This document shows positions 1 through 64,000 of a stretch of DNA of 64,000 bases, in pieces. A program made the translations under genes and the position numbers. The notes under the pieces were generated by a model. That model had not been told where the DNA came from. It made no database searches and worked only from the letters and a program-made list of their open reading frames with translations. This DNA comes from Shinella kummerowiae. Lineage in GTDB: Bacteria; Pseudomonadota; Alphaproteobacteria; Rhizobiales; Rhizobiaceae. Position 1 is the first letter of the stretch; every line of letters begins with the position of its first letter. Location of the stretch: contig NZ_WUMK01000006.1 of NCBI RefSeq assembly GCF_009827055.1, positions 310,001 to 374,000 of the forward strand, given 5' to 3'.

Positions 1-235
1 GGGAACTCCTCTGGGGTGACGCGCGGTCGGCGGGGGGCGACCATAGTGCCGGGCTTCCGACAGGCCAACCGAAAGGCGGCTCACGGGCGGGCACGTCCAC
101 AATATATCACGTCCGATGCCCCTCGCCAGAACCATGCCATGGTTGAACATGGGCCACGAGCGGCTCGTGGGTTGTAACCCTTCATAAAGCCTTGCCGACT
201 ATCCTGCGCGACGTAGCGGCAACGGGGCCTTCGAC

Positions 236-1285
236 ATGCGCGGAATCTATTTTGCAGCAGTCTCAATGACGGCCCTTGCGGCAGCCGGCCCCGCCAGTGC
301 GGCAACGCTTAACCTGTTGATTTGGGAAGCCTATATCGACGAGACGATCCTCGCCGATTTTACCGCCGAGACCGGCGTCGAGGTCCGCCAGACCTTCTAC
401 GACAGCGGCGATGTGCGTGATGAAATCCTCGCCGATCCGAACAGCAATGTCGACGTCGTCGTGACCAACGAGAACGGCGCGAAGCTTTACGGCAACCGCG
501 GCGTGATCGCGACGCTGAACACCCAGAATGTTCCATCGCTCAAGGACTATGCCGACGACTGGGCAAAACGCTGCGGCGGTTACGGCGTGCCCTACCTCTG
601 GGGCACGATGGGCATCCTCTACCGGACCGACAGGATCACCACGCCGCCGACCTCCTGGGCGGACATGATGACGCCGGACGAAAGCCTGCGCGGCCACATC
701 GCCATGTATGACGACCATGCCGAGGCCTTTGTTGCACCGCTCGTGCTGCTCGGAAAGTCGGTGAACGCCAACGACAACGAGACCCTGAAAGCCGCCTACG
801 AGCTGATGAAGGCACAGGCACCCTATGTGCTGACTTATGACTATGTCGTCACCTCGGTGCAGAGTGCCGACAAGGGGCCGAACATCCATATGGCGCTCGG
901 CTATAGCGGCGACCAGTATACGCTGAACGAAAAGGTCAACACACCCGGCCTCTGGCGGTACGTCGTGCCCAAGGAAGGCACGCTTTCCTGGCTCGACTGC
1001 ATTTCCGTCAGCGAGCGCTCGAAGAACAAGGACATGGCGCTCAAGCTGGTCGACTACATCAGCAACGCCAAAAACGGCGCACGCAACGCCATCAAGCTCA
1101 ACATGCCGACCGCAAGTACGACGGCCCTCGCTCTGCTGCCGGAAGACATGCGATCCAATCCCGAAATCTATGCCGCACCGGAAATCCTGGCAAAGAGCCA
1201 GTTTCAGGAGGAACTGACCGTTCAATCGGTCCAGGCCCGCCGCCGCATTCTCAGCAGTCTGGCTCAATTCAGTGACGCTCGGTAA
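236..1285 (+). CDS. PotD/NspS-like periplasmic polyamine-type binding protein
   Basis: A 349-residue secreted protein: residues 1-22 form a signal peptide ending ASA, and the mature part starts with the NLLIWEAYID stretch typical of the N-terminus of PotD/PotF polyamine-binding proteins. No permease or ATPase gene follows. Instead the 3' end overlaps by 14 bases the start of a membrane GGDEF-EAL gene. That is the gene order of Vibrio cholerae NspS-MbaA, where the binding protein reports polyamines to the c-di-GMP enzyme rather than importing them. I therefore infer a ligand sensor; the ligand (spermidine, norspermidine, putrescine or another cation) cannot be told from sequence alone. The start is chosen for the signal peptide; the ribosome site is weak. 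Confidence 0.8.
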   Translation: MRGIYFAAVSMTALAAAGPASAATLNLLIWEAYIDETILADFTAETGVEVRQTFYDSGDVRDEILADPNSNVDVVVTNENGAKLYGNRGVIATLNTQNVPSLKDYADDWAKRCGGYGVPYLWGTMGILYRTDRITTPPTSWADMMTPDESLRGHIAMYDDHAEAFVAPLVLLGKSVNANDNETLKAAYELMKAQAPYVLTYDYVVTSVQSADKGPNIHMALGYSGDQYTLNEKVNTPGLWRYVVPKEGTLSWLDCISVSERSKNKDMALKLVDYISNAKNGARNAIKLNMPTASTTALALLPEDMRSNPEIYAAPEILAKSQFQEELTVQSVQARRRILSSLAQFSDAR

Positions 1286-3635
1286 ACGCGCCCTCTCCCT
1301 CATTTTTCCGGTCGTCCTGGCGGGTTACGTGCTCGCGGCCTCGCTTATCTACTACTTCCAGAGCTCCGCGATCCTGGGGCTGGAGCGGGCTCGCCTCTGG
1401 CAGCAGATGGGCTTGCTCACCGCCGTCTTCCAGAACGACGTGACGCAGAATCGCAGCTTCATCTACTCGCTCGTTGAGGGCGGCGCGGTGCGTCTCTTCG
1501 TCAACGAGCCGGATGCCGCCTATCGCAACACCGCGCTCGGCGTGCGGCTGCAGCAAAGCATCACCTCGCTCTCCGACGACCGCAAGCGCTTCATTTCCGT
1601 GGCGATCATCCGCCCGCCGCTGACGGTCGACTACTATTTCGAGGACAGCGACGATCCGTTCGCCGAGATCACCCAGCAGCAACTCGACCATGCCCGCCAG
1701 ATGGTCGACAGCCCGCGGCTCTCGTCCTGGGCGTTCCTCGACGCGCCGGGGATCGAGCCGCTGATCGTGCATTCGGAATTCATCGATCCGCTAACCTTCA
1801 ACCGGCCTGTGGCAAGCGCCAAGCGCGGCGCGATCCTCGTGCAGACCGCCGTGCGGCCAAAAGCCTTTCTCGATATGAAACGGGCACTTGAAAAGGAATA
1901 TGGCGCGACGATCGAGATCGGGCAGCATCAGTTCCTGGCACAGGGCGCGCTTTCGGCGACGGCGTCGTTGAGCCCCTCCCTCTTCGCCCGCCTGACGCCG
2001 GACGCAGCCTTTCTGGAAAACCGGCTTTCGACGCTGAAGTCCTTGCTTGCGCTTGGCGCCGTGGCACTCAGCCTCTGCACCATCGCCCTCGTGCTCGGGC
2101 TGGTGCGCCGCTACATCACCAATCCGATCGCAAGGCTCGACCGCCAGCTGACCGACGTCATGACCGGTAGCCGCAGCGCGCTGCCGGAGATGAACGAAAT
2201 CGGCGAGATCGGCCGCCTCTCGGCAAACGTCAAGCGGCTGCACGACAGTTCCATCCAGTCCTTCGACCTCGTGCAGAACGCCTCCTGGACGGACACGCTG
2301 ACCGGCATTTCCAACCGCGAATATTTCAACATCCGCTCCACGCAGATCCTCGAGGAGGCGGAAGCCGAGGATATCGGCTGCACGCTGCTGTTCATCGACG
2401 TGGACAACTTCAAGTTCGTCAACGACAAACACGGCCACAAAATCGGTGACGAGCTGCTGAAGACCTTGGCCGACCGCATCTCGACCATCGTCGACCGCAT
2501 CGTTTCCGAACGCGGCCTGTCGAACGGCCTGTTCGCCCGGCTATCTGGCGACGAATTTGCCATCATGCTGCGCTGCCAGCCGGGCGGCGGCACGATCACG
2601 GAAATCTCGACCGCCATTCTTGCGCTCTTCGCCGAGGGTTTCGAGGTGCTGGACAAGGCCTATCCGGTCACTGCCAGCATCGGCATCGCCGTCTATCCGG
2701 AAGATGCCGCGACGCTGCCCGAACTCGTCGCCCATGCGGATGCCGCCATGTATCAGGCCAAATCCCAGGGAAAGAACGGCTCGGCGCGCTATTCGCGCTC
2801 GCTGCACGAGAAACGCAACCGCCAGACCCGCATCGAGGAAGAACTGCGCCTGCTCGAGCCGGACAACGAATTCCACCTCGTCTACATGCCGATCGTCGAT
2901 GGCCATGGCAAGGTGATGGGCTGCGAGGCGTTGCTGCGCTGGAATTCACCGGTGCTCGGCCGCGTGACGCCGGACGAATTCATCCCGATTGCCGAAACCA
3001 CCGGCCTGTTCAGCAAGATCGACTGGTGGGTGATCGACCAGGCGATGAGCCAGCATGCCCAGCTCAAGAAGCTCTTCGGCCCGGAGACGATTCTCTGCAT
3101 CAATATCTCGTCGGCAGAACTCTATACCAAGTCGATCAGCACGCATTTCTGCGACTGCGCCGACCGACACGGCGTCGATACCCGCCTGATCGAGATCGAG
3201 TTGACGGAAACCTTTGCCGTCAAGCTCGGCGAACAGTCGCGTCGCAATATCGAGATCCTGCGGGCGCGCGGCTTCCGCATCTCTATCGATGATTTCGGCG
3301 CGGGCTACACCTCGGTGCAACAGATCATCGAATATCCGGCGGAGACCATCAAGCTCGACCGGGAACTCGTCGAAAGCCTCTCCCGCTCCGCCGCCCTGCC
3401 GACGCTGCGTGCGCTCATCGCACTCTGCCACGCGCAGGACATGTCGGTGATCGCCGAAGGCGTCGATACGACGGAGAAGATGGCCCTGCTTGCCGCCGCC
3501 GGCTGCGACCTCTATCAAGGCTACCTGATCAGCCGCCCTCTGCCGCTCGAGGAGATTGGCATATGGGCCATGCAGCGGCTCGTGGAGAAGGCCCGCGAAA
3601 CCGCCCACACACCGGAACGACGCGCCCACGCCTGA
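1272..3635 (+). CDS. Membrane GGDEF-EAL c-di-GMP enzyme (MbaA-like)
   Basis: A 787-residue inner-membrane signalling protein starting with GTG inside the end of the preceding gene. Order: N-terminal membrane segment (about 8-28), periplasmic sensor region (about 30-255), second membrane segment (about 257-277), HAMP-like linker, GGDEF domain (about 335-505), EAL domain (about 515-770). The active-site loop of the first domain reads SGDEF (about 425-429), which may still be catalytic. The EAL domain keeps EALLRW (about 553) and the downstream DDFGAGY motif, so phosphodiesterase activity is likely. Translational coupling to the PotD-like gene suggests that the periplasmic loop binds that protein and turns ligand binding into c-di-GMP turnover. 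The net direction of activity is unknown. Confidence 0.88.
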   Translation: MTLGKRALSLIFPVVLAGYVLAASLIYYFQSSAILGLERARLWQQMGLLTAVFQNDVTQNRSFIYSLVEGGAVRLFVNEPDAAYRNTALGVRLQQSITSLSDDRKRFISVAIIRPPLTVDYYFEDSDDPFAEITQQQLDHARQMVDSPRLSSWAFLDAPGIEPLIVHSEFIDPLTFNRPVASAKRGAILVQTAVRPKAFLDMKRALEKEYGATIEIGQHQFLAQGALSATASLSPSLFARLTPDAAFLENRLSTLKSLLALGAVALSLCTIALVLGLVRRYITNPIARLDRQLTDVMTGSRSALPEMNEIGEIGRLSANVKRLHDSSIQSFDLVQNASWTDTLTGISNREYFNIRSTQILEEAEAEDIGCTLLFIDVDNFKFVNDKHGHKIGDELLKTLADRISTIVDRIVSERGLSNGLFARLSGDEFAIMLRCQPGGGTITEISTAILALFAEGFEVLDKAYPVTASIGIAVYPEDAATLPELVAHADAAMYQAKSQGKNGSARYSRSLHEKRNRQTRIEEELRLLEPDNEFHLVYMPIVDGHGKVMGCEALLRWNSPVLGRVTPDEFIPIAETTGLFSKIDWWVIDQAMSQHAQLKKLFGPETILCINISSAELYTKSISTHFCDCADRHGVDTRLIEIELTETFAVKLGEQSRRNIEILRARGFRISIDDFGAGYTSVQQIIEYPAETIKLDRELVESLSRSAALPTLRALIALCHAQDMSVIAEGVDTTEKMALLAAAGCDLYQGYLISRPLPLEEIGIWAMQRLVEKARETAHTPERRAHA

Positions 3636-3703
3636 CCATTTTCCACGACTTGCCGACCGTCCCGCGAGCCCCTATCCATTTGCCGGGGCCGCAGGAGGAC
3701 GAC

Positions 3704-4672
3704 ATGAGAAACACACCGATCTTCGTGATGGGCCTCGCCCTGCTCGTCTGGTCCTTCAACAGTTCCCTGATCGCCAGCGCGCCAGACGGTGACACCAAAT
3801 TGCTGGCCCATCGCGGCGCCCATCAGACGTTCGGGCAGGCGCATGTCGAAAACGATACCTGCACCGCAACGCTGATCGATGCACCGTCCCACGACTATCT
3901 GGAAAACACCATCGCCGGCATGCAGGCCGCCTTTGCGGCGGGGGCGGACGTGGTCGAGATCGATGTGCACCTGACCCCGGACAAAAAATTCGCTGTGTTC
4001 CACGACTGGACGCTCGATTGCCGCACGGATGGCAAGGGCGTGACCGAGGAGACGGACAGCGCCACGCTGAAAACGCTAGACATCGGCTACGGCTATACGG
4101 CGGATGGCGGTAAGACCTACCCGTTCCGCGGCAAGGGTGTCGGCCAGATGCCGATGCTGGAAGAGGTTTTCGCCGCCAATCCGGCAGGCAAGCTGCTGAT
4201 CAACTTCAAGAGCCGGCGGGCGGAGGAAGGCGAAGCGCTCGCCGCGCTGCTGGAGGCCAATCCGGCCTGGTGGGACAAGGTTTTCGGCGTCTATGGCGGC
4301 GGTGAACCGACGGACGCGACCCTTGCCGCCGTTCCGGGCCTCAAAGGCTATACGGGCAAATCCGCCAAGGCCTGCCTGCTGAATTATCTTGGCACCGGCT
4401 GGATCGGCTACGTGCCGGAAGCCTGCCGCAACACGCTGGTGCCGGTGCCGAGCAACTATGCCTGGCTGCTCTGGGGCTGGCCGAACCGTTTCATGACGCG
4501 CATGAAGGACGCCGGCAGCGACGTCATCCTTGTCGGACCATACGGTTCAGGCGACGGAACGGTCGGCATCGACACGGCAGAGCAGGTCGAGAACCTGCCG
4601 GAGCCGTTCCCCGGCTATATCTGGACGAACCGCATCCTGGACATCGCGCCGGCCATCGCGGCACGGCGCTAA
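3704..4672 (+). CDS. Glycerophosphodiester phosphodiesterase family protein
   Basis: A 322-residue exported enzyme of the GDPD (UgpQ-like) family, which cleaves glycerophosphodiesters to glycerol-3-phosphate and an alcohol. Seen: hydrophobic N-terminal segment (about 5-25), AHRGAHQ motif with the catalytic His, ENT followed by VVEIDVHLT (metal-binding Glu/Asp) and the FHDWTLD second His. The start is set at the ATG preceded by AGGAGG six bases upstream; earlier in-frame starts overlap the previous gene and lack such a site. It ends four bases before the convergent era stop. Export implies periplasmic use of lipid-derived diesters; the exact substrate is not known. Confidence 0.85.
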   Translation: MRNTPIFVMGLALLVWSFNSSLIASAPDGDTKLLAHRGAHQTFGQAHVENDTCTATLIDAPSHDYLENTIAGMQAAFAAGADVVEIDVHLTPDKKFAVFHDWTLDCRTDGKGVTEETDSATLKTLDIGYGYTADGGKTYPFRGKGVGQMPMLEEVFAANPAGKLLINFKSRRAEEGEALAALLEANPAWWDKVFGVYGGGEPTDATLAAVPGLKGYTGKSAKACLLNYLGTGWIGYVPEACRNTLVPVPSNYAWLLWGWPNRFMTRMKDAGSDVILVGPYGSGDGTVGIDTAEQVENLPEPFPGYIWTNRILDIAPAIAARR

Positions 4673-4676
4673 TCCG

Positions 4677-5621
4677 TCAGGACTTGGGGAATTCGAGGCC
4701 CATCTCGCGGAAGCGAGCCGGATCGTCACCCCAGTTCTCGCGCACCTTCACGAAAAGGAAGAGGTGCACGGTCTGTTCGAGGATTTCCGACAGTTCCTTG
4801 CGCGAGGCCGTGGAGATCGCCTTGATGGCGTCGCCATTCTTGCCAAGCGCGATCTTCTTCTGGCTGTCGCGCTCGACATAGATCACCTGCTCGATGCGTA
4901 CCGAGCCGTCCTTGCGCTCTTCCCACTTCTCCGTCTCGACATGCGAGGAATAGGGAAGCTCCTGATGCAGGCGCAGAAACAGCTTTTCGCGGGTGATCTC
5001 GGCGGCGAGCTGGCGCATCGGCAGGTCGGAAATCTGGTCTTCCGGATAGTACCACGGCCCTTCCGGCAGTTCGGTGGCGAGGTAGTCCATCACGTCCTCG
5101 CAGCCCGATCCGGTGGTCGCCGAGATCATGAAGGTGCGCTCGAACTTGACGCCCTCGTTCGCGGCGGCCGCAAGCTTCAGCAGGTCCTCCGGGTTCACCC
5201 GGTCGACCTTGTTCAGGACGAGGATTTTGGGCTGGTGGACCTCCTTGAGGCCCTCGAGGATCGTCGCGGCGTCGCCCTTGAGGCCCCGTTCGCTGTCGAT
5301 CAGGAACATGATGAAGTCCGCATCCTTGGCGCCGCCCCAGGCGGTCGTCACCATGGCGCGGTCGAGACGGCGGCGCGGCTTGAAGATGCCGGGCGTGTCC
5401 ATGAAGACGATCTGCGCGTTGTTGTGGATGGCGATGCCGCGCACGATGGCGCGCGTCGTCTGCACCTTGTGGCTGACGATCGATACCTTGGCGCCGACGA
5501 GGCGGTTGACCAGGGTCGACTTGCCGGCATTCGTCGCGCCGATCAGCGCCACGAAGCCCGAATGGGTCGGGCCCTCGCCGTTGGTGCTGCTTTCGGCGGG
5601 GTTTGTAATTTCTTCGCTCAT
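4677..5621 (-). CDS. era: GTPase Era
   Basis: A 314-residue GTPase that assists 30S assembly by binding the 3' region of 16S rRNA. The G1 P-loop reads GATNAGKST (about residues 27-35), G3 is DTPG, G4 is NKVD, and the C-terminal third is the KH domain that binds RNA. The start is the ATG of MSEEIT, eight bases downstream of the rnc stop; longer frames upstream lie inside rnc and are out of keeping with the family length. It is the last gene of the lepB-rnc-era run. In related genomes recO often follows, but here a convergent glycerophosphodiesterase gene does. Confidence 0.96.
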   Translation of the reverse strand: MSEEITNPAESSTNGEGPTHSGFVALIGATNAGKSTLVNRLVGAKVSIVSHKVQTTRAIVRGIAIHNNAQIVFMDTPGIFKPRRRLDRAMVTTAWGGAKDADFIMFLIDSERGLKGDAATILEGLKEVHQPKILVLNKVDRVNPEDLLKLAAAANEGVKFERTFMISATTGSGCEDVMDYLATELPEGPWYYPEDQISDLPMRQLAAEITREKLFLRLHQELPYSSHVETEKWEERKDGSVRIEQVIYVERDSQKKIALGKNGDAIKAISTASRKELSEILEQTVHLFLFVKVRENWGDDPARFREMGLEFPKS

Positions 5622-5629
5622 GATATCCG

Positions 5630-6349
5630 TCAATCCGGGTTTTGGCTTTTCGGCCAGACGCCTTCGCGTTCCAAAATCTTCGTCGCGGCCGCCTGTTCGG
5701 CGGCCCGTTTCGAGCGGTCGATGCCGGTTTCCGGTGCGACGCCCTTGATTTCCACCGTCACGGTGAAGCGGGGGTCGTGATCCGGTCCGGCACGCTCGTC
5801 CACCCGGTAGTTCGGCGTCAGGCCGAAGCGGGCATGCGCCCATTCCTGCAATTCCGTCTTGGCATCGCGCCGCGCGCCTTCCGCACGCGCCGCCCTGCCC
5901 TGCCAGTTGCGCAGGATGAACCCCCGCGCCGCTTCCAGCCCGCCGTCGAGATAGATCGCGGCGATCAGCGACTCTACCACATCGGCCCGCACATTCAGCA
6001 TGGCTTTTCCGGTGAGTTTCTTGACGTCCGCGCCGGTGCGAATGAAGCGATGCAGCTCAAGGTCGTCGGCGACGGCCGCGCAGCTTTCGGCGCTGACGAG
6101 CTGGTTCAGACGAACCGAAAGCTCGCCCTCCTTCGCATCGCGAAACGTCCGAAACAGCATCTCGGCGATGCAGAGCCCGAGCACGCGGTCGCCCAGGAAC
6201 TCCAGTCGTTCATAGTTGCTGCCCTTGCCCGGACGCGCGCTTGCATGCGTGATCGCACGGTCAAGCCGGTCCTTGTCGGTGAAGGCGTAACCAATCAGGT
6301 CCTCGAGGGCGTTGCGGTTGCTTGCGTTCAGCGGGATAGCGCCTTTCAT
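5630..6349 (-). CDS. rnc: Ribonuclease III
   Basis: A 239-residue endonuclease that cleaves double-stranded RNA, acting in rRNA processing and sRNA turnover. The signature YERLEFLGDRVLGL lies in the N-terminal catalytic domain (about 1-150), and the C-terminal 70 residues form the double-stranded RNA-binding domain ending in KRAAEQAAATKIL. Its ATG overlaps the lepB stop by four bases (ATGA), so the two are translationally coupled; era follows after eight bases. Length and order match other Rhizobiales. Confidence 0.96.
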   Translation of the reverse strand: MKGAIPLNASNRNALEDLIGYAFTDKDRLDRAITHASARPGKGSNYERLEFLGDRVLGLCIAEMLFRTFRDAKEGELSVRLNQLVSAESCAAVADDLELHRFIRTGADVKKLTGKAMLNVRADVVESLIAAIYLDGGLEAARGFILRNWQGRAARAEGARRDAKTELQEWAHARFGLTPNYRVDERAGPDHDPRFTVTVEIKGVAPETGIDRSKRAAEQAAATKILEREGVWPKSQNPD

Positions 6350-7116
6350 TCAACAGCCTTGAAGAGACGGTCCCACCGCAGGTTCGTCGGCCATTTCCAG
6401 ATTTCGCTGAAGGACGTGTCGTTACCGAGCGAGAAGAAGATCAGGCTGGCGCGACCGATCAGGTTTTCCGCCGGAACGAAACCGACGTCGAAGCGGCTGT
6501 CGGCCGAGTTGTCGCGGTTGTCGCCCATCATGAAGTAATGGCCTTCCGGCACGATGAATTCGCGCGTGTTGTCGCCAACGGTGCCCGGGCGGGTGTCGAG
6601 CGTGTCATAGGTCACGCCGTTATCCATGGTTTCGCGGAACACCGGCACGTCTTCCCCGGTGTCGTACTGGTCGTCGGCGCGGAAGAAGCCGTTGTGCTCG
6701 CGCTTTACCGGCACGCCATTCACGAAAAGCTCGCTGTCGCGCACCTGGATGCGGTCGCCGGGCAGGCCGACGAGACGCTTGATGTAATCGATGTCCGGGT
6801 TCGGCGGGAAGCGGAAGACGACGATGTCACCGCGCGTCGGCTCGCTCGCGAAGATGCGGCCGGAAAACAGGTTCGGCGAGAACGGCAGCGAATATTTGGA
6901 ATAGCCGTACGAGAACTTGTTGACGAAGAGATAGTCGCCGACCAGCAGCGTCGGCATCATCGAGCCCGACGGAATGGTGAAGGGCTGGAAAAGCACGGTG
7001 CGGATCACCACGGCGAGCAGGAGCGCCTGAATGATGACCTTGACGTTTTCCCACAGGCCGCTGTGGGCCTTTTCAGTCTTCTCTACCACGCCGGATCTGT
7101 CCTTATCTGCAAACAT
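6346..7116 (-). CDS. lepB: Signal peptidase I
   Basis: A 256-residue inner-membrane serine protease that removes signal peptides from exported proteins. One membrane segment lies at about 22-42, followed at once by the SGSMMPTL box with the catalytic Ser. The Lys general base lies in the IKRLVGLPGD box, and the GDNRDNSADSR box is present near the C-terminus. It is the first member of the tightly spaced lepB-rnc-era group, 66 bases after acpS. Typical length and complete motifs; no oddity seen. Confidence 0.96.
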   Translation of the reverse strand: MFADKDRSGVVEKTEKAHSGLWENVKVIIQALLLAVVIRTVLFQPFTIPSGSMMPTLLVGDYLFVNKFSYGYSKYSLPFSPNLFSGRIFASEPTRGDIVVFRFPPNPDIDYIKRLVGLPGDRIQVRDSELFVNGVPVKREHNGFFRADDQYDTGEDVPVFRETMDNGVTYDTLDTRPGTVGDNTREFIVPEGHYFMMGDNRDNSADSRFDVGFVPAENLIGRASLIFFSLGNDTSFSEIWKWPTNLRWDRLFKAVE

Positions 7117-7182
7117 GAGGCCCTCTATAGAGGAAAGGTTGTCGGTTGGAAATCGTATCGGCCAAAAAGACGCGGAAGCCGG

Positions 7183-7593
7183 TTATCCGGGCGTTGCGGC
7201 CGGCAGTGCCTCGATGATCACGAAAGCTTGTGCCAGCGGAAAATCATCGGTGATGGTGATGTGGATGCGCGCCTCGTGGCCCGCGGGAAGCATTTGTGAG
7301 AGCCGCTCCATCGCGCCACCGGTCAATCGCATGGTCGGCTTGCCGCCGGGCAGGTTGACGACGCCCATGTCCTTCCAGAACACGCCCTGCGCCAGCCCCG
7401 TGCCAAGCGCCTTTGAACAGGCCTCCTTGGCGGCGAAGCGCTTGGCATAGGAGGCCGCGCGGTTCTTGCGCCCGTCGGACTTCGCCCTTTCGATCTCGGT
7501 GAAGCAGCGCTCCGTGAAGCGCGCGCCGAAACGCTCCAGCGACTTCTCCACCCGGCGGATGTCGATGAGGTCGCTGCCGATACCGATGATCAT
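7183..7593 (-). CDS. acpS: Holo-[acyl-carrier-protein] synthase
   Basis: A 136-residue transferase that moves 4'-phosphopantetheine from CoA to the acyl carrier protein, activating fatty acid synthesis. The N-terminus [12 protein letters not shown] and the [14 protein letters not shown] helix are the family signatures, carrying the metal-binding Asp and Glu. The start chosen overlaps the stop of the DUF2062 gene by four bases, giving coupled translation; an in-frame extension upstream would lie wholly within that gene. It is co-directional with lepB-rnc-era. Confidence 0.95.
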
Positions 7594-8183
7594 AGGGAAG
7601 TGTCTCCACGGGAAAGGGCTGGTGTGGCGGCCGCGATGCCGGCGCGCTCCAGAAGGCGGGCATGGCGCCGCGCCTTGAAGGAACGCACGGCAAAGCGCGT
7701 TGCGCCATAGGCCAGGAAAGCGGCAAAAAGGCCGAGGATGCCGGCGCCGGCGAGCATCGGCTTCAACACCGGCTGCCACAGTTCGGACAGTTGCAGATGT
7801 TCTAGCCGGTGGAAGAGTTCCGCCGCCGTGACCGCCTCGGCCGATTGGATGCCGAGCATCGCCTCGCCCAACCGGAAGGTCGCGAGCGCGATGAGCGGAA
7901 TGGTCAGCGGATTGGCGATGGTCGTGGCAAGTGCCGCAGCCAGCAGATTACCGGCCATCAAATAGGCAAGCGCCAGCGCGAGAATGACATGAAAGCCGAG
8001 AAGCGGCGTGAAAGCCGAGAATGTGCCAGCCGCCACACCCGCCGCCACCGCATGCGGCGAGGCGGAAAGACGCAGGATTCGCTTGGCGAGGTAGCGCGCA
8101 GGACGCGTCAACCCCTTGCGCGGCCAGAAGAATTCGCGCAACCGGTCGGCCCATGCGGCCTTTTTTCGGCGTCTGAACAACAT
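7590..8183 (-). CDS. DUF2062 membrane protein
   Basis: A 197-residue protein with the DUF2062 pattern: a basic N-terminus ([11 protein letters not shown]), an [15 protein letters not shown] segment, a hydrophobic region (about 50-105) with NPLTIPLIA, and a second membrane segment near residues 140-165. The function of the family is not established; homologues are common next to acpS in Rhizobiales. Its stop overlaps acpS. The gene stands alone at the 5' end of the acpS-lepB-rnc-era group, so it may be the first gene of that transcript. Confidence 0.85.
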
Positions 8184-8291
8184 GATGCAGACATAGCCGA
8201 TCCGTTAGTGGCATTTCAATGGCGCCCTCATGGCGCCACAAGCGGCGGTCGCCGTGGCGCATTTGCGGTGCGCCACACGGAGCCGTTCGTC

Positions 8292-8444
8292 TTAGTAGGA
8301 CTTGCGGAAGAGGCCGCGGTCGATCTGACGCTGGCGGTATTCCAGGTCGATGCGGTCGATGGCGCCATTGAGATAGGCCATTTCGCGGTCGTCTGCATTC
8401 GGAACGCGCAGGGCGCGGGCAAAGTTCTTGATCTGCTTCAACAT
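8292..8444 (-). CDS. DUF3563-type small protein
   Basis: A 50-residue protein: an N-terminal basic helix (MLKQIKNFARALRVP), then EMAYLNGAIDRIDLEYRQRQ, and a basic end GLFRKSY. This matches my memory of the DUF3563 family, short proteins of unknown role found in rhizobia and relatives. An AGAGG ribosome site sits eight bases before the ATG. The gene is transcribed in the direction of the rsh gene that lies upstream of it, with about 170 bases between them, so it probably has its own promoter. Confidence 0.8.
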   Translation of the reverse strand: MLKQIKNFARALRVPNADDREMAYLNGAIDRIDLEYRQRQIDRGLFRKSY

Positions 8445-8567
8445 TGGTGAACCTCTTACGGTTGACCTCCCGAGACAGAAGATAGGATCAACACCCCAAA
8501 GGCACCAGCGACACTATGCCAACACAGCCATGCAAAAGGCGCATAACGTCTGGTCAAATCTTGGGCA

Positions 8568-8591
8568 AACCTGCCTTATTCGAGGCAGGTT
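8568..8591 (-). terminator. Stem-loop after rsh
   Basis: An 8-bp perfect stem (AACCTGCC / GGCAGGTT) with an 8-base loop lies 24 bases past the rsh stop. No U-run follows on the minus strand, so it may be a 3'-end stabilising hairpin or a weak terminator rather than a strong intrinsic one. Confidence 0.35.
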
Positions 8592-8614
8592 GCCACAAAT
8601 TTGCATAGAAACTG

Positions 8615-10843
8615 TCATGTAAAGACGCGGCTGATCGTTGAAACGCACTGAAGCTCCTTGAGCTGCCCCATCAACTGGTTCAGCTGGCGGAGGTCCCAGA
8701 CCTCGAGGTCGATATGCACTTCGGTGAAGTCTGTCGCGACCCGCGTCATCGACATGGAGCGGATGTTGACATCGCTGGTGGCGATCGTCTGCGTCACCTC
8801 GGCGAGCGTGCCCGGCTCGTTCAGCGCATTGATCATGATGCGCGCCATGAAGCGGGTGTTGTTCGCCTCGTCGAGATCCCAGCGTATATCGATCCAGCGC
8901 TCCGGCTCGTCGTCGAACTTTTGCAGGGCCGGCGACTGGATCGGGTAGATGGTGATACCCTTGTCCTTCTCCATGATGCCGACGATGCGGTCACCCGGCA
9001 CGGCCCCGCCTGCGGAGAAATGCACCTCAGCATTGCCGGAAAGGCCGCGGATCGGCAGCGCCTCGGGACCGGTTTCCGACGCGGCCCCATCGAGGGCCGC
9101 CTTCGTCTTGCCGGGCAGCTTGAACACCATGCCGGCGGCGCTGCGCATGTTGAACCAGCCGTCGTCGGAGCTGGGCTTCACCGTGACGCGTTCGTCCTGA
9201 TAATCCGGGAATACGGCGCGCAGCACATCGAGCGAGGAGAGCTCGCCGCGGCCGACCGAAGCGATCGCATCCTCGACCTCTTTCTGGCCGAGACGATGCA
9301 GCACGGGCTTCAGGCCATCGCGGGAGAACGATTTTCCCGCCCGCTCGAAGGTGCGCTCGAGAATGCGGTAGCCGAGGCCGGCATATTGCTTGCGCACGGC
9401 GGCGCGCGTGGCGCGGCGGATGGCGGCACGCGCCTTGCCGGTGACGACGATCTCTTCCCAGGCCGGCGGCGGCACCTGGATGCCGGAGCGGATGATCTCC
9501 ACCTCGTCGCCGTTGCTGAGGCGGGTGACGAGCGGCATGATGCGGCCGTTGATCTTGGCGCCGACACAGGTGTCGCCGACATTGGTATGCACCGCATAGG
9601 CAAAGTCGATTGGTGTCGCGCCGCGCGGCAGGGTGATGAGCTGGCCCTTTGGCGTGAAGGTGAAGACCTGGTCCTGGAACAGTTCGAGCTTCGTGTGCTC
9701 GAGGAACTCTTCCGGATTGTCGCCTTCGGCGAGCGCTTCGATCGTCCGGCGCAACATGGCATAGGCGTTGGAGCGCGGCGAGCGGGCGACTTCGCCGTTC
9801 GCCACTTCCTTGTCCTTGTAGAGCGAGTGGGCGGCGATACCGTATTCGGCGATCTCGTGCATACGCTTGGTGCGGATCTGCAGCTCGATGCGCTGGCGCG
9901 ACGGGCCGACGATCGTCGTGTGGATCGACTGGTAGTCGTTCTGCTTGGGCGTCGAGATGTAATCCTTGAACCGGCCCGGCACGACGCGCCAGCGCGTGTG
10001 CACGATGCCGAGTGCAGCGTAGCAGCCGGGAATGTCGTCGACGAGGATGCGGAAGGCATAGACGTCCGACAGCTGTTCGAAGGAGAGCGACTTCGACTGC
10101 ATCTTGCGGAAGACCGAATAGGCCGTCTTCTGACGCCCCCTGACCAGCGCGTCCTCCAGTCCGTTGGTGACGAGAAGCTCGCGCAGTTCGTCCTCGATCT
10201 TGCGGATCAGGCCTTCATTGCGCTGGGAGAGTTCCTGCAGCTTGCGCGTGACGGTCTCGAAGGCTTCCGGATTGATATGGCGGAAGGAAAGGTTTTCCAG
10301 CTCCTCGCGCATATCCTGCATGCCCATGCGGCCGGCGAGAGGCGCATAGATGTCCATCGTCTCTTCCGAGATGCGGGCGCGCTTTTCCGGCGTCATGTGG
10401 TCCAGCGTACGCATGTTGTGCAGCCGGTCGGCGAGCTTGACCAGCAGCACCCGCACGTCGTCGGAAATCGCAAGCAGCAGCTTGCGCAGGTTTTCCGCCT
10501 GCTTGGCCTTCTTGGAAACCAGATCGAGCTTCTTGATCTTGGTCAGGCCTTCGACGAGCGCGCCGATATCCTCGCCAAACAGCTCATCGATCTCGGCGCG
10601 GGTCGCACTGGTGTCCTCGATCGTATCGTGCAGCAGCGCCACCGCGATGGTCGATTCGTCGAGGCGCATGTCGGTGAGAATGGCGGCGACTTCGAGAGGA
10701 TGCGAAATATAGGGGTCGCCGCTCGCCCGCTTCTGCTGCCCATGTTTCTGCATCGCATAGACATAGGCCTTGTTCAGCAAGGCCTCGTTGGCGTCCGGCT
10801 TGTATTTCTGAACCCGTTCGACGAGTTCATATTGACGCATCAT
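8615..10843 (-). CDS. rsh: Bifunctional (p)ppGpp synthetase/hydrolase Rsh (RelA/SpoT)
   Basis: A 742-residue stringent-response enzyme that makes and degrades (p)ppGpp. Domains: HD hydrolase (about 45-150, with ALLHDTIEDT), synthetase (about 240-350, with FKDYISTPKQNDYQSIHT), TGS (about 390-455) and a C-terminal ACT domain (about 665-740). The intact HD box and synthetase site fit the single dual-function Rsh of most alphaproteobacteria. The start is the ATG of MMRQYE, preceded by GGGAG; an in-frame extension of nearly 100 codons upstream is rejected because it has no family similarity and covers the rpoZ end. It lies directly downstream of rpoZ. Confidence 0.95.
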   Translation of the reverse strand: MMRQYELVERVQKYKPDANEALLNKAYVYAMQKHGQQKRASGDPYISHPLEVAAILTDMRLDESTIAVALLHDTIEDTSATRAEIDELFGEDIGALVEGLTKIKKLDLVSKKAKQAENLRKLLLAISDDVRVLLVKLADRLHNMRTLDHMTPEKRARISEETMDIYAPLAGRMGMQDMREELENLSFRHINPEAFETVTRKLQELSQRNEGLIRKIEDELRELLVTNGLEDALVRGRQKTAYSVFRKMQSKSLSFEQLSDVYAFRILVDDIPGCYAALGIVHTRWRVVPGRFKDYISTPKQNDYQSIHTTIVGPSRQRIELQIRTKRMHEIAEYGIAAHSLYKDKEVANGEVARSPRSNAYAMLRRTIEALAEGDNPEEFLEHTKLELFQDQVFTFTPKGQLITLPRGATPIDFAYAVHTNVGDTCVGAKINGRIMPLVTRLSNGDEVEIIRSGIQVPPPAWEEIVVTGKARAAIRRATRAAVRKQYAGLGYRILERTFERAGKSFSRDGLKPVLHRLGQKEVEDAIASVGRGELSSLDVLRAVFPDYQDERVTVKPSSDDGWFNMRSAAGMVFKLPGKTKAALDGAASETGPEALPIRGLSGNAEVHFSAGGAVPGDRIVGIMEKDKGITIYPIQSPALQKFDDEPERWIDIRWDLDEANNTRFMARIMINALNEPGTLAEVTQTIATSDVNIRSMSMTRVATDFTEVHIDLEVWDLRQLNQLMGQLKELQCVSTISRVFT

Positions 10844-10955
10844 TCTCGGTCGGCTCCCTTCCCCGCACCCGCGGGGGCAAACAAAAAGTGCGCCCAACCT
10901 TAAGAGGGGCGCACCGACATTCGCAATATCAAAGGCTTCGGTAAAGAGACCGAAA

Positions 10956-11360
10956 TCAGTAATCGTCGCTCTTTTCCGGCGGCACGAGGCCTTCGATACC
11001 GGCCAGCAGTTCTTCTTCCGACATGCGGTCGAAGGTGATGGTTTCCGGCAGGTCCTCGTCTTCGTCGGCAGCGGCCGTCGTCGATGCGGCGTCGGCAACC
11101 AGGCTTGCCGGATCGGGCTCGGGCTCGTCCACTTCGACATGCTTCTGCAGCGAATGAATCAGGTCTTCCTTGAGGTCGTCGGGCGAAAGGGTTTCGTCAG
11201 CGATCTCGCGCAGCGCCACGACGGGGTTCTTGTCGTTGTCGCGATCGATGGTGATGGCGGCACCCTGCGAGATGAGGCGGGCGCGATGGCTTGCAAGAAG
11301 AACCAGCTCGAAGCGGTTGTCTACCTTGTCAATGCAATCTTCAACGGTGACACGGGCCAT
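10956..11360 (-). CDS. rpoZ: RNA polymerase omega subunit
   Basis: A 134-residue subunit that binds and stabilises the beta-prime subunit of RNA polymerase. The N-terminus [13 protein letters not shown] and the [12 protein letters not shown] and [12 protein letters not shown] motifs are diagnostic. The C-terminal half is acidic and low in complexity, as in other rhizobial omega proteins. The start is the ATG of MARVT; upstream codons have no conserved content. The rsh gene follows on the same strand after about 110 bases, a conserved association. Confidence 0.95.
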
Positions 11361-11771
11361 TGCCTGTCCTTTGTGATCAAGAATTTCAGGAGTTTGCATG
11401 CCCGATACAGGCATCGGGCGCAAAATTCAAGTTTTTCCTTGCCTACACCCCGAGCAACGGGTGTCATAAGGCTGCCCATGTAATTTCCGGTTGAACCCTG
11501 ACGTTACGGGAGGCCGAAAACGGAAATATCCGACAAATACGTTAAGACGCGGGAACTATTCCTGATTTTGGTACATACCAATTTAGCTGAAACGATACCG
11601 GTGGGAAAAATCGCGAGCGCAACTTAAGTTTGCTTGGAAAGCACGCCGCACTGCCCTAAATGAAGATTATATGAAAAAGAGTTAATTCAACTGGATATTG
11701 CATCCGGAGCGGATAACACTTTGTCGAAGGCCGCCTATTTACCGCAACATCCATTTAAAGGATTTCCTGAC
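11361..11771. other. Divergent intergenic region rpoZ / NYN gene
   Basis: About 410 bases without a convincing reading frame between two divergent genes, so it should hold both promoters. A perfect 6-bp inverted repeat with 2-base spacer, TTGGTACATACCAA, lies at 11568-11581. The rest is more AT-rich than the surrounding genes. No RNA gene was recognised. Confidence 0.5.
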
Positions 11772-12347
11772 ATGTTCGATCCCCGCGAGAAAATCGCCCT
11801 CTTCATCGACGGCGCAAATCTCTATGCGGCATCCAGAACACTCGGTTTCGACATTGATTACAGGAAACTTCTGAAGGCCTTCCAGAAACGCGGCTATCTC
11901 CTGCGCGCCTACTACTACACCGCGCTCATCGAGGACCAGGAATATTCATCGATCCGCCCGCTGATCGACTGGCTGGACTACAATGGCTACAAGGTCGTCA
12001 CTAAGCCCGCCAAGGAATTCACCGACTCGCTCGGCCGTCGCAAGATCAAGGGCAATATGGATATCGAGCTTGCCATCGATGCGATGGAGCAGTCCGAAAC
12101 GGTCGATCACTTCGTCATCTTCTCCGGCGACGGTGATTTCACCTCGCTCGTCGAAGCATTGCAGCGCAGGGGTCGCAAGGTCTCCGTCGTCTCGACCATG
12201 CAGACCCAGCCGCCGATGATCGCCGACGACCTTCGCCGCCAGGCCGACTATTTCATCGACCTCGGCACGCTCAAGGCGGAAATCGGCCGTGACCCGTCCG
12301 AACGCCCGCAACGGGTTGTCGATCCCGTCGAGACCGCCACCGACTGA
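11772..12347 (+). CDS. NYN-domain (LabA/DUF88-type) protein
   Basis: A 191-residue protein of the NYN/PIN-like nuclease fold: IALFIDGANLY carries the first conserved Asp, KGNMDIELAID a middle acidic cluster, and FVIFSGDGDFTSLVEAL the SGDGDF motif with further Asp residues. Such proteins are predicted metal-dependent RNases; the target is unknown. The start is the ATG of MFDPRE with AAAGGA upstream; an in-frame TTG 17 codons earlier adds no conserved residues. It is a single-gene unit closed by a strong terminator. Confidence 0.88.
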   Translation: MFDPREKIALFIDGANLYAASRTLGFDIDYRKLLKAFQKRGYLLRAYYYTALIEDQEYSSIRPLIDWLDYNGYKVVTKPAKEFTDSLGRRKIKGNMDIELAIDAMEQSETVDHFVIFSGDGDFTSLVEALQRRGRKVSVVSTMQTQPPMIADDLRRQADYFIDLGTLKAEIGRDPSERPQRVVDPVETATD

Positions 12348-12375
12348 GGCAGACGCCGCGGAACAGAACAAATAA

Positions 12376-12408
12376 CCCCGGCTGGAAGCAGCCGGGGTTT
12401 TCTTTTTC
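12376..12408 (+). terminator. Rho-independent terminator
   Basis: A 9-bp perfect stem CCCCGGCTG / CAGCCGGGG with a GAAG loop is followed by a T-rich tail, 28 bases after the NYN-domain gene stop. It should close that gene. Confidence 0.9.
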
Positions 12409-12548
12409 ATCGCGAAGGCCTGAAAACCAGCCGTTTCAAGGCTTCGTTAAACATCGAATCAATTGCCACCGTGCCGCATTAAGGTTCCTCAAGACTCCCC
12501 TGATATTCCCGATACCGGACAGTCATTTCGCATTGGAACATCAGAAAC

Positions 12549-12998
12549 ATGGTGGACGCAGTATCCTTCTCGGCAAACAGCTACTGGGCCGTATCGAGTG
12601 CGATCGAAACCCGACCGGCCGTCGCAGCCCTTGCCGCGCTTGCCCTGCCGCAACCGATCACCCAGGTTTCGACGTCTTCGGAACCGGCGGAAGATATCGG
12701 CGATCTGAACTTCCTCTATGCCCCGAATGGCCTGCCCGGAATTTCCGCCCTGCCCGCCTACGCAGTCCCGCCCTCACAGGCGACGACCGATGCGCGTGTG
12801 ACGGCCGAGCGCAACCCGACCGCACGCCTCGCCATCGAGAGCACCGACCTCAACAGCCTGATGTCGTCGTTCCTCACAGCGCGGACGCCGAGCGCCAACC
12901 CCGCTCCGTCACCGGACGTGCCTGCCGAAACCAATGGTGCACAGGCGGCGCGCGCCGCCCAGCAGTCGGTCATCGCACAGCTTTACAGCCAGTTCTAA
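12549..12998 (+). CDS. Hypothetical protein
   Basis: I do not recognise this 149-residue product. It begins MVDAVSFSANSYWAV, is rich in Ala, Pro, Ser and Thr, and has no clear signal peptide or membrane span. The middle (about 45-100) looks disordered, and the final 20 residues (AARAAQQSVIAQLYSQF) could form a helix. Codon use resembles its neighbours, which supports a real gene. It converges on smpB with only 21 bases between the two stops. Confidence 0.6.
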   Translation: MVDAVSFSANSYWAVSSAIETRPAVAALAALALPQPITQVSTSSEPAEDIGDLNFLYAPNGLPGISALPAYAVPPSQATTDARVTAERNPTARLAIESTDLNSLMSSFLTARTPSANPAPSPDVPAETNGAQAARAAQQSVIAQLYSQF

Positions 12999-13019
12999 AA
13001 GAAAAAGCCGGAGAAGGGG

Positions 13020-13499
13020 TTAGCCCCGGTCGCGCAGCAACCGCCCCTTCTGGCGGTTCCAGTCGCGTTCCTTTTCCGTCTCGCGCTTGTCGTGCAGCTT
13101 CTTGCCCTTGGCGAGCGCGATTTCGATCTTGGCCCGCCCGACATCGTTGAAGTAGACCTTCAGCGGCACAAGCGTCATGCCTTCCCGGTTGATGGCGATG
13201 CGCAGGCGCTGGATCTCGCGCTTGGAGAGCAGAAGCTTGCGCCGCCGACGGGTCTCGTGGTTGAAGCGATTCGCCTGCAGGTATTCCGGCAGATAGGAAT
13301 TGATCAGCCAGATCTCGCCGCCCTCGTCCGACGCGTAGGATTCCGCGATATTCGCCTTGCCTTCGCGCAACGACTTGACCTCCGTGCCGGTCAGAACCAG
13401 ACCGGCCTCGTAGGTATCGATGATCTCGTAGTTGAAGCGGGCCTTGCGGTTTTCCGCCACAACTTTCTTGACCGTCGCCGGGCGTGCCTTCGTTGCCAT
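13020..13499 (-). CDS. smpB: SsrA-binding protein SmpB
   Basis: A 159-residue RNA-binding protein that brings tmRNA to stalled ribosomes. Seen: [35 protein letters not shown] and the C-terminal [17 protein letters not shown] motif whose tail enters the mRNA channel. Length is normal. The ATG lies one base after the dapA stop, so the two are almost certainly cotranscribed, a pairing common in Rhizobiales. No tmRNA gene was seen in this window. Confidence 0.96.
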
Positions 13500-13500
13500 A

Positions 13501-14385
13501 TCAGTTCAGCAGGCCGGCGTGGCGAAGCGCCGCGTCGATGGCTGCCTCCGTGCCCGGTTCCAATGTCGGCAGCAGCGGCGACCGCACGAAGCGGTTCATG
13601 CCGCGGGTGCGGTTCAGCGCGTATTTTGCGCCGCAAAGCCCCGGCTCGAGGAAGATCGCCTTGTGCAGCGGCATCAGCTTGTCCTGGTATTCCAGCGCCG
13701 CGGCATAGTCGCCAGCAAGCGTGGCTTCCTGGAACTCCGCGCAGAGGCGCGGCGCGACATTGGCCGTCACCGAAATACAGCCGGTACCGCCATGGGCATT
13801 GAAGCCGAGCGCGGTCGCGTCCTCGCCGGAGAGCTGGACGAAATCCTTGCCGCAGGCAATGCGCTGTTCCGAGACGCGCTCGATCTTGCCCGTCGCGTCC
13901 TTGACGCCGAGGATCGACGGATGCGCCTTGTGCAGCGCGCCCATCGTCTCCGGCGTCATGTCGACGACGGAGCGGCCGGGAATGTTGTAGATGATGATCG
14001 GCAGCTTCACGCTGCCGGCAATCGCCGCATAATGGGCGAAAAGCCCCTTCTGCGTCGGCTTGTTGTAATAGGGTGTCACGACGAGGATGGCGTCCGCACC
14101 GGCCTTTTCGGCATGCTGGGCGAGATCGATCGCTTCCTTCGTGTTGTTCGAGCCGGCACCGGCGATCACCGGAACGCGACCGGCAGAGACCTTGATGCAG
14201 AGTTCCACCACCCGTTTGTGCTCGTCATGCGACAGCGTCGGCGATTCGCCGGTGGTGCCGACCGGAACGAGGCCGTGGCTGCCTTCGCCGATCTGCCATT
14301 CGACATGCGCAGCGAACGCGTCCTCATCGACGGCGCCGGCATCGGTGAACGGGGTGACGAGAGCGGGAATGGATCCCTTGAACAT
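13501..14385 (-). CDS. dapA: 4-hydroxy-tetrahydrodipicolinate synthase
   Basis: A 294-residue lyase of the DHDPS/NAL aldolase family that joins pyruvate and aspartate semialdehyde in lysine and diaminopimelate synthesis. GTTGESPTL binds pyruvate; the Schiff-base Lys lies in ILGVKDATG and the Tyr of the catalytic triad in [10 protein letters not shown]-terminus [13 protein letters not shown] is typical of DapA. It is the first gene of a dapA-smpB pair and is divergent from the lytic transglycosylase gene. Sugar-acid lyases share the fold, but the smpB linkage favours DapA. Confidence 0.93.
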
Positions 14386-14708
14386 CGAGAACTCCTGAGG
14401 CCAAAGCCGCCCGGAGGCTTACATGCTTTGGCCGTATTCCATGGTTAAAAACGCTGGCACAATAGTCGTGCGATTGTCATGCGGCAAGCGGCGGTGCGGG
14501 CGTTTTTCATGCACAATCAAGGCGGAAATGACGTTGGGCACGCGAATATTCGCTTTGCGTGATCCGTCGACGGGAATGCGCTTGCCTTCACGGCTTAGTG
14601 AGGGCGGCCATTAAGGTTTCGTTAAGGCAACAAAGGGTTAATGATTGTCAAAGATCAGGTGGAAAGTGACGGTCAGACGCGCCGCCTGCCAGGCATCCGG
14701 GACATGAC
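14386..14708. other. Divergent promoter region dapA / lytic transglycosylase
   Basis: About 320 bases between two divergent genes with no convincing coding frame. It must hold the promoters of both; no operator or RNA element stands out. Confidence 0.4.
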
Positions 14709-16778
14709 ATGATCTCGACAAACAGTTTCGCCCTTTGCGCCCTGCTGCTTGCCGGAATTGCCGGCCTCGCATTGCGCTCCTCGCCCGTAGAGGCTGAGAA
14801 CACCGGAATCCCCGCAATAAAGCCGCTCGGCTTTGCCGCCGACATGCCGTCGAAGGACGTCATCACCAATGCCATTCCGCGGCTGGACAATCCCGAACCG
14901 GTCAGCGCCGCGTTGCGCGACGGCCTCGATGCCCTTTCCAACCGGGATGCGGCGACGGCCATTTCGGCGCGGGACCGCCTCCCCTCCGACAGCCTCGACC
15001 GGCATATCCTGACCTGGGCCATCGCCGTCTCCGGCCAGCGCGGCGTGCCCTCGTGGGAAATCGCCGCCGCCCAGCGCGAGCTGAAAGGCTGGCCCGGGCT
15101 GAAGGCGCTGCGCGCCAACTCCGAACGGGCACTTGCGCGCGAAAACCCACCGAACGCCAATGTTCTTGCCGCCTTCGGCACGACGCGCCCGGAAACGGCG
15201 GAAGGCGCTCTCGTGTTGTGCCGCGCGCTGGTCGCGACCGGCAATTCGGCGCGCGCCGGCGAAGTCCTGCGATCCTTCTGGCAGAAGGAGACCCTCTCCA
15301 AGGATATCGAAAACAGGGTTCTCGATGAGTTCGGGACCCTGCTCACCGCCGCCGACCACAAGACCCGCATGGAGATGCTGCTTTATCGCGACCGCGCCGA
15401 CCAGGCGCAGCGTTTCGGCGATCTCGGCAAGGCGCAGTCGCTCTATCGTGCCTGGGCGGCGGTCCTGCGCAAGAACAAGACCGCCAGCGACCTAATCAAG
15501 GCCGTCGATGCGAGCTGGCAGAAGGATCCGGCCTACACGTTCCTGCGCATCCGCTACCTTCGCAACAAGGAAGAATACCGCGCGGCTGGCAAGCTCTTTG
15601 CCGCAATGCCGGAGGATCCGGCGCGCCTCGTCAATCCGGGCGCCTGGTGGAACGAACAGCGCATCGTCAGTCGCGGCCTTGCCGATCTCGGCGACTATCG
15701 CGACGCTTACCGCGTGGCCGCCCGCCACGGCGCGGATGACCCGACGGATATCGTCGAGGCGGAATTCCACGCCGGCTGGTACGCGCTGCGCGATCTCGGC
15801 GATGCAAAGGTCGCGGCGAGCCATTTCCAGCGTATCCTGCAGACCTCCGACCGTCCGCTTTCCGTGTCCCGCGCCTGGTATTGGCTCGGCCGTGCGGCGG
15901 AAAAGGGCGGACCGGGCGATGCGAAAGAGTATTTTACCAAGGCCGCCAACTATCCGGGTACGTTCTACGGACAACTCGCCGGCGCGCGGCTCGGTCACAA
16001 GGCGCTCAACGTTTCCTATCCCACCCCGTCGGCCGAAGAGCGCGAGCGCTTTCGCCAGCGCGAAGCAGTCAAGGCGATCGCCCGCCTGCAGGCCGCCGGC
16101 CATGGCTGGCGTGCCGACAGCCTCTACCGCGCACTGGCCGGCGAGTTGATGAACCCCGGCGAGCTTGCCCTTCTTGCCGCGCAGGCGGAAAAAGGCGCCA
16201 ACCACCAGCTTTCGCTGCAGATCGGAAAGATCGCCTTCGGACGCGGCATCGACGTCGCGGCCCTCGCCTTCCCTATCGGCGTCATTCCCGATGGCGCCAA
16301 TATTGCCGGTTCCGGCAAGGCGCTCGCCTATGCCATCGCGCGCCAGGAAAGCGCGTTCAACCCGGCCGCAGTCTCGCCTGCCAACGCGCAGGGGTTGCTG
16401 CAACTGATGCCGGGCACGGCGCAGGGCGTGGCGAAACGCTACGGCCTTGCCTATTCCAAGGAACGCCTGACCACCGACGCCGCCTACAACGCGACGCTCG
16501 GCGCGCATTATCTCGGCGAGCAGATCAGCGATTTCGGCGGATCCTACGTGCTGACCTTCATCGCCTACAATGCCGGCCCGCGCCGTGTGCCGCAATGGAT
16601 CGCCCGCTACGGCGACCCGCGCGGCAAGTCGATCGACGAGGTTGTCGACTGGATCGAACGTATCCCCTTCTCCGAGACCCGAGGCTATGTGCAGCGCGTG
16701 ATGGAGAACTATCAGGTCTATAAGACCCGGCTCGGCCAGACGGCCGACATCGTGCACGATCTCAGCGTCGGGCGCTGA
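14709..16778 (+). CDS. Soluble lytic murein transglycosylase
   Basis: A 689-residue periplasmic enzyme of the Slt70 type that cleaves peptidoglycan glycan strands with formation of anhydro-muramic ends. Signal peptide at about 1-29 (ending VEA), then a long alpha-helical superhelical domain to about 530, then the SLT catalytic domain: AIARQESAFNP with the catalytic Glu, ANAQGLLQLMPGTA, and FIAYNAGPRRV. Divergent from dapA, which supplies diaminopimelate for the wall, although this link may be chance. A start two codons further upstream in another frame was not favoured. Confidence 0.93.
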   Translation: MISTNSFALCALLLAGIAGLALRSSPVEAENTGIPAIKPLGFAADMPSKDVITNAIPRLDNPEPVSAALRDGLDALSNRDAATAISARDRLPSDSLDRHILTWAIAVSGQRGVPSWEIAAAQRELKGWPGLKALRANSERALARENPPNANVLAAFGTTRPETAEGALVLCRALVATGNSARAGEVLRSFWQKETLSKDIENRVLDEFGTLLTAADHKTRMEMLLYRDRADQAQRFGDLGKAQSLYRAWAAVLRKNKTASDLIKAVDASWQKDPAYTFLRIRYLRNKEEYRAAGKLFAAMPEDPARLVNPGAWWNEQRIVSRGLADLGDYRDAYRVAARHGADDPTDIVEAEFHAGWYALRDLGDAKVAASHFQRILQTSDRPLSVSRAWYWLGRAAEKGGPGDAKEYFTKAANYPGTFYGQLAGARLGHKALNVSYPTPSAEERERFRQREAVKAIARLQAAGHGWRADSLYRALAGELMNPGELALLAAQAEKGANHQLSLQIGKIAFGRGIDVAALAFPIGVIPDGANIAGSGKALAYAIARQESAFNPAAVSPANAQGLLQLMPGTAQGVAKRYGLAYSKERLTTDAAYNATLGAHYLGEQISDFGGSYVLTFIAYNAGPRRVPQWIARYGDPRGKSIDEVVDWIERIPFSETRGYVQRVMENYQVYKTRLGQTADIVHDLSVGR

Positions 16779-16894
16779 GATCGGCTGGAGCCCGCTCGTC
16801 CTTTGCGCCGCGAAACCCTTCATGCCTTGTCCTGACGTTGCCGCCTGTCTACGCTGCCTGCCACCGCATAGACAGCGCACGACAGGGACAAACC

Positions 16895-17785
16895 ATGGAT
16901 GTTTTTGAAAGCCGTTTCTTTACAGCGGAAGACGGACTGAGACTTCACGCCCGTCTCTACCCTGCCGGCAACCCGCCATGCGCAGCCCAGGAGCGCCTTC
17001 CCGTCATCTGCCTGCCCGGCCTCAGCCGCAACGTGCGGGATTTCCACCCATTCGCACGGCTCGTCGCGCAGGATCCCAGTGCGCCACGCCGCGTGATCGC
17101 GCTCGACTATCGCGGCCGCGGGCTCTCTGATTACGATCCGAACCCGGAAAACTACAATATCGGCATCGAATGCCGCGACGTCATCACCGTCTGCGCAGCG
17201 CTCGGCATCGCCCGCGCCATCTTCGTGGGGACCTCGCGGGGTGGGCTCATCCTGCATGTCATGGCCGCATTGAAGCCGGACCTGATTGCCGGCGCCGTCC
17301 TCAACGATATCGGCCCGGAAATCGAGGCCGATGGCTTGCGGGATATCCGGGATTATCTCTCTCAGCGATCGTCACCAGCCACTCTCGACGACGCGGCCGA
17401 CGGGCTGGCGCACATCCATGGCGCTGCCTTCCCCGCCCTCTCCCGTACGGACTGGCTCGACATGGCTGACGCGCTTTACACTGAAAAGGCGGGACGGCTT
17501 GTCACGGACTACGACCCGAAACTGACGGATCAGTTGCAGGCGATCGATTTCTCGAAACCGCTAGCAACCCTCTGGCCGCAATTCGAATTGCTGGCAAAGG
17601 TGCCATTGCTCGTCGTGCGCGGCGACCATTCACGCCTGCTCTCGCAGGAAACCCTCGCCCGCATGGCCACACACTCTTCAGCCGTCAAAACCGTGACCGC
17701 CCCGGGACAGGGCCACGCGCCGCTCCTGCATCATCCGGACATCTTTTCATCTGTCCGGGACTTTCTAGCAGCATTCCCTGGCTGA
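16895..17785 (+). CDS. Alpha/beta hydrolase
   Basis: A 296-residue cytosolic alpha/beta-fold hydrolase. The oxyanion region is LPVICLPGLSRNVRDF, the nucleophile elbow is VGTSRGG with Ser, and the late GQGHAPLLH supplies the His; VVRGDHSRLL carries the likely acid. The start is ATG of MDVFES with AGGGA upstream; a 19-codon extension is rejected for lack of a ribosome site. Substrate is unknown: esterases, lactonases and C-C hydrolases all share this pattern. It converges on the porin gene. Confidence 0.85.
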   Translation: MDVFESRFFTAEDGLRLHARLYPAGNPPCAAQERLPVICLPGLSRNVRDFHPFARLVAQDPSAPRRVIALDYRGRGLSDYDPNPENYNIGIECRDVITVCAALGIARAIFVGTSRGGLILHVMAALKPDLIAGAVLNDIGPEIEADGLRDIRDYLSQRSSPATLDDAADGLAHIHGAAFPALSRTDWLDMADALYTEKAGRLVTDYDPKLTDQLQAIDFSKPLATLWPQFELLAKVPLLVVRGDHSRLLSQETLARMATHSSAVKTVTAPGQGHAPLLHHPDIFSSVRDFLAAFPG

Positions 17786-17842
17786 AGACGGGCGCAACCC
17801 GACGCTCACACCGCGCAGTTTGCCATTCTTCTCGACGAAACG

Positions 17843-17870
17843 AAAAAGACCCGGCTCGAAAGCCGGGTCT
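17843..17870 (-). terminator. Porin gene terminator
   Basis: A 10-bp perfect stem AGACCCGGCT / AGCCGGGTCT around a 4-base loop, followed on the minus strand by a U-run. It lies 28 bases past the porin stop codon. Confidence 0.92.
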
Positions 17871-17897
17871 CCCATCACTGACCGAAGTCAGATCAGA

Positions 17898-18962
17898 TTA
17901 GAACGAGCGCTGAAGACGGACGAAGCCGTTCCAGTTGCCATCGTCTTCGCCGTCAACGTCGTCGTACTGAACGCTAACCTTGGTGGTGAGGTCCTTGACG
18001 ATTTCGTAGTCGAGCGTCACGCCAGCGCGCCAAGCGTCGTCGCTGCCGAAGTCCGAACCCTTCCAGTCCGGGCCATCAACGTTGAGGCCGGTGCCACCGA
18101 GGTTACCGAAGTACTGGAAGCCGGGGGTGATCGAGAGCTTTTCGTTGATCTGTGCCTTGTAGGAGACAGCAGCCGACCACTCGGAGATCGCCCAGTAACG
18201 GTTCGTGTCGGAAGCCCAGACACCGAATGCCTGCAGCTGGCCCGGGCCGATGTCAGCCGAGATCAAACCACGGAGAGCAACTGCTTCAGCGTCGAAGTCG
18301 TAGGAAGCGAGCAGGTCAGCGGAAACGGCACCGAAGGCACCCGAGACCTGAGCCGAAACACCCCAGTCGTCAGACCACTTGGAGAACGCCTGCCCAGGGA
18401 CGTCCTTATCCGAGAAGTCGTTGAAGTTGTCGATCGCAGCCGAAGCCGAGAAAGCGCCAGCTTCATAGGTGTAGGATACGGAATTGTAGATCGCCGCGAA
18501 ACCGGAGTCGTTGATGTCGGTTTCGCCGTTGATGCCCTTATCCCAGAAGCCGTAGAAGTAACCGGCCTTGAAGCCGCCGAGCTGGATCCAGGCGCCGTCG
18601 AGCTTCGTCTGACCATCGTTGGAGTCAGCCTGAAGGTCGATATGACCGGTCAGCGTGCCGAGCTCGGTGTCGCTCTTGGCGTCGAGCGAGATGTAACCAC
18701 GGCTGTTGTAGTTGTAGCCGTCTTCGTCGCCGTCAACGCCAGCGACGTCCTGAGCGAAGTTCATCTGGAAACGAACGTAGCCGCTGATCTGCAGGCAGGT
18801 TTCGGTACCCGGAATGTAGAAGTAACCCGTGCCGAATGCGTCGCAAACGCGAACGTATTCCATGGGCTCCGGCTCAGCAGCGACGATAGCGTCAGCAGCC
18901 TGGGCGCCGGATACTGCTGCGAGAGCTGCAGCGGAGCCGATAAGAAGGCTCTTGATGTTCAT
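17898..18962 (-). CDS. Outer-membrane porin (RopA/Porin_2 type)
   Basis: A 354-residue beta-barrel porin of the alphaproteobacterial Porin_2 family. Signal peptide MNIKSLLIGSAAALAAVSGAQA, then the typical start VRVCDAFGTGYFYIPGTETC with two Cys, many alternating beta strands with acidic loops, and a C-terminal Phe (NGFVRLQRSF) as needed for BAM-dependent insertion. Start chosen at the signal peptide with a GGAGG-type site (CTGGAGGTCAGAA) just upstream. Restricted, highly biased codon choice suggests high expression. It has its own terminator and a long untranslated upstream region. Confidence 0.95.
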   Translation of the reverse strand: MNIKSLLIGSAAALAAVSGAQAADAIVAAEPEPMEYVRVCDAFGTGYFYIPGTETCLQISGYVRFQMNFAQDVAGVDGDEDGYNYNSRGYISLDAKSDTELGTLTGHIDLQADSNDGQTKLDGAWIQLGGFKAGYFYGFWDKGINGETDINDSGFAAIYNSVSYTYEAGAFSASAAIDNFNDFSDKDVPGQAFSKWSDDWGVSAQVSGAFGAVSADLLASYDFDAEAVALRGLISADIGPGQLQAFGVWASDTNRYWAISEWSAAVSYKAQINEKLSITPGFQYFGNLGGTGLNVDGPDWKGSDFGSDDAWRAGVTLDYEIVKDLTTKVSVQYDDVDGEDDGNWNGFVRLQRSF

Positions 18963-19527
18963 TTCTGACCTCCAGTCAAAAAGTTTCAAACGGGTCTGGG
19001 TTTTTTGCTGAAGGACAGCGTTCCCTGCCCCATACCCAAGTTCAGGAAGCGGACGATCAACCGCCCCTTCTTCCGAGGTTGAAAATACTCGACGCGGTTC
19101 CGTAAGCAATCTCCAAACTGAAACGAGGCGGGATTTGTGTCAGCCTTCGCCCAACGCTGTTGCGGAAAGGACACAAAATGGCAGGCTGGATCGCTAAAAG
19201 TTTATGGATTCTTAACAAAATGCCTTATGAAGCGGGCACTTAGCGATCCTACCCTGCCTGAAGGAAATGCCATAACCGGGGCAAGAAGGGGGCAAACACC
19301 GCGCCAGAAGGTGGCGACCAGACGGTTTTGACGCGCTCGCCCGTGACTATCGTTGTCCGAAAGTCGGTGGAAACCGAGAATCGGAAGACGCGACTCGGCA
19401 AGACGATTCGCACCGAGTCGCGGAACTGTCACGACGAACCAAGCGAGCCGCTCCGAAGGATATGGACCCATGGGCCTTATGGCAGCGGTCACGATCCTGT
19501 TCCCGGCGCCGCGTCCGAAAATGACAA
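18963..19527. other. Porin upstream region
   Basis: About 560 bases with no convincing gene. The first 150 bases upstream of the porin ATG should hold its promoter and a long 5' leader. The remainder separates the porin from the terminator of the broken RTX gene; short frames here lack ribosome sites and family similarity. Confidence 0.4.
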
Positions 19528-19550
19528 AGGCCCCGCACGAAGCGGGACCT
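19528..19550 (-). terminator. Terminator of the RTX gene remnant
   Basis: A stem AGGTCCCGC / GCGGGGCCT on the minus strand (one G-U pair) with a 5-base loop, then a T-rich stretch. It lies 34 bases past the stop of the RTX remnant and is its likely original terminator. Confidence 0.75.
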
Positions 19551-19584
19551 GCTGAATGAAGGGGCGCAATTGGGCGCCGCTGCA

Positions 19585-19811
19585 CTATAAAATGAAATCA
19601 GTGCTTTTGAGATCGATCGCCCTGTCGAGACGGATAGAAAAGTCGATGCCTGCGTCACCCTTCAGATCGCCATAGAGAAAGGTGTCGCCGCCCTTCTTGA
19701 AATAGCGAAGCTCTCCAGCTTGCTCGCTGAATTCCTTTGTCCCGATAAAAGTGAGGGCCTGATTGCCAGAAATCGTCGACCGCGCATCGATTCCGGAGAG
19801 ATCGATCTTGT
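19585..19811 (-). pseudogene. C-terminal remnant of an RTX/serralysin-like secreted protein
   Basis: An open frame without a start codon, ending in TAG, whose translation matches the C-terminal secretion region of RTX proteins: IDLSGIDA, SGNQALTFIG, AGELRYF, GDLKGDAGIDF and the end STDFIL. The intact RTX protein encoded at 20464-21576 ends in the same pattern (IDLRDIDA, SGNQAFEFIG, AGELRYS, GDINGDGRADF, DDFLL). Everything upstream, including the glycine-rich calcium repeats, is gone and is replaced by the first codons of an IS3-type transposase in another frame. It is a decayed paralogue that still keeps its terminator. Confidence 0.8.
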
Positions 19812-19901
19812 CTTTGATGAAAAGTGCCGCCGTGTCGCCCGGCGGATTTCCTTGACCACACGTTCGGCGGAGCGTTTGACGCCTGTCGACTTCATATTCA
19901 T
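19812..19901 (-). pseudogene. IS3-family OrfA transposase, N-terminal fragment
   Basis: The first 30 codons of an IS3-family OrfA: MNMKSTGVKRSAERVVKEIR followed by RATRRHFS, the start of the helix-turn-helix protein of rhizobial IS3 elements (usually continuing into a KIRIVLEGLRGE motif, absent here). After about codon 30 the DNA turns into the RTX remnant. So an insertion sequence once entered the RTX gene and most of it was later deleted. Exact IS ends cannot be placed. AGGAACGAAC precedes the ATG as in an intact element. Confidence 0.72.
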
Positions 19902-20072
19902 GTTCGTTCCTTCGTCTTCGACGAGAACCCGAACACGCCTTAAATCAACCCCTCATTTCTGTGCCATAGGCGCTGACGGGGAACACAGCGGCTCCTCTTC
20001 TGTTCCGAGGCAGCAGCCTGCAAACCCTTAACAATCAGAGTGTTCAACATTTCTAGCATAGATAAAGAAAAC

Positions 20073-20162
20073 TGGCGGAGAAGAAGGGATTCGAACCCTC
20101 GATACCGTTCCCGGTATACTCCCTTAGCAGGGGAGCGCCTTCGACCACTCGGCCACCTCTCC
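20073..20162 (-). tRNA. tRNA-Ser (anticodon GCU)
   Basis: A 90-nt class II tRNA read on the minus strand. The acceptor stem GGAGAGG pairs with CTTCTCC, followed by discriminator G and an encoded CCA. The anticodon stem-loop CTCCCCTGCTAAGGGAG gives GCU, reading AGC and AGU. There is a long variable arm (ATACCGGGAACGGTAT) and a standard GGTTCGAATCC T-arm. It lies 170 bases upstream of the IS/RTX scar. Confidence 0.97.
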
Positions 20163-20463
20163 GCTCGCCGCCCTGATACGGGCAAAGACCTCGGTGATCA
20201 AGAGCTTTTTGGCGAAAAGGCTGAAATGCCTTGCCAATATATACAGCTATGTATGGCGGGAAGGTGCAGAGGCACCACAGGGCGATCCACACAGTGTCAA
20301 TTGTAGGCGGATGACGCGCTTCACGGCCGCAGCACCCCGCTGCCCGCAAAATTCCCCCGTTCTGCCTCGAAATCGCCGCTCGCAGCGACTTTGTTCAACA
20401 CCGGTTCAGCTTGTCGGCGATAGATATCGTGCAACAAGTTGTTGATGCGGAAAGGAAACGAAA
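20163..20463. other. Upstream region of the RTX gene
   Basis: About 300 bases between the tRNA-Ser 5' end and the RTX gene, presumably holding both promoters. No other feature recognised. Confidence 0.35.
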
Positions 20464-21576
20464 ATGGTTGTGGTTGTTAAAGGTACGAACGGTGACGATC
20501 TTATCGTGCAGAATTCCCGGGGCCCGATGGATGTCTACGCCTATGGCGGTGACGACGAAATCGTGTTGAACCGTATCGATAGCCGCGGTGGGAACAATTA
20601 TGTCGAGGCCGGCAGCGGCAACGATATTGTTCGCAACAGCTTCGAGGGAAACAACGATATCTACCTCGGCTCGGGCAACGACATCTACGTCCATAGCGGC
20701 GCGGCAAAGGCCTCCGGCGAGTATGATGTCGTCAGCGGCGGCGATGGCAACGACGTATTCAACGTGAAGACCTATCAGAGCGTCTATAACGGCGACGCCG
20801 GAAACGATACCTTCTATTCCGTCGGTTTCAAGAACACCTTCAACGGCGGTTCCGGCACGGATACGATCAGCTATTCGCTGCAGGATTCGAGCAGCGAGAA
20901 GGGTCGTGGCATCTATGTCGATCTCGATGAAGGCTATGCCAAGGCCGTTACGGGTCGTCTGGAGAAGCTGACGAGCATCGAGAACGTCGTCGGCACCGCC
21001 TATGCCGACACACTGATCGGTACCGCGGGCAATAATCTGCTCAAGGGCGGCAGCGGCAATGACCAACTCGAGGGGCTTGCCGGCAACGACCGACTTTATG
21101 GCGGCAACGGCGTGGATATCCTCTACGGCGACGACGGCGATGACGACCTCTACGGCGAGGCCGGCAATGACCGCCTGTATGGCGGCAACGGTAACGACGA
21201 TCTCGTCGGTGGTTCGGGCAACGACCTCCTCGTCGGCGGTGCTGGCAACGACTTCCTGGTCGGCGGCACCGGCGCCGATACATTCCGCTTCACGAAAACC
21301 TCCGACAGCCGCGTGGGTTCGCTGCGCGACGTCATCGATGACTTCAATCCGGACAGCCAGGGCGATGTCATCGACCTGCGCGACATTGACGCCAATACAG
21401 GTCGTAGCGGCAACCAGGCCTTCGAGTTCATCGGTAAGGCATCGTTCTCCGGCACGGCAGGTGAACTGCGCTACTCCGGCACGGTCATCTCCGGTGACAT
21501 CAATGGCGACGGCCGCGCGGATTTCGAGATCAATGCCGGCCTGACGAAGTACTATTCGGACGACTTCCTGCTCTGA
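20464..21576 (+). CDS. RTX calcium-binding secreted protein
   Basis: A 370-residue protein without an N-terminal signal peptide, ending in a type I secretion signal. Residues 1-190 form a region rich in Gly, Asn and Asp with degenerate repeats; about 195-275 hold classical RTX nonapeptides (GGSGNDQLEGLAGNDRL, YGGNGNDDL, VGGAGNDFL). The C-terminal part has IDLRDIDA, AGELRYS, GDINGDGRADF and ends DDFLL, the pattern of serralysin-type C-terminal domains. No protease motif is present, so it may be structural or adhesive. No ABC exporter gene is nearby. AAGGAAACG precedes the ATG. Confidence 0.85.
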   Translation: MVVVVKGTNGDDLIVQNSRGPMDVYAYGGDDEIVLNRIDSRGGNNYVEAGSGNDIVRNSFEGNNDIYLGSGNDIYVHSGAAKASGEYDVVSGGDGNDVFNVKTYQSVYNGDAGNDTFYSVGFKNTFNGGSGTDTISYSLQDSSSEKGRGIYVDLDEGYAKAVTGRLEKLTSIENVVGTAYADTLIGTAGNNLLKGGSGNDQLEGLAGNDRLYGGNGVDILYGDDGDDDLYGEAGNDRLYGGNGNDDLVGGSGNDLLVGGAGNDFLVGGTGADTFRFTKTSDSRVGSLRDVIDDFNPDSQGDVIDLRDIDANTGRSGNQAFEFIGKASFSGTAGELRYSGTVISGDINGDGRADFEINAGLTKYYSDDFLL

Positions 21577-21600
21577 TCCGGAACAGGCACTCAGACATGG

Positions 21601-21637
21601 AAACGCCGGGGCCTCGTGCCCCGGCGTTTTGCTTTTT
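21601..21637 (+). terminator. Terminator between RTX and marR genes
   Basis: A 12-bp perfect stem AAACGCCGGGGC / GCCCCGGCGTTT with a 5-base loop and a T-run (TTTTGCTTTTTT) on the plus strand. The leading AAA pairs allow it to work partly for the convergent marR gene as well. Confidence 0.92.
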
Positions 21638-21640
21638 TGC

Positions 21641-22102
21641 TCACCCGCGAATCAGGCGGGCGAGCTGACCGGCCAGTTGATCGGCGTCCGCGTCGGCCAG
21701 TTTTTCGCCGAGATGGCGCTCTATGGATGCGCCATAGACCGTCCAGATACGCTGCTGCATCGCACGGCCGGCCTCGGTGACGAGAACCCAGCGGCCGCGG
21801 CCGTCCTGCGGAAAAACCTCGCGGCGAACGAGGCCTGCCTCCTCCATCCGGTCGAGAAGCCGGGAGAGGTTGTGCTGCGCAAGCAATGTATGCGCCTCGA
21901 TTTCGAAGGGCCGCAGCCTCCCCTTTTCCGCGCGCACCAATTCCCAGAGAACGTCGTACCAGCCGAGCGGTGGCAGGTCCGCGGCTTTCAGATCCTGTTC
22001 GATGGCGGCCAGCAGGATGCGCTGGGTGCGCATGAGTGCGATCCAGAGCCGTGTCGTGGCAGCGGAGGGCGTGCGGGTCTGATCGGGCGATGAGTCGAGC
22101 AT
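21641..22102 (-). CDS. MarR-family transcriptional regulator
   Basis: A 153-residue winged-helix regulator. The recognition region reads FEIEAHTLLAQHNLSRLLDRMEEAGLVRREV and the wing DGRGRWVLVTEAGRAM, both typical of MarR. Such proteins usually repress their own gene and a divergent neighbour until a ligand binds. The neighbour is a glutathione S-transferase gene and the shared promoter carries two palindromes built on TGCAATT. The start is the ATG just inside the first palindrome; in-frame ATGs 5 to 19 codons upstream would place the operators inside the coding region and are less likely, but not excluded. Confidence 0.87.
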   Translation of the reverse strand: MLDSSPDQTRTPSAATTRLWIALMRTQRILLAAIEQDLKAADLPPLGWYDVLWELVRAEKGRLRPFEIEAHTLLAQHNLSRLLDRMEEAGLVRREVFPQDGRGRWVLVTEAGRAMQQRIWTVYGASIERHLGEKLADADADQLAGQLARLIRG

Positions 22103-22122
22103 AGATGCAATTACATGCATCT
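22103..22122. promoter_or_regulatory. Candidate MarR operator A
   Basis: A perfect 7-bp inverted repeat, AGATGCA / TGCATCT with a 6-base spacer, directly upstream of the marR start. Its left half shares ATGCAATT with the second site. Confidence 0.6.
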
Positions 22123-22147
22123 TGACGGTGATGGCAAGCATACATAT

Positions 22148-22159
22148 ATGCAATTGCAT
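22148..22159. promoter_or_regulatory. Candidate MarR operator B
   Basis: A perfect 12-bp palindrome ATGCAATTGCAT, 23 bases before the GST start codon. With site A it lies in the divergent promoter, as expected for joint repression. Confidence 0.6.
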
Positions 22160-22182
22160 CCATTTTGAACCGGAGACACGCC

Positions 22183-22884
22183 ATGCCTCACCCCACGCTC
22201 CCGACTGGCGCCACGCTCACCCTGGTCAGCCACCACCTCTGCCCCTATGTCCAGCGCGCTGCCATAGCGCTTGCCGAAAAGGGCGTGGCGTTTGAACGCC
22301 GCACGATCGACCTTGCGGCGAAACCCGACTGGTTTCTTGCCATGTCGCCCCTCGGCAAGGTGCCGCTCCTACTCATCCAACGCGAGGATGGCAGCGAAGC
22401 CGTGCTGTTCGAAAGCGCGGTCATCTGCGAGTATCTGGAAGATACGCAGACGGACACGCCGCTTCATCCGGCCGACCCGCTCGTGCGGGCGCAGCACCGT
22501 GGCTGGATGGAGTTCGGCTCTTCCATCCTGTCGGATCTCTGGGGGTTCGAGACCGCGAAGGACGCCGAAACCTACGCCGCGAAACGCCAGGCCCTCAGCG
22601 AAAAATTCACACGGGTCGAAGCCGCACTCGGCGCCGGCCCCTTCTTTGCCGGCGGCAACTTCAGTCTCGTCGATGCCGTTTTCGCCCCGATCTTCCGTTA
22701 CTTCGACGTCTTCGACACGGTGGCGCCCACCGGCGTTTTGGATGGGTTTGAAAAGGTCGCTGCCTGGCGCGCTGCCCTGATGCGGCGCGCGAGTGTACGC
22801 ACGGCGGTGGCGGAGGACTATCCGGAACGGTTGAAGGTCTTCCTGAAGGAGCACGACGCCTGGCTGCTCAAGCTCGCAGCCTGA
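22183..22884 (+). CDS. Glutathione S-transferase (omega-like)
   Basis: A 233-residue protein with an N-terminal thioredoxin-like GST domain and a C-terminal helical domain. The active-site stretch SHHLCPYVQRAAIAL has a Cys as in omega-class enzymes, and KVPLLL plus ESAVICEYLE are the usual glutathione-binding segments. Omega GSTs act as thiol transferases or reductive dehalogenases rather than simple conjugators. The start is ATG of MPHPTL with GGAG eight bases upstream. Regulation by the divergent MarR protein is likely; the inducing compound is unknown. Confidence 0.88.
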   Translation: MPHPTLPTGATLTLVSHHLCPYVQRAAIALAEKGVAFERRTIDLAAKPDWFLAMSPLGKVPLLLIQREDGSEAVLFESAVICEYLEDTQTDTPLHPADPLVRAQHRGWMEFGSSILSDLWGFETAKDAETYAAKRQALSEKFTRVEAALGAGPFFAGGNFSLVDAVFAPIFRYFDVFDTVAPTGVLDGFEKVAAWRAALMRRASVRTAVAEDYPERLKVFLKEHDAWLLKLAA

Positions 22885-22900
22885 CCGAGGACCAAAGAAA

Positions 22901-22937
22901 AGCCGCTGGAAACGATCGGTTTCCAGCGGCTTTTTTG
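22901..22937. terminator. Bidirectional terminator
   Basis: A 13-bp perfect stem AGCCGCTGGAAAC / GTTTCCAGCGGCT with a 5-base loop, T-run on the plus side and A-run on the other side. It lies between the convergent GST and caspase-like genes and can serve both. Confidence 0.92.
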
Positions 22938-22957
22938 TTTCAGGACCGACGGGAGCG

Positions 22958-25900
22958 TCAGGTGCGGGCGGCGAGGCGATCGATCGCGTTCTGCGTCGAG
23001 GCGCCGAAATCACCGTCGATCGGGCCGTTGTAATAGCCACGATCCCTGAGGATCTGCTGGAACTCCTTGCGGAACTGCGGCGTGAAGTTCGCCGGTGAGC
23101 CCTTGAGTTCCTGCAGCTTGCCCTGGTCGCCACCTTCGACGCTGGCAGCGGCCCAGCGGGCAGCCTCCTTGGCGTTGGCGCGCGTGCCGAGGCCCTGGTC
23201 AAACAGGCGGGACAGGTTGCCCATGGCGTAGGTGTTGCCACCATTCGCGGCTTTTTCGTACCAGTTGCGGGCCTCGTTAAAGTCCTGCTTCACGCCGTTG
23301 CCCACGTCGTAGAGCCAACCGATGGAGGCCATCGAGTAGTAGTCGTTCTGGGCGGCTGCCTTTTCGTACCAGTTGCGCGCTTCGACATAGTCGACAGCAA
23401 CGCCGAGGCCCGACTGATAGGCGTAGCCCACGGAGGACATGGCGTTGATGTCGCCGCCTTCCGCGCCCTTCTTGTACCAGTCGAGCGAGGCTGCGTAGTC
23501 GCGCGTCGTGCCGAGGCCTTCGCGGTAGAACCAGCCCATCGTGGCCTGTGCATTGGCATAGCCCTGCTCGGCCGCTTTGCGGTACCACTTGATCGCCTCG
23601 TCATAGTCCTTGCGCGTGCCGTTGTAGCCTTCGCGATAGAGCCAGCCGAGGGAGGCCTGGGCATAGGGGTTGCCGGCATTCGAGGCCTGCTCGAACATGC
23701 GGGTGCCCTTGGCCATGTCGACCGGCCCATCGGTGCCATAGATCGAGTACCAGGCAAGGTTGGTCAGCGCGTAGAGGTTCCCCTCGTCGGCTGCCTTCTG
23801 GTAGTGCTCGCGCGCCTTCGCAAAATTCTTCGCGGCGTCGTGGGCACGGCCGACCATGTTGCGGATCGAGTTGTCCGACGGATTGGCATTGAGCGCCGCT
23901 TCGCAGACGGAGATCGCGCGGCCATAGTCGATCTGCGCAAAGAGCTTTCCGAGGAAGCCCGGGCGCAGGTTCGGTTCACCGGCAAGTTCATAGCACTGGT
24001 CGGTATCCGAACCACTCAGCGTCAGCGTCGACTGGCTGGTCGTGGTGGTGGTCGTCGTCGTGCTCGACAGCGAGCTGCTGTCGTTGCGGCCGGTCGCGAG
24101 CTTGTCGATTGCCGCAAGCGTCGCGGCACCGAATTCGCCATCGGCCGTGCCGCTGTAATAGCCGCGTTCCTTGAGGAGGTTCTGCATCTCCTTGCGGAAG
24201 GCGACCGTGAAGTTGGCCGGTGTTTCCTTGAGTTCCTTCAGCTTGGCGGGATCGCCGCTTTCGACGCTGGCGGCTGCCCAGCGGACAGCCTCCTTGGCAT
24301 CCGCCGGCGTGCCGAGGCCCTGATCGTAGAGACGCGACAGGTTGCCCATGGCGTATGCGCTGCCGGAATTGGCGGCCTTCTCATACCAGTAGCGGGCTTC
24401 GACATAGTCCTGCTTCACGCCGTTGCCGACGTCATAGAGCCAGGCAAGCGAGGCCATGGAGTAGGAATCGCCGATATTGGCGGCTTTCTCGTACCAGACC
24501 TTGGCTTCCGCATAATCCTGCGCCGTGCCGAGGCCGTTCTGGTAGGCCCAGCCGAGCGAGGACATGGCATTGGCGTCGCCGGCATCCGCAGCCTTGCGGT
24601 ACCAGGTCAGCGACTGGACATAATCCTGCGACACGCCGAGGCCTTCGCGGTAGAACCAGCCCATCGTCGCCATGGCATTGGCGTAGCCCTGATTGGCCGA
24701 CTGCTGGTACCACTTCACCGCTTCATTATAGTCCTGGCGTGTGCCGCCGTAACCTTCGCGGTAGAGCCAGCCGAGCGAGGCCTGGGCGTAGGAATTGCCG
24801 GCAATCGAGGCCTTCTCGAACATCGAGAGACCCTTCGGCACGTCGACCGCGCCGTCCGTGCCGTAGACCGAGAACCAGGCAAGGTTGGTGAGCGCGTACA
24901 TGTTGCCGAGCTCGATCGCCTTTTCGTAGTTGCGACGTGCTTCGACATAGTTGCGGTCGGCGTCATGCGAACGGCCGAGAAGGTTCACCAGCATGCCGTC
25001 GGACGGGTTTTCGTTGACGGCCTGCGCGCAGGCGGAAAGCGCCCGCTTGGCATCGATCTTCAGGAAGTTGACGCCCATGAAGCCGGGCAGCGATTGCGGT
25101 TCGCCGGCAAGCAGGAAACAATCCCGCGAAGCGGCCGTTTCCTTCGAGGCGAGATCGACGCTGAGGCCCTTCTTCGGCTCGAGCGCGGCGATCAACTGCT
25201 CGGCGCTGCTGCGGTGCGAGCTGTCCGGATAACGCTCGATGAAGCGCTGCAAGGCGGCCGCATCGGTCGATTCCTTCAGCGCCTCCCAGGCGATCGTAGC
25301 CGCGTCCTGGCCCTCGTTCTGGGTGGCCTCCTGAAGGCTGGCGAGCTTCTTCTCCGCCAGCATCTTGTAGACCGGGTCCTTACCGTGTTTGGCGATGAAG
25401 GCGTTGATCAGGTCTTCGTCGGCGAGGTCGCGGATGTTCTGCCAGTCGGCCGCCGCTTCGGACTGGCCGTTCGGCGAGACCTCCTGCGTGTTGCCGCTGT
25501 TGGTGACGTTGATGTTCACTTCCTTGATGTTCAGGAAGATCTGCGCGCCACCGAGCGAACCGTAGACGAAGGGCTCCTGCTCGCGGTTGGTGGCTTCCAC
25601 CACCTCGTCGCGCACCTTGCCGAGCGCGATGCGCACGTCGAGGCCGGGTTCGGTCAGGTATTTGGAAAGGGCCGTGGCAAACGGGCTGTTCTTGCCTTCG
25701 CCGTCGAGCGCCACCGTGCCGGCCTTCGACGCGAAGGCGATCAGCGTGTCGGCCGATTCGGGTTCGACGCGGGCGAGACCACGCGTCACGGCACGGGTGC
25801 CGATCGACCGGGTCATCGACTGCGAGAACGGATTGTTGCGGCAGGCGTCGAGAATGAAGAGCTTCAGCTTCTTGGCACCTTCCAGCGAGCGCTGGACGCG

Positions 25901-26305
25901 GTCGATGGCGACACTCTCGTCCTCGACATCGCGGTCGCTCTTCAGCGCCGCATCGACGGGGATGAGGTAGTTGACCCCGTTCATCTCCATCGCGTGGCCG
26001 GAATAATAAACCACCGCCATATCCGCATCGACCGAATCGTCCTCGAATTCGCGCAGCGCCTTCACCATGGCGGCGCGGTCGAGATCCAGCACGGTCTTGA
26101 CGGAATCAAAGCCAGCACTTTCGAACGAGGCGCGCATCAGCTCCACATCGTTCGCAGGGTTGTTGAGCTGGGCCGTCTCTTCGTATTTCTGATTGCCTAT
26201 CAGCAGTGCAACGCGTTTCGCCTCTGCGGCGTTCGTGTTGAACACGATGACAGCAATCGAGACGAAGAGGACCGGCGCCCAGCGTCTCTGTATTTGCTTG
26301 AACAT
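22958..26305 (-). CDS. Secreted caspase-like protein with duplicated Sel1/peptidoglycan-binding modules
   Basis: A 1115-residue protein. Residues 1-29 look like a signal peptide (ending AEA). A peptidase C14 caspase-like domain follows (about 31-260) with the His of YYSGHAMEM (about 104) and the Cys of LDACRNNPF (about 155), so the dyad is intact. A linker leads to two copies of one module of about 345 residues (about 397-737 and 770-1115), joined by a Thr/Ser-rich stretch. Each copy has a Cys-start segment, about seven Sel1 repeats (such as YAQASLGWLYREGY) and a peptidoglycan-binding-like end (ERGYYSGTADGEFGAAT, DRGYYNGPIDGDFGAST). The start is chosen where GGAGGG is optimally spaced. The substrate is unknown; a role at the cell envelope is inferred. 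Confidence 0.88.
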   Translation of the reverse strand: MFKQIQRRWAPVLFVSIAVIVFNTNAAEAKRVALLIGNQKYEETAQLNNPANDVELMRASFESAGFDSVKTVLDLDRAAMVKALREFEDDSVDADMAVVYYSGHAMEMNGVNYLIPVDAALKSDRDVEDESVAIDRVQRSLEGAKKLKLFILDACRNNPFSQSMTRSIGTRAVTRGLARVEPESADTLIAFASKAGTVALDGEGKNSPFATALSKYLTEPGLDVRIALGKVRDEVVEATNREQEPFVYGSLGGAQIFLNIKEVNINVTNSGNTQEVSPNGQSEAAADWQNIRDLADEDLINAFIAKHGKDPVYKMLAEKKLASLQEATQNEGQDAATIAWEALKESTDAAALQRFIERYPDSSHRSSAEQLIAALEPKKGLSVDLASKETAASRDCFLLAGEPQSLPGFMGVNFLKIDAKRALSACAQAVNENPSDGMLVNLLGRSHDADRNYVEARRNYEKAIELGNMYALTNLAWFSVYGTDGAVDVPKGLSMFEKASIAGNSYAQASLGWLYREGYGGTRQDYNEAVKWYQQSANQGYANAMATMGWFYREGLGVSQDYVQSLTWYRKAADAGDANAMSSLGWAYQNGLGTAQDYAEAKVWYEKAANIGDSYSMASLAWLYDVGNGVKQDYVEARYWYEKAANSGSAYAMGNLSRLYDQGLGTPADAKEAVRWAAASVESGDPAKLKELKETPANFTVAFRKEMQNLLKERGYYSGTADGEFGAATLAAIDKLATGRNDSSSLSSTTTTTTTTSQSTLTLSGSDTDQCYELAGEPNLRPGFLGKLFAQIDYGRAISVCEAALNANPSDNSIRNMVGRAHDAAKNFAKAREHYQKAADEGNLYALTNLAWYSIYGTDGPVDMAKGTRMFEQASNAGNPYAQASLGWLYREGYNGTRKDYDEAIKWYRKAAEQGYANAQATMGWFYREGLGTTRDYAASLDWYKKGAEGGDINAMSSVGYAYQSGLGVAVDYVEARNWYEKAAAQNDYYSMASIGWLYDVGNGVKQDFNEARNWYEKAANGGNTYAMGNLSRLFDQGLGTRANAKEAARWAAASVEGGDQGKLQELKGSPANFTPQFRKEFQQILRDRGYYNGPIDGDFGASTQNAIDRLAART

Positions 26306-26402
26306 GCCCATCCCTCCGGCATTATTGCCGAGAGTATTACGTATGGCCCTTGCTGTTTCAATGAGGAGGCGACCGGATTTTTTTGGCACGGTCGCCGGAA
26401 AC

Positions 26403-27524
26403 TCATTCAGCGGCGATTTCTATCCAGCGACCCTGCCGGAAAGACTCCGCCATGGCGTGCACGGACTTCTCGATGCGCAGGCCATGGTTGAAATCGATGG
26501 AATGCGAGGCCATGCCGGCGATCGCGGCAATCAGTTCGCGGCATTCGATGACCTTGAGATCGTTGAAGCCGAGGCCGTGACCGGGCGCCGGAATGAACCG
26601 GTCATAGGGCTTGTGGTGCGGCGCCGTCAGGATTGTGGAAAAGCCCTGTTCGGTGGCGCGGCCATCCGTCGTGTAGAGCTGGAACTCGTTCATGCGCTCC
26701 TGATCGTAGAGGATCGAGCCCTTCGAACCATAGATCTGCAACGCGATGCGGCCCTTGCGGCCCCAGGCCGAACGGTTGGCCATCAGCACGCCGGAAATGC
26801 CGCCGGGAAGGCGCATCAGCACGCTGGCAATATCGTGGTTCTCGACGTCGCGACGGCCGCCATCCTTCAGCGGACGATCGGCATAGGGCTTTGCGAGCGA
26901 CGCGATGACCGCCTCGACATGGCCGAACAGGCTCCACAGCAGCGACAGCGGATGCACGGCGAAATCGTCGAGCGCACCATAACCGGAGGACGCCTCGCTC
27001 TTCCAGTAGAACAGCGCTTCCGGATCGGCCATGAAATCCTCGTCCATCTCGATGCGGGCGTGGTTGACCGTGCCGATGGCGCCCTCGTCAAGCAGCGAGC
27101 GGATGTGCCGCATGACGGGGTTCTGGATGTAATTGTACCCCATGACGGCGACCTTGCCGGAGGAGCGCTGGGCACTGAGCATGCGCTCTGCATCGGCAAA
27201 GGCCGGCGCCATCGGCTTTTCGCACCAGACATGTTTGCCGGCATCAAGGGCGGCGATGGCCATGTCGGCATGGAACTGGTTGGGCGTGGTGACGGAAATG
27301 ACGTCGACGTCCGGGTCTGACAGCAGGTCGCGCCAGTTGGCCGTCGATTTGGCGAAGCCGAATTCACGGGCGCGGCTCGCCGCGAGGTCCGCATTGGCTT
27401 CTGCGAGATGCACGAGGCGCGGGCGGTCGACGTCACCGAAGACCGTGCTGACATTGTTCCAGGCGAGCGCATGGCACTTGCCCATATAGCCCGTGCCGAT
27501 CAGTCCGATTCCCAAGGCCTTCAT
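26403..27524 (-). CDS. Gfo/Idh/MocA-family oxidoreductase of the inositol locus
   Basis: A 373-residue NAD(P)-dependent dehydrogenase. GIGLIGTGYMGKCHA is the Rossmann nucleotide site, WCEKPMAP holds the conserved EKP Lys, and ALDDFAVHPLSLL gives the catalytic His region. The family oxidises sugars, inositols or their derivatives. It is divergent from an iolR-type regulator and beside iolCDEB, the same order I recall in Sinorhizobium meliloti, so an inositol isomer or keto-inositol is the probable substrate. The start is ATG of MKALGI with GGAGGAGA upstream. Whether it is the main myo-inositol dehydrogenase is uncertain. Confidence 0.85.
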   Translation of the reverse strand: MKALGIGLIGTGYMGKCHALAWNNVSTVFGDVDRPRLVHLAEANADLAASRAREFGFAKSTANWRDLLSDPDVDVISVTTPNQFHADMAIAALDAGKHVWCEKPMAPAFADAERMLSAQRSSGKVAVMGYNYIQNPVMRHIRSLLDEGAIGTVNHARIEMDEDFMADPEALFYWKSEASSGYGALDDFAVHPLSLLWSLFGHVEAVIASLAKPYADRPLKDGGRRDVENHDIASVLMRLPGGISGVLMANRSAWGRKGRIALQIYGSKGSILYDQERMNEFQLYTTDGRATEQGFSTILTAPHHKPYDRFIPAPGHGLGFNDLKVIECRELIAAIAGMASHSIDFNHGLRIEKSVHAMAESFRQGRWIEIAAE

Positions 27525-27674
27525 GACGTCTCCTCCGGTTTGCCTCACGCGCAGTTCCCGATGCAAAACCGCTACGCAGTTTTGCTGGACTTGCTATATC
27601 TCGCCACACGGGCGCTCTGGACGCCATGCATAGCGGGAAAGATTTGGAACGAAAACTATCTTTTCTGGCAATAT

Positions 27675-27688
27675 GGAATATTTATTTC
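27675..27688. promoter_or_regulatory. Possible IolR operator in the divergent promoter
   Basis: GGAA-N6-TTTC, one mismatch from the GGAA-N6-TTCC site reported for rhizobial IolR, located between the Gfo/Idh/MocA gene and iolR, 39 bases before the iolR ATG. Fits autorepression but is a weak match. Confidence 0.4.
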
Positions 27689-27726
27689 ATTCGTAGCAGA
27701 ATGGCCGCACGAGGAGGACTGAATCC

Positions 27727-28599
27727 ATGAACGACACAGAAGCGGCCTTGGCGCGTGTACCGCGCGATTTCGACAGCCTGCGCAGCGTCATCATCGAGCG
27801 CAAGACGACCATGCCGAAGCGACTAGCGCAAGTCGCTGCCTATGCGCTTTCCAATCCGGACGAGATGGCCTTCGGCACGGCGGCGAGCATCGCGACGGCG
27901 GCGGACGTGCAGCCCTCGACGCTGGTGCGCCTCGCCCACCACCTTGGTTATGAAGGCTTTTCTGACCTCCAGAACGTTTTTCGCGCCCGGTTGCGCGACC
28001 GCACATTGTCCTACGAAGAGCGCCTTCTCACCTTGGAAGCGGGACCGGCGGTCAACAGCGACACCGAGCTGCTCTCCGGCTTCCTGACGGCAGCGAGCCA
28101 GTCGGTTGCGCGGCTTGCCAGCACCATCGACGGCGAGACCTTCTCGAAATCCGTCGATCTGCTGGCGCGGGCGGAAACCATCTATCTCGTCGCCAAGCGC
28201 CGGTCCTATCCGCTGACCGCCCATATCGCCTATGCCTTCGGCAAACTCGCCATCCGCCACCAGATCATCGCCTCGCCGAACGGCATCGACCCCGAGATGA
28301 CGCAGTTCGCGACCAACAAGGATGCGGTCATCGCGGCGAGCTTTGCACCCTACGCCGCCGAGAGCCTGACACAGGCGCAGGAACTGGCGGCACGCGGCGT
28401 GCCGATCGTCGCGATCACCGACTCGGTTTTCTCGCCGCTCGCCGCCTCCGCGACCTACTGGTTCGAAGTCTCGGAAGCCGATTATGCCGGTTTCCGCTCG
28501 CTCTCCGCCTCCATGGCGCTCGCCATGGCCCTGCCCGTCGCGATTGCCGAAAAGCGGCGCAGCCTGCGGCGCTCCGGCAAACGAAATACTGCGGAATAG
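27727..28599 (+). CDS. iolR: RpiR-family regulator of inositol catabolism
   Basis: A 290-residue regulator: N-terminal RpiR helix-turn-helix domain (about 20-95, with ASIATAADVQPSTLVRLAHHLGYEGF) and a C-terminal SIS sugar-phosphate-binding domain (about 125-270). In Sinorhizobium IolR of this family represses iolC, iolD, iolE, iolB and related genes and is released by an inositol-derived phosphorylated intermediate. Here it stands directly upstream of iolC, separated by a promoter with an exact GGAA-N6-TTCC site. The ATG follows GAGGAGG at a slightly long spacing. Confidence 0.88.
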   Translation: MNDTEAALARVPRDFDSLRSVIIERKTTMPKRLAQVAAYALSNPDEMAFGTAASIATAADVQPSTLVRLAHHLGYEGFSDLQNVFRARLRDRTLSYEERLLTLEAGPAVNSDTELLSGFLTAASQSVARLASTIDGETFSKSVDLLARAETIYLVAKRRSYPLTAHIAYAFGKLAIRHQIIASPNGIDPEMTQFATNKDAVIAASFAPYAAESLTQAQELAARGVPIVAITDSVFSPLAASATYWFEVSEADYAGFRSLSASMALAMALPVAIAEKRRSLRRSGKRNTAE

Positions 28600-28603
28600 A
28601 AAC

Positions 28604-28626
28604 GGAATGAATATTCCGAATTGACA
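28604..28626 (+). promoter_or_regulatory. iolC promoter: IolR operator abutting a -35 box
   Basis: GGAATGAATATTCC at 28604-28617 is an exact GGAA-N6-TTCC palindrome. It is followed four bases later by a perfect -35 hexamer TTGACA (28621-28626). The -10 box is not clear. A repressor bound here would block the promoter of the iolCDEB operon. Confidence 0.7.
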
Positions 28627-28703
28627 TAATAATGGAATTCATGTTTCATTTTCTCGCAATGCCGCCGCGTCCCATGACGGCGCCGCAAGACCGGGAGGAA
28701 GAC

Positions 28704-30626
28704 ATGCCGCACACCGAACACGACAGGACGCTCGACGTCATCACGATCGGCCGCTCGTCCGTCGACCTCTATGGCCAACAGCTCGGCACGCGGCTCGAAG
28801 ACACCGCCTCCTTCGCCAAGTCCGTCGGCGGCTGCCCGGCCAATATCGCGATCGGCACCGCCCGTCTCGGCCTCAAATCGGCGCTCATCACCCGCGTTGG
28901 CGACGAGCAGATGGGTCGCTTCATCCGCGAGCAATCCGCCCGCGAAGGCGTCAATGTCGAGGGTATCAGGACCGACAAGGACCGCCTTACCGCGCTGGTG
29001 CTGCTCGCCATCGAATCCGAAGGCGTCTCGCCGATGATTTTCGTGCGCACCGACTGTGCCGACATGGCGCTCGACGAGGGCGACGTGGACGAGGCCTTCG
29101 TGCGCTCCTCGCGCGCCGTGCTGGTCTCCGGCACGCATTTTTCCCGGCCCAACACCGAAGCCGCGCAGCGCAAGGCGATCCGCATCGCCAAGGAGAACGG
29201 CGGCAAGGTCATCTTCGACATCGACTACCGCCCCAACCTCTGGGGCCTCGCCGGCCATGCGGAAGGTTTCGAGCGCTACGTGAAGTCCGACCGCGTGTCT
29301 GGCATCATGAAATCCGTCCTGCCGGATTGCGACCTGATCGTCGGCACGGAAGAGGAGATCATGATCGCGTCGGGCGCCGATGATGTGCTCTCGTCGCTCA
29401 AGGCCATTCGCGCTGTTTCCCCCGCGACCATCGTGCTGAAACGCGGCGCCATGGGCTGCATCGTCTATGACGGCCCGATCTCCGATGACCTGGAAGACGG
29501 CGTCGTCGGCGACGGCTTTCCGATCGAGGTCTATAATGTGCTCGGCGCGGGCGATGCCTTCATGTCCGGCTTCCTGCGCGGCTGGCTGCGCGGCGAAGAT
29601 CACAAGACGTCGGCGACCTGGGCCAATGCCTGCGGCGCCTTCGCCGTCTCCCGCCTGCTTTGCTCACCGGAATATCCGAGCTGGGACGAACTCTCCTTCT
29701 TCCTGAAGAATGGCAGCAAGCACCGGGCACTGCGCAAGGACGAGGCGATCAACCACATCCACTGGGCGACCAACCGCAAGCAGGACGACATTCCGCTTCT
29801 GATGGCGCTCGCCTGCGATCACCGCATGCAGCTCGTCGACGTTGCCGACGAACTCAAGGTGCCGCACGAGAAGATTTCCGAGTTCAAGCGCCTGACCGTC
29901 AAGGCCGCCGCCCGTGTCGCCGATGGCCGGCCGGGTTACGGCATGCTGATCGACGAACGTTTCGGCCGCGACGCCTTCTTCGATGCCGCCACGCAGAACT
30001 TTTCCTGGATCGGCCGGCCTGTCGAATTGCCGGGCTCCAAGCCGCTGCGCTTCGAGTTCAGCCAGGACATCGGCTCGCAACTGGTGGAATGGCCGCTCGA
30101 CCATTGCATCAAGTGCCTGTGCTTCTACCATCCGGACGATCCGGCCGCCCTCAAGAAGGAGCAGCAGGAGAAGCTGCGCACCCTGTTCGAGGCGGCACGC
30201 CGCGTCGGTCGCGAACTGTTGATCGAGATCATCGCCGGCAAGAACGGGCCGCTCAAGGATGATACGGTGTCGACCGCGCTGCAGGAACTCTACGATCTCG
30301 GCATCAAGCCGGACTGGTGGAAGCTGGAGCCGCAGGCATCGAGCGGTGCGTGGAAGAACATCGAGGCGGTCATCGCCAAAAATGATGCCTATTGCCGTGG
30401 TATCGTGCTGCTTGGTCTCGAAGCGCCGACGGAGGAGCTGGTGAAAGCCTTTGAAGCGACGACGGTTGCGCCGGCCGTGAAGGGTTTTGCCGTTGGCCGC
30501 ACGATCTTCGTCGATGCCGCCCGCGCCTGGATGGCCGGCAAGATGGATGACGAGGCAGCGGTCGCCGACATGGCCGGCCGCTTCCGCGAACTGACCGATG
30601 CGTGGCTTCGCACACGCGGTCTGTAG
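28704..30626 (+). CDS. iolC: 5-dehydro-2-deoxygluconokinase fused to DUF2090 aldolase-like domain
   Basis: A 640-residue two-domain protein. Residues about 10-335 are a PfkB-type kinase (GGCPANIAIGTARLG near the N-terminus; GAGDAFMSGFLRG with the catalytic Asp), which phosphorylates 5-dehydro-2-deoxygluconate. Residues about 345-640 are DUF2090, expected to act as the 5-dehydro-2-deoxyphosphogluconate aldolase, the IolJ step. Bacillus has separate genes; the fusion is usual in rhizobia and lets one protein carry two consecutive steps. GGGAGGAA precedes the ATG. First gene of iolCDEB. Confidence 0.93.
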   Translation: MPHTEHDRTLDVITIGRSSVDLYGQQLGTRLEDTASFAKSVGGCPANIAIGTARLGLKSALITRVGDEQMGRFIREQSAREGVNVEGIRTDKDRLTALVLLAIESEGVSPMIFVRTDCADMALDEGDVDEAFVRSSRAVLVSGTHFSRPNTEAAQRKAIRIAKENGGKVIFDIDYRPNLWGLAGHAEGFERYVKSDRVSGIMKSVLPDCDLIVGTEEEIMIASGADDVLSSLKAIRAVSPATIVLKRGAMGCIVYDGPISDDLEDGVVGDGFPIEVYNVLGAGDAFMSGFLRGWLRGEDHKTSATWANACGAFAVSRLLCSPEYPSWDELSFFLKNGSKHRALRKDEAINHIHWATNRKQDDIPLLMALACDHRMQLVDVADELKVPHEKISEFKRLTVKAAARVADGRPGYGMLIDERFGRDAFFDAATQNFSWIGRPVELPGSKPLRFEFSQDIGSQLVEWPLDHCIKCLCFYHPDDPAALKKEQQEKLRTLFEAARRVGRELLIEIIAGKNGPLKDDTVSTALQELYDLGIKPDWWKLEPQASSGAWKNIEAVIAKNDAYCRGIVLLGLEAPTEELVKAFEATTVAPAVKGFAVGRTIFVDAARAWMAGKMDDEAAVADMAGRFRELTDAWLRTRGL

Positions 30627-30702
30627 AGCAGTCCCAGGAAACGTGTGGGCGGTTTCCCGTCCGGGATTGCGATAGACGAGAAAGAGAATTGGGAGGATTA
30701 TG

Positions 30703-32553
30703 ATGGGCAAGACGATCCGGCTGACGATGGCACAGGCCGTCGCGCATTTCCTGAAGGCACAGATGACCGTCGTGGACGGCAAGACGGTGCCGATCTTCGC
30801 CGGTGTCTGGGGCATTTTCGGCCACGGCAACGTCGCGGGCATGGGCGAAGCGCTCTATCAGGTGCGCGAAGACCTGCCGACCCTGCGCGCGCATAACGAA
30901 CAGGGCATGGCGCATGCCGCCGTCGCCTTCGCCAAGGCGAGTTTCCGTCAGCGCTTCATGGCCTGCACGACATCGATCGGCCCCGGCGCACTGAACATGA
31001 TCACCGCCGCCGGCGTGGCGCATGTCAATCGCCTGCCCGTGCTGTTCCTGCCCGGCGACGTCTTCGCCAACCGTATTCCCGATCCGGTCCTCCAGCAGAT
31101 CGAAAATTTCGGTGACGGCACGGTTTCGGTGAACGACGCCTTCCGCTGCGTCTCGCGCTACTTCGACCGCATCACCCGCCCCGAACAGATCATCCCGGCC
31201 CTGAAGCGCACCATGCAGGTGCTGACCGACCCGGTCGATTGCGGCCCGGTGACGCTGTCGCTCTGCCAGGACGTGCAGGCCGAAGCCTATGACTATCCGG
31301 CAAGCCTGTTCGAAGAGAAGGTGTGGACGCAGCGCCGCCCGCGCCCGGACACGGACGAGCTTGCGGCCGCCATCGCCACCCTGCGCAAGGCGGAAAAGCC
31401 GCTGATCATCGCCGGCGGCGGCGTGCTCTATTCGCAGGCGACCGCCGAGCTGAAGGCCTTCGCCGGCATGCATGGCATTCCGGTCGCCGTCACCCAGGCC
31501 GGCAAGTCGGCGTTGCCGGACGACCATCCGCTTTGCATGGGTTCGGTCGGCGTTACCGGCACGTCCGCCGCCAATGCCTTTGCCGAAGAGGCAGACGTCA
31601 TCCTCGCCGTCGGCACGCGCATGCAGGATTTCACCACCGGCTCCTGGGCGCTGTTCAAGAATGACGGCGTGAAAATGATCGGCCTGAACACGGTCGCCTT
31701 CGACGCGGCCAAGCGTGACAGCCAGCCGCTCGTCGCCGATGCACGCGAGGGCTTGAAACTGCTCTCCGAAGCACTCGGCGGCTGGAAGGCGCCCGCGTCG
31801 TTTACGCAATCCGCCAAGCCCCGCAAGGAAACATGGATGGCCGCCGCAGACCGCGCGACGGCGCCGACCAATGCGGACCTGCCCTCCGACGCGCAGGTCA
31901 TCGGCGCGGTGCAGCGCACGATCGGCGGCGAAAATTCGGTGATGGTCTGCGCGGCGGGCGGCCTGCCGGGTGAGCTGCACAAGCTGTGGCAGGCCCAGAA
32001 GCCTGGCGGCTACCATATGGAATACGGCTTTTCCTGCATGGGCTACGAAATCGCCGGCGGGCTTGGCGTCAAGCTGGCGCGGCCCGAGGCGGACGTCGTC
32101 GTCATGGTCGGTGACGGTTCCTACATGATGATGAACTCCGAGCTGTCGACCTCGATCATGCTCGGCCAGAAGCTGACGATCGTCGTGCTCGACAACCGCG
32201 GCTACGGCTGCATCAACCGTCTGCAGATGGGCACCGGTGGCGCCAACTTCAACAATCTCTTGAAGGACTCGATGATCGAGATGATGCCGGACATCGACTT
32301 CCGGGCGCATGCCGAAAGCATGGGCGCGGTCGCCGTGAAGGTCTCGTCGATTGCCGATCTCGAAACCGCCATCCAGCAGAGCAAGGGCAACGACCGCACC
32401 TCGGTGATCGTCATCGACACCGACCCGCTGATCACCACCAAGGAAGGTGGCCATTGGTGGGATGTGGCAGTGCCAGAAGTGAGCCCGCGCAAAGAGGTCA
32501 ACGCGGCGCGCGAGGCCTATGTGAAGGCGCGCGCCGCGCAGACCATCGGATAA
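30703..32553 (+). CDS. iolD: 3D-(3,5/4)-trihydroxycyclohexane-1,2-dione hydrolase
   Basis: A 616-residue thiamine-diphosphate enzyme that opens the ring of 3D-trihydroxycyclohexanedione to 5-deoxyglucuronate. Seen: N-terminal Pyr domain with the Glu of AHNEQGMAHAAVAFA, and the C-terminal PP domain with GDGSYMMMNSE and VVLDNRGYG for cofactor binding. GGGAGG lies six bases before this ATG; another ATG directly upstream adds one Met and is equally possible. It is 76 bases after iolC and continues the operon. Confidence 0.94.
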   Translation: MGKTIRLTMAQAVAHFLKAQMTVVDGKTVPIFAGVWGIFGHGNVAGMGEALYQVREDLPTLRAHNEQGMAHAAVAFAKASFRQRFMACTTSIGPGALNMITAAGVAHVNRLPVLFLPGDVFANRIPDPVLQQIENFGDGTVSVNDAFRCVSRYFDRITRPEQIIPALKRTMQVLTDPVDCGPVTLSLCQDVQAEAYDYPASLFEEKVWTQRRPRPDTDELAAAIATLRKAEKPLIIAGGGVLYSQATAELKAFAGMHGIPVAVTQAGKSALPDDHPLCMGSVGVTGTSAANAFAEEADVILAVGTRMQDFTTGSWALFKNDGVKMIGLNTVAFDAAKRDSQPLVADAREGLKLLSEALGGWKAPASFTQSAKPRKETWMAAADRATAPTNADLPSDAQVIGAVQRTIGGENSVMVCAAGGLPGELHKLWQAQKPGGYHMEYGFSCMGYEIAGGLGVKLARPEADVVVMVGDGSYMMMNSELSTSIMLGQKLTIVVLDNRGYGCINRLQMGTGGANFNNLLKDSMIEMMPDIDFRAHAESMGAVAVKVSSIADLETAIQQSKGNDRTSVIVIDTDPLITTKEGGHWWDVAVPEVSPRKEVNAAREAYVKARAAQTIG

Positions 32554-32564
32554 GACCACCCTCC

Positions 32565-32654
32565 CCGTCATCCTCGGGCTTGACCCGAGGATCCACCAAC
32601 ACGGCACGCCGGAGAAGGTGGCATAGATCCTCGGGTCAAGCCCGAGGATGACGG
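32565..32654. repeat. Nested palindromic intergenic element, copy 1
   Basis: Two 29-30 base arms in inverted orientation. Each arm is itself a hairpin (CCTCGGG-CTTGA-CCCGAGG) flanked by GTCATC. The spacer is about 30 bases. Copy 2 with near-identical arms lies at 55064-55155. It sits in the iolD-iolE gap, inside the operon, where it may form a strong RNA structure. It resembles the short palindromic mosaic repeats of rhizobia. Confidence 0.85.
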
Positions 32655-32714
32655 AAGAGAGGGAGCGAGAAACAATGACAAGGGAGGCCGTTGCTTCCCG
32701 CCAAGGAGACTGAA

Positions 32715-33632
32715 ATGAAAGCCAAACTCGGCATGTCGCCCATCGCCTGGTGGAACGACGACCTTCCGGAACTCAGCGACGACGTATCGCTCGAAGAGTG
32801 CCTGCGCCAGTCGCGCAGCGCGGGCTTCACCGGCATGGAACAGGGTCGCCGCTTCCCGAGCAACCCGCAAGAAATGCTGCCGATCCTGCGCGCCGCTGAC
32901 GTGACGCTATGCGGCGGCTGGTTCTCCGGCACGCTGGTCGATGAGGAGCTTGCGGCCAACAAGGACCGCATCCTGCCGATGATCGAGCTGTTCAAGGCGG
33001 TCAACGCGCCCTGCATCGTCTATGGCGAAGTCGGCCGCTCCATCCAGGGCGACCGCTCCAAGCCACTCGCCACCAAGCCGCGCCTGTCGGACGATGAGAT
33101 GAAGGCCTATGGCCGAAAGCTGACGCAGTTCGGCGAATGGTGCGCCGAGCAGGGCATGCCGCTCTCCTACCACCACCACATGGCAGCCGTCGTCGAGACC
33201 GAACCGGAACTTGACGCCTTCATGAAGAATTCCGGCGAAGGCATTCCGCTGCTGCTCGACGCCGGACATCTCGCCTTTGCCGGCGGTGACGTGCTGCGCG
33301 CCATCGACAATCACCACGCCCGCATCAACCACGTCCACGTCAAGGATATCCGCCAGGCGGTGGTCGACGGGCTCGATCGCAGCAAACAGTCGTTCCTCGA
33401 TGCGGTGGCGCTCGGCGCCTTCACCGTGCCGGGCGACGGCTCGCTCGATTTCGGCGCCATCGTCAAGCGCTTCGCGGATTATGGTTATGAAGGCTGGTTC
33501 GTCGTCGAGGCCGAACAGGACCCGCGCAAGGCCCCGCCGCAGAAGATGGCCGAGGTGGGCTATGCGGAACTGATGCGCGTCATGACCGCCGCGGGTTATA
33601 CCGTGGAGACGGAAGGCTTTCCGAAAGGATAA
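32715..33632 (+). CDS. iolE: Inosose dehydratase
   Basis: A 305-residue TIM-barrel enzyme of the xylose-isomerase-like family that dehydrates 2-keto-myo-inositol to trihydroxycyclohexanedione, the substrate of IolD. Seen: MSPIAWWNDDLPEL at the N-terminus, MPLSYHHHMAAVVE with metal-binding His, LLLDAGHLAFAG and INHVHVKDIR. AAGGAG stands six bases before the ATG. It is separated from iolD by a palindromic element but is otherwise in operon order, with iolB 35 bases downstream. Confidence 0.94.
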   Translation: MKAKLGMSPIAWWNDDLPELSDDVSLEECLRQSRSAGFTGMEQGRRFPSNPQEMLPILRAADVTLCGGWFSGTLVDEELAANKDRILPMIELFKAVNAPCIVYGEVGRSIQGDRSKPLATKPRLSDDEMKAYGRKLTQFGEWCAEQGMPLSYHHHMAAVVETEPELDAFMKNSGEGIPLLLDAGHLAFAGGDVLRAIDNHHARINHVHVKDIRQAVVDGLDRSKQSFLDAVALGAFTVPGDGSLDFGAIVKRFADYGYEGWFVVEAEQDPRKAPPQKMAEVGYAELMRVMTAAGYTVETEGFPKG

Positions 33633-33667
33633 GCCTCAACCGCACGCCGAAGGAAAGGACCAAGCCC

Positions 33668-34462
33668 ATGCCGAACCTGCTCGTCAAACCCGAAGGAACC
33701 CACGGCCGCGTCAGCCACGTCACGCCGGAAAGCGCCGGCTGGACCTATGTGGGGTTCGACATGCACCGCATGAAGCCGGGCGAAATTCTCGCGGCCGAAA
33801 CGGGAAGCCGCGAGGTCTGCCTCGTCTGGATTTCCGGCAAGGGCAAGGCGACGGCGGCGGGCCAGGATTTCGGCGTGCTCGGCGAACGCATGAGCCCGTT
33901 CGAGGGCGCGCCGCATGCACTTTATATACCGGCCGATTCCAACTGGTCGGTGACGGCGGAGACCGATCTGGAAATCGCCGTCTGCTCGGCACCGGGCGGC
34001 GGTGACTACCAAGCCAAGGCCATTCCGCCGGGCACGCATCCCAAGCTTTCGCGCGGCAAGGGCTCGAACGTTCGCCATGTGCACAATATCATGCCGGAAA
34101 ACGATAATTCGGCCCATTCGCTACTCGTCGTGGAGGTCATCACGCCGAGCGGCAACACCTCGTCCTACCCCTCGCACAAACACGACCAGGACGATCTGCC
34201 GAACGAAAGTTTTCTCGAGGAAACCTACTATCACCGCCTCAACCCTCCACAGGGGTTCGCCTTCCAGCGGGTCTATACCGACGACCGCTCGCTCGACGAG
34301 GCGATGGCCGTGGAGAATGGCGACGTGACGCTGGTGCCGAAGGGGTATCACCCTTGCGCCACCATTCATGGCTATGACCTGTATTACTTGAACGTCATGG
34401 CCGGGCCGAAGCGGGTGTGGAAATTCCACAATGCCAAGGAACATGAGTGGCTTTTGGTGTGA
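33668..34462 (+). CDS. iolB: 5-deoxy-glucuronate isomerase
   Basis: A 264-residue cupin that isomerises 5-deoxyglucuronate to 5-dehydro-2-deoxygluconate, which IolC then phosphorylates. The metal-binding region YPSHKHDQDD followed by EETYYHRL, and the late PKGYHPC, are family signatures. It ends with NVMAGPKRVWKF, typical of IolB. It is the last gene of iolCDEB; genes for inositol dehydrogenase proper (idhA) and methylmalonate-semialdehyde dehydrogenase (iolA) are not in this window. Confidence 0.94.
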   Translation: MPNLLVKPEGTHGRVSHVTPESAGWTYVGFDMHRMKPGEILAAETGSREVCLVWISGKGKATAAGQDFGVLGERMSPFEGAPHALYIPADSNWSVTAETDLEIAVCSAPGGGDYQAKAIPPGTHPKLSRGKGSNVRHVHNIMPENDNSAHSLLVVEVITPSGNTSSYPSHKHDQDDLPNESFLEETYYHRLNPPQGFAFQRVYTDDRSLDEAMAVENGDVTLVPKGYHPCATIHGYDLYYLNVMAGPKRVWKFHNAKEHEWLLV

Positions 34463-34525
34463 GCGTGTATGCCATTCGGCAAGCCATCGGTTTGATCGGA
34501 GACAGGCACAACGTCCTCCATCGTT

Positions 34526-34554
34526 ATGCTCGGGTTTGACCCGACCATGACGGA
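34526..34554. repeat. Degenerate half-copy of the palindromic element
   Basis: TGCTCGGGTTTGACCCGACC followed by ATGACGG resembles one arm of the elements at 32565 and 55064, with several changes. It lies between the convergent iolB and esterase genes. Confidence 0.55.
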
Positions 34555-34659
34555 GGAGAGGTTTGCGACCCACCTCTCGCGCTCACGTGCTCTATTGAAT
34601 GCATGCGATAGGGAGCTACACGCCCACGGGCGTTTTACGAAGCATCGCGGAAGACGGGC

Positions 34660-35688
34660 CTACCGCTTCCACTTCCTTGTCAGCCCCCATTCCTTGGCGA
34701 TTTCCAGCGTCGAGGAGAAACCGGCCTCCAGCATGAATGGCTCGGCGGAGGTGGCATAACCGCCGCCTTCGCCGCGCAGAACCGGCGTGCCATGGCCCAT
34801 GCCGTCGACCGCGTGCAGGGTGACGCGTGCCTCACCCTCCTTGTCCGGCCAGATGCGCGTGCGCCGGCCCTTCATGCGTTTGTCCACGAAGGCCTCTTTC
34901 GGCAATCGATAGAGGTCCCGCCACTGCTCGGCGAGGGCCGTACCATTGGAGAGCGAAACGGTTTCATCCGCCGTGCCGTGCCAGATCGAGATCGCCGGTT
35001 TGCGCGCGATGCGTGGGGACACGGCGCGCACGAGGTCGCTCCATTCCCGGGCGGTGCGCTCCGGCGCCGCGGCCATGGCATCGAAGGCGCGGCTGGCGTC
35101 GCGTGCGGCACCGAACGGCAGGCCGGCGATGATGGCGCCGCCGGCGAAAAGCTCAAGGTAGTTGGCGAGCATCGCAGCCGTCATCGCCCCGCCGGCAGAA
35201 AGGCCGGTGATGAAGATACGCTGCGGATCGCTCGCAGCCCTTTCGGCGGCATGCGCCACCATCTGGCGGATCGACATCAGTTCGCCGCGGTCGCGCGTCA
35301 CCTCGCTCGGCCGAAACCAGGTGAAACAGAGGCGCGGATTGTTCGCCTCGCGTTGCTGGGCATAGACGACGGCGAAGCCGCGCTCTTCGGCAAGCGAGGC
35401 CCAGCCGGCGGCGCGGTCGTAGCTTTCTGCACTCTGCTGGCAGCCGTGCAGCACCAGAACCAGCGGGCGCCCGGCGGGCAAGCCTTCGGGCGTATGCTCG
35501 AACATGCGCAAGCCGCCCGGATTGCTGCCGAAGCCGACGACTTCGTGCAGCGGTGAACCACCCGGGAGCCGTCGCCGCACGGCGGGCGCCTTGCGCTCGG
35601 GATCACGGGAAAACGGCCAGAAGAGGTCGCCCAGGGGCGCATCGGTCGGCAGAAGCCGCTCGACCGATCGCTTGAAACGGTCGCGCAT
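34660..35688 (-). CDS. PHB depolymerase family esterase
   Basis: A 342-residue alpha/beta hydrolase of the Esterase_PHB (LpqC-like) family. LVLVLHGCQQSAESYD carries the oxyanion segment, FITGLSAGGAMTAAM the nucleophile Ser, SIWHGTADETV the likely Asp, and VDGMGHGTPV the His. No clear export signal, so it may act inside the cell on polyhydroxybutyrate or on other esters. The start is ATG of MRDRFK with GGAGG at good spacing; an in-frame ATG ten codons upstream lacks one. It converges on iolB. Confidence 0.85.
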   Translation of the reverse strand: MRDRFKRSVERLLPTDAPLGDLFWPFSRDPERKAPAVRRRLPGGSPLHEVVGFGSNPGGLRMFEHTPEGLPAGRPLVLVLHGCQQSAESYDRAAGWASLAEERGFAVVYAQQREANNPRLCFTWFRPSEVTRDRGELMSIRQMVAHAAERAASDPQRIFITGLSAGGAMTAAMLANYLELFAGGAIIAGLPFGAARDASRAFDAMAAAPERTAREWSDLVRAVSPRIARKPAISIWHGTADETVSLSNGTALAEQWRDLYRLPKEAFVDKRMKGRRTRIWPDKEGEARVTLHAVDGMGHGTPVLRGEGGGYATSAEPFMLEAGFSSTLEIAKEWGLTRKWKR

Positions 35689-35915
35689 GCTTGGCCTCCG
35701 TGTGGGGAAATTGCTCATTGTCAGGTTACTTGCTCAAACGGAGCGGCAGGATCAAGGCAGAAACGAGGAAATCGGCCAAAAGCTCATTCTCCAGGCTCAT
35801 GAGGGCATTCATAAATAGCCAAAGTGTCGACCCGCCCTTTTCGTTCCCGCTCTTTCGAAGACGGAGCGGCTGATGTAGCACTTCTGCAACGACAAAACGC
35901 GACAGGAGGGAATCC

Positions 35916-37139
35916 ATGAGCGAGCACCACAGCGCCACCCCGGAACAGGCCCGCGCCAAGATGGCGCCTTTCGACTGGGCCGACCCCTTCCTCTTGGAAG
36001 ACCAGTTGACCGACGAAGAGCGCATGATCCGCGATACGGCCCGCGCCTATTGCCAGGACAAGCTCGCCTCGCGCGTCACCGAAGCGAACCGCCACGAGAT
36101 CTTCCACCGCGAGATCATGAGCGAGATGGGCGAACTCGGCCTGCTCGGCCCGACCGTGCCGGAAGAATATGGTGGCGTCGGCGCTAACTACGTGTCCTAC
36201 GGCCTCGTTGCCCGCGAAGTCGAGCGCGTCGATTCCGGCTACCGCTCGGCGATGTCCGTGCAGTCCTCGCTCGTCATGCACCCGATCTTCGCCTACGGCA
36301 CGGAAGAGACGCGCAAGAAGTATCTGCCCAAGCTCGCTTCCGGCGAGTGGGTCGGCTGCTTCGGCCTGACCGAGCCGGATCATGGCTCGGACCCCTCCTC
36401 CATGATCACCCGCGCCAAGAAGGTCGACGGCGGTTACCTGATCTCCGGCGCCAAGAACTGGATCACCAATTCGCCGATCGCCGATGTCGCCGTCGTCTGG
36501 GCGAAATCCGACGCGCATGACAACAAGATCAAGGGTTTTGTGCTCGAACGCGGCATGAAGGGTTTCGAGACGCCGAAGATCGAGGGCAAGTTCTCGCTGC
36601 GCGCCTCCGTCACCGGCATGATCATGATGCAGGACGTCTTCGTCGCCGATGAAAACCTGCTGCCGGAAGTGGCTGGCCTTGCCGGCCCGTTCGGCTGCCT
36701 CAACCGCGCCCGCTACGGCATCGCCTGGGGCGCCATGGGGGCTGCCGAATTCTGCTGGCACGCCGCCCGCCAGTACACGCTCGACCGCAAGCAGTTCGGC
36801 AGGCCGCTCGCCGCTACCCAGCTCATCCAGAAGAAACTCGCCGACATGGAGACCGAGATTTCGCTCGGCCTGCAGGGCGCGCTGCGCCTCGGCCGCCTGT
36901 TCGACGAACACCGCGCGCCGGCCGAACTGATCTCGCTGATGAAACGCAACAATTGCGGCAAGGCGCTCGACATTGCCCGCGTCTCCCGTGACATGCACGG
37001 CGGCAACGGCGTTTCCGACGAATACGGCGTCATCCGCCACGTCATGAACCTCGAAGCGGTCAACACCTACGAGGGCACGCATGACATCCATGCGCTGATC
37101 CTCGGCCGCGCGCAGACCGGCCTCCAGGCCTTCCAGTAA
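35916..37139 (+). CDS. gcdH: Glutaryl-CoA dehydrogenase-like acyl-CoA dehydrogenase
   Basis: A 407-residue flavoprotein that oxidises and decarboxylates glutaryl-CoA to crotonyl-CoA in lysine and tryptophan catabolism, passing electrons to ETF. Seen: [13 protein letters not shown], the C-terminal [20 protein letters not shown] with the catalytic Glu, and a N-terminus starting [16 protein letters not shown] typical of GcdH rather than of other acyl-CoA dehydrogenases. ACAGGAGGGAATCC precedes the ATG. It is a single-gene unit closed by its own terminator. ETF-QO, the next carrier, is encoded about 18 kb away. Confidence 0.9.
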
Positions 37140-37166
37140 GCCAAAGTTGCCATTGCGCAATGCCCG

Positions 37167-37198
37167 CGGCCGCTCGCTCAAATGCGAGCGGCCGTTTT
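37167..37198 (+). terminator. gcdH terminator
   Basis: An 11-bp perfect stem CGGCCGCTCGC / GCGAGCGGCCG with a 6-base loop, then TTTTCATGTTTT, 27 bases past the gcdH stop. Confidence 0.92.
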
Positions 37199-37259
37199 CA
37201 TGTTTTATCCATCCCGTTTCGATACAGTCCAAACCCGGCAACAGAAGCGGGAGGGCACC

Positions 37260-37616
37260 ATGCCCCTCGACCAGATCCACGAACAGCTTCACCTGCGCCA
37301 CCCCAAGCGCAGCTTCGTCCAATATCGCCTCGACAAGCCCGGTTTCATCACACCGATCGGCCACCATCTCAGCACGGCGATGCGCTATACCTGCCTGATC
37401 CGCAGCATTTCCTGCGCCGGCGCGATGCTATCGATCAACAAGACGCTGACACTGCCGGAAAATTTCTACCTGGAGATCCACGGCATCCGCGACGAGATCC
37501 CCTGCACGGAGTTCAAGCGCGACGGCGATGAACTGGCAGTGCGCTTCAACATGTTCCTCGACACGGATTTTCTCAACCATGTGCTCGGCCGCGAAACCGA
37601 AACGCACGGTGCCTGA
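37260..37616 (+). CDS. Small PilZ-like protein
   Basis: A 118-residue protein; ATG of MPLDQIHEQL is preceded by GGGAGGG. It has R-x-x-x-R-like basic residues (HPKRSFVQYRL), several beta-strand stretches and SISCAGAMLSI at the place of the D-x-S-x-x-G PilZ motif, so a PilZ-like barrel is plausible though the motif is degenerate. The next gene is a clearer PilZ protein of similar layout. Binding of c-di-GMP may be lost. Role unknown. Confidence 0.6.
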   Translation: MPLDQIHEQLHLRHPKRSFVQYRLDKPGFITPIGHHLSTAMRYTCLIRSISCAGAMLSINKTLTLPENFYLEIHGIRDEIPCTEFKRDGDELAVRFNMFLDTDFLNHVLGRETETHGA

Positions 37617-37656
37617 GCGGCCAGCCTGCCGAAAAACACGGCAATTAAATTTTTAA

Positions 37657-37684
37657 GTATTTGTTTCAATGAAACAAAATACTC
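37657..37684. promoter_or_regulatory. Palindromic operator-like site before the PilZ gene
   Basis: TGTTTCA-A-TGAAACA (37662-37676) is a perfect 15-base palindrome, and the flanks extend the symmetry (AGTATT ... AAATACT) with one inserted base. The form is that of a TetR-family operator. It lies about 65 bases before the PilZ start. Confidence 0.55.
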
Positions 37685-37742
37685 ACCTGCAACACTCCCC
37701 CTATCTCTACTGGACATGACGTCCCCATCGGGAGAATGGGCA

Positions 37743-38171
37743 ATGGCTATTGGTGCAGATCCGCGTTCCAGCGGCGGACTTTACGAACGCAAGTGGGAGC
37801 GCTTTGCCGTCAACCGGCAAGGCATGCTGATGAGCGTCGGCTTCGACCTGGCGGCACCCAAGATGCGCAGCTGCAAGCTGGTCGACATCTCGGTCGGCGG
37901 CGCAAGCTTCACGGTCACCACGACGATCGGCCTCCCGTTCCACTATTACCTTTCCATCGTCGGGGTCACCTCGCGCATCGGCTGTGCGGAAGTCTACCGC
38001 AACGACAACCGCATCGGCGTGCAGTTCATCAAGGAAATCGACGAGGAACTGCTGCACACGATCGTGCGCTCCGAATACTTTACCGGCGGCGTCGCCGCCA
38101 AGCCGAAGAAGGAAGAGCGGCGCTACATGGTCGGCGTGGAAAAAGGCGGCCGCAACTTCGCCACCACCTGA
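37743..38171 (+). CDS. PilZ-domain protein
   Basis: A 142-residue single-domain PilZ protein. RKWERFAVNRQGML carries the R-x-x-x-R box and KLVDISVGGASF the D-x-S-x-x-G box, both needed for c-di-GMP binding, followed by beta strands to about 115. The start ATG of MAIGAD follows GGGAG; an ATG nine codons upstream is possible. It is a likely c-di-GMP receptor; the window also encodes a GGDEF-EAL enzyme, but no direct link can be shown. A palindrome lies in its promoter region. Confidence 0.82.
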   Translation: MAIGADPRSSGGLYERKWERFAVNRQGMLMSVGFDLAAPKMRSCKLVDISVGGASFTVTTTIGLPFHYYLSIVGVTSRIGCAEVYRNDNRIGVQFIKEIDEELLHTIVRSEYFTGGVAAKPKKEERRYMVGVEKGGRNFATT

Positions 38172-38288
38172 GCATTTCGCCTTTGCGCTTTCTTGGCTTA
38201 GGGTGCCCGCGGAAGACTGATTCCGGCGGGCGCCTTGTGCGTTCGACGGTCGGCTTCCTGGCTGTTTCATCGATCTTCAGGCGCTTTC

Positions 38289-39410
38289 ATGTCCGCATTC
38301 TCCCGCTTCACCGCCCTCGCCCAGACCCTGCCCGCCACCGTTCCCTTCGTCGGGCCGGAAGCCATAGAGCGTAACCGCGGGCTTGCCGTAAAGGCCCGCA
38401 TCGGCGCAAACGAGAGCGGCTTCGGCCCTGCTCCGTCCGTCCTGGAGGCGATGCGTGAGGCAGCCGCGACGACCTGGATGTACAGTGATCCGGAGAATTT
38501 CGAACTGCGCGAAGCGCTCGCCCTGCATCATGGCGTCTCACGCGACAATATCGCGATCGGCGGCGGGATCGACGGGCTGCTTGGCGAGATCGCACGTTTG
38601 ATCATCGAGCCCGGCACGCCGGTCGTGACCTCGCTCGGCGGTTACCCCACCTTCAATTATCATGTGAATGGTTTTGACGGACGGCTCGTTCCCGTGCCCT
38701 ATGCCGGCGACAGGGAACATCTGGACGGGCTGCTCGACGCCGTGCGCCGGGAAAATGCGCCACTCGTCTATTTCGCCAACCCGGACAATCCGATGGGGAG
38801 CTGGTGGGACGCCGAGAGCGTCGTGGCCTTCGCGCGAGCGCTACCGGAATCGACGCTGCTCATTCTCGACGAAGCCTATGGGGAAACCGCACCCGCCGGC
38901 ACGATCCCGTCGATCGATGCGCTGATCGGCCAGCCGAACATCCTGCGCATGCGCACCTTCTCGAAAGCCTACGGCCTTGCCGGCGCGCGGATCGGCTATG
39001 CGATCGGCACGCTCGGCAATGCGCAGGCCTTCGACAAGATCCGAAATCATTTCGGCATGGCCCGGGTTTCGGTTCAGGCAGCACTCGCCGCGCTGAAGGA
39101 TCAGGCCTATCTTTCGGACGTCATCGCCCGCATCGGCGCATCGCGGGAGCGCATCTCCCGGCTCGCGCATGCCAACGGCCTCAATCCCCTCGCCTCCGCC
39201 ACCAATTTCGTCACCATCGATTGCGGCCGGGACGGCACCCACGCCAAGGCCATTGTCGACGGATTGATGGAACATGGCGTCTTCATCCGCATGCCGGGTA
39301 TCGCCCCCCTCAACCGATGCGTCCGCATCAGCGTCGGGCCGGATAACGATATGGCGTTGCTCGAGGAAGCGTTGCCGCAGGTCTTGAAGGCAGTAGGCGG
39401 TAGGCAGTAG
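38289..39410 (+). CDS. HisC-like pyridoxal-phosphate aminotransferase
   Basis: A 373-residue fold-type I aminotransferase related to histidinol-phosphate aminotransferase. FANPDNPMGSWW, LLILDEAYGETA and MRTFSKAYGLAGARIGYAIG (with the cofactor Lys) are clear. No his genes are nearby, so the substrate is open: histidinol phosphate, an aromatic keto acid or another. No strong ribosome site is seen at the chosen ATG. The last codons (AVGGRQ) lie inside a short GGCAGTAG repeat, suggesting the C-terminus was extended by repeat sequence. Confidence 0.85.
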   Translation: MSAFSRFTALAQTLPATVPFVGPEAIERNRGLAVKARIGANESGFGPAPSVLEAMREAAATTWMYSDPENFELREALALHHGVSRDNIAIGGGIDGLLGEIARLIIEPGTPVVTSLGGYPTFNYHVNGFDGRLVPVPYAGDREHLDGLLDAVRRENAPLVYFANPDNPMGSWWDAESVVAFARALPESTLLILDEAYGETAPAGTIPSIDALIGQPNILRMRTFSKAYGLAGARIGYAIGTLGNAQAFDKIRNHFGMARVSVQAALAALKDQAYLSDVIARIGASRERISRLAHANGLNPLASATNFVTIDCGRDGTHAKAIVDGLMEHGVFIRMPGIAPLNRCVRISVGPDNDMALLEEALPQVLKAVGGRQ

Positions 39411-39487
39411 GCTTTACAACGGCGGCTTGGTTTTCAGGTTTTTATTTGCCGCCACCGCCCTACTGCCTATTGCCCAATTCCTACTGG
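39389..39487. repeat. GGCAGTAG-type short repeats in inverted orientation
   Basis: GGCAGTAGGCGGTAGGCAG at 39389-39407 continues with TAGG and overlaps the end of the aminotransferase gene. CCGCCCTACTGCCTATTG at 39455-39472 and CCTACTGG at 39480-39487 are the inverse copies. The arms can pair and may act as a terminator between convergent genes. Confidence 0.6.
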
Positions 39488-39493
39488 CTTACC

Positions 39494-39763
39494 TCAATGA
39501 ACCGTCATCCACTCGCGGGCGGCGCGCAGCGCCAAGGCGAGGTCGGTCTTGGTCATCGTCGCCGCAAGGTCGGCGCGCAGTTCTGCGGCGCGATCACAAC
39601 CCTTGATGGCAGCGATGTTGAGCCATTTGTGGGCCTGTACCACGTCGATGTCGCAGCCTCTGCCCGTGGCATACATCAAGCCCATGTCGCAGAAGGTTTC
39701 AGCGCGGTTCTCGCCGCCCGTCATGGCGGCTGTTTCGGTATTCTGAAAATCAAAGCGTGCCAT
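39494..39763 (-). CDS. Small Sel1-repeat protein
   Basis: An 89-residue protein: MARFDFQNTETAAM, then one Sel1-type helical pair (ETFCDMGLMYATGRGCDIDVVQAHKWLNIAAIKG) and a further helix (TDLALALRAAREWM). One or two Sel1 repeats usually serve as a protein-binding module. Start is ATG of MARFDF with GGGA upstream; the frame is open for 72 more codons upstream but without conserved content. It lies alone, facing the aminotransferase gene. Confidence 0.78.
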   Translation of the reverse strand: MARFDFQNTETAAMTGGENRAETFCDMGLMYATGRGCDIDVVQAHKWLNIAAIKGCDRAAELRADLAATMTKTDLALALRAAREWMTVH

Positions 39764-40231
39764 TGCGTTTAGTCCCTGTCTGACTTGGTTTACTGCGTTA
39801 GTGTCCTGTTTTACCTGCCCTTTCGGGCCTCTCTCGGCGCCTGCCGTCTTCTGCGGCATGGTCTTCCGTGAGAGTTTTGCCGGCCGGTTTTTCCGTGCTC
39901 GTCTTATGGCTCCACTATGCCGCGGGCCTTTCAAAATGCGCTTAAAATGCATGCTTAATTGGAGGCAAACAAAATCCAAACGCTTGGTAAAATTGGATTT
40001 TCGTTAAACATCGGACCCGCTGGAAACGAGCGGATTTGCTTCAAAATTTACGAATTATTCAACCGGCGATTTCAACCTTTCGGTAACCACGCAAAACGGT
40101 CGGTTCTTTTGACCGGGCGGTTTTGCAGGCCGGCGGGCCGCAAAAAATGCCTGCGAACCGCGCCTGCAACCATATTTACCTTTACGTCCGCGTAAGATAT
40201 TCTGCGTCTCTCATTCTGGAGGAGGAAGAGA
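39764..40231. other. Gene-free AT-richer region
   Basis: About 470 bases, more AT-rich than its surroundings, between divergent small genes. A TTG-start frame of 78 codons at 39959-40195 was looked at and not accepted. Presumably promoters for both sides; no RNA gene recognised. Confidence 0.4.
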
Positions 40232-40570
40232 ATGAAACTGAGGACATGGATTGCCGCCGCCCTTTTCGTCGTGCCGGGCGTTGCGCTTGCGGCCGAGCCG
40301 ATCGAAGGCAACTGGAAGACCGCCAGCGGCGCCACCGCCGTGATCGCCAAATGCGGCGGCAGCTTCTGCATCACGCTGAAGACGGGCAAACATGCCGGCA
40401 AGAGCATCGGCAAGCTGAGCGGCTCGGGTTCGGACTATTCGGGCTCGATCACCGATCCGGAGACCGACAAGACTTATAGCGGCTCGGGCTCGGTCAGCGG
40501 AAAATCGCTGAAGATGAAGGGCTGCGTGCTCGCGGTGCTCTGCAAATCGCAGACCTGGTCGCGGCTCTGA
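40232..40570 (+). CDS. DUF2147-like secreted small protein
   Basis: A 112-residue exported protein: signal peptide MKLRTWIAAALFVVPGVALA, then EPIEGNWKTASGATAVIAKC, a beta-rich domain with paired Cys (KCGGSFCI and GCVLAVLCKSQTW). The pattern matches DUF2147, a family of unknown role that folds as a small periplasmic barrel. GGAGGAGG precedes the ATG, so expression may be strong. Closed by its own terminator. Confidence 0.85.
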   Translation: MKLRTWIAAALFVVPGVALAAEPIEGNWKTASGATAVIAKCGGSFCITLKTGKHAGKSIGKLSGSGSDYSGSITDPETDKTYSGSGSVSGKSLKMKGCVLAVLCKSQTWSRL

Positions 40571-40611
40571 GCGCAGACGCGCCCGAAGGCTTCACCGTTT
40601 GTCACATTCCA

Positions 40612-40640
40612 AGCCGGCGCCGTGCGCCGGCTTTTTCGTT
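40612..40640 (+). terminator. Terminator after the DUF2147 gene
   Basis: A 9-bp stem AGCCGGCGC / GCGCCGGCT with a 3-base loop and a TTTTTCGTTT tail, 41 bases past the stop. Confidence 0.9.
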
Positions 40641-40766
40641 TCAAGCTGAGGGCAAAAAACCGAATCACACCATTCCTGAACGGGAGATGAACTGCCCTCT
40701 CAGGGAGCGTTCAGTCCCGCGATGCGACAAGGGGGACATTGAAACGTTTGAATGAGGGACAACACC

Positions 40767-40931
40767 ATGGACATCCTCGCACGCCGCCTCACGATCATCA
40801 CCCTGCTGATGGCCATTTTCGCGATCATGCTGGCTGCCGCCGTCGAGACGGACTACCGCCGCAGCACGCACAACACCAACGGCAAGCTGGTGGCCTGCTC
40901 GACCCCCGACATGTGCCGCGCCTCGCTCTGA
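40767..40931 (+). CDS. Small single-span membrane protein
   Basis: A 54-residue product: basic start MDILARRLT, a hydrophobic helix (about 9-26, IITLLMAIFAIMLAAAV), then a polar tail with two Cys (VACSTPDMCRASL). GAGGGA lies upstream at fair spacing. It may be an anchored peptide or an exported one; no family recognised. Confidence 0.55.
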   Translation: MDILARRLTIITLLMAIFAIMLAAAVETDYRRSTHNTNGKLVACSTPDMCRASL

Positions 40932-40962
40932 CATCGCCCTCACGACACCTGGAAAAACCACG

Positions 40963-41139
40963 ATGACCGCCGCCCTCCTCCACACCTCTGCCACAGCGCT
41001 GCGCATCCTCGCCCTCTCGGCTATGATGATCGCTCCGGTCGGGGCGCTTGCCTGGAGCAATGCGGGCGGTCTCGGCATCGGCAAGCAGGGGGCCGGCCTC
41101 GTGCTCTTCGTCACCCTCCAGCGCCAGTCGATGAGCTAG
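40963..41139 (+). CDS. Possible small hydrophobic protein
   Basis: A 58-codon frame 31 bases after the previous small gene: [20 protein letters not shown] followed by a mostly hydrophobic, Gly- and Ala-rich sequence ending TLQRQSMS. The ribosome site is weak (GGAAAAACCACG). No family recognised. It could be a real second gene of a two-gene unit or a chance frame. Confidence 0.35.
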
Positions 41140-41206
41140 TCCAGGCTTTCCTCGCCAAGAATCCGTGCTACATCGGGCAGGCTTTCGCCAATGCCCGGAG
41201 CACCGG

Positions 41207-41527
41207 ATGAAATCCCTTCTTGTCTTTTCCGCCGCAGCACTCGCCGAAATCGCCGGCTGCTTTGCCTTCTGGGCCTGGTGGCGGCTCGATAAATCCATCC
41301 TCTGGCTTTTTCCCGGCATGGCCGCGCTCGCCTTGTTCGGCTGGCTGCTCACCCAGGTGGACAGCGCCTTTGCCGGCCGCGCCTATGCCGCCTATGGCGG
41401 GGTCTATATTGCTGCGTCCCTGCTCTGGTTATGGTTGGCCGAAGGCATGCGGCCGGACCGGTTCGACATGGTCGGCGCGGGCTTTGCGCTTGTCGGCGCC
41501 GGCATCATTCTCGCGGCCCCGCGATAG
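41207..41527 (+). CDS. UPF0060 (YnfA-family) membrane protein
   Basis: A 106-residue protein with four membrane helices; [37 protein letters not shown] and [14 protein letters not shown] are the YnfA/UPF0060 signatures. The family belongs to the drug/metabolite transporter group and is of uncertain substrate. The start is ATG of MKSLLV with GGAG upstream; an upstream in-frame ATG 14 codons earlier lacks this. Confidence 0.93.
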
Positions 41528-41587
41528 GCCTTGTGGACGCGCCGAGGTTGTCGTTTGCTTGTAAAAAACAACACACTATAATCAATC

Positions 41588-43090
41588 ATGAGCAAACGAA
41601 TCTTCTCTCACAAGCCGCTTTCCTTCGCCACGCCGGCCCCCTACGAGCCGCAATCCTTCGATGATCCGGTGGCGGCGGTCGATGCGCTGCAAGCGCTTTA
41701 TGAGCGCAACACGACCTTCCTGACCGACGCTTTCGTGGCGCTCGGCAAGGCCGGTTCACCCGACAAGCGGTTCCGCGCCTGCTACCCGCAGGTCTCGATC
41801 GAGACGACCAGCTTCGGCCATGTCGATTCCCGCCTGTCCTATGGTTATGTCGCCTCGCCCGGCGTCTATACGACGACGATCACCCGGCCAAAACTTTTCC
41901 GGCATTATCTCAAGGAACAGCTCGGCCTTCTGATGCGCAACCACGGCATCCGCGTCGTCGTGTCGGAATCGACGACGCCGATCCCGCTGCACTTCGCCTT
42001 TGGGGAAGGCGCCTATGTCGAGGCGGAGATAGCCGAGGGCATCGAACTGCCATTGCGCGATCTTTTCGATGCACCGGACCTGACGACCACCGACGACGAA
42101 ATCGCCAATGGCGCCTACGAGCCCGGCCCCGGCGAGCCCTCGCCGCTCGGCCCGTTCACCGCGCAGCGCATCGATTATTCGCTCGCCCGCCTCAGCCACT
42201 ACACCGCGACGAGCGCCAATCATTTCCAGAATTTCGTGCTCTTCACGAACTACCAGTTCTATGTCGACGAATTCTGCGCCTGGGCACGCCAGCAGATGGC
42301 CGAGGGCGGCAACGGCTACACGGCCTTCGTCGAGCCCGGCAACATCGTGACGCCCGCCGGCGCCGACAAGCCGGAAACCGACCTGACGCTCGCCCGTCTG
42401 CCGCAGATGCCGGCCTATCACATCAAGAAGAAGGGTCATGGCGGCATCACGCTGGTCAATATCGGCGTCGGCCCCTCCAATGCCAAGACGATCACCGACC
42501 ATATCGCCGTGCTGCGCCCACATGCCTGGCTGATGCTCGGCCATTGTGCCGGCCTGCGCAACAGCCAGACTCTCGGCGACTATGTGCTGGCGCATGCCTA
42601 TGTGCGCGAGGACCACGTGCTCGACGACGACCTGCCCGTCTGGGTCCCAATCCCCGCGTTGGCCGAAGTGCAGGTGGCGCTGGAAAGCGCCGTGGAAGAG
42701 GTTACCGGTCTCGAAGGCTACGACCTCAAGCGCATCATGCGCACCGGCACCGTCGCCACCATCGACAACCGCAACTGGGAACTGCGCGACCAGCGCGGTC
42801 CGGTCAAGCGTCTCTCCCAGTCCCGCGCCATCGCGCTCGACATGGAATCCGCCACCATCGCCGCCAACGGCTTCCGCTTCCGCGTGCCCTACGGCACGCT
42901 GCTCTGCGTCTCCGACAAGCCGCTGCATGGCGAGTTGAAGCTGCCCGGCATGGCAACCGCCTTCTACCGCACACAGGTCAACCAGCACCTGCGCATCGGC
43001 ATCCGAGCGCTGGAAAAGCTCGCCGGCATGCCGACGGAGAAGCTGCATTCGCGCAAGCTGAGAAGCTTTTTCGAGACGGCGTTTCAATAG
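41588..43090 (+). CDS. amn: AMP nucleosidase
   Basis: A 500-residue enzyme that splits AMP into adenine and ribose-5-phosphate, a purine salvage and AMP-control step. N-terminal AMN domain, then a nucleoside-phosphorylase-like C-terminal domain with the MLGHCAGLRNSQTLGDYVLA and ALDMESATIAANGFRF segments (the Glu of DMES binds the sugar). Length agrees with the family. No strong Shine-Dalgarno is visible before the ATG. It stands alone, 60 bases after the YnfA-family gene. Confidence 0.94.
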   Translation: MSKRIFSHKPLSFATPAPYEPQSFDDPVAAVDALQALYERNTTFLTDAFVALGKAGSPDKRFRACYPQVSIETTSFGHVDSRLSYGYVASPGVYTTTITRPKLFRHYLKEQLGLLMRNHGIRVVVSESTTPIPLHFAFGEGAYVEAEIAEGIELPLRDLFDAPDLTTTDDEIANGAYEPGPGEPSPLGPFTAQRIDYSLARLSHYTATSANHFQNFVLFTNYQFYVDEFCAWARQQMAEGGNGYTAFVEPGNIVTPAGADKPETDLTLARLPQMPAYHIKKKGHGGITLVNIGVGPSNAKTITDHIAVLRPHAWLMLGHCAGLRNSQTLGDYVLAHAYVREDHVLDDDLPVWVPIPALAEVQVALESAVEEVTGLEGYDLKRIMRTGTVATIDNRNWELRDQRGPVKRLSQSRAIALDMESATIAANGFRFRVPYGTLLCVSDKPLHGELKLPGMATAFYRTQVNQHLRIGIRALEKLAGMPTEKLHSRKLRSFFETAFQ

Positions 43091-43181
43091 CGCTGATGAC
43101 GGCGAAGGGGTAGGAGCGCCCGTGCGATTGAAATTTCGCACGGCATCGACTACATTTGACTACCAGAATTTGGTGATAGCG

Positions 43182-43463
43182 ATGACCACCACAACCCATC
43201 CCACGTCCGTAAGACTGTCGAAGGAAACGCTCGCGCTGCTGGATCGACGCGCGCGGGAGACAAAGCGTTCCCGGTCCTTTCTCGTCGAGCAAGCCGTGCG
43301 AAGGCATCTTGCGGCTGTAGCGGATCCTGCCGATAGCGCTGAAACGGCGAGAAGGATCGAGCATCTCCGCACGTTCAAGGGCGCCGGGACGAAAACACAC
43401 GGGCCACTTTCCCCGGATCAGATAAGCGAACTTCATCGCGACTTCTCCGGCGACGATGAATAA
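43182..43463 (+). CDS. Ribbon-helix-helix antitoxin (VapB-like)
   Basis: A 93-residue protein with an N-terminal ribbon-helix-helix DNA-binding fold (TSVRLSKETLALLDRRARET, then SFLVEQAVRRHL) and a C-terminal tail ending ISELHRDFSGDDE, likely to bind the toxin. It overlaps the following PIN-domain gene by eight bases, a hallmark of toxin-antitoxin operons. It probably represses its own promoter; a loose CCA-N5-TGG symmetry lies just upstream. Confidence 0.85.
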   Translation: MTTTTHPTSVRLSKETLALLDRRARETKRSRSFLVEQAVRRHLAAVADPADSAETARRIEHLRTFKGAGTKTHGPLSPDQISELHRDFSGDDE

Positions 43464-43893
43464 CAGCCGGCTCGACGAGACGACCCGGCTCTATCTCGAT
43501 TCCAATATCATCATTTATTACGTCCAGGGCGACGCCGACCGGCAGAGGCAGGTCGACGCTTTGTTGACGGAAGCCCTCTCCCGCGACATCGAGCTCATCG
43601 CCAACGAGATCGTTGTTTGCGAATGCCTCTACGGTGCATATCGTCTTGGTCAACCGACTGTGGAAGCCGCCTACAGGTCTCTGTTCTTCGACTCCGGGCT
43701 GATAACGGTTGTTCCAGCAGACTTTCGCCTGCTGGATGCCGCGGCGCGCATTGGCGCCGCAAAGGGCCTCAAGCTGCTCGATGCCAGCCACTATTGTTCG
43801 GCTATCGATTTTGGTTGCGAGTGCCTCGTGACAAACGACATGAAGTTCGTTTCCGACGAGGCCCTGCGCATCATTCAGCTCAGCGACTGGTAA
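43456..43893 (+). CDS. PIN-domain toxin (VapC-like)
   Basis: A 145-residue PIN-fold ribonuclease. The acidic residues expected at the active site are seen: Asp in LYLDSNIIIYY, Glu in IANEIVVCE, Asp in LLDASHYCSAI and Asp in VTNDMKFV. It would cleave RNA (often initiator tRNA or rRNA in the family) when freed from the antitoxin encoded just upstream. The stop lies five bases from the stop of a convergent aminotransferase gene. No sign of decay. Confidence 0.87.
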   Translation: MNNSRLDETTRLYLDSNIIIYYVQGDADRQRQVDALLTEALSRDIELIANEIVVCECLYGAYRLGQPTVEAAYRSLFFDSGLITVVPADFRLLDAAARIGAAKGLKLLDASHYCSAIDFGCECLVTNDMKFVSDEALRIIQLSDW

Positions 43894-43897
43894 CAGC

Positions 43898-45271
43898 TCA
43901 GGCCGTCATCACCTTCCACGCATGTTCCAGCCCCTTGCGCGTGATGTCGATCATCTGGTCGACTTCGGCGTGGGTGATGACGAGCGGCGGGGAGAAGAGC
44001 ATGCGGTCGCCGGTGGCGCGCAGCACCAGGCCGTTTTCCAGGCAATGGTTGCGCACGGTGACGCCGACCTTTTCCTTGTCCTCGAAGCGCTTGCGCGTGG
44101 CCTTGTCCTCGGCGAGCTGGACCGCGGCCATCAGGCCGACCTGCTGGACCTGGCCGACGATCGGCAGGTCTTCCAGCGACTTGAGACCGGCGGCGAGATA
44201 GGGACCGATATCGTCGTGCACGCGCTCGACAAGCTTTTCGTCCTCGATGATGCGCAGGTTTTCCAGCGCTGCGGCGGCGCAGACCGGGTGGCCGGAATAG
44301 GTGAAGCCGTGGTTGAAATCACCGACTTCCTCGACCAGTACATTGCCGACGCGGTCGGAGACCATGACGCCGCCGATCGGCAGGTAGCCGGAGGACAGGC
44401 CCTTGGCGATCGGCGCCAGATCGGGTTCCACGCCAAAATGCTGGTGGCCGAACCAGTGGCCGGTGCGGCCGAAACCGCAGATCACTTCGTCGGCGACGAG
44501 CAGGATGTTGCGCGCCTTGCAGATGCGGGCGATTTCCGGCCAGTAGGTGGCCGGCGGCACGATGACGCCGCCCGCCCCCTGGATCGGCTCGGCGATGAAG
44601 GCGGCGACATTGTCCTCGCCGAGTTCATCGATCTTCTCTTCGAGCTGGCGGGCCATCTTCAGGCCGAACTCGTCCGACGTCAGGTCGCCGCCTTCGGCAT
44701 ACCAGAAGGGCTGGTCGATATGGTGAATGCCGGCGATCGGCAGGTCGCCCTGCTCGTGCATCCACTTCATGCCGCCGAGCGAGGCGCCGGCGACGGTGGA
44801 GCCGTGATAGCCGTTCTTACGGGCGATGATCGCCTTCTTGGTGGGCTTGCCTATGGCGCCCCAATAGACGCGAGCCATGCGGAACCAGGTGTCGTTTGCC
44901 TCCGAGCCGGAGCCGGTGAAGAACACGCGGTTGATGTTCGGGCCGGCATGGGAGGTGATCTTCTGGGCGAGCAGCACGGCCGGCGGCGTCGTCGTGCCGA
45001 AGAACGTGTTGTAGTAGGGCAGCTCGTTCATCTGGCGCACGACGGCGTCGGTGATCTCCTTGCGGCCATAGCCGACATTGACGCACCACAGGCCGGCAAA
45101 GCCGTCGAGATAACGCTTGCCGTGGTTGTCGAAGATGTAGCAGCCCTCGCCGCGTTCGATGATCCGGGTGCCGGTCGCGTTCAGCTTCTTCATGTCCGAA
45201 AACGGGTGAAGATGGTGGGCGGCATCGAGGGCACCAAGGTTCGAAACGGCTGCTGCATTTGTCTTCGACAT
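43898..45271 (-). CDS. Class III aminotransferase (putrescine/omega-amino acid:pyruvate type)
   Basis: A 457-residue pyridoxal-phosphate enzyme. Seen: VFFTGSGSEANDTWFRMARV, YHGSTVAGASLGG, LLVADEVICGFGRTG and PIAKGLSSGYLPIGGV with the cofactor Lys. The closest memory match is the SpuC-like putrescine:pyruvate or omega-amino acid:pyruvate group. The divergent neighbour is a glutamine-synthetase-like gene, the pairing found in polyamine catabolism loci (gamma-glutamylation beside transamination). The exact amine is an inference. Shared promoter region of about 150 bases. Confidence 0.85.
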   Translation of the reverse strand: MSKTNAAAVSNLGALDAAHHLHPFSDMKKLNATGTRIIERGEGCYIFDNHGKRYLDGFAGLWCVNVGYGRKEITDAVVRQMNELPYYNTFFGTTTPPAVLLAQKITSHAGPNINRVFFTGSGSEANDTWFRMARVYWGAIGKPTKKAIIARKNGYHGSTVAGASLGGMKWMHEQGDLPIAGIHHIDQPFWYAEGGDLTSDEFGLKMARQLEEKIDELGEDNVAAFIAEPIQGAGGVIVPPATYWPEIARICKARNILLVADEVICGFGRTGHWFGHQHFGVEPDLAPIAKGLSSGYLPIGGVMVSDRVGNVLVEEVGDFNHGFTYSGHPVCAAAALENLRIIEDEKLVERVHDDIGPYLAAGLKSLEDLPIVGQVQQVGLMAAVQLAEDKATRKRFEDKEKVGVTVRNHCLENGLVLRATGDRMLFSPPLVITHAEVDQMIDITRKGLEHAWKVMTA

Positions 45272-45419
45272 TTGAATACATCCTTAGGGGTAGGTCCCGC
45301 CTTATTGAACGCCGGGACAGAATGGGTTAGGAAAATGCCCATACAACAGGCATTTGGCAAGAGATCGAGTGAAACCAAATTTCTTGTCCATGCCTCCCGC
45401 CAAACCAAAAGCAGGCACC

Positions 45420-46790
45420 ATGACAAATGACAAGAAGGCTGCCGGTTCGCCGCCCGCCAATGCGCCTACCGATGCCCCGGCCCGTATCGAAATCCTTCTC
45501 GTCGGCATGAACGGCGACCTGCGCGGCAAGCAGGTTCCACCCGAAGGCGAGAAGAAAATCTGGGACGGATCGGTGCGCCTGCCTTCCTCCACCCAGTCGC
45601 TCGACATCTGGGGCGACGACAATGACGACATTACCGGCCTCTCCCTTTCCGTCGGCGATCCCGACGGTGTGTGCATTCCCGACCGCCGTTCGCTGACGGC
45701 CATGCCGTGGGCACCCGAAGGGTCCCGGCAGGTGCTCGCCACCATGCACGAGTTCGATGGCAGCGCGTCCTTCATGGATCCGCGCGCCATTCTCGCCCGT
45801 ATGCTGAAGCGGTTTGAAGACCGTGGTTTGACACCGGTCGTGGCGACCGAACTCGAATTCTACGTGGTGCAGGACGACTGGCACGTGACCGGCAAACCGC
45901 GCCCGCCGGCAGCCCTGATGTATCGCGGTGAGCCGAACGGCTTCCAGCTCTACGACATGCGTGCGACCGATGCGCTGGACGGCTACCTCCAGACGGTGCG
46001 CACCTGGGCCAAGGCCATGGACCTGCCGGCAGACGCCACGACGGCGGAATTCGGCCCCGGCCAGTTCGAGATCAACCTGCTGCACCGGCCGGACGCGCTC
46101 GCCGCCGCCGATGACTGCATCTATCTCAAGCGCATCGCCGAGCAGGCCGCCCCCCGGTTCGGGCTCAAGTCCACCTGCATGGCAAAGCCCTATGCGGATC
46201 ATGCGGGCTCGGGCCTGCACGTGCATTGCAGCGTCATCGACAAGGACGGCAAGAACATCCTCGACGCCAAGGGCGGCGATCCGAAGAAGCTGAAATCGAT
46301 CTGCGCCGGCATGTTGCAGACGATGCGCGACGCGCAGCTCGTCTTCGCACCCTTCGCCAATTCCTACCGCCGCTTCCAGCCGGGCTCGTTTGCGCCGGTC
46401 GACCTCACCTGGGGTTTTGGCCATCGCGGCACGGCGATCCGCATCCCGGACAAGGACGGCCCGGCGGCGCGCGTCGAACACCGCGTGGCGGGCGCTGACG
46501 TGAACCCCTACCTCTTGCTGACGGCGATCCTCGGCGGCATCCTGCTCGGCCTCGATGAAGAGCTTGATCCGGGTCCGGTCACGGAACCCGGCAAGGACGC
46601 GCCGGACGCCAAGCGGCTGACGCACGACTTCCTGACGGCCGTGGAAGAATTTTCCGCATCGCCCTTCATCGCCGATGCCTTCGGCGCGGAATACCAGAAG
46701 CTCTACGGCGATACGAAGCGCAAGGAAGCAATCATGTTCCTGCGCACGGTCTCGGATTTCGACTACCAGACCTACCTGCCGCGGATTTGA
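45420..46790 (+). CDS. Glutamine synthetase family protein (gamma-glutamylputrescine synthetase-like)
   Basis: A 456-residue ligase of the type III/PuuA-like glutamine synthetase branch. VVATELEFYVVQDD and EFGPGQFEINLLH carry metal-binding Glu residues, SGLHVHCSV and the RVEHRVAGADVNPYL box are also present. Such enzymes join glutamate to an amine such as putrescine. The divergent aminotransferase supports amine catabolism. The start is set at ATG of MTNDKK; another ATG ten codons upstream lacks a ribosome site. Confidence 0.86.
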   Translation: MTNDKKAAGSPPANAPTDAPARIEILLVGMNGDLRGKQVPPEGEKKIWDGSVRLPSSTQSLDIWGDDNDDITGLSLSVGDPDGVCIPDRRSLTAMPWAPEGSRQVLATMHEFDGSASFMDPRAILARMLKRFEDRGLTPVVATELEFYVVQDDWHVTGKPRPPAALMYRGEPNGFQLYDMRATDALDGYLQTVRTWAKAMDLPADATTAEFGPGQFEINLLHRPDALAAADDCIYLKRIAEQAAPRFGLKSTCMAKPYADHAGSGLHVHCSVIDKDGKNILDAKGGDPKKLKSICAGMLQTMRDAQLVFAPFANSYRRFQPGSFAPVDLTWGFGHRGTAIRIPDKDGPAARVEHRVAGADVNPYLLLTAILGGILLGLDEELDPGPVTEPGKDAPDAKRLTHDFLTAVEEFSASPFIADAFGAEYQKLYGDTKRKEAIMFLRTVSDFDYQTYLPRI

Positions 46791-46810
46791 GGCCGCGGCG
46801 GCGGGGATTT

Positions 46811-46968
46811 ACCCCCCTCTGCCCTGCCGGGCATCTCCCCCACAAGGAGGGAGATCGGCAGGACGTGAGGACATTGCTCACGCCGCAACGTTTGTGATGG
46901 ACGAGGCCGTTGCCCCATTCAATCTCCCCCCCTTGTAGGGGAGATGCCCGGCGGGGCAGAGGGGGGGT
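46811..46968. repeat. Inverted-repeat intergenic element
   Basis: Two arms of about 45 bases in inverted orientation: CCCCCCTCTGCCCTGCCGGG then CATCTCCCCCACAAGGAGGG on the left, and the reverse sequence with a few changes on the right, with about 65 bases between. Similar elements are spread through rhizobial genomes. It lies between convergent genes and can fold into a long hairpin. Confidence 0.8.
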
Positions 46969-46985
46969 GCGATGCTACTCCCGAC

Positions 46986-47930
46986 TTACGCCGCAGCCGG
47001 CTCGGTGGTCGCCATGTTCGCCGCCTGCACCTTCGGCACCATCACTTTCAATTCGCCCGGATGCAGCCGGATCGACACATCGCGGTCCATCGGCAGCAGT
47101 TCACCGTCGATCACGCAGTTGATCGCCCGATCGACCTTCGGGAAATGCAGGTCGACGGCCGTGCCGGTCATTTCGGTGACATCGGCGTTTTCCCGGAGCT
47201 TGCCGCGCAGGATATCGAAGGCCAGCTTGGCGACGCCGGCCGGTTTCAGCGGCTTCGTCGTGTAGAAGCCAAGATGACCGCCGGTGAGATCGTCGGCATA
47301 GAGAAGTCCGTTTGCACCGAAGCGGTTGTTCGACACGTTGATGGCGGACACCTTGCGATGTTCCTCCACGCCATCGACATTGAACTCCACCTCAAATTCC
47401 GGCGGATCGAGGATGACGCCGAAGGCGGCGCGGGTGTTGGCCGCGATCTTGCCCATGCGCGAACGGTACGTCATGGCGTTGCGCAGACGCACCATGCGGG
47501 CGTGCAGGCCGGCGGAAAACTGGTGCACGAAGGCGCGGTCATCCGCCGTGCCGATATCGGCGGCGGCGATGTCGCCATCCGCCAGCGCGTCGATCGCCTG
47601 CCAGATATCGAGTGGAATGTTCAGCGAGCGGGCAAACAGGTTCATCGTGCCGGCCGGGACGATGCCGAGCGGCATCTTGTTCTGCCAGGCAAGGCCGGCC
47701 GCGGCCGAAACCGTACCGTCGCCGCCGCCCGCCAGCATGGCATCGAGATCCGTGCGGTCCGAACAGCGCTTCAGCGCCATCTCGATATCGGCCCCTTCGA
47801 CGATATCGCAATCAAGGTGATGCCCGGCCGCGGCGAAAGCGTCTTCGGCATGCCGGGCGAAGGCCTCCATGTCGGTGGTGCGGAACGTCCCCCCGTCCCT
47901 GTTGAATATCGCCTGAATTCTCATTCGCAT
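46986..47930 (-). CDS. Diacylglycerol/lipid kinase family protein
   Basis: A 314-residue kinase of the DAGK catalytic (LCB5/YegS) family, which phosphorylates diacylglycerol, sphingoid bases or related lipids. The nucleotide motif AMLAGGGDGTVSAAA and the PLGIVPAGTMNLFARSL segment are diagnostic; NVSNNRFGANGLLYAD lies in the second domain. Cytosolic, probably acting at the membrane surface. Two ATG starts two codons apart are possible. It faces the inverted-repeat element. Confidence 0.87.
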   Translation of the reverse strand: MRMRIQAIFNRDGGTFRTTDMEAFARHAEDAFAAAGHHLDCDIVEGADIEMALKRCSDRTDLDAMLAGGGDGTVSAAAGLAWQNKMPLGIVPAGTMNLFARSLNIPLDIWQAIDALADGDIAAADIGTADDRAFVHQFSAGLHARMVRLRNAMTYRSRMGKIAANTRAAFGVILDPPEFEVEFNVDGVEEHRKVSAINVSNNRFGANGLLYADDLTGGHLGFYTTKPLKPAGVAKLAFDILRGKLRENADVTEMTGTAVDLHFPKVDRAINCVIDGELLPMDRDVSIRLHPGELKVMVPKVQAANMATTEPAAA

Positions 47931-48281
47931 ACTCCGCGTCTCAGCCGAGAACGCCTGAAGGGTGACAGTCGATCCATTAGATAGTCGAGAAAACGGCGAT
48001 TAACAGGCGATCGCGAAATACAGTGCAATAAATCGTGAGCAGCGGACCACCCGATCAAATCCACGAGAGGTCAAAAATCAGAGTAGGCAGGGCGCACGTC
48101 TCTGATATATTGCCGCCCGGTCGCCTGCGTCGGGAGTGCGCTTGCCGGCCGGACTGTTTTCTTCCCTACCGTGGCCCTTTCGGCCAGACCATACCGCATC
48201 AGCAGCCAGGAGGAGTGGCCGCCCGTGTGAGGGTCTGTCGCTGGATTCGCCGCGCATGGGCCACCCTTGCGGAGCCACCCC
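47931..48281. other. Divergent promoter region lipid kinase / MFS exporter
   Basis: About 350 bases without a convincing gene between divergently transcribed genes. No clear operator seen. Confidence 0.4.
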
Positions 48282-49520
48282 GTGTCCGAACATCCCATGC
48301 CGACTGTCGCCCTCTCCTCGGGGCCACTGCCCGTTTCGTCGCTCACCGTCACGCTGATCATTCTTGCACTCGCCGTCGGCAGCTTCGGCATCGGCACCGG
48401 CGAGTTCGCCATCATGGGCCTGCTGCCCGATGTCGCCAGCACCTTCGGCGTGACCAACGCCCAGGCCGGCTATGTCATCAGCGCCTATGCCTTCGGCGTC
48501 GTGGTCGGCGCTCCGATCATCGCCGTCATGGGCGCCCGCTTCCGCCGGCGTGATCTTCTTCTCGTGCTGATGGGCGTGTTTGCCGCCGGCAACCTTGCCA
48601 GCGCCGTTGCGCCGACATTCGAAAGCTTCATGCTGCTGCGCTTCCTCTCCGGCCTGCCGCACGGCGCCTATTTTGGCGTGGCGGCGCTGGTCGCCGCTTC
48701 GATGGTGCCGGTCAACAAGCGCACGCAGGCCGTCGGCAAGGTCATGCTCGGCCTCACCCTTGCCACCCTGATCGGCACGCCGCTCGCCGCTTTCTTCGGT
48801 CAGTTGCTCGACTGGCAATACATGTTCGTCGCTGTCGGCATCACCGGCCTGCTGACGGTCGCGCTCATCGCCATCTTCCTGCCGCGCGACAAGGCGCCGA
48901 AGGGTATCAATGCGCTGACCGAGCTTGGTGCGCTGAAGCGCAAACAGGTCTGGCTGACGCTCGGCGTCGCCGCCACCGGCTTCTGCGGCATGTTCGCAGT
49001 GTTTACCTATATCTCGCCGATCGTTACCGAGGTCGCCGGCCTCAATGTCAGCATGGTGCCGGTCATCATGGCGATCTTCGGCTGCGGCATGATCGTCGGC
49101 AATATTTTTGGCGCCAAGCTCGCCGATCTGTCGCTGATGCGCACCATCGGCTGGTCGCTGGTGCTCTACTTTTTCGTGCTCATCGCCCTGTCGCTGACCG
49201 CACACAACCCCATCCTGCTCGGCGTCTGCTGCTTCCTGATCGGCTGCAGCTTCGTGGTCGGCCCGGCGCTCCAGACGCGCCTGATGGATGTCGCGGGTGA
49301 TGCGCAGACGCTGGCTGCCGCCCTCAACCACTCCGCCTTCAACGTCGCCAATGCCCTTGGCGCCCTCTTCGGCGGTTTGGCGATCAGTGGCGGTTATGGC
49401 TACGAATCGATGGGCTTCGTCGGCGCGGCAACCGCCGTCGTCGGCTTCGGCGTCTTCCTCGTCTCGCTGACGCTGGAAAAGATCGATCGCGCGGCAACGC
49501 CGGTCTGCCCTGCCGAATAA
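48282..49520 (+). CDS. MFS exporter (AraJ/YdhP-like DHA1 family)
   Basis: A 412-residue transporter with 12 predicted membrane helices. GIGTGEFAIMGLLPDVA in helix 1 and the GARFRRRDLLLVLM loop are typical of the AraJ/SotB/YdhP drug:H+ antiporter group. Probable proton-driven export of a sugar or drug-like molecule. The GTG of VSEHPMP is chosen because GGAG lies seven bases upstream; an ATG five codons later is the alternative. It is followed by a clear terminator. Confidence 0.88.
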   Translation: MSEHPMPTVALSSGPLPVSSLTVTLIILALAVGSFGIGTGEFAIMGLLPDVASTFGVTNAQAGYVISAYAFGVVVGAPIIAVMGARFRRRDLLLVLMGVFAAGNLASAVAPTFESFMLLRFLSGLPHGAYFGVAALVAASMVPVNKRTQAVGKVMLGLTLATLIGTPLAAFFGQLLDWQYMFVAVGITGLLTVALIAIFLPRDKAPKGINALTELGALKRKQVWLTLGVAATGFCGMFAVFTYISPIVTEVAGLNVSMVPVIMAIFGCGMIVGNIFGAKLADLSLMRTIGWSLVLYFFVLIALSLTAHNPILLGVCCFLIGCSFVVGPALQTRLMDVAGDAQTLAAALNHSAFNVANALGALFGGLAISGGYGYESMGFVGAATAVVGFGVFLVSLTLEKIDRAATPVCPAE

Positions 49521-49541
49521 ACGCCTGCTGCAAGACACTCC

Positions 49542-49573
49542 AAACGGCGCTCCTATCGGGCGCCGTTTTCATT
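49542..49573 (+). terminator. Terminator after the MFS gene
   Basis: A 9-bp stem AAACGGCGC / GCGCCGTTT with a 9-base loop, then TTCATTT, 22 bases past the stop. Confidence 0.85.
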
Positions 49574-49729
49574 TGTGCGAGGGCCTGCCAGCCCTGTTAC
49601 CAGGGTGACAAGTCAGCGCCCGGACTCTGATAGACATAGGCCATCGCAGCCCGCCAAACACGGCAGGCCGCAATCGGGGAACGGTCGAGAGCCGCCTCGC
49701 AAGTCCATGAATTCTATTGGAGATCCTGA

Positions 49730-50146
49730 ATGCCCGCGCTTATCGACAGCATAACCGGCAGCCGTGTATTCGGCTTTGTTGCCCGCACTGTCCTCACCTC
49801 GATGTTCTGGCTTTCCGGCATCGCAAAAATCGCCGATTTCAATACCGGCGTTGCCGAGATGGCGCATTTCGGCCTGGAGCCCGCCATGCTCTTCAACATC
49901 GCGACCGCCGCTACACAACTCGTCGGCTCGGCCCTCATCATCGCCAATCGCTGGACCTGGCTCGGCGCCGGCATGCTTGCCGTCTTCACCGCCCTTACCA
50001 TTCCGATCGCCCATAACTTCTGGGCCATGCAGGAACCGATCCGCACGATCGAATTCTACGTGGTGATGGAGCACATCACCGTCATCGGCGCGCTGATGGT
50101 TGTCGCCTGGAAATCCGCGAAAGTGCCTGTCGCCCCTGCGCATTGA
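49730..50146 (+). CDS. DoxX-family membrane protein
   Basis: A 138-residue inner-membrane protein with four predicted helices: RTVLTSMFWLSGIAKIADF is the DoxX start, followed by ATQLVGSALIIANRWTWLG, a third helix and ITVIGALMVVAW. Family members are linked to redox or thiol stress in some bacteria; the function here is unknown. A weak ribosome site (TTGGAG) lies ten bases before the ATG. Single-gene unit with its own terminator. Confidence 0.85.
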   Translation: MPALIDSITGSRVFGFVARTVLTSMFWLSGIAKIADFNTGVAEMAHFGLEPAMLFNIATAATQLVGSALIIANRWTWLGAGMLAVFTALTIPIAHNFWAMQEPIRTIEFYVVMEHITVIGALMVVAWKSAKVPVAPAH

Positions 50147-50221
50147 CGACAGGCCGGGCGCCGCCTTTCTCTCCGGAAGCGGCGCCATGGAGGGACGGTC
50201 TTGCCTCTCCGGCCGTCCCCG

Positions 50222-50253
50222 CCGCCCCGACGCTGCCCGTCGGGGCGGTTTTC
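50222..50253 (+). terminator. Terminator between doxX-like and lrp-like genes
   Basis: An 11-bp perfect stem CCGCCCCGACG / CGTCGGGGCGG with a 5-base loop and TTTTC tail on the plus strand; the convergent lrp-like gene ends four bases further on. Confidence 0.88.
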
Positions 50254-50257
50254 GGTG

Positions 50258-50728
50258 TCAGAGTGTCGGCAGTTTCAGCGGGCCGCCAGTCTTGATGCTG
50301 CGGATCGCGAAATTGGAGCGGATGTCGGTCACGCCGGGCATGGTCAGCAGGGTTTCGGTCAGCAGCCTTTCATAGGCCGAGAGGTCCTCCACAACCACTT
50401 CCGCCAGAAAGTCGGCATTGCCGGAAATCAGGAAACAGGACACGACCTCGGGGACGGCGAGCAGCGCCTCCTGCTGCGCCATGGCGTTTTCCCGGCTGTG
50501 GCGCCCGACCTTGATTTCGACGAAGACGGTGAGACCGAGCCCCACCTCCTTGCGGTCGATATCGGCGCGGTAGCCGCGCAGCACGCCGGATTTTTCGAGA
50601 TTGCGGATTCGCCTGAGGCAAGGAGATGGCGACAGGTTCACCCGCTCGGCGATCTCCACATTCGTGGCCCGCGCGTCCTCCTGCAGCACCTTGAGGATGG
50701 CGATATCGAATTTATCGAGATTTGGCAT
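50258..50728 (-). CDS. Lrp/AsnC-family transcriptional regulator
   Basis: A 156-residue regulator: N-terminal helix-turn-helix (DKFDIAILKVLQEDARATNVEIAERVNLSPSPCLRRI) and a C-terminal RAM/AsnC ligand domain (about 70-150). Divergent from an EamA-family exporter gene, a common pair in which the regulator controls export of an amino acid. A perfect palindrome TATTCGCGAATA touches the start codon, suggesting autoregulation. The ligand is not known. Confidence 0.9.
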   Translation of the reverse strand: MPNLDKFDIAILKVLQEDARATNVEIAERVNLSPSPCLRRIRNLEKSGVLRGYRADIDRKEVGLGLTVFVEIKVGRHSRENAMAQQEALLAVPEVVSCFLISGNADFLAEVVVEDLSAYERLLTETLLTMPGVTDIRSNFAIRSIKTGGPLKLPTL

Positions 50729-50739
50729 ATTCGCGAATA
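50728..50739. promoter_or_regulatory. Palindrome at the lrp-like start
   Basis: TATTCGCGAATA, a perfect 12-base palindrome, begins at the first base of the regulator gene. It is placed to block its expression and lies about 125 bases from the exporter start. Confidence 0.5.
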
Positions 50740-50864
50740 ATCCTCGGCATTTTTGGCATGATCGTGCGCATTGTACTTTATTGGAGGCATAACTCGCAAG
50801 GACATGCCCCGGCTTGCGGCGCTAATGTCTGGCCATGAACTGAGCCAAGACAAGGACAACCGCC

Positions 50865-51773
50865 ATGGCCATGCTGTCTTTTTCCTCCGACGCGAAAACC
50901 AATCCGCAGGTTGCCGGTTATGCCGGCGCGGTCGTCACGGTGCTGATCTGGGCGACCTGGGTGCTGGCGACGCGGCACACGACCGCCACCCCGCTCGGCA
51001 CGATCGATATCGGCCTCATCCGCTATGGCGTGCCGGCCATCCTGCTGGCGCCGGTCTGGCTGAGAACCGGGCTTTTGCCGAAGGACGTGCCGCTGAGGCT
51101 CGTCATTGTCATGGTGGCGGGGGCCGGCGCGCTGTTCTTCCAGGTCACGGCGGCCGCGCTGCATGTGACGCCCGCAGCTCCCGGCGGCATCCTGCTTGGC
51201 GGCTCCATGCCGCTCGCCACCGCGCTGATCGGCATCGCCCTCTTCGGCGAGCGGCCCGACCGCATGCGCCTTCTCGGACTTGCCGCGATCGTCGCAGGCG
51301 TGGTGATCCTGCTTGCTGCCAGCATGCAGAAGAGCGGCATGACGATGACCGGCTTTCTCCTGCTGCCCATCGGCGCCACGCTCTGGGCGGGCTTCACCCA
51401 CGCCTTCCGCCGCTCGGGCCTCAGCGCATTGCAAGGTGCGGCCCTCATTGCCGTCTGGTCGTTCCTGATCCATCTCGGGCTCGCCGCACTCTACGGCACG
51501 CACCTCATGGACGCCTCCCTGCCCGACCTCGCCCTCCAGGTCACCAGCCAGGGTATTCTCTCCGGCCTCATCGCCACCTTCGCCTTCGGCACCGCGATCC
51601 GGGCGCTCGGCAGCAGTCAGGCCGCCGCCTTCACCGCCATCACGCCGGTTCTGGCAACGCTTGGCGGCGCGGTCTTCTTGGGGGAACGTTTTGGGGTCGC
51701 CGAAATCACCGCCGCCCTCGTCGTCGGTGCGGGTGTCGCGCTTTCGACGGGCGTCTTCTCGCCGAAGCACTGA
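50865..51773 (+). CDS. EamA/DMT-family transporter
   Basis: A 302-residue inner-membrane protein with ten predicted helices in two EamA halves: AGAVVTVLIWATWVLATRHT at the start, GGSMPLATALIGIALFGERPD at the end of the first half, and AAFTAITPVLATLGGAVFLGE in the second. Likely metabolite or amino-acid exporter. AAGGACAACCGCC precedes the ATG. The divergent Lrp-type gene is its probable regulator. Confidence 0.9.
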   Translation: MAMLSFSSDAKTNPQVAGYAGAVVTVLIWATWVLATRHTTATPLGTIDIGLIRYGVPAILLAPVWLRTGLLPKDVPLRLVIVMVAGAGALFFQVTAAALHVTPAAPGGILLGGSMPLATALIGIALFGERPDRMRLLGLAAIVAGVVILLAASMQKSGMTMTGFLLLPIGATLWAGFTHAFRRSGLSALQGAALIAVWSFLIHLGLAALYGTHLMDASLPDLALQVTSQGILSGLIATFAFGTAIRALGSSQAAAFTAITPVLATLGGAVFLGERFGVAEITAALVVGAGVALSTGVFSPKH

Positions 51774-51782
51774 TAACACAAA

Positions 51783-51823
51783 GAAAAGGGGCGCCCGCGG
51801 CTCTCGCCGGGGCGCCCTTTTCT
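51783..51823. terminator. Bidirectional terminator
   Basis: An imperfect GC-rich stem flanked by AGAAAAGGGG on one side and CCCTTTTCT on the other, between the convergent EamA and ABC-permease genes. It can act on both strands. Confidence 0.8.
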
Positions 51824-51837
51824 GTCCGCGTATTTGA

Positions 51838-52725
51838 TCAGCCGTGGATGATCTCGCGGTGTTTTTGCAGCCGCTTGCCATAGGCTTGGCTGACGCGGTC
51901 GAAAATGATGGCGATGCCGACGATGGCTAGGCCATTGAAGATGCCGAGCGTGAAATACTGGTTGGAGATCGCCTTCAGCACCGGTTGGCCAAGGCCCTGC
52001 ACGCCGATCATCGAGGCGATGACCACCATGGCGAGCGCCATCATGATCGTCTGGTTGATGCCGGCCATGATGGTGGGCAATGCCAGCGGCATCTGCACGT
52101 TCCTGAGCTTCTGCCAGCTCGACGAACCGAAGGCATCGGCGGCCTCCAGCACGTCCTTGTCGACCAGGCGGATGCCGAGATTGGTGAGGCGGATCATCGG
52201 CGGGATGGCGTAGATGACCACCGCGATGAGGCCCGGCACCTTGCCGATGCCGAGCAGCATGACGACAGGGATCAGGTAGACGAAACTCGGCATGGTCTGC
52301 ATGACGTCGAGGATCGGATTGATCACGTTCTGCAAACGATCCGACCGCGACATGAGGATGCCGATCGGAATGCCGATGACGATGGAAAGCACGGTACAGA
52401 CGAAGATCATCGAGACCGTCTTCATCGTGTCGTCCCACATGTCGAAGTAGCCGATGACGAGCAGCGTGCCGACGGCGCCGGCAACGATCTTCCAGTTGCG
52501 GCTGGCAAACCAGGCGACGGCAGCGATCAGCAGGATGATGATCGGCCAGGGCGTGCGCGTCATGAAACGCTCGGACCAGATGAGAAAGTGCTGCAAGGGC
52601 ACAAATATGGTTTCGATGCTGTCGCCGTAGGCGCGGGTGAAGGCGCGAAAGCCTTCATCGATCACCTTCTTGAGGTCGCGCAGCGAGCCCGAGTCCATTG
52701 TCGGAAATTTCGTGAACCATTCCAT
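51838..52725 (-). CDS. Betaine/choline-type ABC transporter permease
   Basis: A 295-residue permease of the ProW/ChoW (OpuAB) type with about six membrane helices. The EAADAFGSSSWQKLRNVQMPLALPTI segment is the ATPase-coupling loop, and IAVVIYAIPPMIRLTNLGIR is typical for quaternary-amine permeases. GGAAGGGG precedes the ATG. The binding-protein gene is upstream on the same strand. No ATP-binding subunit gene follows, which is unusual because X-W-V order is the norm. Confidence 0.9.
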   Translation of the reverse strand: MEWFTKFPTMDSGSLRDLKKVIDEGFRAFTRAYGDSIETIFVPLQHFLIWSERFMTRTPWPIIILLIAAVAWFASRNWKIVAGAVGTLLVIGYFDMWDDTMKTVSMIFVCTVLSIVIGIPIGILMSRSDRLQNVINPILDVMQTMPSFVYLIPVVMLLGIGKVPGLIAVVIYAIPPMIRLTNLGIRLVDKDVLEAADAFGSSSWQKLRNVQMPLALPTIMAGINQTIMMALAMVVIASMIGVQGLGQPVLKAISNQYFTLGIFNGLAIVGIAIIFDRVSQAYGKRLQKHREIIHG

Positions 52726-52842
52726 ATCGATCCCCTTCCGGCTCCGGCCGGTCTTGCGCCGGTTTCATGAGCCAACCCTGAAGCATGCCGAGGGAGCGCG
52801 CGCGGCGATTTGCGCCAAAGGCATGCGCTAAAACGAAGGCAA

Positions 52843-52871
52843 GGGGCGGCGCGCCGATGACGCGCCGCCCC
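52843..52871 (-). other. Intercistronic stem-loop
   Basis: An 11-bp perfect stem GGGGCGGCGCG / CGCGCCGCCCC with a 7-base loop, 20 bases after the binding-protein gene stop and before the permease gene. No U-run follows. Such hairpins often protect the mRNA of an abundant binding protein from 3' decay. Confidence 0.7.
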
Positions 52872-52890
52872 GGTTTCATCGCTCAGGCGA

Positions 52891-53889
52891 TCAGAGAGCG
52901 GCCTTGATCTTTTCGGCGGCCTCCGGCGAGACCCAGTCCTTCCAGAGGGCTTCATTCTCTTCCAGGAAGTGCTTGGCGCCATCGTCGCCGCTTGCCTGGT
53001 TGTCGGTCATCCAGGCCATCAGCTTGTTGACCGTGTCGTTCGACCAGGCGCGCTTGTTGAGATAGCCCATGACGTCTTCACCGGCGCGCTCGGAGAACGC
53101 CTTGGTCACCAGCGTCTGGACCTTGTCCTTCGGCCAGTCGTTCTTCTTCGGGTCCGCGCAATCGGCAACGGTGTTGCAGCGCTTCCACTCGGCGGCGTCA
53201 TAGGGCACGCCATGCTCGAGCTTCACCATCTCGTACTTGCCGAGAAGCGCCGTCGGGGCCCAATAGTAACCGACCCAGCCTTCCTTGCGCTCGTAGGCCT
53301 TCGCAATCGAGCCATCGAGGCCGGCCGCCGAGCCGGTGTCCACCAAGGTGAACTTCGCCGCTTCGCCGCCATAGGCCTTGTAAAGCTGCGAGGTCACGAC
53401 CGTGCCGCCCCAGCCCTGCGGGCCGTTGTGAACGGCGCCCTTGCTGCTGTCTTCCGGATCCGGGAACAGTTCCGGGTGCTTCAGCGCGTCGTCGATCGTC
53501 TTGATGTCCGGGTTCGCGTCGGCAATGTATTTCGGAATCCACCAGCCCTGCACCGCAGCGTCGGAGAGCGCCACGGCCGCACCGATCAGCTTGCCTTCCT
53601 CGATGCCGCGGTTGACGACGTCCGGCAGCAGGTCGACCCAGCCTTCCGGCGCCAGGTCCGGCTCACCCTTTTCGATCATCGAGGTGATGGTCGGAACCGT
53701 GTCGCCGACGATGACCTCGGCGTTGCAGCCATACCCCTCGGTCAGGATGAACTTGTCGAGGGCCGCGAGAACCTCGGCGCTCTGCCAGTTCATGCTGGCG
53801 ATGGTCACGTCGCCGCATTCGGCGCGCGCCGCACCCGTCATGGCCAGCAGGCCGGCGACGAGGCAGGTGGAAGCAAGAAGATGTTTCAT
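52891..53889 (-). CDS. Betaine/choline-type ABC substrate-binding protein
   Basis: A 332-residue periplasmic protein of the OpuAC family. Signal peptide MKHLLASTCLVAGLLAMTGAARA, then CGDVTIASMNWQSAEVLAAL. Trp and Tyr residues for caging a quaternary ammonium group are present in GWVDLLPDV, QGWWIPKYIAD and GWVGYYWAP. Ligand may be glycine betaine, proline betaine or choline. GGAACGG lies upstream of the ATG. With the permease it forms an incomplete ABC importer. Confidence 0.9.
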   Translation of the reverse strand: MKHLLASTCLVAGLLAMTGAARAECGDVTIASMNWQSAEVLAALDKFILTEGYGCNAEVIVGDTVPTITSMIEKGEPDLAPEGWVDLLPDVVNRGIEEGKLIGAAVALSDAAVQGWWIPKYIADANPDIKTIDDALKHPELFPDPEDSSKGAVHNGPQGWGGTVVTSQLYKAYGGEAAKFTLVDTGSAAGLDGSIAKAYERKEGWVGYYWAPTALLGKYEMVKLEHGVPYDAAEWKRCNTVADCADPKKNDWPKDKVQTLVTKAFSERAGEDVMGYLNKRAWSNDTVNKLMAWMTDNQASGDDGAKHFLEENEALWKDWVSPEAAEKIKAAL

Positions 53890-54248
53890 ATCCGTTCCCT
53901 CATTTCGGCGGTGTCATTGTGCCGACAAGGGCCCGCTGCACCGCCGCCGGGCCCGTGATCCTCAAGCGGACCGTTCTCGGACAGGGCCATTCGAAGGCCA
54001 TGCATGTTCCGCGATTCCGCATCTCGACTGTTGCAGCTACGAAGCCGAATGCCGGTACGAATGCGTCTGCCATTGACCCCAATGCGTCATGACGCGGTCA
54101 ATTTTTCGAGACCCGCCCGACATTGTCCAAGCGTGGGATCACGACGGCAATGGTATGATACAATTCATTTTTTTCAAACCGCAAAACGAAAAGACCGGCA
54201 TAAGCCGGCCTGGTCTCGTTGCGACATGGCGGGAGAGCAGCGAGGGAG
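53890..54248. other. Upstream region of the ABC binding-protein gene
   Basis: About 360 bases with no convincing gene. It should hold the promoter of the minus-strand importer genes and the 3' end of nothing else; the AT-rich stretch near 54155-54190 stands out but no motif is clear. Confidence 0.4.
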
Positions 54249-54878
54249 TCAGGCCTCGCGGCGCCCCTGGACAACATGCACGCGGCCGCCGGTTTTGACC
54301 CGCTCGTAGAGGTCGATCACGTCGTGATTGAGCATGCGCACGCAGCCGCTCGACATGGCCTGGCCGATCGACCACGGCTGGTTGGTGCCGTGGATGCGGA
54401 ACATCGTGTCGTTGCCGCCCTGATAGAGATAGATGGCGCGGGCGCCGAGCGGATTGTTGAGGCCGCCGGGCACGCCGCCGGCATATTTCAGGTTCTTCTT
54501 CGGATCGCGGCGGATCATGTTCGGCGTCGGCGTCCAGGTCGGCCATTCTGCCTTGCGGCCGATATAGGCGCTGCCGGCCAGCGAATAGCCCTGCCGGCCG
54601 ACGCCAATGCCGTAACGCATCGCCCTGCCATTGCCGAGCACGTAGTAGAGCCGCCGTTCCGGCGTATCGACGACGACCGTTCCTACCGCATGTGGGGTGA
54701 CATAGGCGACTTCCTGTCGGCGAAGCTCGGGCTTGATCTTGTCGAGCGGCATCGCCTTCAGCGGAAACTTTTCCTCCATGCGATCACTGTAATTGGCGTG
54801 GTCGCTGGTGCCGTTGGTCGCGCAGCCTGCGAGCAATGCAGACGCGCCGAGTAGGAATCCGCGGCGGGAAATCGACAT
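54249..54878 (-). CDS. L,D-transpeptidase (YkuD domain) lipoprotein
   Basis: A 209-residue envelope enzyme that makes 3-3 cross-links in peptidoglycan or attaches proteins to it. N-terminus SRRGFLLGASALLAGC combines a twin-arginine-like start with a lipobox (LAGC). The YkuD domain has the HGTNQPWSIGQAMSSGCVRM motif with catalytic His, Ser and Cys. Rhizobiales grow with many such enzymes. Monocistronic by position. Confidence 0.93.
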   Translation of the reverse strand: MSISRRGFLLGASALLAGCATNGTSDHANYSDRMEEKFPLKAMPLDKIKPELRRQEVAYVTPHAVGTVVVDTPERRLYYVLGNGRAMRYGIGVGRQGYSLAGSAYIGRKAEWPTWTPTPNMIRRDPKKNLKYAGGVPGGLNNPLGARAIYLYQGGNDTMFRIHGTNQPWSIGQAMSSGCVRMLNHDVIDLYERVKTGGRVHVVQGRREA

Positions 54879-55063
54879 GGTTAAAGCCCCTTTAATATCA
54901 GTCCTCGGGGCCGAGAATTATGCGGTTATGGTTAATGCCGGGTTAAGTGACGCGCTGCGGTTGCAGGACATGTTAAGGTGGATGGCCGGAAGAAGGCTGT
55001 CGCGACATGGGCGCATGCGACGAGGCGCGGAAGGCACCCACACTGGCGGGCACAACGTTCCCT

Positions 55064-55155
55064 CCGTCATCCTCGGGCTTGACCCGAGGATCCATGCCAC
55101 AAACACGAGATATGCCGTGAAGCGTGGATCCTCGGGTCAAGCCCGAGGATGACGG
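55064..55155. repeat. Nested palindromic intergenic element, copy 2
   Basis: Same structure as the element at 32565-32654: two inverted arms, each containing CCTCGGG-CTTGA-CCCGAGG, but with a different spacer (about 32 bases) and an exact 30-base arm match. It lies between the L,D-transpeptidase start and the end of the ETF-QO gene. Confidence 0.88.
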
Positions 55156-55233
55156 AGGAGAGGAAATACCCCTTCAAAAAGAACGACGAGACGTTGCGTG
55201 ACCACCGACCTGATGTGGCCGGTAGATCTCGCA

Positions 55234-56898
55234 TTACATATTCGGATAAACCGGCCCCTCGCCGCCCTGCGGCGGCACCCAGTTGATGTTCTGGTTGGGG
55301 TCCTTGATGTCACAGGTCTTGCAGTGCACGCAGTTCTGCGCGTTGATGACAAAGACGTCCTTGCCGTCCTTCTCCACCCATTCGTAGACGCCGGCGGGAC
55401 AGTAGCGGGTCGATGGGCCGGCATAGACGTCGAGTTCCGACGTCTTCTGCAGTTCCGGGTTCTTCACCTGCAGATGGATCGGCTGGTCTTCCTCGTGGTT
55501 GGTGTTCGACAGGAACACAGAGGAGAGCCGGTCGAAGGTCAAGACGCCATCCGGCTTCGGATAGTCGATCCGCTTGTGTTTGGCAGCAGGCTCAAGCGAC
55601 TGCGCATCGGTCTTGCCGTGCTTCAGCGTGCCGAAGATCGAGCCGCCGAACAGCGTGTTCGTCCACATGTCGAAGCCACCGAGTGCCACGCCCAGCGCCG
55701 TGCCGAGCTTCGACCACAGCGGCTTGACGTTCCGGACCTTGCGCAGGTCCGAGCCGATGGCGCTGTCGCGCCAGCCCTGCTCGATCTCGATCGGCTCATC
55801 ATTGGCGCGGCCATGGGCAATCGCATCCGCCAGCTTTTCAGCCGCGAGGATGCCCGACAGCACCGCATTGTGGCTGCCCTTGATGCGCGGCACGTTGACG
55901 AAGCCGGCCGAGCAGCCGATCAGCGCGCCGCCGGGGAACGACAGTTTCGGCACCGACTGATAGCCGCCCTCGGTGATGGCGCGTGCGCCATAGGAGAGCC
56001 GCTTGCCGCCTTCGAAGGTGCCCTTGATCGCCGGATGCGTCTTGAAGCGCTGGAATTCCTCGAAGGGGAAGAGATAGGGGTTCTTATAGTTGAGGTGCAC
56101 CACGAAGCCGACGGCAACAAGGTTGTCTTCCAGGTGATAGAGGAAGGAACCGCCGCCGGTCTTCATGCCGAGCGGCCAGCCGAAGGAGTGCTGCACGAGA
56201 CCGGGCTTGTGGTTTTCCGGCTTGACCTGCCAGAGTTCCTTGAGGCCGATGCCGAATTTCTGGGGCTCGCGGCCGTCGTCCAGCTTGAATTTCGAAATAA
56301 GCTGCTTGGCGAGCGAGCCGCGCACGCCTTCCGAGATCAGCGTATATTTGCCGAGCAGCGCCATGCCGCGCGTATAATTCGGGCCGGGCTCGCCATTGCG
56401 CTCGATGCCCATGTCGCCGGTGGCCACACCGATGACGGCGCCCGCGTCATTGTAGAGCACTTCGGTGGCGGCAAAGCCCGGATAGATCTCGACGCCGAGT
56501 TCTTCCGCCTTCGTCGCCAGCCAACGACAGACATTGCCGAGCGAGACGATGTAGTTGCCGTGGTTGTTCATCAAGGGCGGCATGGCGAAGTTCGGCAGGC
56601 GCACCGAGCCGGCAGGACCGAGCAGCAGGAAATGGTCGTCCGTCACTTCGGTCTTGAAGGGATGGGTTTCATCCGCGCGCCAGTCGGGCAACAGGCGGTC
56701 GATGCCGATCGGATCGACGACCGCGCCGGAGAGGATATGCGCGCCGACTTCCGAGCCCTTTTCCAGCACGACGACGGTGAGGTCAGGATTGACCTGCTTC
56801 AGTCGGATCGCCGCCGAAAGCCCCGCAGGCCCCGCGCCGACGATCACGACGTCGAATTCCATGCTTTCGCGCTCGGGGAGTTCCATTGCTTCGCTCAT
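55234..56898 (-). CDS. Electron-transfer flavoprotein-ubiquinone oxidoreductase
   Basis: A 554-residue FAD and 4Fe-4S enzyme that passes electrons from reduced ETF to ubiquinone. N-terminal VVIVGAGPAGLSAAIRLKQ binds FAD; the C-terminal segment has the cluster Cys residues (YCPAGVYEW and NCVHCKTCDIKDP). The start is ATG of MSEAME, with GGAGAGA upstream. Divergent from a D-2-hydroxyacid dehydrogenase gene whose family donates electrons to ETF. A palindrome lies in the shared promoter region. It also serves acyl-CoA dehydrogenases such as the glutaryl-CoA enzyme in this window. Confidence 0.95.
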   Translation of the reverse strand: MSEAMELPERESMEFDVVIVGAGPAGLSAAIRLKQVNPDLTVVVLEKGSEVGAHILSGAVVDPIGIDRLLPDWRADETHPFKTEVTDDHFLLLGPAGSVRLPNFAMPPLMNNHGNYIVSLGNVCRWLATKAEELGVEIYPGFAATEVLYNDAGAVIGVATGDMGIERNGEPGPNYTRGMALLGKYTLISEGVRGSLAKQLISKFKLDDGREPQKFGIGLKELWQVKPENHKPGLVQHSFGWPLGMKTGGGSFLYHLEDNLVAVGFVVHLNYKNPYLFPFEEFQRFKTHPAIKGTFEGGKRLSYGARAITEGGYQSVPKLSFPGGALIGCSAGFVNVPRIKGSHNAVLSGILAAEKLADAIAHGRANDEPIEIEQGWRDSAIGSDLRKVRNVKPLWSKLGTALGVALGGFDMWTNTLFGGSIFGTLKHGKTDAQSLEPAAKHKRIDYPKPDGVLTFDRLSSVFLSNTNHEEDQPIHLQVKNPELQKTSELDVYAGPSTRYCPAGVYEWVEKDGKDVFVINAQNCVHCKTCDIKDPNQNINWVPPQGGEGPVYPNM

Positions 56899-57044
56899 TC
56901 GTCTCTCCACTCCGCAGCCCCTCTAAAGCCGCGAAAATCCCTCATGTTGGCCTGTCATGACAAATGCGGCAGGCCTTGTCGAGCCGTTCTGCGACAGACT
57001 TTCCTCGCTTTTGCGCATGACCTCATGCCAGCACCGAAAGTTTA

Positions 57045-57066
57045 TTGACTTTAACGTAAACGTCAA
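57045..57066. promoter_or_regulatory. Palindromic operator between ETF-QO and dehydrogenase genes
   Basis: The half-sites TTGACTTTAAC and TTGACGTTTAC (opposite strand) match at 9 of 11 bases around the centre. The ACGTAAACGT core resembles sites of MerR-family LiuR-type regulators of branched-chain and fatty acid breakdown, whose regulons include ETF and ETF-QO. Position suits control of both genes. Confidence 0.5.
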
Positions 57067-57160
57067 CCGTCAGCCGGAACAGGTAACAATCTGCTCGCTT
57101 GATTCCGTTCGCGTGCAGGATTAGGCATTTGAGCCATCCAGCCGCCGAGGATCACCAGCC

Positions 57161-58564
57161 ATGTCCGAGATTATCCGATCGCTCCAGCGTGATTTGAACG
57201 ATTTCGGCGATGACCTTCACCTTATCGGAAGCGAGCGGCTGGGCAACCGGCATCCCGGGGAGCATCGCGGCAATTTTGGCGCCGGCGCCGCCGCCGAGCC
57301 CGCAACACCGGAAGCAGCGGCGGCCGTCGTGCGCTGGTGCCTTGAGCATCGCGTGCCCATTGTGCCGCAGGGTGGCCGCACCGGTCTCGTCGGCGGCGGC
57401 ATCAGCCGGCCGGGTGAGTTGATTCTCTCCACCGCGCGGCTGAACCGGATCGAGGCGATCGATCCCCTCGCCCGCACCGTCACCGTTGGTGCCGGCGTGA
57501 CGCTGCAAGCGCTTCAGGAGGCGACGGCCGAGGTCGGCCTTGTCCCCGGTATCGACCTTGCCGCACGCGGAAGCGCGACGATCGGCGGCATGATCGCCAC
57601 CAATGCCGGCGGCATCCTCGCCTTTCGCAATGGCGTGATGCGCCATCAGGTGCTGGGTATCGAAGCCGTGATGCCGGACGGCACGCTGTTCAGCGATCTC
57701 ACGCGGGTCCTGAAAGTGAGCGCGGGCCCGGACATCAAGCAATTGCTCATCGGCTCGGAAGGTGCTTACGGCTTCGTCACCCGCGCCGTGCTGAAGCTCG
57801 AGAGTTTCAACCCGATGCGCGCCACAGCCCTTGTCGGCGTCCGGGATGCCACCTCCGCGCTTGCCCTCATCGCCCATTTCCGGGCGCAGCCGGCCTTGCA
57901 GCTCGAAGGCGCGGAGCTGATGTGGCAGCGCTATCTGCGCGACAGCGCGGCCGACAAGGGCTTTGATGTCGATTGGCTGGAGGGCGATGCGCCCGCGATC
58001 CTGCTGATGGAGGTGTCCGCCGGCAGCGAGGCGGAGGCGCGCGACGCCCTGGAAGAAGGACTTGCCGCGCTCTGGGAAGAACAGGGCCTATCAAGCGGCA
58101 TCGTCGCCGCTTCGCTCGAGCAGGCGCGCCGTTTCTGGGCGCTGCGCGAGGACAGCGACTTCATGTACCGGCATTTTCCGGCAGCCCCCTCCTTCGACAT
58201 CTCCGTGCCGCCCGGCGCGCTCGACGGCTATGTGGCGGATCTCCGGTCGCGGCTGAAGACGGTAGACGCGAGCTTCGACGCCTATGTCTATGGCCATATC
58301 GCCGACGGCAATCTGCATATTTCCGTCATCGGCGATGGTGTGGCGGGTGCCGCGTTCAAGGAACCGATCGAAGACGCCGTCTATTCAGGCGTTGCTGACC
58401 TCGGCGGCAGCTTTTCGGCCGAGCACGGGGTGGGCACGGAAAAGCGTCGGGCCTATCTCGCCTATGGCAACCCTGCGCGCCGCGCCGTGTCACAAGCCAT
58501 CAAGGCCGCGCTCGACCCCAACAACCTGTTCAATCCGGGCAAGGTGCCCTACGGCGCCGATTGA
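57161..58564 (+). CDS. FAD-binding oxidase (D-2-hydroxyglutarate/D-lactate dehydrogenase type)
   Basis: A 467-residue flavoenzyme of the GlcD/D2HGDH family. The PCMH FAD domain has PIVPQGGRTGLVGGG and the GSATIGGMIATNAGG segment; the C-terminal cap has YGHIADGNLHISV (metal-binding His) and SFSAEHGVGTEKR. The D-2-hydroxyglutarate branch gives electrons to ETF, and the divergent gene encodes ETF-QO, which supports that assignment over D-lactate. Followed after 22 bases by an SDR gene on the same strand. Confidence 0.88.
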   Translation: MSEIIRSLQRDLNDFGDDLHLIGSERLGNRHPGEHRGNFGAGAAAEPATPEAAAAVVRWCLEHRVPIVPQGGRTGLVGGGISRPGELILSTARLNRIEAIDPLARTVTVGAGVTLQALQEATAEVGLVPGIDLAARGSATIGGMIATNAGGILAFRNGVMRHQVLGIEAVMPDGTLFSDLTRVLKVSAGPDIKQLLIGSEGAYGFVTRAVLKLESFNPMRATALVGVRDATSALALIAHFRAQPALQLEGAELMWQRYLRDSAADKGFDVDWLEGDAPAILLMEVSAGSEAEARDALEEGLAALWEEQGLSSGIVAASLEQARRFWALREDSDFMYRHFPAAPSFDISVPPGALDGYVADLRSRLKTVDASFDAYVYGHIADGNLHISVIGDGVAGAAFKEPIEDAVYSGVADLGGSFSAEHGVGTEKRRAYLAYGNPARRAVSQAIKAALDPNNLFNPGKVPYGAD

Positions 58565-58586
58565 GCCCAACACAAGGACGACATCA

Positions 58587-59375
58587 ATGGATCTCGGCAT
58601 TGCCGGCAAACGCGCCCTCGTTCTCGCCTCCTCCCGCGGCCTCGGTAAAGGTATCGCGGTTGCCCTCGCGCGCGAGGGCGCGCAGGTGCTGCTCTGCGGC
58701 CGCAGCGCCGAAACGCTGAAGGCCAATTGCGACGCGATCAATGCAGAAGGATTCGGTCGCGCGGACTGGGTTCAGGCGGACCTCGGCGACGACGGTTTCG
58801 TCGAGACCCTCGTCAACGCGGTCCAGGAAAAGCTTGGCGGCATCGATATTCTCGTCAACAATTCCGGCGGGCCGACGCCGGGCTCCACCGAGGACATGAG
58901 CGAGGAAAAGCTCGCGACCTACTTCCATTCCATGGTGCTCAGGATCATCACGTTGAGCAACCGTCTGCTTCCCGGCATGAAGGCACAGGGCTGGGGCCGC
59001 ATCCTGACCGTTGCCTCCTCCGGCGTGATCGAGCCGATCCCAGGCCTCGCACTTTCCAACACGCTGCGCCCGGCGCTGGCCGGCTGGTCGAAGACGCTGG
59101 CAACGGAGGTCGCGCAATACGGCGTCACCAGCAACATGCTGCTGCCCGGCAGCATCATGACCGATCGGCTGATAAGCCTCGACACCGCTGCGGCGGAGCG
59201 GAGTGGCAAAAGCGTCGACGACGTTCGCGCCGCCTCGGAAAAGGCCATCCCGGCCCGGCGCTACGGCACCGTCGAGGAGTTCGCGGCGACGGCCGCCTTC
59301 CTGTGCAGCGCGCCGGCGAGTTATGTCACCGGCAGCCTGGTGCGTTGCGATGGCGGGGCGGCGCGGTCGGTCTAA
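58587..59375 (+). CDS. Short-chain dehydrogenase/reductase with altered active site
   Basis: A 262-residue Rossmann-fold SDR. KRALVLASSRGLGKGIAVAL is the coenzyme site, DILVNNSGG the NNAG-like motif, and ILTVASSGV holds the usual Ser. The expected Tyr-x-x-x-Lys is replaced: the aligned stretch reads PGLALSNTLRPALAGW, giving Ser and Arg at those places. A subfamily with this change exists, so it is not damage, but catalysis must differ. AAGGACG precedes the ATG. Operon with the dehydrogenase gene upstream. Confidence 0.87.
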   Translation: MDLGIAGKRALVLASSRGLGKGIAVALAREGAQVLLCGRSAETLKANCDAINAEGFGRADWVQADLGDDGFVETLVNAVQEKLGGIDILVNNSGGPTPGSTEDMSEEKLATYFHSMVLRIITLSNRLLPGMKAQGWGRILTVASSGVIEPIPGLALSNTLRPALAGWSKTLATEVAQYGVTSNMLLPGSIMTDRLISLDTAAAERSGKSVDDVRAASEKAIPARRYGTVEEFAATAAFLCSAPASYVTGSLVRCDGGAARSV

Positions 59376-59517
59376 AGGCCGCCCTTCCCCTTGCCATTCT
59401 CCATGCCCTGTGCCATCTGGCGCGCTCTCAAATTTTCGGGGGCGCGATAGCGCGTCCTTTCGCGCGGAGCCTCTCGCTCCGGTTCAACACATTTTGACGA
59501 TCACAAGGGGCACGGCG

Positions 59518-60810
59518 ATGGCACGCGCACTCGGGCTCGATTTCGGCACGACGAACACGGTTATGGCACTTGCGGCCGGCGGCAGCGAAACGCAGTCGAT
59601 GCACTTCACCAGCAGCGTCGGCGAGACTGACACGATGCGCACGGCGCTGTCCTTCATGAAGGACCCGCTCGTCGGGGCACAGGCGCTGAAGGTCGAGGCG
59701 GGACAGGCGGCAATCCGCCAGTTCATCGACAATCCGGGCGACTGCCGTTTCCTGCAATCGATTAAGACCTTTGCGGCAAGCGCGCTGTTCCAGGGCACGC
59801 TGATCTACGCCCGTCGGCACGCATTCGACGACCTGATGGAAATCTTCCTGCGCCGGCTGAAGGCCTATGCGGGGGATGGATGGCCGGCCGACGTCTCGCG
59901 GGTGATCACCGGGCGGCCGGTGCAGTTTGCCGGCGCAAGCCCCGATCCGGCGCTGGCGCTTGAGCGCTACAACGCGGCGCTGACACGGCTGGGCTTTCCG
60001 GAAATCCACTATGTCTACGAACCCGTTGCGGCCGCCTACTATTTCGCCCAGACGCTGAAGAGCGATGCCACGGTGCTCGTCGCCGATTTCGGCGGCGGCA
60101 CGACGGACTATTCGCTGATCCGCTTCGAACGGCAGGCGGGCCGGCTGACGGCAACGCCGATCGGCCATTCGGGCGTCGGCATTGCCGGCGACCATTTCGA
60201 TTCCCGCATGATCGAACATCTCGTCGCGCCGGAAATCGGCAAGGGCTCCCATTTCAAGAGCTTCGACAAGGTACTGGAAGTGCCGTCCGGCTACTACAGC
60301 AACTTCGCCCGCTGGAACCAGCTGTCGATCTTCAAGACGACGCGCGAATTCACCGATCTCAAATCGCTGGTGCGCTCCGCGCTGGAGCCGGAAAAGCTGG
60401 AACTCTTCATCGACCTCGTCGAACATGACGAGGGTTACCCGCTGTACCAGGCGATCTCGGCCGCCAAGATGGCGCTGTCGGCCGCCGACGAGGCAGAGTT
60501 CCACTTTCCGCCGCTCGGGGCCGCAGGCCGCAAGATGGTCAAGCGCAGCGATTTCGAACGCTGGATCGCGCCGGACCTTGCGCGCATCGAGGGTGCGCTC
60601 GACGAGGTGCTGGAACAGACCAACACGGCGCCGGAGGCAATCGACAAGGTGTTCTTGACCGGTGGCACGTCCTTCGTGCCGGCCGTGCGCGGCATCTTTT
60701 CCCGCCGCTTCGACGCGAGCAAGATCGAGAGCGGCGGGGAACTTCTCTCCATCGCGCACGGCCTCGCGCTTATCGGCGAAAGCGACGATGTCGCGACATG
60801 GGCGGCGTGA
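59518..60810 (+). CDS. Hsp70-family protein (YegD-like)
   Basis: A 430-residue protein that is nearly only the Hsp70/actin ATPase domain. GLDFGTTNTVMALA is phosphate-1, VLVADFGGGTTDYSLI phosphate-2 and VFLTGGTSFVPAV the adenosine motif. The substrate-binding domain of DnaK is absent, as in E. coli YegD, so it is not a standard chaperone. Role unknown. AAGGGGC precedes the ATG. The next gene, a DNA glycosylase, starts 36 bases downstream. Confidence 0.9.
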   Translation: MARALGLDFGTTNTVMALAAGGSETQSMHFTSSVGETDTMRTALSFMKDPLVGAQALKVEAGQAAIRQFIDNPGDCRFLQSIKTFAASALFQGTLIYARRHAFDDLMEIFLRRLKAYAGDGWPADVSRVITGRPVQFAGASPDPALALERYNAALTRLGFPEIHYVYEPVAAAYYFAQTLKSDATVLVADFGGGTTDYSLIRFERQAGRLTATPIGHSGVGIAGDHFDSRMIEHLVAPEIGKGSHFKSFDKVLEVPSGYYSNFARWNQLSIFKTTREFTDLKSLVRSALEPEKLELFIDLVEHDEGYPLYQAISAAKMALSAADEAEFHFPPLGAAGRKMVKRSDFERWIAPDLARIEGALDEVLEQTNTAPEAIDKVFLTGGTSFVPAVRGIFSRRFDASKIESGGELLSIAHGLALIGESDDVATWAA

Positions 60811-60846
60811 GCATAGCGCTTCCCTCCCGGAGCCGGCTTCGATAGT

Positions 60847-61716
60847 GTGCAGGACATGAACGCCGCCAGAGACCTCCACCCCGAGCACCTTCGTTCGCTT
60901 CTGCATTTCTATGCGGATGCGGGCGTGGAATGGCTGCTGGAGGAGGAACCAGTCGATCGCTTTGCCGAATTCCAGGCGATGCGCGCCGCCCGAGGCGTAC
61001 CGGCACAGCCGGAGGCGGTGTCCGCGCCGCAGCAGCCGGCGCGGCAGGCCTCCGTGCGGCAGGAGCAGCCGCGCGCCGCGGCCCCTGCTCCCTTGCCGAA
61101 TGTCGCCATACCGGACGGACAGGCCGTCGCCGAGGCCGAATTTGCCGCGAGCAGCGCGCGCTCGCTGGACGAGTTGCGCACGGCCATGGAGGCCTTCAAC
61201 GGCTGCAATCTCAAGACCAGCGCCCGCTGCCTCGTGTTTGCCGAGGGCAATCCCAGACCGTCCATCATGGTCATCGGCGCCATGCCGAATGCCGAGGACG
61301 ATCGCGATGGCCAGCCCTTCTCCGGCCGGCAGGGCGCGATGCTCGACCGCATGCTTGGCGGTATCGGGCTTGCCCGCAGCGACCTCTTGATCACCAATGT
61401 CGTTCCATGGCGGCCGCCGGGCAACCGCCCACCATCACAACGCGAGGCCGATATCTGCCGGCCGTTCATCGAGCGACAGATTGCGCTCGCCGAGCCGAAT
61501 CATCTGCTGGTTCTCGGCAATTTTGCCGCGCGATTCCTGCTCCGATCGAACGATACGATCCACCAATTGCGCGGCGAATGGCGGGAAATCGATGTTTGCG
61601 GGCGCACCATTCCGGCATTTGCGACGCTGCACCCGCAAGATCTGGTGACAGCGGCGATCAGCAAGCGCCTTGCCTGGCAGGATTTGCTTGCTTTTCGTGC
61701 AGGGCTCGAAAGTTAG
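60847..61716 (+). CDS. Uracil-DNA glycosylase family 4-like protein
   Basis: A 289-residue protein: a variable Pro/Ala-rich N-terminal part (to about 110), then a family-4 UDG domain. Motif A appears as MVIGAMPNAEDDRDGQPFSG, followed by GAMLDRML, and motif B as LHPQDLV near the end. Cys residues that may bind the 4Fe-4S cluster lie in GCNLKTSARC and elsewhere, but the spacing differs from the archetype. It removes uracil from DNA if active. The GTG start is given; an ATG three codons later is as likely. Confidence 0.82.
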   Translation: MQDMNAARDLHPEHLRSLLHFYADAGVEWLLEEEPVDRFAEFQAMRAARGVPAQPEAVSAPQQPARQASVRQEQPRAAAPAPLPNVAIPDGQAVAEAEFAASSARSLDELRTAMEAFNGCNLKTSARCLVFAEGNPRPSIMVIGAMPNAEDDRDGQPFSGRQGAMLDRMLGGIGLARSDLLITNVVPWRPPGNRPPSQREADICRPFIERQIALAEPNHLLVLGNFAARFLLRSNDTIHQLRGEWREIDVCGRTIPAFATLHPQDLVTAAISKRLAWQDLLAFRAGLES

Positions 61717-61927
61717 GCAGCAAGTCCATAGTCAACGTTTTCAATGGCTTGACTGCCGCGCCATGGCAACCCGTTTGGATTCGCCGCAACTTTGCTTCAG
61801 GCATGAACAAATTGTTTCAGCAGCCATGCGAATTGGACATATCTGCCGGGCAGAATGTCGCATTGCAAAATCGATGTTGCGGCGCAATATATCGAGACGG
61901 GAGGGATAGGATTTAAGGAATCGACCC

Positions 61928-62104
61928 ATGACCGCCCGCTTTCGGCCCATTCATTCGAGCTTCGAGACGCTCCGCCATTCCGGTCTTCGCACCGGGCACG
62001 GCTTCGGCAGCATCGCTGCCCGGGCCAACGAGCAGCTCACGGCCACGGGCTTTGCCCGCATAAACCGCCCCGTCCAGCTCTTCTCCGAGTTCATCACGCG
62101 CTGA
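61928..62104 (+). CDS. Small basic protein of unknown function
   Basis: A 58-residue product, Arg-rich and without membrane segment: MTARFRPIHSSFETLRHSGL, then RTGHGFGSIAARANEQL and a C-terminus QLFSEFITR. AAGGAA lies ten bases upstream. I recognise no family. A second small gene follows after 41 bases, so they may form a unit. Confidence 0.5.
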   Translation: MTARFRPIHSSFETLRHSGLRTGHGFGSIAARANEQLTATGFARINRPVQLFSEFITR

Positions 62105-62145
62105 GTGAAATCCTTCGCCCGCGCCACCGTTTCAAGGAGCAAGCC

Positions 62146-62289
62146 ATGACCAAGATTCGTAAACTGATCGCCGACATTGCCGACATCCGCGTCGCCGTGA
62201 ATGCTGCCCGGGAATATTCCGTGCTGGCCTCGCTGCCGCGCGATGCCGCCCAGCGCCGCGATCCGCTCAAGGCCTTCCTGCCGAACTGA
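62146..62289 (+). CDS. Small protein of unknown function
   Basis: A 47-residue product starting MTKIRKLIADIADIRVAVNA, a probable amphipathic helix, then ARE and a polar tail DAAQRRDPLKAFLPN. The ribosome site AAGGAGCAAGCC is excellent, which supports a real gene. No family recognised. Its 3' side faces the structured micro-ORF locus on the opposite strand. Confidence 0.6.
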   Translation: MTKIRKLIADIADIRVAVNAAREYSVLASLPRDAAQRRDPLKAFLPN

Positions 62290-62342
62290 GGTCCGGCCGC
62301 GGCTTTGAAACCGGCTGCCGCCGTGGTACCATCATCATCGTG

Positions 62343-62479
62343 AGGAGGTGAGACGCCTTTCTCCGGTGGAGACCGGGCCGAAGCCCGATCTCCGTTTTCT
62401 TAGCTGATTGTCAGGGTGAACCGCCAAGTCCTGAACCTGATCGTCAGCGTAAGCCGGATTTTCAAACGTCTCACCTCCT
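62343..62479 (-). ncRNA. Structured transcript candidate with SD/anti-SD pairing
   Basis: On the minus strand, in order: AGGAGGTGAGACG (62479-62467), a 22-codon frame, a hairpin with 11-bp stem and cUUCGg tetraloop (62393-62368), then CGTCTCACCTCCT (62355-62343). The last block is the exact complement of the first over 13 bases and includes CACCTCCT, the 16S rRNA anti-Shine-Dalgarno. Thus the 3' part can mask the ribosome site. The hairpin has a wobble pair on this strand but a mismatch on the other, pointing to the minus strand as the functional RNA. Promoter and true ends are not known. Confidence 0.55.
62400..62465 (-). CDS. 21-residue basic beta-type micropeptide
   Basis: A TTG-start frame eight bases after AGGAGG. 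The product is 21 residues; it begins with Met (from TTG), then KIRLTLTI, and continues with alternating basic or Thr and hydrophobic residues to TLTIS. One Lys, four Arg and no acidic residue give a charge near +5. The strict alternation fits an amphipathic beta strand. I recognise no family. The optimal ribosome site and the masking element downstream argue for translation under control, but coding is not proven. Confidence 0.5.
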   Translation of the reverse strand: MKIRLTLTIRFRTWRFTLTIS

Positions 62480-62665
62480 TTCGTCTTGCCGAGATTTCCC
62501 GGCGGATTGTTGTAACACAACCCTTCCGCGAATTCGCTGAATTCCGGTCCTTCGCAAATCTTCTTGCTTACGTCAGTCACTGTCGCAGTGGACAGCGCGC
62601 CGTCGCCGCAATAGAGCGACACTCCGAAACAGAATGCGCAACCTGCGCCCTCTCCCGGAGCCCCC

Positions 62666-63946
62666 ATGCTGGCGAGCCTTGTCTCCATCCTGAGCCTGAT
62701 GTTGTCCACGCTGCTGATGATGGTGGCGTTCGGCCTGCAGAGTTATGTCGTGCCGGTGCGGGCGGTTGCAGAAGGCTGGTCAACGCAGACGATCGCAATG
62801 ATCGCGACGGGCTATACGGTCGGGTTCACGCTCTCCTGCGTCGTCACGCCGAAATTCGTGCTGCTTGTTGGCCATGTGCGGGTCTTCGTGGCGCTGATCA
62901 CGCTGCTCGCCATTGCGATCCTGCTGTGTGCGCTCGTCGTCGACTGGCGGGCGTGGATGCTGTTTCGCGCCATTTCCGGTTTCGCCATCTCCGGCAGCTA
63001 TCTTATCATCGAAAGCTGGCTGAACGAACGCGTGACCAACGAGAATCGCGGCTCCGTCTTCTCGATCTACCTGATCACCACGATGGTCGGCACGATCGGC
63101 GGGCAATATCTCGTGCCGCTCGGCGATCCGTCCAACACCTCGCTGTTCATCCTGTGCGGCATCATCTTCTCGGTAGCACTTTTGCCGACCGCCCTCACCT
63201 CCTCGCCGCTTCCCGCCCCGCCGACGCAGGCTCGCTTCGACCTACCCAAACTCTACCGGCGCTCGCCCGTCGCCGTCGTCGGCGCGTTTCTTGCCGGCGC
63301 GCTTTCCGGCGCCTGGCTCAACCTCGGCGGCGTGTTCACACAGCGCACCGGCCTGTCGACCGCGGAAGGCGCGACATTGCTTGCCTGCGTGCTGCTCGGC
63401 AGCGCGCTTGCGCAAATTCCGATCGGCCGCGCCTCGGACCGCATGGACCGTCGCCTTGTCATGGTCGTCTGCGGCATTGTCGGCACGATTTCCTGCCTGG
63501 TGATGTCAATGGTAGCCGGTGGGCCGGCAATGGTGCTTTATGCGGTCGCAGCCTTCGTCGGCTCGGTCATCTTCCCGATCTATGCGCTGAACGTGGCGCA
63601 TGCCAACGACCGCGCCCAGCCAAACGAATATGTCGAGGTCTCCTCGGGCATGATGATCGTCTATGGCTTCGGCACGATTTCCGGGCCGCTGATGGTCGGC
63701 CCCATCATGGACCGCTTCGGCCCCGGTTCGTTGTTTGCGGTGCTCGCCGTCTATTTCGCGCTCTACGGCGCCTATGCCGCCTGGCGCATCAGCCGGCGCG
63801 AAGCCAATGAAGGCCTCGTTAGCAAGACGGACTATCAGGCGATGTCGGCGCAGCCGCTTGGCGCCGATGCCGCCGCTGCAGCCCTCCAGCCGGATGCCGT
63901 GACGGACGAGCGGGTCGAGGACACGACGACTCCGGAATGGCGTTGA
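62666..63946 (+). CDS. MFS transporter (YcaD-like)
   Basis: A 426-residue transporter with 12 predicted helices. GLQSYVVPVRAVAEGWS in helix 1, SGSYLIIESWLNERVTNENRG in the helix 4-5 loop and GRASDRMDRRLVMVV between the halves are typical of the YcaD/EmrD-like MFS group. The C-terminal tail of about 45 residues is polar and acidic. Substrate unknown. CCCGGAGCCCCC precedes the ATG. The upstream region overlaps the micropeptide locus on the other strand. Confidence 0.88.
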   Translation: MLASLVSILSLMLSTLLMMVAFGLQSYVVPVRAVAEGWSTQTIAMIATGYTVGFTLSCVVTPKFVLLVGHVRVFVALITLLAIAILLCALVVDWRAWMLFRAISGFAISGSYLIIESWLNERVTNENRGSVFSIYLITTMVGTIGGQYLVPLGDPSNTSLFILCGIIFSVALLPTALTSSPLPAPPTQARFDLPKLYRRSPVAVVGAFLAGALSGAWLNLGGVFTQRTGLSTAEGATLLACVLLGSALAQIPIGRASDRMDRRLVMVVCGIVGTISCLVMSMVAGGPAMVLYAVAAFVGSVIFPIYALNVAHANDRAQPNEYVEVSSGMMIVYGFGTISGPLMVGPIMDRFGPGSLFAVLAVYFALYGAYAAWRISRREANEGLVSKTDYQAMSAQPLGADAAAAALQPDAVTDERVEDTTTPEWR

Positions 63947-64000
63947 TCCCGCGCGAAAACTGGACCTGCTTTTACCCCTGCGGCAGCTTATGGCGAAGCT

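Follow-up and report, generated by a model that had tools for sequence, protein, structure and literature searches.

A 22-codon reading frame on the minus strand of a Shinella kummerowiae contig is preceded by a Shine-Dalgarno (SD) block, and the exact complement of this block recurs behind the frame. Does such a locus encode a small mRNA whose ribosome site is masked by its own 3′ part, perhaps a type I toxin mRNA, as a first-pass annotation made from the sequence alone had proposed, and what would open the site? We examined the element within the surrounding window (the whole stretch of DNA analysed, 64,000 nt of contig NZ_WUMK01000006.1) and in its relatives in other genomes. The reading that we favour, with moderate confidence, is of a phage-derived module that acts in the manner of a type I toxin-antitoxin locus, belongs to a new family, and is present here as a solo copy in the chromosome; within it, the toxicity of the peptide and the role of the antisense RNA are what we infer.

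Layout of the micro-ORF and its predicted mask

On the minus strand, the SD block AGGAGGTGAGACG and its exact 13-base complement CGTCTCACCTCCT were both found where they had been described, with 111 bases between them and a cUUCGg hairpin (62368–62393) in the intervening stretch. The frame runs from a TTG at 62465 to a TAA at 62400, that is, 22 codons counting the stop, or 21 residues. The complement was also said to carry the sequence of the 16S rRNA 3′ end; CACCTCCT is indeed present in CGTCTCACCTCCT, and we take it to be the same as that end. The 6.34 Mb genome contained the pattern AGGAGGTGA-N100-130-TCACCTCCT a single time and its reversed control not at all, indicating that the architecture is more than a chance arrangement. 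The features of the locus, in window coordinates, are as follows.

62467–62479, minus strand: 5′ arm of helix P1, the Shine-Dalgarno block AGGAGGTGAGACG (sequence, covariation, fold)
62343–62355, minus strand: 3′ arm of helix P1, the anti-SD CGTCTCACCTCCT (exact complement, covariation)
62400–62465, minus strand: micro-ORF with a TTG start, encoding MKIRLTLTIRFRTWRFTLTIS and a stop, a cationic beta-alternating peptide (intact in 47/54 copies, coding test)
62368–62393, minus strand: hairpin P4 with a UUCG loop, right after the stop codon (covariation)
62454–62458, minus strand: 5′ arm of helix P2 (TCCGG), within the ORF, partner CCGGA at 62362–62366 (covariation)
62362–62366, minus strand: 3′ arm of helix P2, CCGGA (covariation)
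62488–62503, minus strand: 5′ hairpin GCCGGG....CTCGGC just upstream of the SD (alignments, predicted fold)
62305–62332, plus strand: putative antisense promoter TTGAAA-16-TACCAT with TG before the -10 (promoter scan)
62339–62401, plus strand: predicted antisense RNA of about 60–65 nt (from the promoter and the T-rich tail)
62394–62401, plus strand: T-rich tail beside P4, a possible terminator of the antisense RNA (A-rich stretch count)
62305–62342, minus strand: apparent decayed start of an XRE/HTH gene, ATG lost (by eye, against intact genes of relatives)
62146–62289, plus strand: small ORF of 47 aa, a neighbour outside the module and marker of the orthologous Shinella site
62666–63946, plus strand: MFS transporter gene, divergent neighbour outside the module (Pfam MFS_1, E 9.2e-30)

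Equivalents of the hairpin at 62488–62503 were recognised by eye in relatives; it is missing from the consensus fold of 20 sequences obtained by blastn. When the whole window was searched against Rfam 15, only a tRNA (20076–20162) reached a gathering score, and the five weak matches around the element all fell under theirs. On the other side of the antisense promoter, two small arginine-rich ORFs follow one another on the plus strand (61928–62104 and 62146–62289; 58 and 47 aa), neither with a Pfam or NCBIfam match above the cut-off; a motif of the second lies beside the element in all 16 Shinella loci checked.

Distribution of the element

The first-pass annotation had asked that related genomes be searched for the locus and for paired substitutions in the two blocks, and that the minus-strand transcript be folded. 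The search placed the element in Shinella, in other genera of Rhizobiales, and, beyond the order but still within the class, in two genomes. Plain blastn gave matches in 22 of 61 genomes, the genome of origin included; two matches of about 30 bases (L021 and L022) were dropped, and L020, in genome G014, is a remnant of the 3′ part. Among 21 Shinella genomes, 18 had a match, and the element is present in 17 once the remnant-bearing G014 is excluded; G006, G011, and G016 gave no match to it.

Covariance model searches that covered more than 40 genomes scored some candidates per genome only, and their counts are lower bounds: at least 17 of 394 genomes of the family with model R1 (including the genome of origin, the weak L055, and the partial L053), at least 6 of 397 of the order with model R2 (the genome of origin and one partial match, L066, included), at least 5 of 289 of the class with R2 (the genome of origin included, two matches weak and short), and at least 3 of 385 of the class with model R3 (the genome of origin included). 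Outside the order and within the class, L071 and L072 were the only convincing members. In a sample of 339 genomes of the phylum, with few candidates scored per genome, R3 matched the genome of origin and no other, and in 41 presumed Bartonella genomes it gave at least one match. The weak match L055 (G080:C1:741735-741884; E 0.0099) has, by eye, an ATG frame encoding MMWFIPLSVTLDMKRTRTGWQLKFRVQFII and a hairpin before a short anti-SD, and is perhaps a distant relative.

An exact pattern search of named genomes returned 25 stretches, carried by Shinella, Phyllobacterium leguminum, Brucella endophytica, Rhizobium populisoli, R. smilacinae, R. wenxiniae, Xaviernesmea oryzae, Chthonobacter rhizosphaerae, Pseudochelatococcus lubricantis, three other Rhizobiales, and three genomes whose stretches we did not take to be members (Clostridium, Lacrimispora, and a gammaproteobacterial metagenome-assembled genome). 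The generic matches L113, L121, L122, L123, L125, and L126 were judged unrelated. Two of the uncounted stretches, in Clostridium sp. HBUAS56010 (L112:6590-6760) and Lacrimispora algidixylanolytica (L115:4554-4722), contain a different-looking masked ORF with an ATG start and the same GAGGTGAGACG/CGTCTCACCTC lock. The ORFs are alike in both species, each follows, by eye, a nagB-like ORF, and R2 matches them only weakly (E 0.0014 and 0.0061); they are possibly an independent, convergent system.

Several genomes carry more than one copy (five in G673, four in G261, three in G094, and two each in G185, G004, and G391). The element was found on four viral contigs of IMG/VR (L118, L119, L120, and L124). 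By blastn, it had no match among the INPHARED phages and one in PLSDB, from Shinella sp. PSBB067; tblastn of the XRE protein described below found no match in PLSDB. The counts that follow refer to a main set of 54 distinct copies, which leaves out the weak matches L055, L073, and L074, the partial L053 and L066, the remnant L020, and the short L021 and L022; L128 and L136 were found later and stand outside these counts.

A covarying, predicted long-distance SD lock

The minus-strand transcript was predicted to fold with −79.5 kcal/mol (z −6.8), more stable than all 200 shuffles, and the plus strand with −71.5 kcal/mol (z −5.5), again with none of 200 shuffles as stable. In alignment A4 (22 sequences), G-U cells on the minus strand outnumbered A-C cells by 38 to 5 in P4 and by 59 to 11 in the four helices together, indicating that the minus strand is the RNA that folds and confirming the earlier remark that the hairpin pairs better on this strand. 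The plus strand as the folding RNA is disfavoured by these counts, although its fold also surpasses its shuffles.

Paired substitutions in the two 13-base blocks were found, even inside the SD core. Among the 20 sequences obtained by blastn only, 11 of 44 predicted pairs had changed on both sides, two of them in helix P1: one compensated pair inside the blocks (in one sequence) and one adjoining them. The 22 diverse copies of A4 had both sides changed in 21 of 35 pairs. In alignment A5, made up of 31 copies hand-chosen for diversity, this was the case for 17 of 29 pairs (73 cells versus 18.2 in shuffles), with a covariation score of 0.318, compared with 0.164 for shuffles and no more than 0.129 once the partner was slid. 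Within A5, 96.5% of P1 cells were paired and 8 of the 13 pairs had changed on both sides; helices P2 and P4 also covaried, in A4 as in A5. The number of further pair types was not above shuffles in A4 (173/500 as high) and was matched by only 2/500 in A5. Over the 54 copies, P1 in its best placement kept all 13 pairs in 37, 12 in 13, 11 in 3, and 10 in 1, so that one to three positions were unpaired in 17, some of the copies having been found by the model or by a pattern that demands complementarity and therefore leaning towards pairing. The covariation nevertheless extends beyond this effect of the search, as seen from the compensated pairs of the blastn-only sequences and from L128 and L136 (presumed Bartonella), which were found via an XRE protein search and have GGTGG in place of GGAGG with CCACC opposite.

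In full-length folds of the 54 copies, the SD had a mean unpaired probability of 0.06, with 42 copies below 0.1. Without the last 22 nt, the mean rose to 0.54 and a single copy remained below 0.1; these accessibilities are fold predictions with an assumed transcript start. Prediction and covariation together point to a primary transcript that would be non-translatable, with its SD closed.

A conserved putative antisense promoter beyond the anti-SD

A promoter scan of 62250–62640 returned a single promoter-like site, on the plus strand at 62305–62332. In the same 46 bases of the 54 copies, the best match scored 8.57 of 12, compared with 6.45 after shuffling (highest of 60 set means, 6.74). The spacer was 16 bases in 41/54 copies, TGn stood directly before the best -10 in 45/54, and the score was 8 or more in 47/54; it was 6–7, the shuffle level, in the other seven (L062, L065, L067, L068, L069, L111, and L120). 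One control stretch equalled its shuffles (6.41 versus 6.43), and another was slightly above them (6.59 versus 6.22; highest set mean 6.48). Copies lacking an XRE gene (46) averaged 8.67, and the 8 that have one averaged 8.0. An intact XRE gene overlaps the antisense -35 with its first codons, and some copies without the gene have -35 forms that no longer fit the XRE codons (TTGACC, TTGACG, and TTGATA). The sequence evidence speaks strongly for a conserved, sigma-70-like putative promoter at a nearly fixed place beyond the anti-SD. Meanwhile, the best sense promoter was barely above shuffles (7.15 versus 6.86; highest set mean 7.13) and could not be placed with confidence.

The stretch 5′ of P4 on the mRNA is A-rich, with 4.58 of 8 bases being A against 1.86 expected in the 53/54 copies scored, an excess owed in part to the stop codon itself, and with an inner hairpin scored in some few copies. 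On the antisense strand, this stretch is a T-rich tail by the P4 complement, at which the antisense RNA may end. A terminator scan did not flag the P4 hairpin as an antisense terminator and flagged one site, 62486–62505 on the plus strand, at about shuffle level; the P4 stem of the window has one A-C mismatch on the plus strand. From promoter and tail, the antisense RNA would start beside the copy of the SD block and end near the complement of the stop codon. It is predicted to cover the anti-SD arm and the 3′ untranslated part, and neither the SD nor the ORF, so that its action could be the reverse of that in hok or aapA: as it is complementary to the anti-SD arm, pairing alone should free the SD, not block it.

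An antisense RNA that switches the peptide on would follow this geometry directly. The plus-strand RNA, with its copy of the SD block, would invade P1 and release the SD of the mRNA, in keeping with a promoter that scores 8 or more just outside the anti-SD arm in 47/54 copies, with an A-rich stretch near the stop codon that would confine the RNA to the 3′ untranslated part, and with folds in which the SD opens once the antisense-covered part is removed. However, removing a segment in a fold differs from forming a duplex with it, RNase III would probably cleave such a duplex, and we know of no activating cis-antisense RNA of a type I locus, which counts against this reading; we regard it as unlikely. 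Under the type I-like reading that we prefer, the same RNA would act against the mRNA. The two readings thus leave a choice between destruction of the mRNA through duplex cleavage and its activation by the antisense RNA.

XRE genes, phage contexts, and chromosomal sites

Directly downstream of 8 of the 54 copies (L054, L063, L065, L071, and the viral contigs L118, L119, L120, and L124), on the same strand, lies an open HTH gene of 68–133 codons. An XRE gene also stands behind L066 (68 codons), L128, and L136. All five HTH proteins tested matched HTH_3/HTH_31, the one of L120 below the Pfam cut-offs. The gene is missing behind the other 46 copies, that of the window included, and most of these keep the ORF, P1, and the antisense promoter. 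In the window, what we judge by eye to be the decayed start of an XRE/HTH gene adjoins the anti-SD. Where the XRE gene is present, the anti-SD has a gene on either side and is therefore probably not at the 3′ end of the transcript.

On L118 and L124, the pair of element and XRE gene is divergent to a terminase small subunit gene, and a terminase gene lies within about 2 kb on L119 (large subunit) and L120 (small subunit). Chromosomal sites vary between genera, as far as their genes were recognised by eye, and the Shinella loci share a small-ORF flank (16/16 checked) and an MFS flank (14/16). The module looks like a phage cassette that leaves solo chromosomal copies, a direction of transfer that we infer from these contexts.

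Upstream of the element, TAC..AGTA palindromes were found in 4 of the 54 copies scanned (L065, L118, L119, and L124), all of them XRE-bearing; they take the form GTAC..AGTAC in L119 and L124 and a shorter form in L118, and the XRE-bearing L054, L063, L071, and L120 did not match the TAC..AGTA expression. The palindrome is perhaps an operator of the XRE protein. Close XRE relatives in three presumed Bartonella loci (L129, L130, and L135) had no upstream micro-ORF element that we could see and no R2 match; in L129, a GTAC..AGTAC palindrome is kept before the XRE gene (by eye).

The downstream gene suggests a further interpretation, namely that P1-gated translation of the micro-ORF controls the HTH gene in the manner of an attenuator or riboswitch, with a non-toxic peptide. 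An XRE/HTH gene does lie directly downstream on the same strand in 8/54 copies and in L066, L128, and L136, and a pair of RNA and HTH gene has been published as a riboswitch, Bartonella Brt/Trp (PMC5387305). Yet P1 closes the SD of the micro-ORF and not that of the XRE gene, and most of the 46 copies without such a gene retain the ORF, the helix, and the antisense promoter. We consider such a leader-peptide regulator quite improbable.

The micro-ORF evolves like a coding sequence

In the 54 copies, 16 or 17 bases separate the beginning of the element from the start codon. Of the micro-ORFs, 47 are intact, with 21–29 residues and TTG (33), GTG (10), ATG (2), or CTG (2) as the start; stop positions vary between copies, yet this length range is kept. 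Broken frames occur in the remaining seven copies, without a stop in L006, L010, L012, and L064 and without a frame in L014, L049, and L107, and intact copies exist in the family beside them. Together with the near-complete loss of the element in G014, this decay fits a dispensable, toxin-like gene.

The coding test used 31 intact frames of one length class (28 distinct), chosen in such a way that the lack of in-frame stops carries no weight. Their in-frame BLOSUM score was 3.07, compared with 1.96 (sd 0.33) in column shuffles, none of 300 of which scored as high, although the test takes no account of the constraint of the fold. Codon changes were silent or conservative in 55% of cases versus 34%, and codon position 2 was least variable. 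The other five frames scored lower, the nearest being antisense frames 0 (2.54, with 11 stops) and 1 (2.47, with 1 stop). By this evidence from sequence comparison, the micro-ORF appears firmly to evolve like a coding sequence, making a purely non-coding element unlikely.

The peptides resemble MKIRLTLTIRFRTWRFTLTIS or MKLRKVVLRIRLFGWRLTLIWK; the 41 distinct ones have a mean charge of +4.9 and a mean hydrophobicity near 0. The beta-type moment was above shuffles (p<0.05) in 22 of these 41 and the alpha-type moment in 1, counts that are not independent as the peptides are related to one another. Neither hydrophobicity nor moments made a hydrophobic alpha-helical transmembrane segment apparent in the 41 peptides. 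By size alone, the peptides fall within the range of type I toxins (< about 60 residues). Searches of Pfam and NCBIfam gave no match for the window peptide, and searches of PHROGs and PADLOC gave none for those of its relatives.

The ORF could still be incidental to a non-coding or dual-function small RNA, one strand of which acts in trans on other mRNAs. Both strands expose an anti-SD or SD stretch, the structure is strong and stable, and the 7/54 copies with broken frames have kept the fold. Anti-SD loops are known in rhizobial trans-acting small RNAs, a further point in favour. Nevertheless, the coding signal (0/300 shuffles), the fixed start, and the 21–29 residues kept in 47/54 copies oppose this idea, and we give it little credence.

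A probable type I-like module with a predicted antisense RNA against its lock

An inverted-repeat DNA element of a mobile or repetitive kind (REP- or IS-like), without an RNA function, to which the inverted repeat itself and the differing sites between genera (by eye) might point, is already largely refuted and hardly credible, given that the Shinella copies share one site, that at most five copies were seen per genome, and that the G-U asymmetry, covariation, and coding signal need an RNA explanation. The first-pass annotation had held that blocks conserved only as part of a mobile inverted repeat would speak against a masked mRNA; the copies keep an internal ORF, further helices, and the promoter and are therefore not merely such a repeat. 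Its own proposal of a masked small mRNA, perhaps for a type I toxin, fared well in the minus-strand orientation, predicted masking, coding, covariation, multiple copies, and antisense promoter, the last two being as expected of a type I-like locus, and less well when set against the hydrophobic alpha-helix usual for membrane type I toxins, which the peptides do not appear to have.

For the type I-like module, the fold with its covariation, the coding ORF, the putative antisense promoter, and the linkage to phages and XRE genes are well established at the level of sequence, and they suggest the following course. A minus-strand mRNA of roughly 200 nt would carry a strong SD and the micro-ORF for a cationic beta-alternating peptide that is probably harmful to the cell when made. 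In the complete mRNA, the distal anti-SD arm would pair with the SD to form P1 and keep the ribosome site closed, until the 3′ end is lost or processed and the site opens. A plus-strand RNA of about 60–65 nt would start at the anti-SD arm and match the 3′ untranslated part of the mRNA with perfect complementarity, and the resulting duplex would most likely lead to double-strand cleavage and decay of the mRNA. In the ancestral phage form, the XRE protein encoded downstream probably represses the operon.

More tentatively, and with clear reservations, the SD-arm copy in the antisense RNA may make this RNA an anti-anti-SD on which opening or destruction of the mRNA depends, in a new phage-born family with a cationic beta-strand peptide as effector and the XRE repressor as a third layer. 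An antisense RNA that carries a copy of the SD arm and acts in this way is, to our knowledge, not known from any type I system.

No description of the element was among the open-access literature matches listed, some of which were represented by a title or the start of an abstract. Judged by that literature (in part by title or abstract start), a toxic peptide would make the element the first type I-like family described in Rhizobiales, and one with a beta-type rather than a helical peptide. The element also offers a naturally covarying long-distance SD lock within about 150 nt, visible as such because substitutions in the SD core of some lineages are matched in the far arm. Furthermore, phage cassettes, an XRE regulator, a putative antisense promoter, and solo copies in chromosomes come together in it, and it poses the question of what role a cis-antisense RNA has if its complement is the lock and not the key.

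Comparison with known systems

The aapA/IsoA loci of Helicobacter have a small toxin mRNA whose SD is closed by long-distance 5′-3′ anti-SD pairing and which is activated by removal of its 3′ end, together with an antisense RNA and several chromosomal copies (PMC6733600), a plan that the element resembles. By prediction and covariation, P1 is a long-distance 5′-3′ pairing of this type, and the likeness is one of architecture. IsoA targets the 5′ part of the aapA mRNA, whereas the antisense RNA predicted here lies on the 3′ part; moreover, TTG predominates among the start codons here, and the ancestral neighbour was probably an XRE gene.

In hok/sok, the full-length mRNA is closed, its 3′ end pairs with the 5′ region, and there are links to phages and plasmids; the phage link and, by prediction, the closed full-length mRNA and the 3′-5′ pairing are shared with the element. 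Hok differs in having about 50 residues, a membrane helix, and the mok leader frame. The Hok mRNA is described as folding with a metastable hairpin (PMC6733600). A hydrophobic helical segment is given as common in membrane type I toxins (PMC8309996); with no such segment apparent, we do not file the element among them. Type I toxins have been predicted in small RNAs of other bacteria (PMC5521070).

Bartonella Brt/Trp shares the plan of RNA plus HTH gene with the XRE-bearing form of the element. According to PMC5387305, an RNA of about 200 nt with a stable fold lies directly before an HTH gene, occurs in multiple copies, and shows high transcription by both RNA-seq and northern blotting. Model R2 gave no match at E up to 5 to presumed Brt/Trp loci (L131, L132, L138, and L140–L143), while copies of the element in another genome of that genus matched it at 3.5e-21 and 9.7e-17. 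Six of these loci (L131, L132, and L140–L143) had no masked SD by an exact 9-base test, and the presumed Brt/Trp HTH proteins, of about 140 aa, stand behind a conserved structured leader. We therefore rejected the idea that the Bartonella Brt RNA belongs to the same family, the identity of the loci as Brt/Trp being presumed.

In fst/par of pAD1 and other convergent type I loci, toxin mRNA and antisense RNA overlap in the 3′ part of the former, as is predicted for the element. In those loci, this overlap consists of a shared terminator and repeats, whereas here it would consist of an arm of the masking helix itself.
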